Source of the DNA: Hemileia vastatrix
Taxonomy: Eukaryota > Basidiomycota > Pucciniomycetes > Pucciniales > Zaghouaniaceae
Direction: 5' to 3'
Assembly (NCBI GenBank): GCA_030280995.1
Contig: JASXTE010000002.1
Location: 39,574,183 to 39,638,182 of the forward strand
Length of the DNA: 64,000 bases
Part shown: positions 1 through 64,000 of the stretch, piece by piece
Layout: every line of letters begins with the position of its first letter
Numbering within the stretch: position 1 is the stretch's first letter
Translations under genes and position numbers: made by a program
The notes under the pieces: model-generated
Told to the model about the DNA's origin: nothing
The model's input: only the letters and a program-made list of their open reading frames with translations
The model's database searches: none

Positions 1-2096
1 CAACTGGAACTTGATGATACCCTTTGTTACCATCCAGACAACTGATAAATTTTGCACCTTGCAAGGTAGCATGAATTGAATTAATTCTGGGTAAAGGATA
101 AATATCATCAACAGTATAAGTGTTTAATGGCCTGTAATCTCCACATAATCTAGCTTTATCTTTTTCATAAGAAATCAAGGCTGGGGAGATGACACAATAT
201 TGGGGAGTAACATCCACTTTTTCAATGATGTTCATTTTTAATAATGTGGCAATATTATCTTCAATATCCTTTCTTTTTTTTGGAGAAGCAGGATATGGTT
301 TTTTCCTAAGAGTAGGAGGAATATAATTCAAGTTACAGGATAAGGTAATTTTCATTTCTTCCTGAAAACTTCCTAAGACATGAGACCCATGAGCAAAAGC
401 CATAGGGAAAGAAGTAATTGAGGAAATAATAGAATCCTTTTCTTCACTAGTTAAATGATCACCAAAAGAAGCAGTATTTATTTCATTTAATAAATCATCC
501 ATCTCAATTGTTGGTCTGCCTTTACACTGGATTAGTGAGTTAAAAGACTTTAACAGATGCCCAGAAGGTTTTCTAGGGGAGGAAATTTTGAATTTTCTTT
601 TGCCATTCAATCCCAAGGTGAAGCAATTATTTGCTGGGTCCAATTTCACACCAAACATGGTCAAAATATCATTTCCCATAATGAACCAATTGCTCAAATT
701 ATCATTTTTCATAACCACAAACTCACAAATAGCTATGACAAAACCACCATTATATTTGATGAATACAGAGGTTTTGTATTTGCCAATAGGAATTAAGGTA
801 GAACCATACCCTCTCCATTTTTCAGAAGTTATAGGTAATAATTTATTCAGATAATCCTTGTCTACTGAAGCTAAAGCTTTTTCAGACACTACACTTCCTC
901 CAGCACCAGAATCAAGAACTACATCAACATTTTTACCATTAATGATAACAGGTGCCTTCAAAGGGGATATGGCTATAGGATTTTTAGTAATATCTTTAAT
1001 TATCTCAGCATTTTCTACTGAAGATAAATCCAATAAACATTCTTCAGATATATTATCTAAATAATGGAAATCCTGTTCCAACATGAAAACATCTTTAATG
1101 GATTCAATGTCATAGGAGATATTACTTTCACAGTCATTAGAAGAATCATTGACATTCATTTCAACTTCATCAGTGTCCTCATTGTGTTCAACAAGATTTA
1201 CTTTCTTGTCACAAACATGACCCTTTTGCCAAGGTTTTGTTAAATTTATAACAAGTATTTGTTGCATATTTTTTAGGTGCAACTGGGGCAGAGGGTCTAC
1301 CAGATTTTTCTGGGAGCTTGGTAGAGGGTTCATTCTGATCATTATAAGGTTTACTAAGGTAATTCTTAGGTTCATATCTATGGTTGAGTAGTACCTCATT
1401 ACAAATATTAATGAAAGAAGAATGTTCCCTCACATGCTCAGTTCTAGCTACAATTAAATCTCTAAGAGAAGTTGGCAATTTACACAAGATTTTATCTCTT
1501 CAAATATCATAATCCATCTTTGGATCAATTGCTCTCAGGATTTTTGTTACTTTCATCAGAAAAATAATGGGTTTTTCAACAGAGGAGGATATATATCTTG
1601 TATTCTCATACAGTCTTTGCTGAGCCAACCTAAATTTTGAACCACCAAATTGATTCTCAATCAAGGATTTCCACTCATTCCATGTATAATGGTTATTATC
1701 CAATAGAACAGATTCATACCACAACAAGGCTACATTGGAAAATAAAGAAATTAGCTTAGAAACAATTTCCTCATCAGGTAGTTTATAAGATCTCTTTAAA
1801 TTATCAATCCTTTGTATAAAGTGTTGCCAATCAGATGAAGAATCACCATCAAAGGTAGGATATTGATCCAACTTAGGCCAATTTTTCTGGCTACTGGAAT
1901 GTTCCATCCTATGGTTTAAATTATTCAAGGTTATCAGTTCCTGAAGTCTTGAAAGGTGTTCAGATATTTCATTATTTACAGAGGCAGCTGGCTCATGGTG
2001 AGCATTAAATTTCTTTCTGTTTGATGCAATAGATTTTTCAGAATGAATATCAGCTGGTAAAATTTTTACATTACAAGGGAGAGAAGAACTACTCTG
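1..2096 (-). pseudogene. E1 gag C-terminus, protease and start of RT
   Basis: After the stop at 2097 the Gag core (NWPKLDQYPTF ... SSDWQHFIQRIDNL) is readable at 1928-1503. It is broken by TGA at 1500-1502 and by a frameshift at the zinc knuckle (CYKFNKT.. instead of CYKCNKPW). From about 1240 down to base 1 one frame is open: zinc-knuckle end, acidic linker, aspartic protease with DSGAGGS (Asp at 911-913), connector, and RT up to GNKGYHQVPV. Catalytic YIDD, RNase H and integrase lie outside the window. Only a few changes separate it from a functional frame. Confidence 0.88.
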
Positions 2097-2842
2097 TTAA
2101 GGCTGTTTATTATTAAGACTAACAGCAGTTTTAGCACTATTTTTAAATTCATGATAATGAGTAGCCTGGACAGTTTGTAATGCAGAAAATTGTTTCTCCA
2201 GGTCAGATAATTTATTTCTCAAATCAGGAATGTAAGATAGTTGATCATTAATCCTAGAAATAGATAAAACATTTCTGTCCTCATCTACAGAGCATTTATT
2301 ACTCAAATTCTGAGAATCAATTTTCAATTTTCTTAATTCACTGTGCAAAAGCATATTGTCATTCTTTAAAGTAGTATTTTCATCTTTTAGATAATCAAAA
2401 GTTTTGCATAGGTTACTATATTTATCTGAAAGTGATTTGTGGTCAGCTTTAATAGACTTTTGTTGAGCCAGGACATTATTTAGTGTGTCTTTCAATTTGA
2501 AATAAGCAGTGTCTTGAACAGAAGAACTCACTTTACAATGTAAATGCAAATTATTTAATCTATCACTCTCATGTATTAACAAATCTCTTAAATGTTTATC
2601 TTTCACAAAATTAAAATCAAGAGTATCTTTCAATATTTCTTCAGAAGTTTTCTCAAGTAAAGTGTAAACTTCAGGGGAAACAGAATCATTCTTGATTGCA
2701 AGAGAAGGGTTAATTAAAAAAGTAGAAGTCAAATGTAAAGGTTCATCAAATGATAATTTACTAATTACATCAATGGGGCTACTTATTAAAGGAAGTTGTC
2801 TTTTCAAAGGTTTAACTGTTCTTTCAGGGTCCACATTATTAC

Positions 2843-2897
2843 CTGAAGAAGGTTTGTTATTATATATACCAACATGCTTATCAAACAAATTACTTAC
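2843..2897 (-). other. Predicted second 55-nt intron in E1 gag
   Basis: GTAAGT donor at 2897 and CTTCTTCAG acceptor ending at 2843, at the position of the E2 motif pair 41950-42007. The second-frame stop codon (TGG TAA) overlaps the donor in both copies. Whether it is spliced is unknown; the Gag frame is also open and conserved across it. Confidence 0.4.
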
Positions 2898-3406
2898 CAT
2901 GGCAAGGGAGGAAACTTCCCCTGTGTATTCTTTCTTCTGCCCCCCTGATAAGGATGGTGCTGAAGAGATGGATTGTAGTCTGGTGTCCTGGATGGGCCAG
3001 GGTGTTGAGCTGGTTGTTGTACAGTCTGTTGGTAGTGGGTCATTAAGTAATCCCATTTCCATTGTTCCACTTGCAGAATTCCTTGGTTTTGGTTGAGGGA
3101 GCTGGATGACTGACTGGCCTGAGGTTGAGGCTGAGGTTGGGAAGATGGGAAATGAGGAGGTTGACCCTGTTTGGGATTTAAAAGCTCCTGCATCTACTTC
3201 CAAAGTGTGTCTACCTTTGCCTTGTACTTCATGCTTTCTGCTCTCAGTTCCTTTATATGGCTTTACAGATTGTTTACCTGTTGTGCTAGAGGAATCTTTT
3301 TTATTTTTATACCTCTGAGTGGATTGCCCTGATGTACCTGAGGTTTTACTTCCTTCAGAGTTGTTAGGTGAGAAGGGTTTGTCACTTCTCCTGACATTTC
3401 TATGTC

Positions 3407-3461
3407 CTGAAGGTTTTTTGTCAGCTAAATTATTTTTGTAAGATACTTTGGGAGAACCTAC
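3407..3461 (-). other. Predicted 55-nt intron in E1 gag
   Basis: Complement strand: GTAGGT donor at 3461, CTGAC branch-like motif, CTTCAG acceptor ending at 3407. Its length is not a multiple of three. Joining the flanks carries the gag start frame (..DVDTES) into the second frame (DIEMSG..), exactly as the equivalent intron does in E2 (41347-41410). In E1 that second frame has stops at 3263-3265 and 3194-3196, so the spliced product is dead here. Confidence 0.62.
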
Positions 3462-3524
3462 AGATTCAGTGTCAACATCCACTTCATTCTCATCCACATG
3501 TAAGTTATCCATGCTTTTAGCCAA

Positions 3525-4199
3525 ACTACTTGAAATTTAATACTGTGAAAAAGGAGAATCAAAATTAATTCAGATATAAATTGTTAATTCAAAATATAAT
3601 CAATTGGATTTAAAAATTTTTTTTTAATAAAAATCAATTAACTATAAAATAAAATGTAATACAAATAAATGAAATTACAATTATTAAGAATTAATAACAA
3701 TTAAAATGGGACCAACCAATAAGGTTTAAGAAGTCAACCAAAATAATTAATACCAAAATTAATTCAATGGTAAAATTGGGACTAAGTACTGAGTACTATT
3801 ATGGTCAACCAATATTCAAAAAATAATAATAAAGTTAATTTAATAATTTATTAAATATTTATTTTCTTCTAGGACTAAGAGTTTTACTCTATTATGGTCA
3901 ACTAGGAAAAAAAATTAATATAATGAAAACTTACACTCAGTGAGTCAGCAATTAAGTCACAGACACTTTAATTGTAATAAAAATATAGTACTATGAGTGA
4001 GAGGTGCAAAGGTGAACTTACTATAGTGATAATAAAATCACTTCAAAATAATATATAATTTAATGTAATATAAACCTAAACTATCGAACCCAAGTTTGAA
4101 AGACGGTCGCGGCAAAAGTTTACTTTCTTGCTTGGGTGGTCCGTGCGCTTTTTTGTTTGTTGCAAGGTGTCCTCGTCATCGTTTGGAGAGACCCTCAAT
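3525..4199 (-). other. E1 untranslated leader
   Basis: 675 bp between LTR and gag ATG. The first 120 bases are unusually GC-rich for this window and align with the E2 leader (shared TCCAAACGA, GCACGGACCACC, AACTTTTGCCGCGAC and CTTGGGTTCGA). Further on both copies keep ACTATAGTAAGTTCACC and CACTGAGTGTAAGT, each containing GTAAGT. No ORF. A standard TGG-starting primer-binding site is not visible next to the LTR. Confidence 0.7.
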
Positions 4200-5376
4200 T
4201 ATCAGCCGGACGTCTAGAAGAATGAAGAAAATAATAGGAATAATAGAAAGGAGGATGGGAATTATAAGGCAGTAAAGTAAAATGAAATAAATTATTTGTA
4301 ATTTAAGGGAGTAAGATGACAAGACAGTTGAGAGTTGACAAAGTTGTAAGTGTTTAATTAAATTGTAGAATATTATAATTGATTATAAATGTTCAAAGCG
4401 CATCAGTTCAATAATAGTATTATAAATCTTAAGGCAACCTATAATTATTTATATAGTATTTAAATTAGATGTATTGAACTAATAAAAATAATAAATAAAA
4501 GAAATATATTAAAAATATGATAAGTGAGTGTATAGTAAGTGATGATCTACCAGAGAGACTTCTAAAGCCCTTTTATAGGCAAGAGGACATTCTGGAGCGT
4601 TCCAATAGTATGTACAAAAAAGTAAAATAATGTGAAACAATTAATTAAAAGAATCTAATTAAAAACATAAAAAATAAATCCGTGAATAAACAAATATTTT
4701 TCCTATCAGTAATTTCTAAAAGAGAATAGAATTAATATAACAATTAACTACGTGAGTATGAAAAAATGAGAACTGTGAGAAAGAAATCTAAAGAAGGAAT
4801 ACAAATTGCTGAAAAAAGTATAATTAAAATAAAAGGAATTATTTTTACTCTTTTCAATAATCTTCATTCAGTATAAGCAATAGTAATTTAACTATTTCAA
4901 GTAAATTAACTATTAAATTAATTGAACAACTAATTAAATTAATACAGGAACTTTTTAACATGAGAATTTAAATTTAATCATATTAAATTAGTTTAGTAAT
5001 ATTGGTGACACAATTAAGGGTCAAGGAAGCGCCAAATATTGATGGATATTATTATATGATAAGTTGTATTTAGTTTATATAAATTTTATTATTAAAATTT
5101 TAATTACTGTGTAAGTTAAACTTACACTAATAATATAATTTTGAATAATTTATTTATACATATAAATCACACCATGATGTTATAGAATATTATATTTTTT
5201 TATGTAATACAATTAATTTAATAATAAAATTAAGTATAATATTTATTTTATTCATTCACAAAATATTTATAATTTTACTTAAATAATTTTTTTGTATTTA
5301 CATAAATTTATTCCTCTATATGTTTACAGTAATTTATTGTATAAATTACTGGACTCCTGAGATAGCCTGGCTGACA
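4200..5376 (-). repeat. 5' LTR of E1
   Basis: In element orientation it starts TGTCAGCCAGGC (complement ends at 5376) and ends CTTCTAGACGTCCGGCTGATA at 4200. It is 1177 bp, against 1144 bp for the E2 LTRs. The outer 40 bp and the TATA/3' region match the E2 LTRs well; the middle is diverged A/T-rich DNA. The terminal dinucleotide is TA instead of CA. Confidence 0.88.
4571..4577 (-). promoter_or_regulatory. TATA box in E1 LTR
   Basis: The complement reads GCCTATAAAAGGGC, identical in context to the TATAAAA of both E2 LTRs (40186-40192, 48238-48244). It is the only conserved stretch of this kind in the diverged LTR centre, so it is the likely core promoter of the retrotransposon transcript. 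Confidence 0.7.
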
Positions 5377-6600
5377 GAAACTCATTAAGAACTCTCTATG
5401 AATGTATATAGATGAAATGGAAACAAAAAAGGAAATAGCGCAAAAAAGAAGGCTCAACTTTTATGGTCAATATTTCAGCAATTATAAAATGCAAGGAAGA
5501 ATGAGAAATTCAGCTGGAAAAAGTAATGTTTCAAGAAATGAAAAAGAATGAACTTACTTTGATGAGAAGATAAACATTTCAGTCAGAAATTTTAATTTAG
5601 AAAAATTCATAAATTTTGAGGGAATGTAAAAAGTGGGGCTAGGGGAGAAGAAATCTGATGTGCAGTGGATTAGAGAGATGGTGAAAGAGTAAGAAGAATT
5701 TGAACTCATGTTTGACATGTCTAACCCCAAGTAAGCCATTTATTATGGCATATTGGAATGGTTTTTTGATACTGAATTTCACCAGGCATATATGATAATT
5801 TTTTACACCCCCTATTTGGGGCCTCAAACATGGCAAATCAGAAATTAAAAAATCCCATTTTTTAAAAAAAAGAACAATAGGTAATTTAATTCCAATTATA
5901 ATGTATTTTACTTCTTAAAAATTTCTTTTAATGACTTAACATGGAGGGGATATCTATTTTTTCATGACTTAAAAGGAATCTAATGTATTTCAAAATTTGC
6001 CTGGTTTGAGACCCCCCCTTTATTAAATTAATTAATATTCTCAAATTTTTTGATTCTTTTTATTTTATAAGTTGATCTATTTTATAACTTTTTCAAAATT
6101 CTAGCTTATGAAATATTTTTTATTTTAGTTATCAAAGCTATTTGAAAAAACTTGCTGGTTTTTTGTCTCCCATCCCCTTCCAAAAACACCAATTTAGGTC
6201 ACTTTTAAAGGGGGATGAGAGGCAATAATACCCTAAAAATTTAAGAAATTACTGTATATTTCAATTTCAAAAGTGATAATTCATGTTTCATTATCTTGGT
6301 ATGGAAATTAAATATTTTCAAGGGTAATACTAATTTCAACTTTCACACTATATATGTGAGCTACAGCAGGGAGATATAATTAGATTATATATATCAATTT
6401 AATTTTCTTTTTTGGTTGTAGATAGTTTTATTTTTTCCTGCTGTGTTGTTATTTTTTATCCTTGAAATAATTAAAAAAGTGACTAGAATTTACAGTTTGG
6501 TACTCTGAGAAAAATGAACATCATTTCTAAAAAATAATAAAAGGAGAGTGGTTTCATGAATTTGATGACCAGTTTCCATATCTGAATATTTATTCTTCTT
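5377..6600. other. Anonymous A/T-rich DNA
   Basis: Between E1 and the first LTR remnant of E4. Only short ORFs without recognisable motifs (for example near 5554-5836) and a few C- or G-runs (5806-5822, 6010-6018, 6210-6222). I see no gene. Confidence 0.5.
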
Positions 6601-6639
6601 TCTTGAAGTTTATCAAGTCAGGAAACCTGTTGTGGAATG

Positions 6640-6837
6640 GATGAGTTCTATTGCTACTATGGCAGCAGTGTCAGCACTTTTTCCAGAGTGATCCAGGATT
6701 ATTTTTTAACTCACCTATGGTAGCAGTGTCAGTGCTTCATCTAGAGTGAACCAGATTTAGAAATTCAGTTTTACCACAGACTATATACACACTATGTACT
6801 TAAAAATCACTGAGCTATTACTATACTACACTTAACA
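6640..6837 (-). repeat. E4 3' LTR remnant
   Basis: The complement starts TGTTAAGTGTAGTATAGTAA at 6837, directly after a purine tract. It matches 20990-21121. The block around GACACTGCTACCATAG occurs twice about 58 bp apart (near 6657 and 6715) but once in the other copy, so it carries a small tandem duplication. The inner end is not defined. Confidence 0.6.
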
Positions 6838-6849
6838 CCCACCTCTTAG

Positions 6850-7520
6850 TAATTTCTGAGAATTAAATGCAAGGATGCAAAAGTAGCTGTGGGAGCACAA
6901 GTATCATTAAATTAAATTCCTTCAACTTCCTTGAAACACTGAGCTACATATCATTCCCTGTGCTTGATTATCTTTTCAAAATCATCTCTTTTGATAGCAA
7001 AAACCCATCTAGCACCAGTGAAAGTTTTTTTAGGAGGAAGAGGTACAATATCCCATACCTTCATACTAGACATTCTGTCTAATTCTTGAATACAAACTTA
7101 TTTCAATTTGACCACATCTGGTTGCTTCATTTCCTGCTTGAAAGCTCAAGATAGGTAATCAGAAATTTCACAAGTATTTTTGTTAATGAAATTGATCATA
7201 ACATCCTGAACAGAAGTAGTTTCTTCTTCTTTAAATCACCTACTTTCAGCTGATTTAAAATGAAAGATAAATCACCTTTATATTGAGATTACACTGGATA
7301 TGATAATGTGAGCACTTTGGTATTTTCCTCTTCTCCTTCAGAGATAAATTTTTCCATTTATGTCTGAAAAAAAGAGTTAGACTCTGGATTCCAAAAAATC
7401 TAAAACTTTACCACCATCTATAGAACCAATAACCCTTCAATTCATTACCCAGACCTCCATTCTTGTCTTCTTCTCAGCTGGAATATATACATATTCCCAT
7501 TGACCAGAAATTTTTATAGT
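6850..7520 (-). pseudogene. E4 linker and N-terminal reverse transcriptase fragment
   Basis: The complement contains VWDIVPLPPKK, GARWVFAIKRD and, in a neighbouring reading, DTCAPTATFASL. This is the start of a copia RT (the usual ..W.LV..P......WVF..K.. block, followed by F.PVA). Frameshifts and stops are present. The catalytic YVDD part and RNase H are absent; the RT is joined directly to the LTR at 6837. Confidence 0.7.
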
Positions 7521-7995
7521 TTATAAGTCTGATTTATGGTTGAAAATAATTTTATATAGTATGCTGTTGGTAACTTTCACATATGGTAACCTATTATGGA
7601 TATAAGATGCCCAACAATAAGAAAAAGTCCAAAAATTTTGAGGAATTTTTGATGCTAGAAGGATGGTCCTAGAAATCTCACCAATTGTTTCATTGAAACA
7701 TTCAGCCATACCATTCTGTTCATGATGATAAGGCATCAAGTGTTCATGGAGGATGCCATGCTGTGAGAGGTATTAAGAGAATTTCTCATTTAAGTATTCT
7801 TTGCCATTTTTAGCTCTGAGGATCTTGAGACAGTAGCTGTTGACTTTTCTAACCTAGTTTTGAAATTTATACAAGCATCAAAAACATCTGACTTCTTCTT
7901 TAGAAAAAGAAATCTTTCCATAAGTTGAAAAAGATTCTCTGAAGGTTTCCACATAAACCTCACCCTTATCTGTGATATCAACCATGGGAGCTGTA
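7521..7995 (-). pseudogene. E4 copia integrase core
   Basis: The clearest frame (7739-7521) reads PYHHEQNGMAECFNETIGE and then SRTILLASKIPQNFW, the conserved third part of the copia integrase core with its catalytic Glu. Upstream, in other frames, GKEYLN, FS.YLSQHGI and VDITDKGEVYVE give the rest. The second catalytic Asp of the usual SDNG.EY block is Lys (AKNGKEY), so the enzyme is dead even without the frameshifts. Confidence 0.75.
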
Positions 7996-9299
7996 GTAAA
8001 CATCTTGCAGTAACACAGACAAGTTGCAGTTTGCAGCAAGTGAAACAATAGGGTTGCCAGGTAGAATTTTTATAGAAGTGCAACATAGAGGTTTTCAGAA
8101 GTGCAGAAAATATAGACTCCTGTGCACACTTTTTAGGAGCAGTATGGATATACAAGCAGTGATTATTGGAGAGAAGGTGGAAGTACATAATGGACTATAG
8201 GACAAGAAAATATGGTATGTACTTTCAGAGTCAGGGACAGCTCTAGATGCATAATATGGACTTAGGAAGCAGAGACAAGTGATGGTATGAAATTCACACT
8301 TAGATAAAAGTGATGTCTTTTAGATAAAGCTGTGTCCACCCATGGAGATGAAAAACATGTCAAAGAAAGAAGGTAGCTCTAGGAAGACAAGTGGGTTGGC
8401 AATCAGCCCTCAATTAATAGAAGATAAAAAGTATGAATTGAAGCAGGGGTACTTACTAAGCACAAAGGGTTTCACAATTAGTTGATACTCACATGGTAAG
8501 TGCAGGTTATTATAATAGGTATGAGAGGCGGTTCAGTACTTATTATATAGTTAGTAATCTCAAGTATTATAGGGTATGTATGGAAAGGTGAAGCATTTAA
8601 TGCTAATAGTAGAGATAAAATAATGTTTCAAAAGCTATTAGGATCAGGAATTATGCTAACCACTGTACATAGACTATTAGGATATTTCGATAACATTTGA
8701 TAATCTTATATTAGCATGGAACTTTTGTAGGAAAACCTGTAGGAAAAGGAAACATAGGGAAAAGGCGCTGAACATACAGGTATAAAAAACAGCACTCATC
8801 TTTTAAAGAAAAAGAGGAGGGTGTAAAGAAATAGCAGTAGATATTTTTTATATAGACAAAAGTGAAATAGATATATTTTATTTTTTTTGTACATAATGGG
8901 TGTGCATACCAGAAGTAGTGCTGTAGAGTTATTTTATTGCTAAAATAAGGATAGTGTTAGATAGAGCACTTTAAGAGGGAGTAACTGAGAATACTAGCAC
9001 TTACTGAGAATAGATCTAGCCAACTGATAGATTAGTAATATTAAAATATATTACTCTTTCTTAAATTTCTACAGATTTTATTCTATTTTCTTCTCCACAA
9101 AATGTAGATTACCACACTTACAATACATGCTTTCACTGTATTTAAATATTAGAGTGGCAGAGGCTTCTTTTAAAATTAGTTTTAGAAAGGAGACCAAGCC
9201 CATCTCGAGTTGTGTCTATAGCTTAAAATTATAGAACTTTTCATTCTACAGCACTACTAAATCAGAAACCAGTAGACCCATGAGTTCATGTGTACATTT
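7996..9299. other. Unassigned 1.3 kb inside E4
   Basis: Lies between the pre-integrase zinc region and the integrase core, which are normally adjacent. It has no copia-like reading in any frame. It is probably a later insertion, but I found no clean inverted ends or target duplication. Confidence 0.4.
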
Positions 9300-9614
9300 C
9301 TATTCCATGCACATATTTTTCCTTTTTCTTTTCAATACTGCACAAATATCACTGTGTAATTTTTTTGAAGGAACATAAGATGGTGTGTTTGTATAAAGAA
9401 CTTTTTGGGAAATTCTTTGTAGAACTCTGGTGCTAGTGTGGGCAAGAAAACAATTCCAATCCATGATTGAGTCAGGAACCACTTTGGGATAAGGGATGTT
9501 GGAAGGAGGTGAGGGGAAAAAAGGGGTAAGAAGGGTAGAAGATGATAAAGAGTTAAAATAATTCATTTCAAAAAAATTGGTCTCTAGATCATAAGTATAA
9601 AACAGATAAACCAT
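9300..9614 (-). pseudogene. E4 pre-integrase zinc-binding region
   Basis: The second half of this frame reads DWNCFLAHTSTRVLQRISQK and then CAVLKRKRKN. This is the W...LAH.S...L......C..C...K pattern that precedes the copia integrase core (HHCC zinc domain). The first 50 residues do not match and may be out of frame. It sits between protease and integrase as expected. Confidence 0.6.
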
Positions 9615-9652
9615 TTATTTTTTCCTGGAAGAATCTTTAAGAGCAAGAAATA

Positions 9653-10060
9653 CTATTTCTTTTTTTTTATAAATAATATAATCATGTTTTTTTTAAATGA
9701 AAGAGAAATTCCATTATCTAAAAGATCAAATGGTGAAACAAGAGTCAATTTTGCTTTGTCACAATAAAAGAAATCCTTGATGGTAACTAATTCTCCTCCA
9801 CATCTTTTAATTAAGATATTTCCATGACCCATAATGAAAGAAGTACCAGAATCAGTTGCTGTGTTGACTGGAATAGGAGTTTTCAAACTTTTTAAGTCAG
9901 AGAGAAGATGTAAGTCATAAGTGACATGATGTGTAGTACCAGAATCAAAAATAATTTGACTATCTTTACCATCTTGATCTTCTTTCCAACTATCAGTACC
10001 AAATACAAATTCTTTTAGTGTGGTAGTGAGTACATCTAGTTCTTTACAACTAATTTTTTT
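9653..10060 (-). pseudogene. E4 copia aspartic protease
   Basis: The frame at 9886-9653 reads ATDSGTSFIMGHGNILIKRC and then IKDFFYCDKAKLTLVSPFDL, the usual copia protease/post-protease pattern (D[ST]G, G.G...I, L.....L...G). Upstream to 10060 a frame with repeated stops carries another DSGT-like segment. It would have cleaved Gag-Pol. Confidence 0.7.
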
Positions 10061-10069
10061 ACATGGGGT

Positions 10070-11060
10070 TTGGAGGAGTTTTGAGTTGGCTGTTTTCCTT
10101 TTCTGTTGTTCAGTTATTTTCAGATAATATTCATGGCCTCTTTATTATCACAAGCAAAAGCTTCACATTGATCCCAAGCTGCAACATCAAAACCTTTACT
10201 ATTGGAATAATAGGGACATGTTGTCTGGTAATGTTCAGTGTACTTGCAGTAAGAGAAGGATTAATCAGGTTTTCTTTTTCCAGGGCAGTAACTGTCCATT
10301 CATCCCTTTTTGAAAGCCAAAGATTAAAATGAATCAGGATTGGTTGTCAGTTCAAAAGCTATGGATATGGTAGGAGCAGTGGAGGAAGTGGAGGAAGTGG
10401 AGGAAGTGGAGTTGGATGAATTAAAGAATAAATTTTGAAGAGCATTTATCATCTCATCAAAAGAAGGTTGAGATATGTCTCTATTTAATATAAAATGACA
10501 ATTTGCTTCAGGGGAAAGATGATTGACTGATTATGGTAGTAGAAGTTGGGTGAAAACTGCTACCATTTCATCAAACCCAAAAAAAAACCTGATCATTGAA
10601 CTGCCTCTGAAATAGATTTAACTTTCTTACCATGATCCATGACATTAGTGAAAGGCAGAGTTTTAATCTTTAGAATTTCATTAAAAAGTGCCATTCAAGT
10701 AGTATGAGAAGTTTTGTCAAAATTTGAACAGAGATTAAAAAAAGCCTTATAGCATGTAATGCCTATATCAATAAAACATTCAAGTTTTTCTTCAAGTGTT
10801 TAGTAGAGAATGTTCCAGCTCATCTCATTCTCAAAAGTTGAAATTTAATCATGAATAGCATTCAGATCACTAGTTTATTTAATGATACATACACACTAGT
10901 TCTAAAATAGGTGCAAATTTCTAAGCCATGCTTGCCAGTTAGATCCATCAGATTTTAATTTCACCATATTTTTTGTCTTATGAATTATATCTTCCATATT
11001 TTCACTAAAGTTTTCACCCATGTACATTGATAAGGGGTTTGCATAATCATTTGAAGACAT
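10070..11060 (-). pseudogene. E4 copia gag
   Basis: Starts at the ATG complementary to 11058-11060 (MSSNDYANPLSMYMGENFSE), followed by LKSDGSNWQAWLRNL, the typical N-terminal Gag block of copia elements. Later parts are frameshifted. A degenerate zinc knuckle (YCKYTEHYQTTCP) is seen near 10240-10200, followed by FDVAAWDQCEAFACDN. A short GGAGGAAGT repeat lies at 10379-10413. The start codon lies immediately next to the left target duplication of element X. Confidence 0.65.
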
Positions 11061-11063
11061 AGA

Positions 11064-11105
11064 CACCACACAATATGGGGGGGAAGACTTTCTAGAAAGT
11101 CCACA
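11064..11105. repeat. Left terminal inverted repeat of X
   Basis: CACCACACAATAT, a G-run, then the perfect 16-bp palindrome GACTTTCTAGAAAGTC. Pairs with 20286-20327. Confidence 0.78.
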
Positions 11106-11434
11106 ACCTTGAACCTAAATTCATATCTAATTGAGCACACATTGAGGTAGTGATGAAACAATATGGAATAAAGGGTGAAAATACATCAAAACTCTGATGA
11201 AGCTAGCTTGATTATTTCTTGAAGAAATGTGGATTCTTTTGAAACAACTTTGAAGTATTAAAAACAAAATTTTGTAATGGTATGTTGAAATCAGCCCTCC
11301 CCACAGCTAAGCCAGTCTAGAAAGCTAAAAAATGTTTGAAATAATTTTATACTTTTTTGCATGTAAAACTAGACACACCCCAATTTAAATTTAAAGAAAA
11401 GTAATTTTAAATGTTCAAATAATTTTACTTAATT

Positions 11435-14400
11435 CACAGGGAAAAAAAAAGAGGACTGATAGGCAAGTTGTTTTTGAGGTTTCTTTCAATAACCTGTGGT
11501 GTAATCTTGTAGGGGTAGGTATAAATAAAAAAATTTCATGTGAATATTTCAAAAATTCTTGTGGCCTTTATTTCCATTTTCCTGCCTTGAAATAATGACA
11601 TCAAGTATTAAGATATATACTTTATTTTTTTCAAGGCTGATTCATATTGCACTTTTTTATCAATACATAATCTGTGTTCAATAAATATTCATAATGATTT
11701 GTAAAAATAAATGCATAATGCATATTTATTGTGCATATAAAAAGAATACTCAATATATATTTAAGGTGCACAATAAATTTTACTGCATATTTCATATTCA
11801 ATTTTTTATTTATAATGTGTATTCAACACAAATTTATTACAAAAATGAAGTATATTCTATATTGAAAATTCAATATAAATTTATTTTGAAAGTGAGTAAC
11901 TGAGAAGCAAAAAAATACAGTTCAGCTCATTATATTTTTATTTTATTTTTATTCCATTATATACTGCAACTATACTCCTACTATATCTGCTAGTCCAAAG
12001 GCAGGCAATAAAAGAAAGCTTTGATTTCCACAAAGGTATTTTTTCAAAAAAGTTATAGTTTTTCTGAATGATTTTATATCAAAGCTACTTCAAATTACAA
12101 AAAATAAAAATAAAAAGGTGGCTTAAAATATTATTTTTTCAAAGAAAAACCACATAAGTTAATAATTTTTTAAAAGTTAGAAAAATGAACATACTCAACC
12201 CTTATAAAATTAAAATAGTTTTTTTTCAAATTATTCAGAAAAAAACAGAATTAAAAATTAAAATATCAAACAACATTGAATACTTTAAATTTTATGGAAT
12301 ATGTTAAGGAGATGTTGGTAAGGTAATGGATGCCATTAGCTTCTTACACTTTCTTCTTTTATTTTTTTCTTAAACTTTTCCTTTTCTCTTTCTTTTTCAT
12401 CTGAAATTTCTATTTTCTTACTATATTCCAGTATGAGCTATGATTTTTATATCAATATCATGCATAAAAGTAATGTAACAAGTGGTTTTGAGGAGGTGAT
12501 TGTAAAAATTTAAATGATGTGCATTTTTTGCCCATGGTTTGGAGGGTTTGATATGGTAATCACCAGTTTTTTCTACAGTTATTTTCTTTTTTTTTCCAAT
12601 TTTCTCTTTTTTGATCAAAGTCAACTTTATTCAAAAATTATTGATATCATATTATAGAAGTTATACTATCAATTATGCATAAACTATAAGGTATGGCTTC
12701 TTGGTGAGTTTGATGTATCACATTTTGTTAGTTCCAACCAAATTGTTACATTAATTAGTTTTGTTTATCAATTCCCTGGAGATAATTTTTCACCTCCATT
12801 TATTTTAATTTTTAGAGGGTGGATAAAATTGAAATTTGAGGTGTTGAATTATAGAAAGTGAGGTCCAACATATTTATCAAATTTAGAGTCAGATTATTAA
12901 AATTTCAATTATATTATAGTGTTTTTTTTTCATACATGAACCAGAAAAAGGCTTTATTATTAAGGCATAATTTAAAAAAAATTAAATTTTTGAATTACTT
13001 GGCTTACATTGAAAATTGGGAGACACAAAGTTTAATTTTTCACTTTGAATTGTGGAAGAGAAAATAAGATTTACAATGCCCTTGAAAGCTTCTATTTTTC
13101 CTATTTTTTTCTCTTTTGAATCCCCCTTTTCCCCTGCAAGGGCCCACCTTCTCCCACCTGAGTTACTCTCTGGGGTGTTAAATCCCTTCAAAAAATACAT
13201 TTTTTCTTCACCTGTTGAACTTTCTAGGTTTCCTTTTATTTCTTTTATCTTTCTCTAAAGGCCCTTTTTTACATTGATTTATACACAAACTCTTGTTTTG
13301 TCTCATCCTCTGAGATTATTAATTGTATCTACAAGTCCCTTCATCTACCCAATACCTTGTTCTTCTCCCTACTCTTTAAATTAGTCCCTTTAACCCCCAA
13401 ATTGCATGAAGAAAAGTGTTTTTTAAAAAAAAAATTCTATGTAATTTGGTGGTCAAAGGGACAAGTGAAAGGGTAAAACAGAGTTCAATAGAAATAGTGA
13501 GGTCATGTGCAGCAAAGTGTCTCAGAAACACTTTTCTGCATTTAAGTTGGGGCTGTAAATGATCAAGTGAGAAAATAATTAGAGGGTTGATATTAGATCT
13601 GAAACCCCATAAAAAATATGTTTCTGAAGAACTTTTTCCCATGAAAAGTGGGGTTGTGAGGGTGTAAGTTGGTGAGAAGCAGGATGTATAGGGGGCAAAG
13701 GGGGCAAGGCTGGTAAAGAAAAATGGAAAATGTAGAGGTATGATGGAGATCCTGGGGGTGAAAAGAAAGAACTTTTCAGTGGTAAATGAGGGATTTTAGA
13801 GAAGTAGGGGATAATTACAGAAGAAAATATAGAATTTGGGGGGTAGAATGGGGAATTCAAGACAGTAAAAAACTTGGTATGTGTGATCTTTGTAAAAAAA
13901 AGATTTGGGATTTTGACAACTGGGAGAGGACACACTGGGGGATGATTGTTGAATGTCTAGAAAAGGGGAAATAAGAGGTTACAGAGTAGGATAAATTAGA
14001 TGCTTTCATGAATTATTTGGGTTTAAAGATTAGTGGGGGATAAAGAGTGTGTGGAAGAATATTTTAAAACCCTGGGGGTTAGAATCTCTGTGATTAATCT
14101 CACTGAGGGTTAAAAAATAAAAAATGGGTCTCAAAGAATGGGAAAGCAATCATCCACTCTTAATGAAAATTTGATATAAAAATGACATGAATTAAAAGTA
14201 TTTTTCTAATATGACTATGAAATCTGGCCAATATGTACTTTCATTTTTCATGAATGATGGACATAAAATTTAGATGAAAAATAATTGTATTTTTTTCATA
14301 AAACTTGAGCGTGAATTTTCACTTTGCACTAATTATGTATTATTTTCTACAGATATCCATATTTCATTATTTGGAAGTGGATTGAAGTGCATAAAGTTTG

Positions 14401-14767
14401 GAAATTTGAACCACACCCTAGGTCTAACAAAAAGAGATGAACACATTTCAATATTTTTGGAGCTTAAAAAGTCTATAAGAATTAGCATAAATATTTTTTG
14501 AGCTGGGAAAAAGTAGATAAAAATGAATAAAATGAGTCATCAGAACAGGTATTAAGAAATTAAATTAAAAATTTCAATCTTGGTCTATTTTGAAAAAATG
14601 AAATAAACTTCTTTACTTTTCATGTGATTCAGACCTGTATAAAGCACCAAAAATTTTTTAAAAATGTGAGTTTCAGCCTACTCAGTATTATAGCCAGATT
14701 ATAACAAGGCTATTCAGAAGTACAAAAAAACAAATTGCCTACAAGTCCTATCTTTTCCCCCCCTGTG
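11435..14767. mobile_element. W: 3.33-kb element nested in X
   Basis: Left end CACAGGGAAAAAAAAAGAGG then ACTGATAGGCAAGT; right end GCCTACAAGTCC then a C-rich stretch and CCCTGTG, ending at 14767. Flanked by ATT on both sides (11432-11434, 14768-14770). The ends match those of Z (54188-57480), which is almost the same length. No transposase is visible. A tract rich in ATGCATATT-like words lies 250-460 bp from the left end, as in Z near its right end. Confidence 0.75.
13070..14060. other. C-rich to G-rich strand switch in W
   Basis: Plus strand is pyrimidine-rich with C-runs at 13070-13400, then purine-rich with G-runs at 13440-14060. The small Pro/Ser/Leu-rich ORFs here are products of this composition. 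I found no exact inverted repeat between the halves. Similar switches occur at 15250-15890 (in X) and 50150-50900 (in Y). Confidence 0.5.
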
Positions 14768-17169
14768 ATTGTTAATATATGGTGAAATTATAAGGGACTA
14801 TACTAAATCATTCAAGAAAAATATTTTGGGAATTAATATCTTCCATAAAATTTCCCCAGTAAGAATTTGAAACAAAAGTTTAATTTTAATTATTTAAAAA
14901 TATTTTATTAACCATTATTAATATTCAAAATATCTGAAAAATGTAAAACACTTATGAAAATGAAGGGGATAATACTTTGGTGATAAAATTTAGCACTAAT
15001 ATAAATATCTATTTTGTTTTCTATTCATTAAATAAAAATATATGCATGAAATAGTATTTTTTACAATATATTAACCCTTTATCTTCAAAATATTAAAAAG
15101 AAAGACATAAAATGAAATTTTATTGAAATGAATAGTATAAAAATGGTTTTTTTGATTTCTTTTGTTTTTTTGAATTTATTCCATTCCTGTTTCCATACTA
15201 TATAACATATTTCTCATGTTTTATTATTATTTTATTTTGTAGAACACTATTACTTACCTTTCCATTCCTACCTTCTGTCTTACATAAAAATTTATCTTCA
15301 ATATTATTCCCCTGCTAAAATTTTTTTTATTTTCTCCCAAAGTAATTATTTCCATGACTTTAAACCCTTTCTTCTGCTATCAAATTCTCTCTGACCCTTT
15401 AAAAGACTCCCTACTCCTTTCCACTTCTTCCCATCCCCAGACCTTTTTTCCTGTTGTAGATCATAGAAACCAAGAGGATTTTTTGAGAAGGAAATGAAAA
15501 GGGATTGTTTAGGGGGTAAGTGTAGAAAAAGTCAAAGGGTGATGATAAAAGTTGGAATTATGGGTTGAAAAAAGGGGTATAGAGGGAAGTAAAATGGTTT
15601 TAAAGTCGCCATCAATATAATAGAGGAGAGAAAAAGGGATCAGAATGGGTTTGATTGTTAATTGAAGGGTATTGAAAGTAGTGGGGAGCAATTTCATGGG
15701 ACAAGAACAGGTTAAGATTTGTGGGATAGGGAGTGAGAGAGAATGGAGGAGAGAAAAGAGAAAGGTGAAAAGAAGGTAGAAATTTTTTTTGAGCAAATAT
15801 GATCACATATAAAGGTTCTAGTAAGAGTGAGAAAATTAGAAAAAGTGGTTGAGAAAAATTGAAATAAGATTTTTTAAAAATAAGGGGGTGGATGCTACTG
15901 TATCATCAAACATCAGAATTCTTCTTTATCTTAAATTTCTTACTACAGAAGCAGATTTATTTCCATTGTATGAATACTGAGTTATGGCTTTAAATTCTTC
16001 ACCCTTTTGTACTAAAGTGGAGACCTCCATTTTAAATTTTACTGAAATTAAATTCTAGTTTAAGGCTTTGTATTGATCTTTAGTAATTTGAAATAAATAA
16101 GTTTTTACTACTTATATCAATAATAAAGTTGAAAAAATCAAAAGTAATGAAATATTGAAATTAATCAATACATAGTAATACATTCCTTCTTTCACATAAT
16201 TTCATTTTAAGATGATAATAACTATACATGTTGTTGAAAAATCAGTCAAATTTTATTATCTATAAATTATTTTGAGAAAAAAGACCTACAATAAAACTCA
16301 AAAATCTCAAAGATATTTAGTAAAAATTAGAAGAAGCCATTTAAATTAAATAAAATCTATAATTAAATATTATTCCACATATTTACACATAAGTTTTGGG
16401 ATTAAGCTATTGAATTTTACCTTCTATAGTGTACAGTTTGTCAGTTACAGATGTTTCTCCTATTCTCCATACAATTCCACAGAAAATTTCATACAAGACC
16501 TGTTTATATGTTTTAAATTTAAGCTTCAACTTTTAATTTTTATATAATCATCTACAAAAAATTAATTCAATTTACTTTCAATAAATTCAAATACATTCTT
16601 TAAATATATTGTTTTGATGTTCATCCTTCTATTTCTGATGTATTTTTTTTTCAAAAACATTTAGTTAATAGAATAATATCTTCAAAAAAATTTTAACATC
16701 TTATCACAAGGTTAATCTCAGTCTTGATGGATCTCTGATTGAACACCCAATGCAAATCTCATCCTGAGAATTCTTCAAATTAACTTAAAAATTAATCATA
16801 TTTAATTTTTTTGAATTTTTTAAAAAAGCTTTAACAATGAAGAAATTTGTAAATGCTGTAAATGATAAGCTTTAAATTTAAGTGCATAGGTATCTGGGAA
16901 TAAAAAGAACTATTAAACTCATTTGTATTTAGTTTTTTAATTGAGAGCTATAAGAGCCCTATTCATGAAAAAGTATTTTATTTAACCCTATTTATATTGA
17001 TAAACAGCTTATCAGGCTTCAAGGCCTGTCCATAGTTCATATTTAATGCATTGGTATATCTATGTTCTTTCAACTACATTGAAAAATCCTAGATCATGAA
17101 AAAAGTTAATTTTTTTGATAATTTTTCTTAATGAGTTAAAAATTTTCTTTGATTTTTATGATGCCTTTT

Positions 17170-18060
17170 AAAAAAATATTTAATTTACTTCATTTTATTG
17201 TATTTGATCTGGTTTTGCTTTATTTTATTCTATCATACTATATAATACTGTATTATATTATATTATATTTCATTTCATTTCACTTACTATTTTTTATTTA
17301 ATTTAATTTAATTTGTTTTTGTTTTTTTTTATTTTAGTATATTTTATTACCTTACATCTTCATTTAATTTTTATTATCTTATTTTATTTCAAAAGGTGAT
17401 ATTATATGTGAAAATAAAAGTCTTTAAACTGTCAAAATTAGCTGGTGAACTCTGATTTAAACCCATATATCAGAGTTCACAACCCAATTTCATGCATGTG
17501 ACCTCTGATCTACAGCTTTACATCAGAGTTCACCAACCATTTTTATGCATGTGTACTCTGATCTATGGCCATACATCAGAGTACCACATCCAAATTTTTG
17601 CATGTGAACTCTGATCTAAGGCCATACATCAGAGTTCACCAGCCAATTTTTACCAGCTAAATGCTTCTACATGGCTATACAACAGTATCCATCAAATGTA
17701 ATTAAATGACATTAAGACTTATTATAATGTAATTGAATATAAAAAAGAAAGATAGATGGGTATAATAGCTAGAATTAAAAAAGATGGATACAAACGGTAT
17801 AAAAAGAGATAAAACAAAATAAATTGTTATTATATACTTTAAAAAAAAATTTAATCAAGTGCAATCAAATAAAATAAAATTTTAATAAAATTATGTAATA
17901 CATAACCAAATACAACTTAATATAATAAAATACAACACAATACCATACAATTTAATTTGATTTAATTTGAGGTGATGAATTAAATAAAATGTTCCTATTA
18001 AAATATAATAAAATAGAATCAATTTAAAAAATTACATAATATAACATAAAATCAATTTAT
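17170..18060. repeat. T-rich and A-rich arms around the 53-bp array
   Basis: The left side (17170-17430) is T-rich with words such as TTTATTTTATT. The right side (17760-18060) is A-rich with AAATAAAATAAAAT. They are complementary in style, not base for base, giving a loose palindrome centred on the hairpin array. I see no gene. Confidence 0.45.
17444..17656. repeat. Tandem array of 53-bp hairpin units in X
   Basis: Four units start at 17445, 17498, 17551 and 17604, exactly 53 bp apart. Each has a 12-nt inverted repeat, GTGAACTCTGAT ... ATCAGAGTTCAC, around a 10-14-nt loop, with a GCATGT spacer. The outermost arms extend to GCTGGTGAACTCTGAT / ATCAGAGTTCACCAGC, so the whole array is also bounded by a longer inverted repeat. 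Confidence 0.85.
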
Positions 18061-20285
18061 ACTGAATTTTTTTTAATATTTTATTCAAGATAAATGTTAA
18101 TATTTACACATAAGTTAATTTTTTGTATGCATATTCATTATTTCATTGCATATATATATTCAATATGAATTTTGAATAAGCATATTCAAAATGAATTTTT
18201 ATATGCATATTCAATATAAATTTTTATGCATATTTTTTTGATGAATATTCAAAATTATTTTCATTATATATATGAATTATCATTTTACATTTACTGTCAG
18301 GCTAAGATCAACTAAAAGGACGTGAAATAGCTTGAAAAGTCTTTGTCTAGAAGATTTATATGGTCCTATATGAAAACTGTAGTGTAAATCCAACAAATAG
18401 TAAAATATAATTCAAAATAAAGGTCTCAGTAATATAATTCTAACTATTTTTATATATGGCTTACAATCTTTTTAGTTGGTAGAAAAAAAGAGTTTAATAA
18501 TTCAGATACTACTCAAAAGACTTATAAAAGTACTAATTGATGTGTATTGTAATTGATTTGGTTATATGGTGTAAATTGTATTGATAAAGAATGAAGAAAC
18601 ACAACCCAAAAACCTCCTCCTTTTATACACACTGAGTTCCCCAATGATTCCCTTGATGTACCACCCAATACACAGTTAATTACTCCTCTAAACAACTAAT
18701 AGACATTTCCATCAACATTTCCAGTAACCCATGACATAATTAGAAGAGTAACAACCGTCAAAATCCTGTAATAATAAGGGAAATCCATCAAAATTAAAGA
18801 ATAAGATAAAAAGAGAGTATATGTGTATTAAAAATAATTTAAAAGTCTAAAGGAGAATTTTTAAGGTTAATAATAGCTTAATAATAAGGGGTATTTACTG
18901 TAGAAATAATGGGGCTAATCCTGACATTATACTATGTGAAATTCCCATTCAAAAATAACCAATATTGACTGAGAAACCACCCAAAAACTCAAAAAAGAGC
19001 GTGAGATGTGGGGTAACTACATGCAGTCCTTGGCAGGTGCTTGCATGGGTAAATCCTTGACTAATTTTAGGAGAATTTAAGCGTGGTGATGAAATAAGAC
19101 GCCAAGAGTGAGGTTATTAATGAAATTAGTGCATGTAAACAAGGTCAATGCATTATTAATTAAGCTAGGACACTAAATAAGCGCCTGTCACCTATTTTAG
19201 TGTGTTTCCCCACAGTGGGCATAGAATGTGGGGTAATTGTAGTGTGAAAAATCTAACTTTGCTAAAAATGAAGCTATCCACACGGGAAAAAAGCAGGCAG
19301 TATGTGGCCATTACACAGAAGCCATTTCTGGCATAAAAAACACCAAATTTGAAAAGTGTTATTTTTATGCATTTAAATAGCCAAATCAATAGTACTAAAT
19401 GAGACAAATTGATCTGTCAAAGTGCAATTTTTGATATTCTCACATTTATGGCACATATAGTCAACTTTTAAGTGAAATAAAGTGCATTTCTTGTTTTTTG
19501 CATAAAACAGTGAAAATAACAGCTTTAAGTGTACTTAAAAATTATGTAGCCTTATACTTAAGGTTCTTAAAATTACCCTAAAATATTTCGACTTAATATT
19601 AAGTACATAAGACTTATAAAAGGTGTTATAATGGCATATTTTGAATATTATCATAATTTTACTTATGTATAATGTTTGTGTACTCTTAATTATTATTCCC
19701 ATGTATAGTTCATGTGTTTAAAATAACTTATAAGTACTTTTTACTCAGTCCTGGGGATATACAGGCTGACATTTACATACTGAATACCACTCAGCAAGAG
19801 AATATTCAATTTCACTTTTTGTGACTCAAAATAATGCTACATGACTAAAAAATATCAAAAAGTGAATCAAAAAAAATTCAATTTATGATATTTCTCTGTA
19901 ATGCATAGTTTCAAAAATTCCAGTAATTTTTTTTCAAACAATATTTAATATTTAAATATGATTTTTAATATTTTTCAATCCATTTTAAATAAGTTATAAA
20001 TTAGAGTAAAAATATCACTTAAAAATTTAATGTTTTAAATTAGTTTCCAGCTCCATCTTGAACTTTGATTTAAAATACTGTGTCAAAATTATGTGCTTAA
20101 TTTGTACAGTGTTTGGAATGATTACTGAAACTCTCTTCATTCAAAATTTAAGATGAGTTCATTTCACTTTCATTATGATACCACAAAATATTCATCTAGT
20201 TTTGTAAAATTGTTCAAGTTGGTTCTCAAGCACATTTCAGTAAGAGCTCCATCAAAGTTCAGTCTGAGTTCCATCTGACTTTAAG
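18061..20285. other. Right part of X, non-coding
   Basis: A/T-rich DNA with GCATATT-like words at 18080-18260 and short ORFs without motifs. The last 60 bp contain repeated GTTCAGTCTGAGTTCCATCTGA-like words shared, inverted, with the left subterminal part of Y (37988-38050). Confidence 0.5.
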
Positions 20286-20327
20286 TTGGGGACTTGCTAG
20301 AAATTCCCCCCCAAATATTTCATGGTG
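20286..20327. repeat. Right terminal inverted repeat of X
   Basis: Inverse of the left end, with a partly decayed palindrome (GACTTGCTAGAAATTC), a C-run, AATATTT, and CATGGTG at the edge, followed by the AGA target duplication. Confidence 0.78.
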
Positions 20328-20330
20328 AGA

Positions 20331-20990
20331 TGTGCAAGATATATACTCAGATATATGTGGAGTATTATTACTTTTGTGGCAGGGTTTAGATAAGCATGAG
20401 TGTTGGGTTGAGAGCTTTGCAAAAGATCCAGAGGCTCTAGGAATAGGAGTAGCCATGTGAGAGGGTTGATGAGAAGAATTCAATCATTCCAATTTTTGAG
20501 GAGAAACCAAAGTATGGGGAAGGTTTGGAATATGAGAAGGATCCAAATTTTGAGGTACAGAAAAGAAAAAAATTGTACTGTGTTTTGTGGAGATAGCATT
20601 AGGAGAGAAATATGGCAAGCAGTGTTTTTGCTTCTAGAAGAGGAAGTGGAAGATGATAATGCACTAGAGAATGAATGCAAACAGCATCTATTGCATGTAC
20701 TTATGAATTGTGGGAGAGGCTATAAATTTCTAAATTTGTGAGACAACAGAGGTGGACTCTTGTGCTGTATCCTAGGACACAATTTAAATGGATTTTGTGT
20801 GGAAGAATAAGTTGGCATGTATTAAAAGGCCGGTAGCATTAGAGGATTAGTTGTAGCATTTGAAAATGTGCTTTTTAGATGAAATTCACAGAAAAGAGAC
20901 TTGGCTAATGTGGGGAAGGAAAAGGGCACACAAACTTTTTTCCAGGAAAATAAAAAGATTCAATTATTGCTTGTAATAAATTAGGAACAG
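20331..20990 (-). other. E4 leader between LTR and gag
   Basis: Sequence that was next to the gag ATG before X inserted. It has two short ORFs without recognisable motifs, one on each strand. I see no primer-binding site that I can defend. Confidence 0.4.
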
Positions 20991-21121
20991 CCCATAACCT
21001 ATGGTAGCAGTGTCAGCACTGTGTCTGGAGTGAAACAGAGTTAGACCTGTCAACTGCACCACAAACTAGATACATGTTATGTACTAAAAATCACTAAGAT
21101 TTTACTATGCTACCCTTAAAA
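20990..21121 (-). repeat. E4 5' LTR remnant
   Basis: The complement starts TTTTAAGGGTAGCATAGTAA at 21121 and aligns with the LTR at 6837 through GTGATTTTTAGTACATA, GAGTGAAACAGAG and GACACTGCTACCATAGG. Homology fades after that block. Confidence 0.6.
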
Positions 21122-21640
21122 GCTACTATGAGATTGAAATGTGTTTTATAGAAATAATGGTTGTTATTGGTAATTTTCCTTAATTTATTTCACTAACTAG
21201 AAATATTATTTATATACACAGTGCTGTGGTGCAGTAAAGTAATCAACACCTGCCCTTCAAAAAGATGCAGGACAGGATGTTACTAATATGTGGTTGTATG
21301 GTAATAAATAGATTTTGATTTTTTGAATTTTTTTTTAAAAAAAACTTTTAAGGTTCTTCCTATGCTATGTATATATGTTATACAAGTTAGAGAAAAAGAG
21401 GAAGAAAAAAAAAGGAAACTAGAGTGACAGTTTTAGACTAGAAGGTGATGATTGATGGAGGATTGGAGTTAATGGTTTTGTGAATATTTTGGAAAGCTGG
21501 TCATTTGACTTTACTTAGGATATAGTTTCAAGGCCTCAATTTAATTGTTCATTGAAATAGTAGCATTCCCTTTCCATGTGTCATGTATGCTTGTTTGATG
21601 ATTTATAAGCAGATATGTTAATTTTTGATTCATTTTCACA

Positions 21641-21826
21641 TCATAGCTCTAACTTACCTTTAAAATTGATCATATCTTGAGGTAGGTGCTTGATCCAGAT
21701 CCCTGTTTTTGCTGTTGAGATTAAAGCCATTAATTCTGAATGACTCATTGATCCAGCCACACATGATAATCTTTTGGATGACCAAAATATTGGGCATCTT
21801 TGTACACTACTCACCCACCTGTTCAC
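21641..21826 (-). pseudogene. E6 RNase H C-terminal part
   Basis: Frame with SVQRCPIFWSSKRLSCVAGS and MSHSELMALISTAKTGIW, the conserved copia RNase H block (P..W.SKKQ..VA.S..EAEY.AL......W). The usual acidic Glu is kept (SHSELMAL). Confidence 0.7.
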
Positions 21827-22701
21827 TTGGAATATTGACCTCTCCAGTTTGTGTCACTGTAGGCAACAAGTCTAGGTTTAGAATTCACTGATAGTTTTTC
21901 AGGTTATAAGGTTATTCAGAGGTATTTTGTGTTTTGTAACTAGGCTACTAAGTGATGTAAGATGGACCAGTGTTTGTTAGATGGGAATTTAGAGAACTGG
22001 GCTAAATAGTTTATGCTGAACAATACGTCTGGTCTAGTGCTACTTGCCACATAACTAAGGGAACCAATAACAGAGAGATACTTGGTTGGATCAATGGGTT
22101 GCCTGTTGATAGGGGAAGTAGTTAGATTTGCTGAGTGTGCAAGGGATGTGGTCTTTTTTGCTTTTTTTGGATTATGTGTATTTAGTATTTTGTCTATGAT
22201 TTTGGATTGTGAAAGTGTGAAACCATTGGTGTCTCTAGTAATTTAATTCCCAACAATGGGCTGCAGACCATTATTCCATGTAATTGTTAATTCCTGGCTG
22301 AGTAGTTGCTGAAAAGATTCAAGGGTTTTTGTGTTGTTTGCTGTTACCAGTCCGTTTTCAAAATAGATCCAAATGATTGTTGATTCATTTTTGGTATGTA
22401 GGACATATAGAATTGCATTTTAAGGAGATATATTATACCCATTTTTATGTAGTTTTTCTGATATATGTAGCCACCAGCATCTTTCTGCTTACCATATTCT
22501 ATAGGAGGCTTTTTTTAGTTTGACAGCCTTTCCATCTTGTTTCTCAAAACTGAGTGGATCTTTCACCCATTTTTCTTCTTTTATTTTGCTGTGAAGGTAT
22601 ACTACAGTAATTTCAAATGAGTGTACTGGCCAATTTTTGATGGTGGAAAGAATAATAATTTTTTGCTGTGATGTGAAAGTAGCAATAGGTGAAAATGTTT
22701 T

Positions 22702-22983
22702 CTAATATTTAATTCCTGAAGCTTGCTTCAGACCGTTCTCCACATATTGAGCTTTCTGTTTGATGATAGCACCATGGTTGTCAGTTTTTTCAGTGAAAAC
22801 CCATTCAATGTCCATTATTTGGGTTCCAGGTTGTGGCATTGGGAATTTCCAGACCTCAATTATGGTCATGTTTTTAAATTTTTTCAAGGAATGCTTGGCA
22901 CCATTGTTCAGAGTTTGGTGATTTTGAAGCTTCTTTGAAAGTGTTTGGAGATGTGGATGCAAGGTAAGCTGCAGCTTTTTCAA
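22702..22983 (-). pseudogene. E6 reverse transcriptase, N-terminal part
   Basis: The copia RT opening block: E.WKFPMPQPGTQ...EWVFTEK.DN.G.I...KA.YVENGLKQASGIKY. It is followed by a stop. The catalytic YVDD block is not readable in one frame downstream. Confidence 0.7.
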
Positions 22984-23484
22984 TATTGTTTATAAGCTCT
23001 TCTGTTCCTTTAAAATTTTTTCAGCTTTGAAGTCTCCTGGCTTTAGTGGTTCTGATGAATCAACAGTGGTGGATTTATTGGAAGGGTGTTGAATTGACAT
23101 CTTTGTGTTCTGAGCTGGTGATTATGGAAATTCTTCCCAAGCCAAAAAAATCAATTTTTTTGTGGTGAAGTTCCAGAACATCCACCCTTTCAATCCATGT
23201 GAGAAACCAATTAGGATGCATTTGATGGCTCTGCTATCTAATTTTAGTCTTGTTTCTTATGGAACATGAACAAAAGCTGTGGTAAAAAAATATTTAATCA
23301 TATGGACAGATGGTGCATTACCAAAGAGATATTCATAGGGTGTCATATTGGGACAAGGTTTGTTTGGAAGGCAATTGAGAATATATGACACCCACTTTTA
23401 TGTAAAACCCTAGAGGAATTTCGGTAAGTTTCTGTCTAGTAAAACTGTTCTTCCCATATCAGAGACTGACCTTTTCTGACTTTC

Positions 23485-23680
23485 TGTTAGTATTTGGGTT
23501 GAGAGTTAAGGAAGAGGAAGAGGAGCCCTTTGGGAAATATGCATTGTAATAGGTGGAGACAAGGGATATTGCATAAGGGAATTCTATAGGGAAAGTGCTG
23601 TGGGGTGCTCCTCATTGGACAAATTATATAGTAATCAAGTTACTTCTTAGTCTCACTGCTTTATCTGAATAGTCAGTCCT
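23485..23680 (+). repeat. LTR fragment of the E5 family
   Basis: Starts TGTTAGTATTTGGGTTGAGAG and aligns with the 3' LTR of E5 at 63867-64000 (shared GGGATATTGCATAAGGG and AGTGCTGTGG.G..CTCCTCATTGGA). Its end (TTAGTCTCACTGCTTTATC) resembles 59140-59170 of the E5 5' LTR. The 1-kb dispersed repeat begins directly after it. Confidence 0.65.
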
Positions 23681-24709
23681 GTTGTGGTCATCCAAAATTG
23701 GCTGGGGCCTTTGCTGTGTAGTTTGGTACAGCTTGATGATGTCTTAAATGGCATTAATTTCTGCTTATGGTGTTTTTCTGTGTTTTTTGGCTGAATATTG
23801 GAGCTATGTGTACAAGAATATTATTATTAAATAGCCCTGGTTTTTTTATATATTTTATGCTTTGATGATATTTTTATATTCCAAGTTTTAAGGGCTTTTT
23901 TGGTCAATTTTCATTTTTTACCACAACTTTTCTATTTTGTTTTTTGCCTTTTATAGGCTAGCCTTAAATCTTAGGGTTAAGTCTCTAGTAAAATTAGATA
24001 GAACTGATTTTTCTCTGCATTTTATGTCTTGTTGATTTTTAGGCATATTTTACAGTTTAAGGTGTTTTCTGTTGTTTTCTGGTTTTTTAGTTGTTTTTAG
24101 TGGTTTTCTGGATTCAGGGGGTCCATCTTCCTCTACCATAGCATTCTGGGGAGCGCTTCTAGAGGGTTTATATGCAATTTGGCTGGAAGAAATTCCAAAT
24201 TAGTTGCTGTAGCATAGATTTTTAGATGGGGGTCTGTGTGTACATATTGAATAAGACAGTTTGGGGGAACTTAAATTATCATACAACCATCTGGTAATTA
24301 GATCACTGTTTCTTACTCTGTTTTCACAGTTTTTTGGCCAAAATTAGCTGGTTTTGTTGCAAGTTTAGTTCTTCATTTAACTCAACTTTGGAAACCGTCT
24401 TCTCTGGTGTAGCTTTGAAACCTGCATCAAGTATTATTTCTGTTTTCTTTTCAAAAAGTGAACAGTGTTTTGGTTTTCTGGTGTGGATCTTTCTGCATTT
24501 CAGTTTTTCTTTGATTTGTATTCATCTGGGCTACTTTCTTGGCTTTTTAAGAATTCTAGAAGTTGTTAAAAGTGATATAGTAACTGTCTTCAATTTGCTG
24601 TGGCAAATTGATCTCACCTGGTATTTCTCAAAGGTACAGGGGATTTTCTCTCTGTTTTTTCTCCAACTCCTTTGGTCAAGGCTTATAGCTATTACTAAAA
24701 GATTTTCTA
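23681..24709 (+). repeat. 1-kb dispersed repeat, copy 1
   Basis: Begins GTTGTGGTCATCCAAAATTGG and ends at GATTTTCTA. It aligns along its whole length with 58052-59100. No coding capacity that I recognise. It may be the inner part of the E5-family LTR or a separate repeat; copy 1 follows an E5-type LTR start, copy 2 precedes an E5-type LTR end. Confidence 0.75.
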
Positions 24710-24820
24710 AATTTCTAGAACCCAATGTAGGGTGAGTATTTTTAAGCCATTTGGATTTTCTTATACTGTTGGTCTCTCTTCTTTGGTTGGAAATTGGGTT
24801 TTTGGATTCCATTGGACCAT

Positions 24821-26200
24821 GGCTTCTGGACTGTCTTTCTCCAGTGTTGGTAGTGTCACTGTTGGTGCTTCTGAGGATGGTAATAATTCTGTTTCTTTTA
24901 GGCCCTCTTTCAGGATCAAGTCCTGAAAGGGGCCTATGTTTATGGGGTAGGATGTGAAGTTGTTTCTGGAGCTTGTTGAAGCTTCTGTGAATGCGGATGG
25001 TGCTTCTCACTTGGACATGGTGAAGCAAGTCATCTTCTACATGGGTGACAGGGCTCTGGTGAAAGAGGTAGCTGCTATGAAGGGTTATAGAAGGAAGGAT
25101 TTGAAAAATGTGTGTCTTCATATGACAGAAAGGTGGGGATCCAAGTACTCTATGGTGGATCTCAATAGGATTGCAAGTGAATGGCAATCTTATGGTGGGG
25201 TGGATAATCTTCACTCCTATAGGAAGTTTATGGCTCAGTTAGAGCCAGTGGTGGATTATTTGGTGGATATGCAGGAGATTGAAAGTACTTATTCTGAAAG
25301 GGATATATTCTGGTCTGCTCTGGAAAGAGAGGTCAGAATTTATTTTTTGAATGAATTGGAAAGGAAGGACAAAATGAAGGTTCTTCCCAATTGAAACCAG
25401 AAGTTTCCTTCTCTTTCTGTGGTGAAGGAGTATGTGGAGGACCACCTCCAACTATTGGCACTGTATTCTTGCCAAGAATCTAGCACCAAGTATGTTTGCA
25501 AGGTCAGTGAAGCATTTGCTGAAGATGTGGAGGATTCAAGGAGGAAGAAGGAGAGTGTGAACATGGGGATGGCTCCTGAGAAGCCTAAAAAGGTTGATCC
25601 AGTAGTGGAGCAGTTGGCTGATCTGACAAAACAGCTACATATTTTTTTAAGAGGCTCAGAAAGCCAATAAGCCTCCTTCTCAGCCTAGATATTTTGTATG
25701 GAGGGTTGGTAGAAGTAATCTTTGGGTCTGCTTTTAATTTTTCAGGAAGGGAAACAAATCCAATGATTGTTGGGCGCTGAATAGAGAGGTGTCTGAAGGG
25801 AAGGTGGGATTTTATGATAAAATTTTCAAGCTCCCTGATGGTTCTTTTGTAAAGCTTAATGATGGTCAGGCTCTAGTGGAATTGGTGAGGGGGAGACATA
25901 ATGTCAACTCATGGAGGCTAAGGTTTGAAGAGTTTCCTAATGAGGCTTCCTATTCTAATAATGGTGGAAATTATGGAAAGGGAAAAGGAAAGGAGGCTAA
26001 TAGAGTCTCAATTACCTCTTTTTTTCTGGTTTGGAGTTTTATTCTTGTGGTGGACAGTCAAGTGGGAAATGCTTGGCTGGTGTGTATGATGTGGAAGCAG
26101 GAAAAGTGGGAAGGCCTAAGAGCAGCTCTTAGGCCCAAAAAAATCCTAAGACTTTAAAGGTAGATCTGAATCTGAGTACAGCTAAGAAGAAGTACAGCAA
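24821..26200 (+). pseudogene. E3 gag
   Basis: Begins near the ATG at 24821 (MASGLSFSSVGSVTVGASED). The best frame (24954-25394) contains DGASHLDMVKQVIFYMGDRA and ERWGSKYSMVDLNRIASEWQ. It continues in other frames at 25419-25670 and 25789-26040, with HNVNSWRLRF... as a late block. I do not recognise a zinc knuckle. The function as Gag is inferred from position ahead of a protease. Confidence 0.6.
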
Positions 26201-26228
26201 AGAGGAGCTGTATAAGCTGCAGAAGGGT

Positions 26229-26900
26229 ATGGCCGATATGGGCCCCCCTAGTTTTGGATCATTGGAGATGAATGGTGAGCCAATGCTTATGGAGGTTTAT
26301 TCTGACTCTGAGGAGGATGTCCCTTTGGCTTCATTACCAATTCCTTCTGGATTTAGAGGGTCTGGTGAGGAATCTGGCTTTATTCCTGTTGGTGGTTCTG
26401 GTCCTAAAGAATCTTCTAGGACCAAGGTGGTGAAGCCAAGGGCTCACTTTGAGAGGCCAGTTGTTTCTGGTCAAGTTAATGCTATAGACTCTTTGTTGGA
26501 TATGATGAGACAGGGTCAGGTTTCCCTTACTTATTGTGAGTTGTATGCTATCAGTCCTGGGCTGGCTGATAGACAAAAGAAGTTGTTGATCAGGAGAAGG
26601 TTTTCTTCTGGGAGGTGGAATACATATGTGATTCTGCTGAAAGGGTTGGTGAGGGGTTGGAAACTTATTTTTCTGCTTGTCTGGGTTATTTCAATGTTAC
26701 CCTGAATGGTAGGGAGGCTAAGGCATTGGTGGATTCAGCTTCTCAGATTAACCTGATTTCTTTGTATGAGGCCACTCATTGGGTCTCCCCATCAAGACTG
26801 GTACTGATGAAATTTAAGAAGGATTTGTGGCCATGTCACTGAATTGGTGTGAAAATCTGAATTTTTCAAATTAGATGTTGGTGGAGCCTCCTGGAAGGCT
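26229..26900 (+). pseudogene. E3 gag-pol linker and aspartic protease
   Basis: Acidic/Pro-rich linker, then VNAIDSLLDMMRQGQVSLTY.ELYAISP, a block that precedes the protease in this element group. The protease is in another frame (26615-26842): NVTLNGREAKALVDSASQIN. The active-site triad reads DSA instead of DTG/DSG. A later frame keeps VLGGPFLMDF near 26935. Confidence 0.6.
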
Positions 26901-27460
26901 CATTTTTGCATTTCCAAGGAGTCAGTGAGAGCAGTTTTGGGTGGACCATTCTTGATGGATTTTTAAGCAAGAATCAGTTATCAGTTTTATGTGGTATTTT
27001 GTTTGTATTTGACTGGTGAAGATGAAATAAGTCTTCACGAGAGGTTATTATCCCCAGGAGAGGATGATTGGGAGACCAGGCCTGGCTTGTCATCAGTGTG
27101 CCAGTGTATAGATTGTTTCAGGGGAAGAAGAGAAGTGGGTTCTGCCTCTGGTTTTCTGGAGTGTTGCTCAGGCTCTAGTAGGAGTCTGTCTTTTTTAGAG
27201 TAATAAGGGCTGATCACCCTAGTGCAACAGCCTCTCCAAAAAGATGAGTAAATCCCAGTTTGTAGTAGGTCAGCTCCCTTGGAGATATACCAAGTGGATT
27301 TTCAACTTTCTCTTTTTAATTTTTCTCTTCTCTGCAAGTATTCTTCAAGTTTTTTATCAAGTCTCTGTTCTCTCTTAATACTCTCAATTATTTTTTACTC
27401 AAGTTCAAGACAGAAGATTGGTTACATATCTTTATTAAAAGATATGAGGAAAAGATTTGA

Positions 27461-28023
27461 GGAGGTGAGATTGGGGGTTGAAAGTAAGTCCTCCCAATTG
27501 TGCACCACTAGGGTTTCTTCTACAACTTTCAAAAAAATTACTTTGACCATACCTGTGAGAATTGGGGAAACCCCTGGTAATTTTTGTAGTTCAGAAGAGA
27601 ACTCAACAAAAGAAGAAAAAAATTTCAAGATAATTGAAGATAATCAACAAAAAAATTTTAAGAAAATGAAGAAGGAAAATAATAACAATTTTTGTGAAGA
27701 TCAGCAAGATCAAGTCCTCAAGCATGAGGTTAAACTGCAAAATTTTAGTGGGCTTGATTCTGAAGATGTTTTTACCTCCAGAATGAGAATAAACAGCACA
27801 ATTTTAGAAGATTTGATTCTGTGGATGAATCAAGATTTAAAGATTTGGAAAATTTGAGGGAAGATAATGATGCGGAAGTGAGGAAAAGCATTGGAGAGGT
27901 GAGTTTGGGGTCTAAAAGTAAGTCCTTCCAATGTTTCATCCTTAGGGTTTCTTCTACACTTTTCAAAAACATTAACTTGGACACACATGTGAGAAATGGG
28001 GAAACCCTTGGTTTTTGTTCTAG
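27461..28023 (+). repeat. Diverged internal duplication in E3
   Basis: A block of about 135 bp occurs twice, at 27461-27600 and 27893-28023. Both read GAGGTGAG.TTGGGG, AAGTAAGTCCT.CCAAT, TTAGGGTTTCTTCTACA or TAGGGTTTCTTCTACA, and GGGGAAACCC. The translated copies share the S.KSKS.Q......RVSST.FK.I.L pattern. They lie between protease and RT. Confidence 0.7.
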
Positions 28024-28059
28024 GTCTGGTAAAGAAGAATTCCTGAAGATTCCTCAAGT

Positions 28060-28980
28060 TGAAGGTGGAGCAATGAAATATAAGAAGGTAGTGCAGAAGA
28101 TTAGGCCATTCAATGAGCCTATGCCTGTGGGTTTGAATCCTCCTTTGAAGAGACCTCCATTGTCAAGAGATCTGTACTCTACTCTTCTGGTGAAGAATCC
28201 TCCTTATTTTGTGGAAACTGCTAGAGTGACTGTGGAAAGGTTGAAAGTTGTTAATTTTGGTCCTGATGGGTGGTTGTCTGAAGAGGAAAAGAAGTTGTTG
28301 TTGCATCTTATTGTGCTGAAAGAGAAGGCTGTGGCATTTGTAGAGGAGGAAAGGGTGGTGTTGAAACACTCTTATGGGGAACCTTACTTGATTCCTGTAG
28401 TTTGTCATGAACCTTAGCAAATCATACCTATTCCAACTCTGGCTGCTATCAGAGATTATTTTTTGGAGATTGTCAGGGAAAGGGTCAGGACTTGTTCATA
28501 TGAACCATTAACATCCAGTTATTCAAGTCCTGTTTTCTGTGTGAAGAAGCAAAATTGGAAGTTAAGAGAGGTTCATGATCTTAGAGCTTTGAATAGAGTC
28601 ACTATCAAAGATTCTGGTATGCCACCAAGTACAGAGGATCTCATTGAAGCTCTTTCTGGAAGTTTGTGTTATGGTTTGGGTGATATTATGGGTAATTATG
28701 ATGAGAGGGAACTTCATGTGGATTGAAACCTCTCGCAACTTTTGAGACTCCTTTGGGAAGATTTCAGCTCACAAGGTTGCCTCAAGGAGCAAAAAAACCA
28801 GTGGCAGTTTACCAAGCACAAATGGCTTGTATTTTGCAGGATGGGGTTCCTACTCATTCTGGAATTTTTATTGATGATGGCGGAATTAACGGACCACTTA
28901 CTGATTATGGTAATGAGGTATTGAAAGTAAATCCTTGTATAAGGATGTTTCTTTGAGAATATGCAATAAATCAAGAGTTA
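28060..28980 (+). pseudogene. E3 reverse transcriptase
   Basis: Three frames: 27821-28417 (LKRPPLSRDLYSTLL ... GPDGWLSEEEKKLL ... SYGEPYLIPVV), 28463-28726 (SSYSSPVFCVKKQNWKLREV, DLRALNRVTIKDSGMPPSTE, then GLGDIMGNYDERELHVD) and 28723-28956 (FETPLGRFQLTRLPQGAKKP and GIFIDDGGINGP). The catalytic box is FIDD. The frames are separated by a stop at 28414-28416 and a frameshift near 28720. Confidence 0.8.
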
Positions 28981-29163
28981 GTTCTGTTCAGGATTGAAGA
29001 GGCTGGTTTGATCATATCTGGGTCAAAAATTTATTGTTTTGTTCCTGCTTTAGAAATTCTGGGTCATGTGGTGTGTAAAGAGGGAAGGATTATGGCAAAG
29101 AAGAAGATTAATAAAATCTAGTCATGGCCAAGACCTAAAAATACTACTAAATTCAGAGGATTT

Positions 29164-29760
29164 TTGGGAGTTTGCATGTATTTCAGGATTTTTATTAAGG
29201 ATTTTTCTTTTTTGGCTTCACCTTTAAGGAAGCTTACCAGAAAAGATGCAGACTTGAAATGGACTGAAGAGCATGAAGAGGCTTTTCATAAGTTAAAAAA
29301 GGTGGTAGGTGAAGATATTATTCTTCACAATCTGGATTATGGTGTTGGTTCTGGAATAATTTATCTGGAAGTGGAATCAAGATATATTGCTGCTGGTGCT
29401 GTTTTATCTCAGGAAGATAAAATTGGGAGGGTAAGGCCAGTAAGGTATGAGTCAGTGGTGTTTAATGAGGTGGAATTTAGGTATTCTCAGCCTAAGTTGG
29501 AATTGTGTGGGGTAGCAAAAATCTTGAAGAGCCTACAGGTTGTTTTGTGGGGTCAGCATTTTGAGCTGCAGGTGGATGCAAAATCTTTGGTTCAGATGAT
29601 CAAAACACCTAGTCTTCAGAATGCTCCAATGACTAGGTGGGTGTAATTTATTCAAAAAATTTCTTTTGACCTGGTTTACAAGCCAGGTAGAACTTTTACT
29701 ATGCCTGATGGGTTGTCAAGGATACCACCTACAGATGAAGATTCTGATTCTGAAGAGTTT
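29164..29760 (+). pseudogene. E3 RNase H
   Basis: Begins FRIFIKDFSFLASPLRKLTR (end of the RT connection) and continues into RNase H with YIAAGAVLSQED, RYESVVFNEVEFRYSQPKLE and HFELQVDAKSLVQMIKTP. A TAA at 29644-29646 interrupts it just before the FIQKISFDLVYKPGRTFTMP DGLSR-type end, which is readable in the same frame. Confidence 0.75.
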
Positions 29761-30274
29761 GATGAAGATGTTCAGTGGTTAGGGCCAGCACAAAAGGTGC
29801 TGAAGATTTTTCTATCCTCCCCCATGAATTTAAACTTGCTGGTGATAATTGTGTTTCAGATGAAGGTTTAGACCTCCCACAAGAGGTCAAACTGGCTGGG
29901 TCTGATCTTGATTCTGGTGATCAGGATGTTTTTATTGATGAAGAAGGGGCTGTTGTTTGGGATGGCTAATTTTTAGAAAATGGTGTTTATGTTGGTGCAC
30001 TGGATTCTCAAAAAAATCAGTGGAAAGAGAAGGATGTGCCAAATTTAAATTTTAGTGTCCTGGATGAGCTTTTCAATTGGCCCATGTGAATTCTGGTGAT
30101 TTTGATGACAGGGTTGCGCCCTTGGATGTTATTTTGTTGGATTTTGAAGATGAGGCCTGGGGTCAGTCTGGGTTTTGTTTTCTTATGGTAGAATATCTGT
30201 TGACTATGGAGAGGCCAGATAGTTGTGATGATGATGCTTGGTAGGCAATCAAGAAGAACAGTCCTGGCTTTTAT

Positions 30275-30808
30275 GTGTCAGGAAGAAGGTTTATGAAAAG
30301 GAGGCATCCAAATCCTCAAGTTGTGGTGACTCAGAAGAAGGGTCAAGAGGTGGTTTTGAAGTCTTTGCATGAAGACCTTGGTCATAGAGGCTTTGGGGAG
30401 ACTTATAGAGGAGTAGCAGACAGACTTTGGTGGCCTGTTATAAAATTAGCTGTGCAGGGTTGGGTCTAATCTTGTGAAGATCTTCAAAGAAGAAGTCATT
30501 TGAAACCAAAATAAATTGGTCATGCTACTGGCGAATAAACTGTGTTTGGAAGAGTCAGTCTGGATACTGTCCATATTAAAGAGGGAAGGTATAAATATTT
30601 GATTTTTGCCAGGGATTATTTGTCTGTTTGGGTTGATGCTGCACCTTTTGTTAATTTGACTGCTAAAAATTTGTCAGAGTTTTTGAAAAAGGAATGGGCT
30701 TATAGAAATGGATTAATAAAGTTGGTGACTGTTGATGGTGTGCCAGAGTTTGGAGCTGAATTCAAAGAATCTGTGGCTAGAATCAGTTCTAAAGTCAGAT
30801 TGGCTACG
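30275..30808 (+). pseudogene. E3 integrase zinc domain and first half of core
   Basis: 30275-30469 has the histidine half of the HHCC domain (LKSLHEDLGHRGFGETYRGV then WWPVIK); a stop precedes the cysteine part. 30542-30808 has FGRVSLDTVHIKEGRYKYLI (first catalytic Asp) and LVTVDGVPEFGAEF (second Asp). E7 interrupts directly after RLATPY; the few residues that follow in frame come from the E7 LTR. Confidence 0.75.
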
Positions 30809-30813
30809 CCTTA

Positions 30814-31426
30814 TATTAAATTTATAAATAAAATATAAAATATATTACAATAAAACTATATATACTTTGAATATAATTAATTATCTACAAGATCTAAACT
30901 ACATGGCAATCCCTCTTCTTATATACAATTTTGGAGTAAGATATTTATTTTTTTGTGCATACTCTTTTCGTTTTGTGCATTTCATTTCATTACAAAAGTA
31001 TGTGACTATTGGATCATGTATTACACTATTCTCACTTCTCTGTTTTTATACCCCAGCTTTTCATCACAAATCATCTGTCTTTTCAGTGGTATTTCCCCTC
31101 TTATAGCTATTCTAAAAAGTATCAAATCTTTAAAATTTAAATGGTTAATTACTTTCCTACCCTTTCTTTTTCTTTTGTAACTCCTTATGGCTTTATTTAG
31201 TCTATTGTTTTTATCTTTTATCTTTCCATGCCATCTTATCACTTTTACTTTTTTATCTCTCATGTTTCTTATCCTTGTGACAAGTTTTTCTTGAGAAATT
31301 AATTTCAAATCTCTTTCAGCTGATTTGGTTTCTTGTTCACCAATGTTAGTAATGAAATTGTTTAACCCAATATTATCCTGAGATACTGTATGGACATAAG
31401 TGAGATTTGCTGTGACAATATTAACA
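30814..31426 (-). repeat. 3' LTR of E7
   Basis: 613 bp; in element orientation it begins TGTTAATATTGTCACAGC at 31426, directly after a GGAAGGGGGAA polypurine tract (31427-31437). Confidence 0.9.
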
Positions 31427-31839
31427 TTCCCCCTTCCATTCATTATCTCATAATCCTCCATGCCCCTTTTCCTCATGAATTTAAAATGCTTGATTCTGTC
31501 TAATGGTTTAGTAAAGATATCTGCCACCATTTCATTTGTTGGGACTTAATCAATGAATATTTCTTTATTTCTAATTAAGTCCATTATTTAGTTATAGGGA
31601 GTTTCTATGTGCTTGGTACTTGAATGAAAAACAGGATTTTTTGACTTTTTCATTGCACTTTGATTATTGGTTTCAATGAGTGTGAGTATTTTTATTTCTT
31701 TATTAATTTTTCCAAACATCTTTCTCCACCAGATGGCTTCTTGTCCTGCTGCATTTACGCTCTATATTCCGCTTCTGCAGATGATGCACTAACGTCTCCC
31801 AGCTTTTTACTTCTCCAGGATATGGTTCCATTATTTACT

Positions 31840-32990
31840 AACAACACATGCCCACTAGTGGATTTTCTTTGTTAATTTTCAGTGCATCCAGAATCTACAT
31901 AGCCCCTTAATTCCTCAATTTTGCTTTTGTATTTTAGTCCCCAGCTTTCTGTTCCTTTTAAATATCTTAACACTCTTTTAAATGCGGCCCAGTGTAAATG
32001 GTTTGGCTTTTCAAGGAATTGTGATAAAATACCTACACTGTAAGAGATATCTGGCTGTGTGCTCTGAGATAGATAGTTCAGTGATCCAATTGCTGATCTG
32101 TAATATTTGCCTTCTTTTTTAAATTCCTCTTGTTCTTGATTTGTTGATGTTTCTAATTTTTGGTTAGATTGCATTGGGGTTTGGCTTATCTTAGAATCTT
32201 CTATTCCATATTCTTGCACAAGATTTTTAATATAGTGTTCTTGTGATAATAAAACGCTACTATCTTCCCCTATTATTACTTTAATTCCCAGTACATGTTT
32301 TACTACACCTAAGTCTTTTATTTTGAAATTTTCTTTCATTTGTTTAATAATTGTCTTGCTGTTTGGTCCTATTAGTATCAAGTCATCTACCCATGAAAAT
32401 TCCAGATCCCCCTTTGTATGGACAAACAGGCAGGGATCTGGGTCACCAATGCAATATCCGTTTTGTGTGAACCAGTTGGTCATGGTTAAATACCACCCCC
32501 TTGCTTCCTGTTTCAGTCCATAAAATGTTTTCTTTAATTTTATAATGTATTTACTTGTGTTTTCTATTAGATCATCTTTGTATTGGTTATTATATGCCTC
32601 TTGTTTTGTTTCTCTTATTCATTCACTGAATCCCTCAGGTATACTAATGTATATGGCTTCTTCTTCACTCAGTTTGGAACTTAAGTATGCAGTGACAAAT
32701 TCTGCCTTCCTAGGTTTTTTTTTGTGTGTGCTGCATAGTTTAACATAAATCTCAGAGTACTGATTCTTCCCGTTGGTGAAGATGTTTCCTCAAAATCTAT
32801 TCCTTCTTTTTGTTTGAAACCTCTCGCTACACATCTTGCCTTGTATCTTTAAAGTTGTCCTTCCGCATTAAATTTATTATTTAGCACCCATCTTGTGGTG
32901 ATTGTTGTTTTTTTATCCTTATTTTCTTTGGGAATTATGTCAAAAACTCCATTCTCTTCTATTGAGTCAAATTCATCAAATATTCCTTTC
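31840..32990 (-). pseudogene. E7 reverse transcriptase and RNase H
   Basis: The open part (32483-31872) has DPDPCLFVHTKGDLEFSWVD DLILIG. The catalytic box is WVDD (32382-32393) where YVDD is usual. It continues with GVVKHVLGIKV, YRSAIGSLNYLSQSTQPDIS and RNase H start ELRGYVDSGC. A stop follows; SSAEAEYRA is readable beyond it. The N-terminal RT (32990-32490) is broken by frameshifts. Confidence 0.8.
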
Positions 32991-32992
32991 TT

Positions 32993-33970
32993 CTATTTAA
33001 CCCATTCTCCCAATTTTTTTGCTTCCAGATAGCTGTCAGGGATAATCACATTTTTTCTAAAAAAATTTTCTAAGACTGAGGCTTTGAGGTTTACTTCCTC
33101 ATCAATGATCTCCTCAATGCTCGACTCTTGTTGTCCTTGGTTGGCAATATTTGTTTGATAGTTACAATATCTTTCCGGGGCTTTCTTTTCTCTTATCATC
33201 TTTCTTCTTTCCTGCGTTTTATCTTCTGTTTTTTCTTCTCTTTCATTATTGTGGTCTTGTGAATTAACTGGCTCATTTGGATTTAATGGTATGTATTGGT
33301 TTACTTCTTTTTTATCTCCTACTTTCAATATATCCCTTGATATAATTACGCTTCTCTTTTCTTTGTCCCAAACCCTATATACACTTCTTTCTCCCTTGTC
33401 CATTCTTACCACCAGTCCTTTTTGGCATCTAGAATCAAGCTTTCCTATTGTCTTATAATGATGTATGCTGTAGTACACTTCACTTCCAAATTCTCTAATA
33501 TTTTCTATTCTGGGTTCTTCTCCCCACAGGATCTTGAATGAATCGTGTTTGTTTGTTTGGTTATAAACATATGTGGTCATTGTTTTGGCCTCTGCCCACA
33601 GTTCTTCTGGTAGCTTATGCTCAAGTATCATTGTTCTGGCTTTCTCAATGATTTTACTGTTCATCCTTTCTGAAGTTCCATTATTTTGAGGAGTGTTTGG
33701 TGTTGTGGCTAAGTGTATGATTCCTTGTTCCTGTAACCATTGATTGATATTTTTATTTACAAACTCTCCTCCTCTGTCACTAATGATTCTTTTTACCATT
33801 ATCTTCCCCTGTCTCCTCAATAAGCTTACTATTCCTTTCAGCTCTTTCTCCACTTGAATCTTATACTTTAGACACTTCACCCACACATATTTTGATGCTT
33901 TATCAACTACTTTTAATACAAATCTTGATCTTCCCAATAGTTCTGGAGTAATCAGACCCATTATTTCCAC
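32993..33970 (-). pseudogene. E7 copia integrase core and C-terminus
   Basis: The catalytic triad is present: FVLKVVDKASKYVWVK (Asp), KRIISDRGGEFVNK (Asp), PQNNGTSERMNSKIIEKAR (Glu). It is followed by NIREFGSEVYY, KLDSRCQKGLVVRMDKGE and the Lys/Glu-rich linker before RT. 325 codons are open. In frame with the preceding segment apart from the single stop. Confidence 0.85.
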
Positions 33971-34870
33971 TTATAATTCTTCCCCTGGGTTGTCTGTACA
34001 AACTCTATCCTTTTTAAACGGTCTCCTAGTCATCTTTCCTTGCTTGCATGTATCACATTTGACTTCCTTACCATTATGCCCCAATCTTTTGTGTTCCTCC
34101 ATGGTAACTTGGGCGTGTATATTTCTCCTTTCAAGGTGTAGGAAGGGTAAATTATTTCTCATTTCTCTGCTCATTACTTTTCTGCCTTTCACTTTCACAT
34201 GGAACTCATTGTTCTTACTCTTAATTACTTGTGCACCTCTCTTCCACAATAAACCTTGTGAAATCAAACAATCGGGTAAATCAGGCACATAGTAAACATT
34301 TCTGAACAAAGTTTTACTCTTGTCTTGACAATATAATTCTACTTCACCTTTCCCTTTAATATTCACACTCCTCCCCACCTCACCAATATTTACAGAACCC
34401 TCACACTCCTGGAAACTACTAAAGTCTTCTCTTTGGTTGGACAAGTGATCTGATGCTCTGGAATCTAACAACAACGCATTACTAGAATTCATACATATTT
34501 TAGCCTCAATAGTACCTATACAGTTAAAGATAGGTATTTCTTGACTACTAACAAAGAAAACTGCATCATTGTCATCACCTTTACCATATAGATACTCTTC
34601 ATAACTATCCCCAAAAATCTCTCGCTCATAGTCCACAGCTACTTGTTTGTTTGGTGACTCTTTGAATTCTTCAACAACTCTTTTACCTATGAATGCCACA
34701 TTTTTATGTTCACTCTCTTCTTCCTTATTTTCTGCAACTGACACCTTTTTTGGGGGGTCAAACCTGTATTTGGTCGATGGTTTCTTGCATTCACAAGCCA
34801 AATGACCCATGTTCCCACAATTGTAGCACTTGATGTTTCTCTTGGTGGTGGTAGTACTGCTCATAGCCAC
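33971..34870 (-). pseudogene. E7 nucleocapsid knuckle, protease and pre-integrase domain
   Basis: Zinc knuckle CYNCGNMGHLACEC (CX2CX4HX4C), then protease ALLLDSRASDHLSNQ (DSR where DSG/DTG is expected), then the pre-integrase HHCC region (HKRLGHNGKEVKCDTCKQGK). The frame ends at a TAA (33971-33973), and the integrase continues directly in the same frame, so this is one polyprotein cut by a nonsense codon. Confidence 0.8.
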
Positions 34871-35454
34871 ATTTTCTTCTTTCTTGACTGCAAATTTCTT
34901 GCTATCTTTTTTTAACCTTTTTAGTACCTCTCCTAAACCTAGGGACTCTTCTCCTTGAATAAATATGAAAATTAGGGACTTGTATTACTTGGGCATCTTA
35001 TGCATTACTTGGAGAGAAAGAACTTTGTTGTCAATTTCAAACCTTTAAGTTTTATCTTGCTATTGATAGTTCTAATATCTTTAACGTACTTGGCCACATT
35101 GGTGAATTTGATGGTCAGTAATTTGTTGAATGTCATTCTTCTTCCTTGAGCGTCCCCTTAAGCATATTTTTCCTTCAATACTTTCCACACTTTCCTACCA
35201 TCCCCTTTTTTTCACCAAAAACTTTGTTAGCTATCATTGATACATGATCATCTTTCAGGCTTTGAATAATCAGATTGTAAGCCTTTCTTTTTCTCTCTTC
35301 TAGCTTTTCTGTGTGTTTTTCCAAGACATAATTGAGGAAATTCATGTTATCTAATTTGGCCTCCATAATTGTAGACCAAATGAAATAGTTGTTTCCATTA
35401 AGAAGGCAATGAGGATTGTTACCACCAGTGCTGTGATTATTTGATTCAGACATC
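34871..35454 (-). pseudogene. E7 gag
   Basis: The ATG complementary to 35452-35454 (MSESNNHSTGGNNPHCLLNG) is followed by NNYFIWSTIMEAKLDNMNFL, the usual copia Gag opening (L.G.NY..W...M...L). The frame breaks at 35175, and other frames carry on toward the zinc knuckle (FTNVAKYVKDIRTINSKI). Confidence 0.72.
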
Positions 35455-35574
35455 CTTTGTTTGTGAATTGAGAGTAGATAGTATGGAATATATAAAGTAA
35501 TGAGAGCTTGGTAGTAATTGAGTATACTCTTACTGTTATTCTTAAACAATTGATACCTTGTGGTACTGATAATG

Positions 35575-36187
35575 TATTAAGTTTATAAATTAAATATAAA
35601 ATATATTACAATAAAACTATATATACTTTGAATATAATTAATTATCTACAAGATCTAAACTACATGGCAATCCCTCTTCTTATATAAAATTTCTGAGTGA
35701 GATATTTATGTTTGTGTGTGTACTATTTTTGTTTTGTGCATTTCATCAAATTACAAAAGTATGTGACTATTGGATCATGTATTACACTATTCTCACTTCT
35801 CTGTCTTTTATACCCCAGCTTTTCATCACAAATCATCTGTATTTTCAGTGGTCTTTACCCTCTTATAGCTATTCTAAAAAGTATCAAATCTTTAAAATTT
35901 AAATGGTTAATTACTTTCCTACCCTTTCTTTATCTTTTTTAACTCCTTATGGCTTTATTTAGTCTATTGTGTTTATCTTTTATCTTTCCGTGCCATCTTA
36001 TCACTTTTATTTTCTATCTATCATGTTTCTTATCCTTGTGACAAGTTGTTCTTGAGAAATCAATTTCAAATCTCTTTCAGCTGATTTGGTTTCTTTTTCA
36101 CCAATGTTAGTAATGAAATTGTTTAACCCAATATTATCCTGAGATACTGTATGAACATATATGAGATTTGATGTGACAATATTAACA
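35575..36187 (-). repeat. 5' LTR of E7
   Basis: 613 bp, same ends as the 3' LTR, with scattered substitutions (for example around 35690-35760 against 30930-31000). Confidence 0.9.
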
Positions 36188-36192
36188 CCTTA

Positions 36193-36840
36193 TTATCCTG
36201 AAACTGAGGCATGGTTAAAAGAGGTCATCAATTTATCAAGAATGCTTTGGTAAAAATGTCTGGAGATAGTGCTAAAAAATGGAGGCATTATTTACATTTG
36301 GTGTTGTTTTCTGATAGAGTCACTGTGAGAAGGACAACTGGCTATTCTCCTTATGAGTTAATTTTTGGGCAGAAATCAGTTTTACTGGTGGACTTGGAAG
36401 CTTTTTCTTATCTTGGGATTGATTGGGATGAGGTGCATTTAACAGAAGATTTGCTTTGTGCTAGGATGCAGCAGTTGGAATGTAAAGAGGAATGTCAAGA
36501 GAAGGCATACTCTAGAATGATGAAGATTAGAAATTAATCAGTCATTTACTGGGACAAGAAGTTGGCTCACAGAACCAGGAATCTCTTCAATCCTGGCTGT
36601 TTAGTTTTGGTTTATAATAGAATTTTGGTGAGTCAGTGGGGAAAAATGTTTGCTGACAGATGGAATGGACCTTAAATAATCAGATCTCAGTTATCTGGAG
36701 GTTCTTATGTTTTGGAGCAGTTGGATGGTGCAGTCTTAAAGAAAAGAGTGGCTGCAGATCAAGTGAAGGGTTTTATCCTAGAGGCACTAGATATGAAGAA
36801 GACTGACTCCGCAATGAGGATAAATTATGGACCATTCTTT
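36193..36840 (+). pseudogene. E3 integrase second half and C-terminal domain
   Basis: Resumes after E7 with YYPETE, then a one-base loss and VKRGHQFIKNALVKMSGDSA, the region holding the third catalytic residue. TTGYSPYELIFGQ follows, and after a stop at 36535-36537, SYVLEQLDGAVLKKRVAADQ. Reading across the E7 site without E7 and one CCTTA restores the integrase alignment. Confidence 0.75.
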
Positions 36841-36889
36841 TAATTTTGGATTTTTTTTTCTGCAGAGCAGCTTTTGTTTTGGAAAAATT

Positions 36890-37944
36890 TTGCTAGAGGT
36901 ACCCATGGGTGGGGCTCTATATTTGATCTTGACAAGTGTGGGGGTAACTGATGGTCTGGCTACTCTATAAGCAGTTACCTCAGATTGTCTATTTCCAACC
37001 CCTTCTCTTAATTTTGTTTAACCCTAGTATTGGTTTCTTTTCACAGGTTTTTTAGTTCTCTATTACTTTAAACTGGATTTATACTTGGTCTTCAAGTGCT
37101 GGACTCTTAATTATTAATGGTTTTTGGTTTATTGTGTTGGATGTTTGTTTTTTTTAGAAGTTACCCAGGGGAGCTTCTAGATTTTATTTTGGCAAGTGAG
37201 GGGGTAACTTATGAGCTGGCTGCTCTGTAGAACAGTTACCCCAGAATGTCTGTTTCAAGTCTTTTATTTTTACTAGTTGGATTCTAGTTCTGTTTTGTAA
37301 TTTAGGTTTCTTAGTCCTTTATGACTTTAAAATGGCATGGACTTGTCCCTTAATTTTTGGGTTCTTTGGAATGGCGTTGAATCACTGGTGGTCTCCCATC
37401 ATTTTGACTTATTGGATGGAGCCCACCCAGTGATATTTTCTTTGAACTGGAATTGACCTTATATTCCTCTTTATTTTTATTTTATTTTATGTTATTTGTT
37501 TATGGATGTGGTTTTAGATTTTTTTTTCTCTTTTTTTCTTTTAATTTTTTATGGGAGTTTATTAGATAAAAAGGTGGAAAATTACAAATATTAAAATTAT
37601 AGGGTGTCACCACATCAGAGTCACCTGGATGTGGGAAAGCATTGGTGGGGAAAGGCTCATCAATTGGCCAGAAAATGATATTTTTCTATTTATTATTTTT
37701 ATTATTATTAGTTATCAGCTTCTTTCATTCATTTTCATTTTTTAGTATATTGTATATTTTATCTCATGTCAAAATTATTCAAAAATTATATAAAGATGTA
37801 TCCACATCAAGGTGCACTTGAATGTGGGTAAGGTATCAGGGAATCATCTCATCAATTGGATTGGGGATACCATTTGTATTTATTATTTATTTTATTTTAT
37901 TATTATAAATGTATTTTCTCAGCTCTCATATTTTTGGGCATTAT
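36890..37944 (+). repeat. E3 3' LTR region with internal duplications
   Basis: The block G.GGGGGTAACT.ATG..CTGGCT.CTCTGTA...CAGTTACC occurs at about 36945 and 37203 (258 bp apart), each preceded by a TACCCA.GGG.G block. A second pair (CACATCA.GG..CAC.TG.ATGTGGG ... CTCATCAATTGG) lies at about 37612 and 37803. The first TGATGG after GGGGGTAAC is a likely LTR start. No coding sequence seen. Ends at element Y. Confidence 0.55.
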
Positions 37945-37982
37945 CACCACACAATATTTGGGGGGGACTTGCTAGCAAGTCC
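37945..37982. repeat. Left terminal inverted repeat of Y
   Basis: CACCACACAATATTT, seven G, then the 16-bp palindrome. Followed by GATGGAACTCAG-type short repeats up to 38050. Confidence 0.78.
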
Positions 37983-38050
37983 TCAACTTGAAGTCAGATG
38001 GAACTCAGATGGAACTCAGAATGAACTCACACTGAACTCAGACTGAAATC

Positions 38051-39416
38051 TTCCTGAAATAATCTTGAAATATTCACAAAACATGGGTGATTGTTTATTG
38101 AAAGCATTATGAAAAACTATTCAAATCTGAATGGAAATAAGAATATAAAAGCTTTTGAAATTAGCTCAATAAAAATAATTTTTTAAGAAATGTAATCAGA
38201 CACTCTTTTTGAATGAAAATTTAAGAATAAAAATACATGAAATTTAGTTCTTTTTTCTTAAGTATAAATTTTAATCATTCTAAAAAGTATACTACATGTT
38301 TTTCAAAAAATTCAAAAAATATTTCATGACTTCTTAATGTAGAAAACATTCATTTGTTTATAGAGACCATGTAAACTGAATTATTCTCATATTTTTTTCA
38401 GAATTTTAAGCTTATGCAATACATTTATTTTATAAAAATAAATTATATAACTTAAAAATTAAGCAATAGTTCTTATCCCATATTATATTCTAAAGTCCTG
38501 TATAAAAGACACAAAATTGTAAAATTACATGCAGTAAGATTTTATTTTCAAAAGATGGACATGATGAAGCACCTCATTTCTCCTTTCTCCAAATAAATAA
38601 AAATTGAAGAATGAGATTATATATTTTAAACAAACAAAAAATTCTTCAAGTGGTAAAGTCTAATATTTTTTAAAAAAATTCAAAAATGCAAGAAAATGAT
38701 ACAAACAGTAAGTAAAGTAATTTTTGTCTTTCTTAGGATAAAATGTGCTCAAACTAAAAAGCATTTTATGTTAGATTTTTAGTAAACCCAATACTTTTCA
38801 TAATTATGAAGCAATATTTATCAAATCTCTAAATATTCTTTAGGTTGATTTTCATTATTTAAATTAATTTGATCAAGTCACAAAAATTAACTTCTACTCA
38901 GTGAAATTTAGCTCTTAAAATCATTTAATTAAAAGGAATACAAAATATCAATGGGAAAATTAATATAAATCACCAAATATTCTTTAGAAATGTAAGCTGG
39001 ATACTTTATTTTTCTTGAATTCAATAATTGAAGATATCAATATTTTTCACCTGGGAATACACAGCACAAACTAAAAAGATCTCTATCATGCACTATGAGA
39101 GTTTTTGAATTTAAATATCAAGTTCTACTATTTTTCACAGACTCTATATTATGTATTAAAGTAAATTTTTATGTATCAATGCATGATTATATTTATAGAA
39201 GAATCAATATATGAGAGTATAGTTTGAAATGAGAAAAAATATATATTTATAGTGATACTCATAGAAAAGGCTTATATTAGAATAATTGAATTTTTATTAA
39301 TTGAAAGTTAAGAAAATATTTTAAATAGAAGCATGAAATATTTCAATTTTTTCTTTTTGTGTTTTAAATTGAGTATAGTAGTGCAGAAATAGCTTCTTTC
39401 TTTCAAGAACAAGAGT
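38051..39416. other. Y interior left of E2, non-coding
   Basis: Very A/T-rich, no ORF of note and no motif. Continuous with 48623-51600 once E2 is removed. Confidence 0.5.
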
Positions 39417-39421
39417 ATTGA

Positions 39422-40565
39422 TGTCAGCCAGGCTATTCCAGGAGTCCAGTAAATGATATATAAATTATAAAACCTTAAAGAATGGGTAAGACTTGTATTT
39501 AATGAATATAACTTAATATTTTATTAACATAATGAAATTATATAAGAATTTTATTATATACAAATGTTACATTAAATTTATTGGTTATATATATTTTTAT
39601 ATACAATTAAATTGAGCATAATATAATATATTCTATAAATAATGGCGCATTTTTATGTATTTAATAATTATAAATTTATATTTAATTAATTAAAAAACAT
39701 ATATTATAATTACAAGTGTAAATTTGATTTATAATATATTTAAATTAATTACTTAAATTTATATATTAACTAATACCTCTCATATGATACTAAACAATTA
39801 TTAAGGACGCTTCTTTTGACCCTTAATTGTGTTAGAAAAAAACAAATAAATTAATTTGGACTAAATTGAGATTAATTGCTTGTTTTGTTGCGTCAAATTA
39901 TTTTTTGTTTCACTTAAAATGTCCTCTAATCAGGATGTACCATCTGTTGGGAATTATATTTCTCATAGTTCCTATGTTTCCACTCTTGTTTAGTTATTTA
40001 CTATTGTCACTTACTGATTTGGGGATTAATGGCGGGGAAATTGGATTCTTAATTGGGCTTTTAATTATTTGTTTCATGTTTTTCTCTATATTGTTATGTT
40101 TCATTTACTCTTTTGATATGTTTGTTTTATTCCTTTCTAATCATTGTATTTACTGATATAGTAGCGCTTCAGAGGACCCATTGCCTATAAAAGGGCCTTG
40201 GATAATCCCCTGTAGCCTCATCACTTATTATACACTCAACAATTTAAATACAATTTTTATATTACGTTTATATTCTTTTTATTAGTAATAAAATTCTAAT
40301 TAAAATTTTATATAACAATTTAAAGGTTGCTTTAAGTCTGATAGTAATTATTTTGGTTGCCGCGCAGAACTCTTACTTAAATAATATTAATATTAATAAA
40401 ACTAAGTTATTGTCACCTCCCAGCTCACTTGTCGTTGTTTTTCTCTCAATAAATTAAATAATTTTATTAAATTTTATTTTTTTTTATTACCCATACTCCA
40501 TTCCTCCTTCTCCTCCTCTCATTCCTTCTTTTATTTTTCTCCTTCTTCTAGACGACCGGCCGACA
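39422..40565 (+). repeat. 5' LTR of E2
   Basis: 1144 bp, TGTCAGCCAGG ... CCGGCCGACA. TATAAAA at 40186-40192. A 96-codon hydrophobic ORF at 39866-40156 is present in both LTRs; I do not consider it a gene. Confidence 0.95.
40186..40192 (+). promoter_or_regulatory. TATA box of E2 5' LTR
   Basis: TTGCCTATAAAAGGGCC context, conserved in E1 despite strong divergence around it. The transcript would start a few tens of bases downstream, near 40215-40225. Confidence 0.7.
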
Positions 40566-41271
40566 ACTGAGGGCCTTTCCAAACGACGACGACGATCGAA
40601 GCCTGGCGACGAACGACATAACGCACGGACCACCTAGCAAAACGAAACTTTTGCCGCGACTGTGTTTCGAACTTGGGTTCGACATATTAGGTTTATATAA
40701 TATTAATTTTTATATTATTTTGAAGTGATTTTTCGATCACTATAGTAAGTTCACCTTTGCGCCTCTCACTCATATTACTATATTTTTATTGCAATAACAG
40801 TGATTGTGGCTTAATTGCTGATTCACTGAGTGTAAGTGTTCAATTTTTAAAAAAAAAATTTTTTTTTCCTAGTTGACCATTATAGAGTGTTAAATCCTCT
40901 TAGTCCTAGAAGAATTGACATTATTATTAATACAAATTGAATTATTAATTTAATTTTTTTTTATTATTAATTATTGTTAATTTTTGGTTGACTTAAAAGT
41001 ACATTGTGCTTAGTCCCAATATATTGCCATATTTAATATTGGTAATTAATTGGTTGAATTAACTAACTTGTTATTCCCAATTTAAACTTGCAATCCATTT
41101 TTTTTTAAAAAAATTAATTTTTTAATTATTACTTTATATTGAAAGTTATTTTTTCTATAATTTAATTAATTAAAAAAATTTTTTTTTTTTTTTTTATTTG
41201 GAGCAAATTATTGACTAACTTTGATTATTTTTTTATAAAGTACAAAGTAAAATATTAATCTTCCCACTAGT
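40566..41271 (+). other. E2 leader
   Basis: The first 120 bases are GC-rich (CGACGACGACGATCG, GCACGGACCACC, TTTTGCCGCGACTG) and conserved in E1, so this is probably a functional RNA region (priming, packaging or dimerisation). The base after the LTR is not the usual TGG. GTAAGT occurs at 40745-40750 and 40830-40835, both conserved in E1, and CTTCCCACTAG ends just before the gag ATG; a 5'-leader intron is possible. No ORF. Confidence 0.6.
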
Positions 41272-44200
41272 ATGTCCAACAATTTGACAGAAAAAATGGA
41301 TAACATGCAAGTGGATGAGATAGAAATTGACTATGATGCTGACACTGTAAGTTCTTCTAAAGTTGGTCATAAAAAATCTTATGCTAACACAAAGAATTCT
41401 CATACTGCAGGATGTGGAAATGACAGGAAATGCAAACAAACCAAACCCCCTTCCCCCAGTACCACAGAAGGAAGTAAAGCCTCTAGTGCCTCAAGAAGGT
41501 CTTCCAAAAGGCTTCAAAATAAAAAAGCTTCCTCTGCCACAACAAATCAGCAACCTCTCCAGTCATATAAAAGAGTTGAAGACAGAAAATATGACGTACA
41601 AAGCAAAGGTAGACACATTGTGGGATCAGGTCCAAGAACTCAGGAACCAGATTCAGGCCCAGGCCCCTCCTCAATTGCCTCCCAATCAGCTTCAATTTCA
41701 GGCTCAACCTTCACAGCCACCCAGCTCAACCATCCAAAATCCAAATACTATGGAAGTAGAGCAATGGAAATGGGATTATCTAATGAGTCACTACCAACAG
41801 AATGTGCAACACCTTCCTCATCATCAGCCTGGCCCATCCAGAACACCCAATTTCCATCCACCTCCTCATCCCTACCAACAAAGCAGGAGAAAGAAGGCCC
41901 AAGCACAATCCCAAACCCAGTCCCAGGGGAAGTTTCCTCCTCTGCCATGGTAAGTAATTTGGTTGATAGTCACTTGGGTATGTTTTCTAATAAATCTTCT
42001 TCTGCAGGTAATATTATTGAACATGGTGAAAGAACAGTTAAACCTGTTAAAAGACAGCTTCCTGTAACTAGTAGCCCTATTGATGTAATTAGCAAATTGT
42101 CATTTGATGAACCTTTACATTTAACTTCTACATCTTTAATTAATCCTTCTCTTGCAATTAAAAATGATTCTGTTCCCCCTGAAATCTATAACTTAATTGA
42201 AAAAACTTCTGAGGAAATATTGAAAGATACCCTTGATTTTAATATTGTGAAAGACAAACATGTGAGAGATGTGTTAATCCATGAAAATGATAGATTAAAT
42301 AATTTACACTTGCAATGTAAAGTGAGTTCTTCTGTACAAGATACAGCTTATTTAAAAATCAAAGAAACCTTGAATATTGTTCTTAGTCAACAAAAACAAA
42401 TAAGAAGTGACCATAGAGCTATCTCAGATAGAAATATCAGTCTGCATAAGACATTGAGTGAATTGAAACCCCTTATTGAGGAAAATTATTCATTCAAAAA
42501 TGAAATAAAATCTCTACAAAATGAGTTGAAGAAACTAAAAAATGACTTCCATGCACTAAGTACCAAACACTCAGTTTCTGAGGACAGAAATGTTCTATCT
42601 CTTGCAAAAGTGAATGACCAGATGTCTGAAATTCCAAGAATAAGAAACTATGTGTCTGACCTACAGGAAAAGTTCTCAACCTTAACCATCAATAATGAAT
42701 TAAATGAGATTTCTGCCAGTAAGCTGCATAAAAATAAAGGGAAAAAACCTGAACAAAGTTCATCCTTTCTTCCTCATATTTCAACCATTAAACAAACTGA
42801 CAATGAGTCTGTAAAATCTTTTGCTACTAGCAAAAAATCTTGTGATGGTCATGCACCAGCTGTTTCTGTAAATAATGAAATTTCTGAACACCTGGCTAAA
42901 CTTCAGGAATTATTACTAATGAATAATTCAAACCAAAAAGTGGACCATCCCAGTAGTCAGAAAAATTGGCCTAAGTTAGACCAATATCCTACCTTTGATG
43001 GTGATTCTTCCTCTGATTGGCAACACTTTATCCAAAGAATTGATAATTTAAAGAGATCTTATAAACTACCTGATGAGGAAATTGTTTCTAAGCTAATTTC
43101 TTTATTTTCCAATGTAGCCTTGATGTGGTATGAATCTGTCCTCTTAGATAACAATCATTATACATGGAATGATTGGAAATCCTTGATTGAGAATCAGTTT
43201 GGTGGTTCAAAATTCAGGTTAGCTCAGCAAAGACTGTATGAGAATACTAGATATGTATCCTCCTCTGTTGAAAAGCCCATTGTTTTTCTGATGAAAATAA
43301 CTAAAATCCTTAGAGCAATTGATCCAAAGATGGATTATGATATTTGGAGAGATAAAATCTTGTATAAATTACCAAATTCTCTTAGGGATTTGATTGTTGC
43401 TAGAACTGAGCATGTAAGGGAAAATTCTTCTTTCATTAATATCTGTAATGAAGTACTACTCAACCATAGATATGAACCAAAGAATTACCTTAGTAAATCT
43501 TATAGTGATCAGAATAAACCTTCTATAAAGCTCCCAGAAAAATCTGGTAAACCCTCTGCCCCAGTTGCACCTAAAAAATATGCAACAAATACTTGTTATA
43601 AATGTAACAAACCGTGGCAGAAGGGTCATGTTTGTGACAAGAAAATTCATCTTGTTGAACAAAATGAAGACACTGATGAAATTGAACTTGATGTCAATAA
43701 TTCTTCCAGTGACTGTGAAAGTAATATCTCCTATGACAATGAATCTGTTAAAGATGTTTTAATGTTAGAACATGATGTCCACTATTTAAATAATATATCT
43801 GAAGATTGTGTATTGAATTTATCTTCAGTAGAAAATGCTGAGATAATTAAAGATATTACTAACACTTCTATTCCTATATCCCCTTTAAAGGCACCTGTTA
43901 TCATTAATGGTAAAAATGTTGATGTAGTTCTTGATTCTGGTGCTGGAGGAAGTGTAGTATCTGAAAAAGCTTTGGCTTCAGTGGATAAGGAATATTTGAG
44001 TAAATTATTGCCTATAACTTCTGAAAAATGGAGAGGGTATGGTTCTACCTTATTCCCTATTGGCAAATACAAAACCTCTGTATTCTTCAAATATAATGGT
44101 GGTTTTGTCAGAGCTATTTGTGAATTTGTTGTCATGAAAAATGATAATTTGAGCAATTGGTTTATTATGGGAAATGATATTTTAACCATGTTTGGTGTGA

Positions 44201-47200
44201 AACTGGACCCAGAAAATAATTGCTTTACCTTAGGAATGAATGGGAAAAGAAAATTCAAAATTTCTTCTCCTAAACCTTCTGGGCATTTGTTGAAATCTTG
44301 TAACTCACTGACCCAATGTAAAGGTAGAACAACAACTGAAATGGATGATTTATTACATGAAATAAATACCGCTTCTTTTGGTGATCATTTGACTAATGAA
44401 CAGAAGGATTCTATTGTTGCCTCTATTACCTCTTTCCCTATGGCTTTTGCTCATGGTTCTCATGTCTTGGGAATGGTTCAGGAAGAAATGAAAATTACCT
44501 TATCCTGTAATTTGAGTGATATTCCTCCTTCCCTTAAGAAAAAACCATATCCTGCTTCTCCATCAAAAAGAAAAGATATTGAAGATAATATTGAAACATT
44601 ATTGAAAATGAATATCATTGAGAAAGTGGATGTCACCCCCAAATATTGTGTCATCTCCCCAGTCTTAATTTCTTATGAAAAAGATAAAGCTAGATTATGT
44701 GGAGATTACAGAGCTTTAAATACTTATACTGTTGATGATATTTATCCTTTACCCAGAATTAATTCAATAAATGCTACCTTGCAAGGTGCAAAATTTATTA
44801 GTTGTCTGGACGGTAATAAAGGTTATCATCAAGTTCCAGTTGAGAAAAATTCTCAAAATTTTTTGCTTATTGCTACTCATATGGGAATATATAAGTATGT
44901 TAGGATGCCATTTGGCCCTAAAAATGCTCCTTCAGTTTTCCAAAAAGTCATGGATAACACTTTCCATCAAGAAATTATTGAAGGTTGGCTCATGGTTTAT
45001 ATTGATGATATTATTGTTTTTTCTAAAACTTTTGATGAACATATGATTCATTTAAATAGAGTTTTCCAAAAAATGGATGATATCAATATGACCTTATCTT
45101 TAAAAAAGTGTAAATTTGGTTTTCAATCTTTGAAAGTCCTTGGCCATGTTGTGTCAGGCTTACAAATTTGTGTAGACCATAATAAAGTTGCTGCCATTCA
45201 AAATGTGAAAGCACCAACTTCTGTAAGAGAAATCCAAAGTTTTTTAGGTATGTGTGGCTATTATAGACAATATATTAAAAATTATCAGGTCATAGCCTTG
45301 CCTCTTACAAAACTAACCAGAAAAGATGTTGCTTTTCTCTGGAATGATGACTGTCAGAAAGCTTTTAATACATTGAAAAATTGCTTAATGACAGCCCCTA
45401 TATTGGCTCTCCCAGATTTTAACAAGCCATTTGTACTTTATACAGATGCTAGCTTTATTGGTCTGGGTGCTGCCCTTCACCAAAAGCAAATTATTAATGA
45501 TAAATCCTCAGAGGTTGTAATTTGTTATATTTCAAGAACCTTAAGAAATAGTGAATTGAAATATGGTGCCACTCAATTGGAGTGCTTAGCAGTTGTTTGG
45601 GCTCTTGAGAAACTTCATTACTACTTGGATGACCAAAAATTTGAGTTGGTAACTGACTGTAGTGCTGTGAAATCTCTCTTAAACCTCAAAACATCTAACA
45701 GACATATGTTCAGGTGGCAACTTGCTGTTCAGGAATACAGAGGAAGGATGACTATTATCCACAGAGCTGGAAATGTTCACTCTAATGTTGATATGCTCTC
45801 CAGATTGCCTCTGCCAAATAATGACTCCAATCCTGCTTATGTACCTGAGGATGACACTGTTCATATACATGGTATATTTATAGTTGATATGGAAGAAGAG
45901 TTATTACAGTTAATACTGGATTCATATGATAAAGATTCTGACTTAAATAAATTAGTTACTATTTTGAATGATCCTAAGAATGCTTCAATTCAAGCATTAA
46001 TAAAAACTCTTCCTGCAAAATACCAAAATGCTTTAAATAAAGGAAAGTTTTCTATTGAAGATGGTTATATTTATTATAGAAGGAAGCTTACCAATGTAAT
46101 TGTTATTCCTCCTTCAATGAAAGAAACTATCCTCAAACTTTGTCATGATGACATATTAGCTGGTCATTTTGATCTTGAAAAAACATTGATTAGAATCAAA
46201 AACACTGCATGGTGGGCTAATATGTCTGAAGACACAAAATTATATGTTGAATCTTGTGATTCCTGCCAAAAATCTAAAAGGTTAACAGGTAAGAGAGCAG
46301 GGTTATTACAACATATTGAAGCACCTAGTGCTCCCTGGCAAATCATTAATATGGATTTTGTCACTGGTCTTCCTGTTGCAGGTAAAGACAGCTTTAACTC
46401 TTGTTGGGTAATAGTTGATAGATTCACAAAAATGTGCAAATTTATTCCAACCCACAAAGATGTATCCACCAAGGAATTAGCTTTCTTATGGTGGTCTCAC
46501 ATGTTTAATATTATTGGTTTTCCAAAAGCCATTATCTCTGATAGGGATCCAAAATTCACTTCTGAGTTTTGGACCTCTTTGATGGATATTTGTGGCTGTG
46601 AGTTAAAATTGTCTACAGCTCACCATCCTCAGACTGATGGTCTAGCTGAAAGAATGATTCAAACTCTGGAAGATATGATTAGAAGGTATTGTGCCTTTGG
46701 TTTAGAATATAAAGACAATGACAGATTTACTCATGATTGGGTCACTCTTTTGCCTGGTCTTGAATTTGCATATAATAGCACTGTTCATTCTGTCACTGAG
46801 AAAAAGCCTTTTGAGCTTTGGTTAGGTTATGTCCCAAACACTCCTGCTCAAATTCTCAATAATAAATTACCTAAGTTGGAACTACACCCTGGTGTAAAAT
46901 CTTTTATGCAAATGCAACAGCTATGCAGAAAACATGCTCAGAGTTGTATTGATAAAGCATTTGAATATGAAAAGAAAAGATGGGATAAATCCCATAAAGA
47001 ATACACATTTAACAAGGGTGATGAAGTGTTGATCTCTACTGTCCATTTCAATTTACAAGGTAACCACAAATTAAAAGATCCTTTTGTAGGACCATTTGTT
47101 GTTAAAAGAATGGTTGGTGATAATGCAGTAGAAGTTGTATTGTATTCTCCATATGATAGGAAACATCCTGTCTTTCCCATTTCTTTGCTTAAACCTTATA

Positions 47201-47439
47201 CTTCCAACAGTGACTTATTTCCAAAAAGAAGAGGAAGACCTAAGAAGAACCCTCAGGAAGTCACAGAAACAGCAGAAATTGATAAAATTCTCAATGATAG
47301 AATTATCACTTCTGAAAGAGGTACTGAATATTTATTGAGATATAAGAACAAATCATCTGAACATGATGCATGGATACCTGGCAAAGAAATTTCAAATCTG
47401 CCTGCTCTGTTGAAAAAATACAAAAAGAAAAAATCTTAG
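41272..47439 (+). CDS. E2 Gag-Pol polyprotein, 2055 residues
   Basis: Single frame, ATG 41272 to TAG 47437-47439. By residue: acidic N-terminus (1-25); low-complexity Ser/Pro region (26-230) overlapping the second frame; predicted coiled coil (about 330-470); Gag core (565-720); zinc knuckle CYKCNKPWQKGHVC (775-788); protease with DSGAGGS (Asp888); RT with LCGDYRALN (1142-1150) and YIDD (1243-1246); RNase H (TDAS, Asp1392); integrase HHCC (His1625, His1632, Cys1662, Cys1665) and D1695-D1757-E1793 (61 and 35 residues between); AT-hook-like RRGRPKK (1986-1992); chromodomain (about 2002-2050). All key residues are present. Known: it copies element RNA and integrates the cDNA; chromodomains target heterochromatin. 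This is the only full-length coding element in the window. Confidence 0.96.
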   Translation: MSNNLTEKMDNMQVDEIEIDYDADTVSSSKVGHKKSYANTKNSHTAGCGNDRKCKQTKPPSPSTTEGSKASSASRRSSKRLQNKKASSATTNQQPLQSYKRVEDRKYDVQSKGRHIVGSGPRTQEPDSGPGPSSIASQSASISGSTFTATQLNHPKSKYYGSRAMEMGLSNESLPTECATPSSSSAWPIQNTQFPSTSSSLPTKQEKEGPSTIPNPVPGEVSSSAMVSNLVDSHLGMFSNKSSSAGNIIEHGERTVKPVKRQLPVTSSPIDVISKLSFDEPLHLTSTSLINPSLAIKNDSVPPEIYNLIEKTSEEILKDTLDFNIVKDKHVRDVLIHENDRLNNLHLQCKVSSSVQDTAYLKIKETLNIVLSQQKQIRSDHRAISDRNISLHKTLSELKPLIEENYSFKNEIKSLQNELKKLKNDFHALSTKHSVSEDRNVLSLAKVNDQMSEIPRIRNYVSDLQEKFSTLTINNELNEISASKLHKNKGKKPEQSSSFLPHISTIKQTDNESVKSFATSKKSCDGHAPAVSVNNEISEHLAKLQELLLMNNSNQKVDHPSSQKNWPKLDQYPTFDGDSSSDWQHFIQRIDNLKRSYKLPDEEIVSKLISLFSNVALMWYESVLLDNNHYTWNDWKSLIENQFGGSKFRLAQQRLYENTRYVSSSVEKPIVFLMKITKILRAIDPKMDYDIWRDKILYKLPNSLRDLIVARTEHVRENSSFINICNEVLLNHRYEPKNYLSKSYSDQNKPSIKLPEKSGKPSAPVAPKKYATNTCYKCNKPWQKGHVCDKKIHLVEQNEDTDEIELDVNNSSSDCESNISYDNESVKDVLMLEHDVHYLNNISEDCVLNLSSVENAEIIKDITNTSIPISPLKAPVIINGKNVDVVLDSGAGGSVVSEKALASVDKEYLSKLLPITSEKWRGYGSTLFPIGKYKTSVFFKYNGGFVRAICEFVVMKNDNLSNWFIMGNDILTMFGVKLDPENNCFTLGMNGKRKFKISSPKPSGHLLKSCNSLTQCKGRTTTEMDDLLHEINTASFGDHLTNEQKDSIVASITSFPMAFAHGSHVLGMVQEEMKITLSCNLSDIPPSLKKKPYPASPSKRKDIEDNIETLLKMNIIEKVDVTPKYCVISPVLISYEKDKARLCGDYRALNTYTVDDIYPLPRINSINATLQGAKFISCLDGNKGYHQVPVEKNSQNFLLIATHMGIYKYVRMPFGPKNAPSVFQKVMDNTFHQEIIEGWLMVYIDDIIVFSKTFDEHMIHLNRVFQKMDDINMTLSLKKCKFGFQSLKVLGHVVSGLQICVDHNKVAAIQNVKAPTSVREIQSFLGMCGYYRQYIKNYQVIALPLTKLTRKDVAFLWNDDCQKAFNTLKNCLMTAPILALPDFNKPFVLYTDASFIGLGAALHQKQIINDKSSEVVICYISRTLRNSELKYGATQLECLAVVWALEKLHYYLDDQKFELVTDCSAVKSLLNLKTSNRHMFRWQLAVQEYRGRMTIIHRAGNVHSNVDMLSRLPLPNNDSNPAYVPEDDTVHIHGIFIVDMEEELLQLILDSYDKDSDLNKLVTILNDPKNASIQALIKTLPAKYQNALNKGKFSIEDGYIYYRRKLTNVIVIPPSMKETILKLCHDDILAGHFDLEKTLIRIKNTAWWANMSEDTKLYVESCDSCQKSKRLTGKRAGLLQHIEAPSAPWQIINMDFVTGLPVAGKDSFNSCWVIVDRFTKMCKFIPTHKDVSTKELAFLWWSHMFNIIGFPKAIISDRDPKFTSEFWTSLMDICGCELKLSTAHHPQTDGLAERMIQTLEDMIRRYCAFGLEYKDNDRFTHDWVTLLPGLEFAYNSTVHSVTEKKPFELWLGYVPNTPAQILNNKLPKLELHPGVKSFMQMQQLCRKHAQSCIDKAFEYEKKRWDKSHKEYTFNKGDEVLISTVHFNLQGNHKLKDPFVGPFVVKRMVGDNAVEVVLYSPYDRKHPVFPISLLKPYTSNSDLFPKRRGRPKKNPQEVTETAEIDKILNDRIITSERGTEYLLRYKNKSSEHDAWIPGKEISNLPALLKKYKKKKS
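41347..41410 (+). other. Predicted 64-nt intron in E2 gag
   Basis: Donor GTAAGT at 41347, branch motif GCTAAC with A at 41387 (23 nt before the acceptor AG), acceptor ACTGCAG ending at 41410. These are close to ideal fungal signals. The length is 64, so removal changes frame. Codon 25 (ACT) joins GATGTGGAAATG, entering the second frame. E1 has a 55-nt equivalent (3407-3461) with the same effect on frame. Retention gives Gag-Pol; splicing gives a 205-residue protein. Confidence 0.72.
41411..41953 (+). CDS. Second overlapping frame in E2 gag (exon 2 of predicted spliced protein)
   Basis: Open for 180 codons in the frame +1 to Gag-Pol, ending FPPLPW then TAA (41951-41953). It has no convincing ATG of its own, but splicing of 41347-41410 attaches it to the Gag-Pol start (25 codons), giving 205 residues. 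The product has a heptad-like, charged segment (PQQISNLSSHIKELKTENMT, then KAKVDTLWDQVQEL), a Pro/Gln-rich linker, a VEQWKWDYLMSHYQQ motif and a Pro/Arg-rich tail. E1 keeps the same protein with two stops. Hand alignment: 27 of 37 residues identical in one stretch (Gag frame 19 of 38) and 16 of 18 around VEQWKWDYLM (Gag frame 11 of 18). I recognise no family; a small structural or regulatory Gag-like protein is a guess. Confidence 0.68.
   Translation, partial: DVEMTGNANKPNPLPPVPQKEVKPLVPQEGLPKGFKIKKLPLPQQISNLSSHIKELKTENMTYKAKVDTLWDQVQELRNQIQAQAPPQLPPNQLQFQAQPSQPPSSTIQNPNTMEVEQWKWDYLMSHYQQNVQHLPHHQPGPSRTPNFHPPPHPYQQSRRKKAQAQSQTQSQGKFPPLPW
41950..42007 (+). other. Predicted second intron, 58 nt, at end of second frame
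   Basis: Donor GTAAGT at 41950, CTAAT branch-like motif near 41987, acceptor CTTCTTCTGCAG ending at 42007. The acceptor is followed by GTAAT, so the second frame ends TGG TAA whether or not this intron is removed. E1 has the same arrangement (2843-2897). The Gag-Pol frame is open and conserved through it, so it is normally retained in gag-pol RNA. Confidence 0.4.
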
Positions 47440-47473
47440 GATTTTTTTTATTGTTTTTTTTAGAGTGAGGGAG

Positions 47474-48617
47474 TGTCAGCCAGGCTATTCCAGGAGTCCA
47501 GTAAATGATATATAAATTATAAAACCTTAAAGAATGGGTAAGACTTGTATTTAATGAATATAACTTAATATTTTATTAACATAATGAAATTATATAAGAA
47601 TTTTATTATATACAAATGTTACATTAAATTTATTGGTTATATATATTTTTATATACAATTAAATTGAGCATAATATAATATATTCTATAAATAATGGCGC
47701 ATTTTTATGTATTTAATAATTATAAATTTATATTTAATTAATTAAAAAACATATATTATAATTACAAGTGTAAATTTGATTTATAATATATTTAAATTAA
47801 TTACTTAAATTTATATATTAACTAATACCTCTCATATGATACTAAACAATTATTAAGGACGCTTCTTTTGACCCTTAATTGTGTTAGAAAAAAACAAATA
47901 AATTAATTTGGACTAAATTGAGATTAATTGCTTGTTTTGTTGCGTCAAATTATTTTTTGTTTCACTTAAAATGTCCTCTAATCAGGATGTACCATCTGTT
48001 GGGAATTATATTTCTCATAGTTCCTATGTTTCCACTCTTGTTTAGTTATTTACTATTGTCACTTACTGATTTGGGGATTAATGGCGGGGAAATTGGATTC
48101 TTAATTGGGCTTTTAATTATTTGTTTCATGTTTTTCTCTATATTGTTATGTTTCATTTACTCTTTTGATATGTTTGTTTTATTCCTTTCTAATCATTGTA
48201 TTTACTGATATAGTAGCGCTTCAGAGGACCCATTGCCTATAAAAGGGCCTTGGATAATCCCCTGTAGCCTCATCACTTATTATACACTCAACAATTTAAA
48301 TACAATTTTTATATTACGTTTATATTCTTTTTATTAGTAATAAAATTCTAATTAAAATTTTATATAACAATTTAAAGGTTTCTTTAAGTCTGATAGTAAT
48401 TATTTTGGTTGCCGCGCAGAACTCTTACTTAAATAATATTAATATTAATAAAACTAAGTTGTTGTCACCTCCCAGCTCACTTGTCGTTGTTTTTCTCTCA
48501 ATAAATTAAATAATTTTATTAAATTTTATTTTTTTTTATTACCCATACTCCATTCCTCCTTCTCCTCCTCTCATTCCTTCTTTTATTTTTCTCCTTCTTC
48601 TAGACGACCGGCCGACA
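47474..48617 (+). repeat. 3' LTR of E2
   Basis: 1144 bp, the same ends as the 5' LTR, with two base differences (48381, 48461). Follows the polypurine tract at 47462-47473. Confidence 0.95.
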
Positions 48618-48622
48618 ATTGA

Positions 48623-51600
48623 ACATGTTAATTTACAATACAAAATGCAAACATTATGGTCAAGTCAAAAAATACAGATTAATAATTTATTGATGCTTTG
48701 TTAGTAATATGATTTTAACACCAATATTCAAAAAAAAAAAATATGTTCTTTATTAGCAAATATAAAAACTAAATATAATTTGAGATTTTATTGAACAGTA
48801 AAAATTCATGCATCTTTTAAGTTATCCTCCTTATTAAGAATATAAATTTAAATTAATTAATTTTTATAAAAATGAATTTTAATGGAATAGGTTTTGAAAT
48901 TTTCTGTTAATTTCAAAAGAACAATTTAAGGCTGTAAGTTGAAATCATCTTCAAGCTCAAATTGATGAATTTTTTTCACATTTTTAAACTATCTGAATTC
49001 ATAACTTGAGGTTTTCTATAAAATTTGAAGTAAAAATATAAGAAAAAAGATTATGATAATCAAAAGGAGCTAAATAATGTTTAATAAATACAAAAATAAT
49101 ATTCCTCTTATTTAGTTTAAATAAAAAAAGAAAAAGTTCTGTCTTTTCATGTGCATTGTAGATAAAAGCATTGAAATTTAGAAGCTTTTATAATCTATCA
49201 TATGAGAAAACTCACATTATAATAATTATGAAGAAACTTAAAAAATTTATTATTGAGACAAAAATCAGAATAATTCAAAAATTTTATTTATGTTCAGCCT
49301 TTCCTAGTATTTGGTATAAATCTTTTCAATAAAAAAATAAACCTGGGCATGAATTAAGGAATTTAAAATCAAATTTTAAATAAAATAAATAAAATTCTCA
49401 CAGATTAATTTATCTTGAACAGTGGTCAGGAACAGAATCTAATTGGGAGCTCAATCCAAGTTCCATCACAACTAAAAATTTTATGTTTATAAAATTGTAT
49501 ATAATTCTTTGTGTGAAAAAATTTAATCAATGAAAAGGGCTCAATGGGCTTATTAATTTACTAATTCAATATTATAAAATATATTGGAACATCTTTATTA
49601 TTTAATTTTCTTAAATTTTTCTTTATTAATTATAATTATTCAGATATTTATATTAATTATAGAAAAAACAAGAAAATATAAAAGGTAAAATAAAGCAATT
49701 AATTTTTTGTTCAGCTCTCATCTTCACTCTATAAGGAAAGCAATAGCTATTTTTCATCTCACCAACAGCATTTAATATTAAATTAAAGGATAAATAATTT
49801 TACCTCATAATATAGAAAAGAGATTTTTATTTTTAATATCATAGGTGCTTTTTTCCATTTTTCAATTTTTTTCTTAAATTTACCTGTAAAATTCATTTTT
49901 TTATCTTATGCATAACTATCACAATTATTCCATAAAATGATTTTTATACAATGTACTAGGGCTTTATGGCTAGTTTTTATATTTTTATAATTCTTCTACT
50001 TCAATTACAAGTATTTATTACAAACAGCCAATATATGTGTATTTTGGATTGATTAAGGATGTAAAATAGCCATACAACAGGTTTAAGTATTGTTTTTATA
50101 AGTGGAAGCAAAACATCATATTATTTCAGGGTGGACTCTATCCTTTGGCCAAAAGATAGAGTTCATCTTCAGTTTTTCACCACCTTTTTTTATACTAACT
50201 TGACCCCTTTGTACATACTTTTCTGACTCTTCACCTGTTTCATTTCTATTCCCTCCCCTTTCCTTTTTCTCATCATCCTTTTAACTTTTTTTTGCTTTTA
50301 ATGCTGTCAAACCTGAACTTTTACTCTTCTCACCCTTCCTCACCTGTTTGGCTCACACTCCATCCTCTTGCCTTTCACTTTTCAGCCCATTTCACCCCTT
50401 TATATCCAATCTTTACCCTTCTAACTCTTTTGTTTTTCACTTTCTACCCCACCCCACCCCTTCCAATTGCCACATTACCCCACAACACCCTTTGGTCTCC
50501 CAGTACACACCACCATACCCCACTCACTACCACTTCCTCCCCCTTGCTAACCTTTTTTATCCCATGCCACCTTTTTTTCTATCCTCCCCATCTCTTTTCT
50601 TCTCACCCTGACTCTATTTCTCTTCAATACAATCCACCCCCCACACTTTCAAAATCCTCCCTTTTACTTTCTACCTTACCTCTTTCACTCTAAAGGGAGT
50701 AAAAGGGGGTGGAGAAGGGAGTGAAAGGAGTGATTTCAAGGGAGGCGGGATGGAGAGATGTGGAGAGGCAACCACAAAGTGTGCAGATGAAATATAACAG
50801 GCAAGAGAGAATTAAAATGAGCATAAAGGGTAAGAACATGATATGGTCCAGAAATTGAAGGAAAAAATATGGAAGGAAAATTTCAAAATAAAGTAAATAA
50901 TATATATATATATATATATATAATAATAAGGAGCAGGAATGGGCTATATCTTGAAACTTAAAAAAAACCCAAATTCTAGTGTACTAATTATTATACATAT
51001 GGTTCATCATCATAAAATTACACCCTTAATATTTTGGTTTATTGAAGAAGAAGGAAATTTATTATTTAAAAATAATAGTGTCCATATCATTTTTTCACTT
51101 TATTAAAAAAATGATATTTACTAATTATGTAAATGATGCCTCTAAATTAAATTATTTTAATTATATTTGAAAGAAGTTTTTAGCTTGAAAAAATTGATAA
51201 TTGCTGATCATAATATTAGAATAAATATATATATTTACATAACTTTTAATGATGAAATTCAATAAAAAATATCAGTAAACTACATATTTTCTCCTCAAAA
51301 ACTTATTATGATATTAAGTAATTTCTCTATATATTGATAGCTCCACAAGCTTATGTGAAGATGTAAAAAAGATTTTGATTTTATTTACATGAGAAATTTA
51401 CTATTACATATGAATTGATAAAGCAGAGGCACATTATTTTTAAAATCTTATTCATTTTACAGTCTGTTAATGTTATGAACTTCACTCATATCAATATTCC
51501 TTTTATAATTAGAGTAAGTCAGATTACAAGACTTTTTGAAATAATGATCAACTGTGCTTCAATAAGTATTCAACTTGTATTTGAGTTTATTTCAGAGAGG
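48623..51600. other. Y interior right of E2, non-coding
   Basis: A/T-rich. At 50150-50690 the plus strand is C/T-rich and from 50695 to 50900 G/A-rich; the 133-codon Pro/Ser/Leu-rich ORF at 50292-50693 follows from that composition and has no motif. A (TA)n tract lies at 50899-50922. No gene recognised. Confidence 0.5.
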
Positions 51601-51679
51601 TTCCAAGCTTGATTTTTGGTTGTTTCATCACTGCCTCATTATGTGCTCAATTAAATATGAATCTGGGTTCAAGGTTGCA

Positions 51680-51716
51680 GACTTGCTAGCAAGTCCGCCC
51701 CCCATATTGCGTGGTG
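51680..51716. repeat. Right terminal inverted repeat of Y
   Basis: Palindrome GACTTGCTAGCAAGTC, C-rich stretch, ATATTGCGTGGTG. The interior flank (51600-51679) matches the complement of 11106-11170 in X. Confidence 0.78.
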
Positions 51717-51924
51717 CATGGTTTTATTTATTTTCAAGGTTTTTTTAGTATGTTAGTAGTTATAGGTAGTAATCAGTACTGTAAAAAGAATAAATAATTA
51801 AGAGAAAAATAAAAATTGAAATCAAAATTAAAATTAAAATTAAAATATTTTTTTGAATTGCCAATTATTAATTGTTTTCTTTATATATTAATTATTTTAT
51901 TATTTATTTTATTTCTTCAATAAT

Positions 51925-53421
51925 TTAATGTCTGGAAGAAGAAGCTTCTGCAGGTTGGTTAGGATTGTGTTGACATTTTTGTTTTTTGTTAGGACTGTTG
52001 GATGCATGGTGTTCTTTAAAGTGCACTCTGCTGGAAAGATGGTATGGTTTGTAATGGTCTAGAACCTGTTTGGAAGGTAGTTTGTGGAAGGAAGCAGAAG
52101 ATTCTGGAATAGAATGTTGGAAGGTGTGCTTGATTATTCTTGAAATCTTCTGGTGGTTGTCCAAAAGTTTCTTTCTTAGGGTCTGTTCAAACTCATTCAA
52201 TGGTTCATGAAGAGAAAAAACCTTTAGCATGTTGGAACACATGAGGCTTAGTTTTTTCTTTTTATCCTCATAATCCAGAGTTAAAGAAGTTTCAAGAGGT
52301 TGGCCAACTCCAATATTAGTTTCAGGAGGAGGGGTGCCATCTAAGCAAGAATAATTTTGATCAGAAGTTTTTTTTGTTGATAAAATTGGATGAAATGTTA
52401 TGGTACTAAAAATTTTAAGCTGTAGGGATTTGGAATTTTGAAGGAATGGAAAGGCATGTGGTTGGAGGATCAGCTATATATAAATATGGGTTGTCATGAT
52501 CTTCTTCCATTGGGGGCTGAGAAGGTAAACTGGGATGGATCTGTTCCTGAGGCCTAGCTAGAGAAGGAGATTTGTTGTTGGTGGTGTTGTTTTTATTGAT
52601 ATCCTGCTCAGTTGGATTGGTTACTGGTGCTGGAGAACCAAATTTGTTGTATGATGTAGCAGGAGAAGGTGATCTAGGGACTGACTGTTGTCTTCTGGAT
52701 GAATATCTTGAAGAAAATGAGCTTTCAGAAGAGTATTTTGCAGGCAAAGGAGAGTTTTACTTTCTTCTTCAAGATGGAGAAGTTAATTTTGAGTTTGGAG
52801 CAGTTTTGGGAGTTCTGATTCTTCCTTGGGGAGCTCTAGCAGGTTTTTTAATAGTTTGGGAAGTTTTGGAATTATTGGACACTAAAATTATTGTTTGAAT
52901 TGCTCTGGGAGCACTAGGAGGTTGTTGCATAGAAGTTTTGTTGTTTGTTGGATGAGTTTGGCTGCTTTCTGGTTTAATTCGGAAGTTTTGAGCCTGATTT
53001 CGGCTTCCTAGTGAGGCTTGCAGGCCACCTAGATGTGGTCTAGAAGCCTAGGAGATGTTTGGGAAGGTAAATCTGCCCTTTTTGAAAGTGTTCTGGGGAA
53101 TGATTTCCTGGAGTTTTTGGAAGGAGATGATGATACAGAAGAAGAGGCTGGACCTAGTTCTGGGGATCTAGTAGGGTATCTGAAAATTTATTTGTGGGAA
53201 GGTGAAGGTGGAGGTAGAGGATAGCTGATGTACCTATCATATCTTTTCTTTTTGGAGTTGCAAGAGTCACAAGCTCTGTTGTATAGTTTGGCATCAGGAG
53301 TTTGTAGAGTGAAAGTGCAGGGTCTGCAAATGTGGATGCACTGTTTACAAGCATAGTCCTTGGGAACATTGAAGAAAGGAAGAGTTGAATTGAAAAAATC
53401 AGGGTATTCAAAATTTACCAT
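51925..53421 (-). pseudogene. Zn2Cys6-like gene remnant 1
   Basis: The minus frame from 53421 starts MVNFEYPDFFNSTLPFFNVP and has CKQCIHICRPC, 15 residues, then CDSCNSKKKRY. This is the CX2CX6C..CX2CX6C layout with the last Cys replaced by Tyr and the basic residues in the second half. Downstream, in other frames, are a Ser/Pro-rich region (52747-52415) and a charged, helix-like segment (FSLHEPLNEFEQTLRKKLLD at 52242 onward). It is a decayed or multi-exon gene; I cannot place introns. It resembles remnant 2 at 57970. The exact function is not known; DNA binding is possible by analogy with Zn2Cys6 proteins. Confidence 0.5.
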
Positions 53422-53582
53422 GATCTGTGGTGGAACAAGAGAAAAGAATAAAAGAGATAAAAAGAAAAAAAATTTTCAGTGATGGGTGGAAGATAAAGTG
53501 ATGTTGAAGTTCAACAGTTGAATGTGGGCATGTATGCATGAGAATAGACATTAATTCTTATGAAAAAATGCTTTTATTCCAT

Positions 53583-54000
53583 CAAGACTTCAAACTGAAA
53601 ATGCTGTACTCCCCCAAGAATTTAAACTGAGGAATGTGAGTCCCCCAAGACTATAAACTGAGGATTGGTGATGGGTGAGTCTTTCAGGAATATAAACTGA
53701 TAGTTTGGTATGATAATTGGGAAGAGGGAATTCAAAGGAGGGGTCTCTGAATTTAGTTAAGGCAATTTTGGGGGTAACTGATAAGATGGCTGCTCTGTAG
53801 AACAGTTATTCAAGAATTTTAGTTGTTTCTTTGAGTTTTTAATGGTTTTATATCTGGTTCTGTCTTTTGATTTATGTTTTAAATCCCCCAAGACTATAAA
53901 CTGAAGTTTTTGAGTCCCCCAATACTATAAAATGAGGGCTGTTAGTCCCCCAAGACTTTAAACTGAGGATGAGTCTCCCAAGACTTTAAACTGAGGGATT
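53583..54000 (+). repeat. About 30-bp minisatellite in two clusters
   Basis: Unit TCCCCCAAGACTATAAACTGAGG with variable spacer. Four units near 53583, 53610, 53641 and 53679, and four near 53884, 53914, 53945 and 53973, all in one orientation. Between the clusters, at 53764-53815, is GGGGGTAACTGATAAGATGGCTGCTCTGTAGAACAGTTA, which matches the E3 LTR-start block at 36948 and 37206. Confidence 0.75.
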
Positions 54001-54187
54001 TTTTTATTTTGGCTACATTCAGGAATTCTGGAAAGTGCTCAAATTATTTTTTCTAAGTCAAGAATTTCAATCAAGAATCAAATTACAGATGAGAATCAAG
54101 AGATGAAACAAAGTCTTCAGCATTAGCTTTGAGCTGGTGGATGAGGTGTCTTCTTTTCTCAATTTGCTGTGGAACTTTAGAAGGAGT

Positions 54188-54224
54188 CACAGGGTGAAAA
54201 ACAATATGACTTGTAGGCAAGTCA
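54188..54224. repeat. Left terminal inverted repeat of Z
   Basis: About 36 bp, inverse of 57444-57480 with few mismatches; the inner edge is a near-perfect 16-bp palindrome. Confidence 0.82.
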
Positions 54225-55187
54225 TTTGTTTTCCCTCAGACTACCCCCAGAGTAACTTCAGTAGTAACTCCAGTAGCCCCACAAGGAGTGTGAAAATTAC
54301 TAAAATCATTCTCAAAATTTATTTTGACACAAATTAAAAAGGACCTTACCAGTATTTGAACTTATTTTGGTGTTCCAGACAAGGGTAGGACCATTTTCTT
54401 GAATCCAATCACTTTTTCCACCCTAACTGATCACTCATGTTTTCCTGCTTCATCAATCTTCCAATTCTTTACTCCTATGATCTTGAGCTGATACTCTCTA
54501 CTAGTAATCTAAATATGCTCTTATATTTAACTCTGCACTAATGCACTGTGACTCCCCTTTCCAAAAACAAGCTACAAACAAAAATTCCCAGTTATAGCTT
54601 TTCTAGATATTTTCATTTTTTTAATTTTTTAATTTCTTGAATATCAAATCAATCAATTGGAAGTTTAGACTAAACTAGATATTTTTGATTTTTTGATTCT
54701 TTAATTCTTTTTTTTAAAGAAGGGCAGTTTTAACTACTGTAGATATTTTTATTATCATTATGTTTTATGAATAATACAGAATAATTAACTTGCTGTTTAA
54801 AATTCTCTATATTTTTTCTTCTTTTTCTTCTTTACTTTTCTTCTTTATCTTTTTTTTCTTTAATCAATTTTGATCAGTTGTATCAACATAAAAAATTGGG
54901 AGTTTAAAACTTCTAAGATTATTTTTTTCATTTTTTGCCTTTTCTTATTAGTTTAGTTTTAAGATAATTGATGGAAACCTCAAACCATCTTTTACATTTA
55001 CTTCCTTTTTTTATTAGGTGATGATTTAAAATAATGGAAGAAAAAGAGAATAAAAAACTGATGTGCATGAAGTAAGAAAAGGGAAACAAGAGGAGGGGAA
55101 AATAAGAGGAGGGGGAGAGTAGGATATATATATATATATGTATATAAGAATTAAAAAAACAAGATGTAATGAGAGCCAGTACCAGTT

Positions 55188-55636
55188 CATGTGCTGAAAA
55201 GATGCTGTGTCTTTTCAGAATGTGACCTTGCACTTGCTCACATGCACCCTTGTGTGAGACAAATCACACATTGCTTCACTTTTGATCTACTTGACCCAAT
55301 TTCTTACAGCCTCACTCTCAAGTTACATGCTGAAAAGATGCTGCATCTTTTCAGAACATGACCTGGTGCTGGCTCCCAGGCACCCTTGTGTCAGATGGAA
55401 AACAAGTTGCTTGACTTGTGATCCATTTGACCCCTTTCCTGACACCCCCATTCTCAGGGTCACATGCTGAAAAGACATAGCATCTTTTCAGAACATGACC
55501 TGACATTGGAGGCATGAAGTTATGGTTCAAATGGATCAAAATTCATAGCAACATTTGATTCATATAACCCAAGGGTGCAGGGGAGAAATACACTAGGTCA
55601 TGTGCTGAAAAGATGCAGCATCTTTTCTGGCACACA
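55188..55636. repeat. Array of four hairpin units in Z, about 137-bp period
   Basis: A hairpin of the type GCTGAAAAGATGC.GCATCTTTTCAG occurs near 55193, 55329, 55467 and 55603 (spacings about 136-139). Spacers 1 and 2 share CACCCTTGTGT and TTGATCTACTTGACC or TGATCCATTTGACCC. Spacer 3 carries the same words in reverse complement (GGTTCAAATGGATCAAA, AAGGGTG), so part of the array is inverted. Confidence 0.8.
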
Positions 55637-55639
55637 CCC

Positions 55640-57000
55640 TGAAAGCAAAAGGGTGAAAGAGGAGGTGATAATGGCAAATGAGGAATATTGGGAGTATCCT
55701 ACAGAAGCATGGGGTATAGGGCTGGAGTCATGAGAGTGAAATAAAGCTCAGGATATATAGGGTGAGGAAAATGGCTGAGTATAACCCACAAGGAGCTATT
55801 TGGGGAAAATGGGAACACAAAAGACATACATGAAGTTTACTTTAAAGGCCCTTCTGAGTAACCAGGGGGGCTGAGTGGGGCGCCCCTGGGGGCCAAAAAA
55901 GAACTACAGAGGGGAAACAGAAAGACTTTTAACAGGTTTGCACATATAATTTACTTTCCAATTTTTGAAGGGCTACATTACATGATGGAATTATTTAAAA
56001 ATGATTTAACCCACATACTTTATTTTACTGAATTCACTTTTACTTTGGTAGCATAGGTCAGGTTTTAGAATATTTAATCATTAATTGTGTAAACCAAATC
56101 AATTACAAAATCATCCCACTTTTTTTTAACTCTGGCTTCTGCATAGTGTCAAAAGTTCTGTGTCTTTCAAATGGAATATCATCCTTAAATAGGGTGTGGA
56201 ACTGTGGATTAGTAAGTGCTATAGAGGAAACAAAGATTGGCCTATCTGCAGAGTAAACCAAGGCATTAGAACAGAACATTTCAAGATTTTTTTGAGTAAG
56301 ATGGAGGACAGAAATTTATTACATAAAATACACCATATACTTGAGACATAGTGTTCAGAGCACTGTATATATAATCATCTCATTATTATCAAATATATGA
56401 TGTTTTTAAAATGGAGACAGAACCCAACCAGCCAACAAGCCCTTGAAAATTTGACCTAAAGCCTTTATCAACATTGAAAATTATTCAATAACTCATCCAT
56501 TATGATATATAATCAAGTATTTTATTTGAGTGATGATGATCTTGGTATAACTGCACCCAAGATGTACTCATAATACAAGTTTAAAATTTTAATTACTTAA
56601 TTTATACTTGACTATCATTAATGCAAGTCAAGTATAAAATTATCTTGACAGTTTTAAAATAGAGCCAACTTCAAAAGCAACCAAAATGAAATGTCAATAT
56701 TGAAAATCATTTAATAATATTAAGGAGTAATGACAATACTGAGAAAAGACCATGGCACAGCTAGATCAAATACCAACCAACCAAAAGTCATTTTCAATAT
56801 TAAAGAATCATATTAAATTATGGGCACCAACCATAATTCTGCACTTCTGATTTCTACTGCCCAAAAATGAATGCACACAGTATTTTTTTACTGCTTGACC
56901 TTATCTTTTATTCCCCATACTACTAGTCAAATGTAAAAATTCATGAGGGCAATTGTGATTTTGGTTTGACAGTCATATTCATGACCAAATAAGACTTCAT
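55640..57000. other. Z interior, non-coding
   Basis: A/T-rich except for a short G/C-rich patch at 55860-55900. No ORF with recognisable content. Confidence 0.5.
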
Positions 57001-57443
57001 ATTGAATACATGTATATTATGCATATTGAATATGCATATTTTAAACATATTGCATAAAATATTTTTTGCATATTTCATATGCATATTTTTGCATTTTGCA
57101 TAAGCATATTTTCATTTTACATATGCATATGCATATTTTTTGCATATTGCATATGAATATTTTTTGAAAATTTTTTATATATATTTTTCATATTGAATAT
57201 GCATTCTGCATCTATATTTAATATGAAATATGAATGATTATTAAATATGCATTTTGCATGCATATTGAATATTAAATAAAGTATAGGTCATATTTCCTTG
57301 AATCATGCTTTTGGAAGGGGGTGGTAGCAAAGAAATCTACAAGTGTTTCCAAAATATTTTTACTTGATGGATTTCTACTCATATACCCCTCAAAAAGGTT
57401 CCTCAATGATTACTTCATGGGTTACTATGAGATCACTAAAAAA

Positions 57444-57480
57444 AGACTTGCCTACAAGTTGTATTATTTTTCACCCTGTG
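57444..57480. repeat. Right terminal inverted repeat of Z
   Basis: Partner of 54188-54224. The reverse complement reads CACAGGGTGAAAAATAATAC then AACTTGTAGGCAAGTC. Confidence 0.82.
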
Positions 57481-58051
57481 AGTGGATTGGAAGTAGTTTA
57501 GTACGAGATGTTTTTGTTGAGAAGAGTGTTGTTGAAATTTGGCCTTAATGGTGGGCAAATGATTGGGTGCTGGTGTTTCAATGGTTCCCACATTGTCATC
57601 ATCACTGTCTGAATGGGGATGGACAGGAAAGTCTTCAGTTTTAAATTCAGTATGGAGAAAAACTGGTTTTACCACCAGAAGGACCAGGTATGGTGGAACT
57701 AGTGTTTGTAATGGTGTGGGCACTCTTTTTGGAAGGGTGTATTTTGTTGATTAATCTGGGTATCAGGATGGAAGGCCTAGACCTTTTTGTTCTGTTGGAT
57801 GATGGACCAAGTTGAGCTGTAGATGAAGTTGATGAAGAGTATGAAGAACCAGGTCTGTAGCAAGATTTCTTTCTGGAATAGCAGGAATCACAATCCGTTC
57901 TGTATGGATGAGCTGGTGGTGTTATGGTACAGATAAGGTTATGGTCAATACAGTATTGACAGGGACCCATATCAGGGATGAATTTTGAAAATTGTTTTTA
58001 CATGGTGGTTGTTGAAGAAGAAAGAGTGTGGACATTCTTAATTGGAGGTAG

Positions 58052-59100
58052 GTTGTGGTCATCCAACATTGGCTGGGGCCTTTGTTGTGTAGTTTGGTAC
58101 AGTTTGGTGATGTCTTAAATGGTGTTAATTTCTGTTTATGGTGTTTTTTTGGGTTCATGTGATGAATATTTGAGCTACAGGGACAAAACTATTAACATTA
58201 GATAGCCCTGGTTTTTCTTTATATTTTATGTTTTGATGATATTTCTATATTCCAAGTTTTAAGGGCTCTTTGGGTCACTTTTCATTTTTGACTATAACTG
58301 TTTAATTTTGTTTTTTGCATTTTCTGGGTTAGCCTTAAGTCTTAGTGTTAAGCTCTTGATACCATTAGATATCCCTAATTTTTCTCTATGTTTTATTTCT
58401 TGTGGAATTTTAGGCATATTTTATGGTTTAAGGTTTTTTCTGTTGTTTTCTGGTTTTTTTAGTTGTTTTTAGTGGTTTTCTGGCTTCAGGGGGTCCAGCT
58501 ACCTTCAGGTGCCCCTCCCACCTCTACTGTAGCATTTTTGGGAGTGCTTCTAGAGGTTTTTTATGCAATTTGGCTGGAAGAAACACCAAATTAGTTGCTT
58601 TAGCATAGATTTTTAGATGGGGGTCTGTGTGTACATAATGAATAAGACAGTTTGGGGCAACTTTAATAATCATACAACCATCTGGTAATTAGATCAGTGT
58701 TTCTTACTCTGTTTTCACTGGTTTTCGGCCAAAATTGGCTGGATTTTTTGCAAGGTTAGCTCTTCATTTAACTCAACTTTGGAAACTGTCTTCTCTGGTG
58801 TAGCTTTGCAACCTGCATCAAGTCTTATTTCTGTTTTCTGTGCAACAAGTGCACAGTGTTTTGGTTTTCTGGTGTGGAACTTTCTGCATTTCAGGCTTTC
58901 TTTGGTTTGTAGTCATCTGGACTACTGTCTTGGCTTTTCAAGCAGTCAAGAAGTTTTTAGAAGGGGTATAGTAAAAGTCTTCAATTTGCTGTAGCAAATT
59001 AATCTCACCTGGTATTTCTAAAAGGGACAGGGGATTTTCTCTCTGGTTTTTCTCCAACTCCCTTGGTCAAGGCCTATAGCTAGTACTAAATGATTTTCTA
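58052..59100 (+). repeat. 1-kb dispersed repeat, copy 2
   Basis: Aligned with 23681-24709 from GTTGTGGTCATCCAA to GATTTTCTA. Directly followed by the 3' part of an E5-type LTR. The small ORFs in it are not conserved as proteins. Confidence 0.75.
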
Positions 59101-59225
59101 CACCCTCACACTGTTTTTAATCTCAACATAGTCATTCTAGTTAGTCTCGCTGCTTATTAGCATGGTCATTCCCATCTTAGGCTAGCATAGGTACTAGTAG
59201 TAGTCCGCCTTCTTAGGTCTTAACA
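59101..59225 (+). repeat. 3' part of E5 5' LTR
   Basis: Ends GGTCTTAACA at 59225, complementary in style to the TGTTAGG start of the 3' LTR. Its upstream part is replaced by, or continuous with, the 1-kb repeat. Confidence 0.6.
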
Positions 59226-59263
59226 TTTTTTCCAATCTATAACTGGTGCACTGCAAAAGAATC

Positions 59264-60480
59264 ATGAACCCCCCAAGTCAATCCAATGCAGTACTCCTAG
59301 CTTCAATGCAAGAGCAGATAAAATGCTTGAAAGAACAGAATGCTAGACTCATGGAAAATCCAGCGGAAGAAACCCCTTTTATGATGGCCCCACAGAGGCA
59401 GTGTCGGAATGCTTCTAAAGCCAAAGCAAAGGTACCACCCATCAAAGGCCCAAAGATTGCAATTCCAGAAATCTTTAATAGAAAGCAAGGCCCCTGGGAA
59501 GATCAATATGCATTGTAGGTAAAACTCTATGTCCTTCTCAATGGCAATCAGTTCCCATACAAGCAACCAAAAATTGGATTTTCAATATCTTACCTCACAG
59601 ATGAGGCAGAACATTGGGCAAGGCCATATACAAAAGAACTCCTTGGAGGTACCAATGCCATGAAAACTTTTCACCAAGTCATGGTAGCAATTGAGATAGC
59701 TTTTTGAAATCCTAATGTAGCCACAACCTTGGAACAAAAAATTAAACCAATTATGCCAAAAACATTCAGTGGCCAAGTATGTGTTGGAATTCCAGGGCAA
59801 TTCCAGCTACATCACAAAATGGTGGGAAGGGGCACTCATGTTCCACTTCAGGAATGGGCTCTCACAAACAACCAGAAATCTCCTAATAATTTATCCTTTC
59901 CCAACCTCTCTCCAAGCGCTCATGAAGCTGGCTATCCAAATTTATAATGAGTTTATTCATCAGAAAATGGATGGTTGGAGTAGCACTTGTCAGTGGCACA
60001 ACTATACCTAATTTATAAGGAAAAAAAATAGGGACCCAAATGCCATGGATATTGATGCATTAAATGCACGAGGCACTAGGGGGAGGAAAAGGCTTTCAGA
60101 TGAAAAATACCAAAGATTCATGAGTAAATTCTTGTGTCTAAGGTGTAGAAGCAGTGGTCATTTGGAAAGGGAGTTTAGAGGGGAAATCAGGGTAAGAAAA
60201 GTGGAGGATAGTGCAGGAAAGGCGCAGGTAAAAGACAGCCCTTGGGAGTGAAGGTTGTGTCTTCCTTTAGTGGATTAAAGGAAAAGGATAAGGGGTATTT
60301 AGTAGAAGAATTACTTGCATGGAAGCCACTGGAAGTGAATGATAATTTTATTATACTGAACTTTCCTTTCATGACCCTTGATGCCACAAAAAATGTATGA
60401 GCCCTACTGGAATGTGGGGCCACAGAATGTTTTATTTCTAAAAAATATTTACAGAGAAATAAAAATAAAAATAAAAATCG
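59264..60480 (+). pseudogene. E5 gag and protease
   Basis: ATG at 59264 (MNPPSQSNAVLLASMQEQIK), a short coiled-coil-like start, then PEIFNRKQGPWEDQYAL and, after a stop, VKLYVLLNGNQFPYKQPKIG and AEHWARPYTKELL: the Gag core of chromoviruses. The zinc knuckle is CLRCRSSGHLEREF (last Cys replaced by Phe) near 60130-60175. The protease site reads ECGATECFISKKY (Glu-Cys-Gly where Asp-Ser/Thr-Gly is expected), preceded by a stop near 60400. Confidence 0.75.
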
Positions 60481-60872
60481 GACCACCCTAGGCATCTAAT
60501 TATGTTTGATGGATCCCCAGTTGGGGGAGAAGAAGTAAGAGAGAAGGCTTTTTGCAGGTTCTGATGTGACAGAACAGAGTCTCAGTGCAAGGCATATGCA
60601 ACAAATCTGAAGTACCAGTACAATATGGTACTGGGGATGACATGGCTGGACTAATATAATCCCCAGATTGTTTTGAAGGAAAGGGGATGCAGGCACTAAA
60701 GTATTGGCCCCCTTTCCCCTCCCAGAGAGTCTCCTGGTTTTTTTATTTTCAGTAGACTTGACACAAGAACTGACACTTCCTCTTGATGCTAAGTTTAAGG
60801 ACTTGGAGGGGGCACTGGGGGAAGAGGAAGAAATAGAATGCAATTCAGCAGCATAGAACATATCAGCCAAGA
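60481..60872. pseudogene. E5 protease-to-RT spacer
   Basis: Degenerate region between protease and RT. Short readings in several frames, no motif that I can defend. Confidence 0.4.
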
Positions 60873-61725
60873 TTGAGGATAAGGCCCTGTTGTCAAAGCC
60901 AAAAAAAATACCTCAAGGAAATTATCCCTGAAGCCTATTGGGAGTTCTTACCACTTTTTGAAAATGGAGAAGTTAAAACCCTGCCACCTCATTGGCCATA
61001 CAAATTTGCTATTTATCTGATGCCAGGTGCAACTCCTAAATTTAGCTTCATAATCCCATTTTCAATCTTGGAGTCAACAGCAGTAAAAGAGATGATTGAT
61101 GAAAATTTAAAGAATGGCTTTGTCAGAGAATTGAAATCTCCCTGGGCAGCCTCTGTAATTTTTTCATGTAAAAAGGATGGCTCATTGAGACCTTGTGTGT
61201 ATTTCAGAAGGTTAAGTGTGCTGACAGTTAAAAAAAGATACCCCCTTCCACTAACTAGTGAGCTGATTGATAGTCTCCAGGGTGCAGAATTTTTCACATC
61301 ATTATATCTTAGGACAGGTTACCATAACATTTGTGTGAAAGAAGATAATGAACACAAACTAAATTTTTGCACTAAATTTAGTCATTTTGAATAATTAATT
61401 ACGCCATTTAGTCCATGTAAGGAACCTGCCACCTTCCAAAACTTCACCAATAGTATCTTCAGAGATAGGATAGGAATAGATGTGGCAGTGTATCTAGACA
61501 AAATTTTTATTTACTGTAGATCAATAGAAGAACACCAGATATGTGTAAAGAACTATTTTCAGTGCTTGAAATATGCGCATGTATGGTTAAAACCAGAAAA
61601 ATATGTCTTCTCAGTAAGTGAAATCCCCTACCTGGGTATGATCATTTCAAAGAACAGGGTAAAAATAAACCAGGAGAAATTAAAGACAGTAACAGAATGG
61701 CCAACACCAGCATCATTAAAATAGC
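60873..61725 (+). pseudogene. E5 reverse transcriptase
   Basis: 60873-61394 has LPPHWPYKFAIYLMPGATPK, KEMIDENLKNGFVRELKSPW, KKDGSLRPCVYFRRL, then KRYPLPLTSELIDSLQGAEF and LRTGYHNICVKEDNE. After a stop (TAA 61392-61394) it continues ITPFSPCKEPATFQNF and, at 61482, VYLDKIFIY. The catalytic YLDD is YLDK (61491-61502), an inactivating change. The thumb/connection follows (YLGMIISKNRVKINQEKL). Confidence 0.85.
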
Positions 61726-61739
61726 TCCAGTAATTCTTA

Positions 61740-62294
61740 GGATTTGCAAACTTTTATTGCTGCTTTATTGAAAATTACTCCCACATTTTTTGACCATTGC
61801 ACAACTTCACAAAAAGGGAAGCCAAATTTATTTGGAAAAGTAGCCAACAAGATGTGTTTGACTACCTGAAAATATAATTTGTGACAGCCTCTATCCTTGT
61901 GATCCCAGATTTACTAAAGCCATTTTTTATGGAATTTGACTTCTCAGACGGTTCACTGAATGTGGTATTATCCCAATATGATGCTGAAAATGTCTTACAC
62001 CCAGTAGAATATTTGTCATGTACACTGTTAGGCTCTGAATTGAACGATGAAATATATAATAAGGAGTTATTGGCACTATTTGAAGCTGTAAGCACCAGGC
62101 CCCACTATCTTGAAGGAGGACCTCACTTTTTCAAAGTTATTATTTACACAGATAATAAAAATCTGGAAACCTTCCTGACCAAAAAGAAGTTGACTTGCCA
62201 GCAAGTGCATTGGAAAGAATTGCTAAGCAACATTAATTTTGTTGTTCAATTCAGGCCAGGGAAAAAAAGTGGAAACCCAGATGTGCTGTCATGA
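61740..62294 (+). pseudogene. E5 RNase H
   Basis: After a degraded connection (FLGFANFYCCFIENY), the frame at 61881-62294 has FFMEFDFSDGSLNVVLSQYD (DASD-type start changed to DFSD), PVEYLSCTLLGSELNDEIYN (E kept) and the end FRPGKKSGNPDVLS, the usual RPG...N.DALSR. Confidence 0.8.
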
Positions 62295-62490
62295 CATTCA
62301 GGCTTTCCCACCACTTTAGATCAGCTACATACTGTTGGAGAAATGCTATTGAAGGGGGACTTTGAAGAGGGGGTAATCCTAGATGAAGTGGAATTGGAAG
62401 ATGAGGATTTGATGGAATGTGTAAGAAGGGGGCAGGAAAAATGATGAGGGACTGAAGGAGTTGGTGAAGGTGCTGTTATAAAAGTAGGAA

Positions 62491-63185
62491 TTGGTAAGGA
62501 AAGTATTGGAGGAGTATCACCTGGAAGGGGAAATTCTGTATTTGAATGGGAGGATAGTGGTTCCAAATGATGAAGAGCTCAAGAGGCAGGTGTTCAAATC
62601 AAGGCATGATTCTCCAATGGAAGGACACCCTGGACTTCTGAAGACTGTAGAGCTGGTGAATTGCAATTTTCACTGGAAGTCCATGAAGGCAAACATCCAG
62701 CTCTATGTAGCAGCATGTGAATCTTGCCAGAGAAACAATGTTAGTATAACAACAACAACACTGAACCTGCTAAAAATTGTGAAGCAGCTGTGGAAGGAAC
62801 TCTCTTAGACCTGATAGTGGAATCAACCAAGTCATAAGGAAAGAATGCTATCCTCACAGTCATTGACCACTGCACTAAGATGGCCCACTTTGTCACCAGT
62901 ACTGCAAAGGTTAAATCAGAGGGTATTGCATACTTAATGGTGGTGCATGTAGAGAAACTACATGGATTACCTGAAAGTATAGTATCTGAAAGGGGAAGCA
63001 CTCTTGACTCTAAGTTGTTGAAGGCAATGTATAAGAAACTAAACATTAAGCCCATTTTGTCAACAGCATGGAATCCACAGACTGATGGGCAATCAGAGAT
63101 AGTGAACAAGGCAATTGAACAATACCTGTGCCATTTCATTAACTATCAGCAAGATGATTGTGTGAAACTTCTACCATTGGCTTAA
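62491..63185 (+). pseudogene. E5 integrase zinc domain and core
   Basis: Zinc domain SRHDSPMEGHPGLLKTVELV ... YVAACESCQRNN (HHCC complete). The core begins near LLDLIVEST, with a stop, then VIDHCTKMAHFVTSTAK. ESIVSERGSTLDSKLL has Glu where the second catalytic Asp is expected. NPQTDGQSEIVNKAIEQYL carries the third residue. A TAA at 63183-63185 ends the open part. Confidence 0.83.
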
Positions 63186-63209
63186 TTCTCATACAACAAC
63201 TGGACACAT

Positions 63210-63866
63210 GTGGCAACCAGAATGTCACCTTTCTATGCCAGCTATGTATATCACCCAACATTCTCAACTGGTACCCCATCCATGTTAAAAGTCCCAGAAG
63301 TGGAAGAGCCGATTCAAAGAATATTGAGTATACATCAAGAACTAGAAGCAGCTCTAAATTTATCTCAACAGTCAATGAAGTGTCATCATGATCAAGGAAG
63401 GACCCAGCATTGTGCGCTACAGGTAGGTGACAAGGTTTGGTTAAGCTCATGTTTCCTTTCCACATTGTGCCCCAGTGCTAAATTAGATCACAAGAAAGTA
63501 GGGCCATTCAAAGTCAAACACAGGGTATCTGACTCAGCTTATGAACTGGAACTGCCAACCTCAATGAGGCAAGTACATTCAGTTTTCAACATTTCATTGC
63601 TCAAAAAGCATAAAGAAGATACAATCCCATTATGTCCAGAGGAGCCACTGGCACCAGTCTATGTTGGAAATGATAAGGAGTTCAAGATAGAAAAGATTAT
63701 TTCTAAGTGGGTGCACAGAGGGAATTTTTAGTACCTGGTGCACTGGAAAGGTTATGGAGTAGCAGATAGGTCTTGGGAGCCAGTAGGAAACTTAGATAAT
63801 GCTAAGGAAAAGTTGGAGGAGTTTGAGAAGGAGTGCAGGGGGCAGGAGGGGTAAAAGAGGGGGTAA
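63210..63866 (+). pseudogene. E5 integrase C-terminus and chromodomain
   Basis: MSPFYASYVYHPTF (the ..P....YG..P block), QVGDKVWLSS, KVGPFKVKHRVSDSAYELEL, VHSVFNISLLKKH (GPY domain style), then the chromodomain FKIEKIISKWVHRGNF, TAG (63729-63731), YLVHWKGYGVADRSWEPVGN LDNAKEKLEEF. Only the single stop splits the chromodomain. Confidence 0.85.
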
Positions 63867-64000
63867 TGTTAGGATTTGGTTGAGAGGTGAGGAGGAGGAG
63901 CGCTATGGGCACTATGGATTGTGAGAGGCGGAAGAGGGGATATTGCATAAGGGGGTTATATGGGACAAGTGCTGTGGAGCACTCCTCATTGGAAAACTTA
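63867..64000 (+). repeat. Start of E5 3' LTR
   Basis: TGTTAGGATTTGGTTGAGAGG after the polypurine tract AAAAGAGGGGGTAA; matches 23485-23620. Runs off the window. Confidence 0.75.

Follow-up and report, generated by a model that had tools for sequence, protein, structure and literature searches.

Results

Two related LTR retrotransposons, E2 on the plus strand and E1 on the minus strand, lie in the window (the whole stretch of 64,000 nucleotides that was analysed); E1 is a diverged relative of E2 and is truncated by the window start. Features (coordinates, strand, description):

39417..39421, plus strand: 5' copy of the 5-bp target-site duplication, ATTGA; repeated at 48618-48622
39422..40565, plus strand: 5' LTR of E2, TGTCAG...CCGACA, 1144 nt; direct repeat, offset 8052, two mismatches
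40571..41271, plus strand: ATG-free leader, 701 nt scanned; 0 ATG, 9.8 expected (Markov)
41272..47439, plus strand: Gag-Pol frame of unspliced RNA; open reading frame 41251-47439 and Pfam
41272..41346, plus strand: exon 1, common to Gag-Pol and the spliced product; in-frame ATGs 41272, 41296, 41305; directly followed by exon 2 in 17 copies of the genome
41347..41410, plus strand: intron 1, 64 nt, GTAAGT ... GCTAAC ... CTGCAG; Gag frame open through it; missing with exact ends in 17 copies
41411..41953, plus strand: exon 2, read in the second frame; 180 codons plus stop; protein coiled-coil-like, of 205 residues when exon 1 is included
41947..41949, plus strand: ATG in CCATGG context, Gag frame, just ahead of the second-frame stop 41951-41953
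41950..42007, plus strand: intron 2, 58 nt, GTAAGT ... CTAAT ... CTGCAG; filter candidate, missing in 8 of 17 junction copies
47474..48617, plus strand: 3' LTR of E2; direct repeat of 39422-40565
48618..48622, plus strand: target-site duplication ATTGA, 5 bp, 3' copy; matches 39417..39421
2894..3406, minus strand: E1 second-frame exon, two internal stops
3407..3461, minus strand: E1 intron 1, 55 nt, GTAGGT ... GCTGAC ... CTTCAG; 55 nt in all 30 E1-type rows

The open reading frame 41251-47439 (2062 codons, stop to stop) is the single Gag-Pol frame of E2; a protease-like match, below Pfam's cut-off, is followed by RVT_1, RT_RNaseH, Integrase_H2C2, rve (also below the cut-off) and Chromo. With its LTRs, target-site duplication and the order reverse transcriptase, RNase H, integrase and chromodomain, E2 is a Ty3/gypsy chromovirus. 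The gap between the pol stop (47439) and the 3' LTR (47474) is 34 nt. Among the 120 pol relatives listed of 319, the closest gave 59 and 58%; Puccinia striiformis was highest of the named organisms and was followed by Rhodotorula and other genera of the Pucciniomycotina. No match to the pol profile was found in IMG/VR.

The host genome (748 Mb, 791 contigs) was searched for copies; a first look gave 1585 candidates for the E2 region and 3380 for the E1 region. The best 40 of the 1585 E2-type matches were nearly identical and the best E1-type matches lay 3-4% from E1; the former are a recent burst, the latter an older one. Identity of E1 and E2 in the interior was 79% (4138 aligned columns). 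Third-position divergence between the two changed in a sharp step, 0.50 in 42381-42900 vs 0.16 in 42901-44840; the step near 42901 suggests either that subfamilies have recombined or that the 5' part and the pol part have had very different histories. Elsewhere in the window, direct repeats 93-96% alike (30814-31426 and 35575-36187) stand around a minus-strand Ty1/copia-like element (RVT_2, integrase), and a tandem array with a period of 53 nt was observed at 17445-17709.

When 41347-41410 is taken out of E2, MSNNLTEKMDNMQVDEIEIDYDADT runs on into DVEMTGNANK ... GKFPPLPW, 205 residues in total; when the 55-nt segment is taken out of E1, at the homologous place, the gag start frame likewise enters a frame ending GKFPPLPW-stop. 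The bases are as the earlier note had given them: intron-like segments at homologous places in gag of both elements, each shifting the gag start frame into the second frame. The first ATG common to both copies, however, is 41296 and not 41272. The claim that the second frame has no good ATG without splicing needs a qualification: ATGs are present in frame 2 ahead of the conserved part at 41381 (inside the E2 intron) and 41420 (both copies), but three Gag-frame ATGs precede them. A strict intron filter (GT[AG][ATG]GT, CT[AG]A[CT], [CT]AG; length 45-85 nt) gave three candidates only in the 6.9 kb E2 interior, two of them being 41347-41410 and 41950-42007; in E2-like random sequence 0.72 donors were expected. 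Over 4.1 kb of E1, the homologous donor was the sole donor with a match. Eight indels separate E1 and E2 between the intron and 42023; the length of each is a multiple of three, including one of 9 nt inside the intron.

Spliced copies: The exon 1/exon 2 junction of E2 was searched for as a pattern of 29 bases with up to three mismatches in the 748 Mb; 17 matches were obtained (12 exact, 3 with one mismatch, 2 with two), and the reversed control pattern gave 0. Alignment to E2 restarts exactly at 41411 in 17 of 17 copies; exon 1 is readable ahead of the junction (in copy L067 its end only), and leader and LTR align upstream in 14 copies, L076 and L077 giving no upstream alignment. L067 has no leader: its LTR end runs straight into exon 1 at the third ATG. 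Intron 1 and part of exon 2 are also absent from this copy. The copies are 0.3 to 9.0% from E2 and up to 12.0% from each other, so that several events are represented; two pairs are near-identical (L071/L072, 0.0%; L076/L077, 0.5% different), so that the events are fewer than 17. Each pair lies on one contig, its members about 8 kb apart, and is apparently a pair of tandem elements or a duplicated segment. L066, in which both introns are missing, has CAAAC before the 5' LTR start and after the 3' LTR end (5-bp duplication); its LTR ends, some 9 kb from each other, lie where those of this element would be expected, and its interior was read in part. No LTR match was found for L061 within the 3' stretch examined. 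Exact removal of the intron is seen here indirectly, from genomic DNA copies; the exact intron loss, together with the LTR-end duplication of L066, indicates that spliced RNA of the element was made, reverse-transcribed and integrated, and splicing at the sites proposed earlier is borne out by the exact exon junction in the 17 copies.

Intron 2: This intron is absent from 8 and present in 9 of the 17 junction copies (the gap was placed one base earlier by the aligner, which is equivalent, G standing at both ends); both states occur among the copies closest to E2 (L061 with intron 2, L066 without). It begins at the G of the last second-frame codon and includes the second-frame stop; exon 3 starts GTAATA, and the second-frame protein ends PPLPW-stop with or without intron 2. 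The E1 bases at this place give the same protein end by reading, yet failed the intron filter. Without intron 2, ATG 41947 would no longer be in frame with Gag-Pol, and the splicing of this intron may be one more means of keeping spliced RNA from yielding Gag-Pol. An intron in the leader, where GTAAGT stands at 40745 and 40832, is not claimed: of the 17 junction copies, the 14 with a leader alignable to E2 all retain the stretch, L067 has lost it, and L076 and L077 do not align in this part. Both leader donors are kept in E1 (4021, 3934), with no obvious use.

Selection on the second frame: The dual-coding tests were run on copies within the Hemileia vastatrix genome. Over 41411-41950, E1 and E2 differ at 73/168 third, 39/168 first and 37/168 second positions of frame 2; from 41951 downstream, the Gag-frame third position becomes the most variable phase. 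Under a Poisson model with two frames (w1, Gag frame; w2, second frame), E2 as reference gave w2 0.47 and w1 1.12, and inclusion of frame 2 had p 1.1e-5; E1 as reference gave w2 0.48 and w1 1.08 (p 1.0e-6). For inclusion of frame 1 the p-values were 0.037 and 0.008; w1 was close to 1 and changes that create stops were few. In three downstream stretches w1 was 0.30 to 0.58 and w2 1.05 to 1.35. Adding frame 2 in the control stretch 42901-44840 gave p 0.0036 and 0.037, but toward w2 >1; this control also reaches low p, and the p-values of the model are therefore somewhat liberal. No significant selection was found in exon 1 alone (14 substitutions, p 0.16 to 0.39; too short), and nothing significant in intron 1 alone. 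Each of the 30 E1-type rows against E2 had w2 0.40-0.49 and w1 0.93-1.19, values that share a single E2 and come from rows that are not independent.

Permutation of the Gag-frame codon columns gave a second-frame identity below that observed (P 0.0018); no frame-2 excess was found in either control stretch. As a neutral control, 152 singleton changes in the E1-type rows fell on the phases as 53/45/54; this even spread indicates that mutation alone does not create the skew. Changes at frame-2 third positions against E2 numbered 31 in L074, 20 in L075 and 34 in L076 (other positions, 9 to 17; L074 and L076 are related, 5.0% apart); L073, closer to E2, has 9 such changes vs 2 and 6. The openness of frame 2 by itself is weak (P 0.08 and 0.25 in E2) and was not used as evidence, nor were the intact frames of the best 40 of 1585 E2-type matches, which reflect search selection; all 30 E2-type loci read had frame 2 intact, and in 24 the Gag frame stayed open as far as the locus reached. 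Between E2 and E1 the second frame is under purifying selection (w2 0.47-0.48), whereas the Gag frame over the same bases drifts in sequence (w1 about 1.1).

Stops in E1-type rows: The rows (n = 30; E1 together with the 29 copies that match it best among 3380 candidates) all carry a 55-nt intron 1; the donor is GTAGGT in 27 and the acceptor CTTCAG in 29. Frame 2 is open to residue 170 in 11 of the 30; in the other 19 the first stops fall at 14 places, one of them used in three rows and three in two. First stops at frame-2 residues 107, 119 and 143 recur in two or three of the 30 rows. Of the 27 rows in which the Gag-frame ATG was found, 14 have no stop in that frame over the piece. In E1 itself, two stops were counted in the 0.5-kb second frame vs two stops and one frameshift in the 3.5-kb Gag-Pol frame, a density higher than even decay would suggest. 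The first frame-2 stop of E1 (residue 47) is the first stop in no other row; with 11 of 30 rows open, the reading of the E1 stops as marks of a dead copy, given in the earlier note, holds. As a whole, the stops of the E1-type rows look like the decay of inserted copies, a few of the changes being shared or recurrent.

Gag frame and leader: No stop occurs in the Gag frame of E2 or E1 over the overlap, where 7.1 and 7.4 (second estimate, 11.3 and 9.5) were expected. When synonymous codons were shuffled with the second-frame protein held fixed, an open Gag frame survived once in 20,000 trials for E2 and never in 20,000 for E1; the frame is also open across intron 1 in both copies despite the 9-nt indel. 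Gag-frame residues, with stop pairs left out, had an identity of 0.461 vs 0.440 under the null (P 0.17), i.e., no conservation beyond the frame-2 constraint; counted with stops as mismatches, 0.461 stood against a null of 0.398 (P 0.0015), a difference that is gone when stop pairs are omitted. The earlier interpretation has to be amended here: no conservation of residues is detectable in the overlapped Gag-frame stretch, which is a drifting N-terminal extension held stop-free. On the simplest reading, scanning ribosomes begin in the Gag frame of unspliced RNA and have to cross the overlap to reach Gag and Pol, so that stops are barred while residues are free. With one frame constrained and the other kept open in these copies, the stretch is an overlapping, dual-coding gene. 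A 636-nt piece of the E1 leader, like that of E2, holds 0 ATG (8.7 expected), and the first three ATGs after the E2 leader (41272, 41296, 41305) are in the Gag frame; the ATG-free leader accounts for Gag-Pol from unspliced RNA. Retention of the intron as the route to Gag-Pol, as the earlier note had it, is favoured by this leader and by the stop-free Gag frame.

Second-frame protein: No relative at E <= 1 was found in the protein database (21 candidates, within the length and word limits of the search) or in the Protein Data Bank, and none in IMG/VR; against the 120 listed of 319 pol relatives the best E was 0.068 (phmmer) and 0.080 (blastp). Pfam gave weak coiled-coil matches only, below the cut-off. 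A single-sequence AlphaFold model, made without an alignment (mean pLDDT 61), has helices at 42-84 (43 residues) and 114-132 (19 residues). For the Gag region, none of 6965 candidates reached E <= 0.001, and none was found in IMG/VR; one blastp match of the Gag-frame stretch (0.002) was not counted, the sequence being of low complexity and the value without composition correction.

The few filter candidates, the phase skew, the two-frame model and the 17 genomic junctions confirm that the spliced overlapping gene in gag is more than chance.

Discussion

It is very probable, on the sequence data, that E2 and its relatives obtain two products from one stretch of RNA, Gag-Pol from the unspliced and the second-frame protein from the spliced form. 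On unspliced genomic RNA, translation would start at the first ATG (41272 or 41296) and pass via the retained intron 1 into Gag-Pol; after removal of intron 1, the same start would enter the second frame and give the 205-residue protein with its long predicted helix. Intron 2, at the stop codon, is optional, its removal leaving the protein unchanged. This assignment of RNAs to products is inferred, and the second-frame protein would presumably act in trans on RNA or particles of the element. As no homologue was found in the databases searched, its function is argued from analogy; our first choice, tentatively held, is that it regulates unspliced RNA in the manner of CERV of Cer1, through its retention, its export from the nucleus or its packaging.

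Known systems: That nothing like this had been described for this type of element, as the earlier note stated, is not correct, since CERV of Cer1 is close (PMC10309623). In the available parts of the sources, CERV of this Ty3/gypsy element of C. elegans is made from a spliced mRNA with gag exons and one exon in another frame; it is nuclear and required for export of unspliced RNA (PMC10309623; PMC3315495). It has 517 residues from five exons, exon 4 lying in a different frame within gag (PMC10309623). As far as these sources go, both elements are of Ty3/gypsy type with a long Gag-Pol frame, Gag-Pol coming from unspliced RNA (proposed for E2); both accessory products use a spliced mRNA with the gag start and a second-frame exon in gag (the E2 mRNA is known from genomic copies); both are orphan proteins with a helical part (leucine-zipper-like in CERV, predicted in E2); and the splice signals of Cer1 recur in related elements, those of E2 in E1. 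In the same accounts, only one of the five CERV exons is second-frame, whereas in E2 the entire second exon is, with 180 codons; the C-terminal half of CERV comes from an open reading frame 3' of pol, for which the 34 nt between pol and the 3' LTR of E2 hold no counterpart; and the role in RNA export is shown for CERV, while that of the E2 protein is proposed by analogy.

Gene overlaps of retroviral regulators such as HIV Rev are located elsewhere than that of E2. Rev-type regulators (Rev is mentioned in the part of PMC3315495 available) resemble the E2 product in that spliced RNA gives an accessory protein and unspliced RNA gives Gag-Pol. BARE1, a Ty1/copia element of barley, has like E2 a short facultative intron (104 nt) whose retention gives a long and whose splicing gives a short product; its junction at the gag end merely ends the protein, and the available text describes no second-frame protein (PMC3735527). 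Ogre (plant Ty3) and Drosophila copia are LTR retrotransposons that also use splicing, but Ogre splices between open reading frames and copia removes most of pol; an overlapping second frame is not mentioned for either in the available parts of the sources (PMC3735527, PMC12786077). No fungal case was found in the open PubMed Central literature, which most subscription journals lie outside, among titles and abstract starts of the matches listed. The kind is known from CERV; new, as far as these searches show, are a 180-codon second-frame exon in the N-terminal extension of Gag-Pol and an intron at the stop codon, in a fungal chromovirus.

Other readings: The same architecture could serve a protein that acts on Gag or the particles and not on RNA, as an assembly aid or as a copy control like p22 of Ty1; this is our second choice and somewhat doubtful. 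Its first 25 residues are common to Gag-Pol and a helix of 43 residues is predicted, which would suit such a role; p22 is an in-frame fragment of Gag, unlike the second-frame protein. The Ty1 control protein, as far as the available text goes, is made from within GAG (PMC8458377). A different arrangement, in which the second frame is the sole coding frame, Gag-Pol arises by re-initiation at AUGGUAA from ATG 41947, and the open upstream Gag frame is a passenger, appears improbable. The upstream Gag residues are indeed not conserved beyond what frame 2 forces (P 0.17; w1 about 1.1), and ATG 41947 stands in CCATGG and is kept in E1; a passenger frame, however, would not be expected to lack stops in both copies (0, against 7 to 11 expected) or to stay open through the intron despite a 9-nt indel between them, and the first ATGs past the ATG-free leader are in the Gag frame.

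Access to frame 2 on unspliced RNA by leaky scanning, with splicing incidental, is very unlikely: ATG 41381 of E2, inside the intron, does lead directly into frame 2, and E1 shares ATG 41420 (DVEM / DIEM), but these are preceded by three ATGs of the Gag frame (41272, 41296, 41305) as well as three frame-2 starts that are short (41315, 41333, 41336), and exon 1 is precisely joined to frame 2 in 17 copies. Least probable is cryptic splicing driven by the host that shuts off Gag-Pol and leaves the second-frame product as a by-product without function. Splicing alone would stop Gag-Pol synthesis, and removal of the BARE1 intron at the gag end is such a switch according to the available text (PMC3735527); against it stand the purifying selection on second-frame residues, the preservation in both E1 and E2 of the splice sites and the frame shift, and the 55-nt intron in 30 of 30 E1-type rows.

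Conclusion

Two products from one RNA stretch remain the preferred reading for E2. A larger reading, made by analogy and at present rather speculative, is that this fungal chromovirus may have come independently to a control of retroviral style: an overprinted, spliced, trans-acting accessory gene for the nuclear exit of intron-bearing RNA, with a second, optional intron at the stop codon. The case presents overprinting combined with splicing in a fungal Ty3 element, backed by spliced genomic copies and by selection statistics, and offers a testable example of a Gag-frame stretch that is held open but free in sequence, letting another frame be conserved. Annotation by the longest open reading frame would miss the conserved second-frame protein. 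Together with Cer1, the element suggests that spliced accessory genes of retroviral kind arose more than once among Ty3-type elements.
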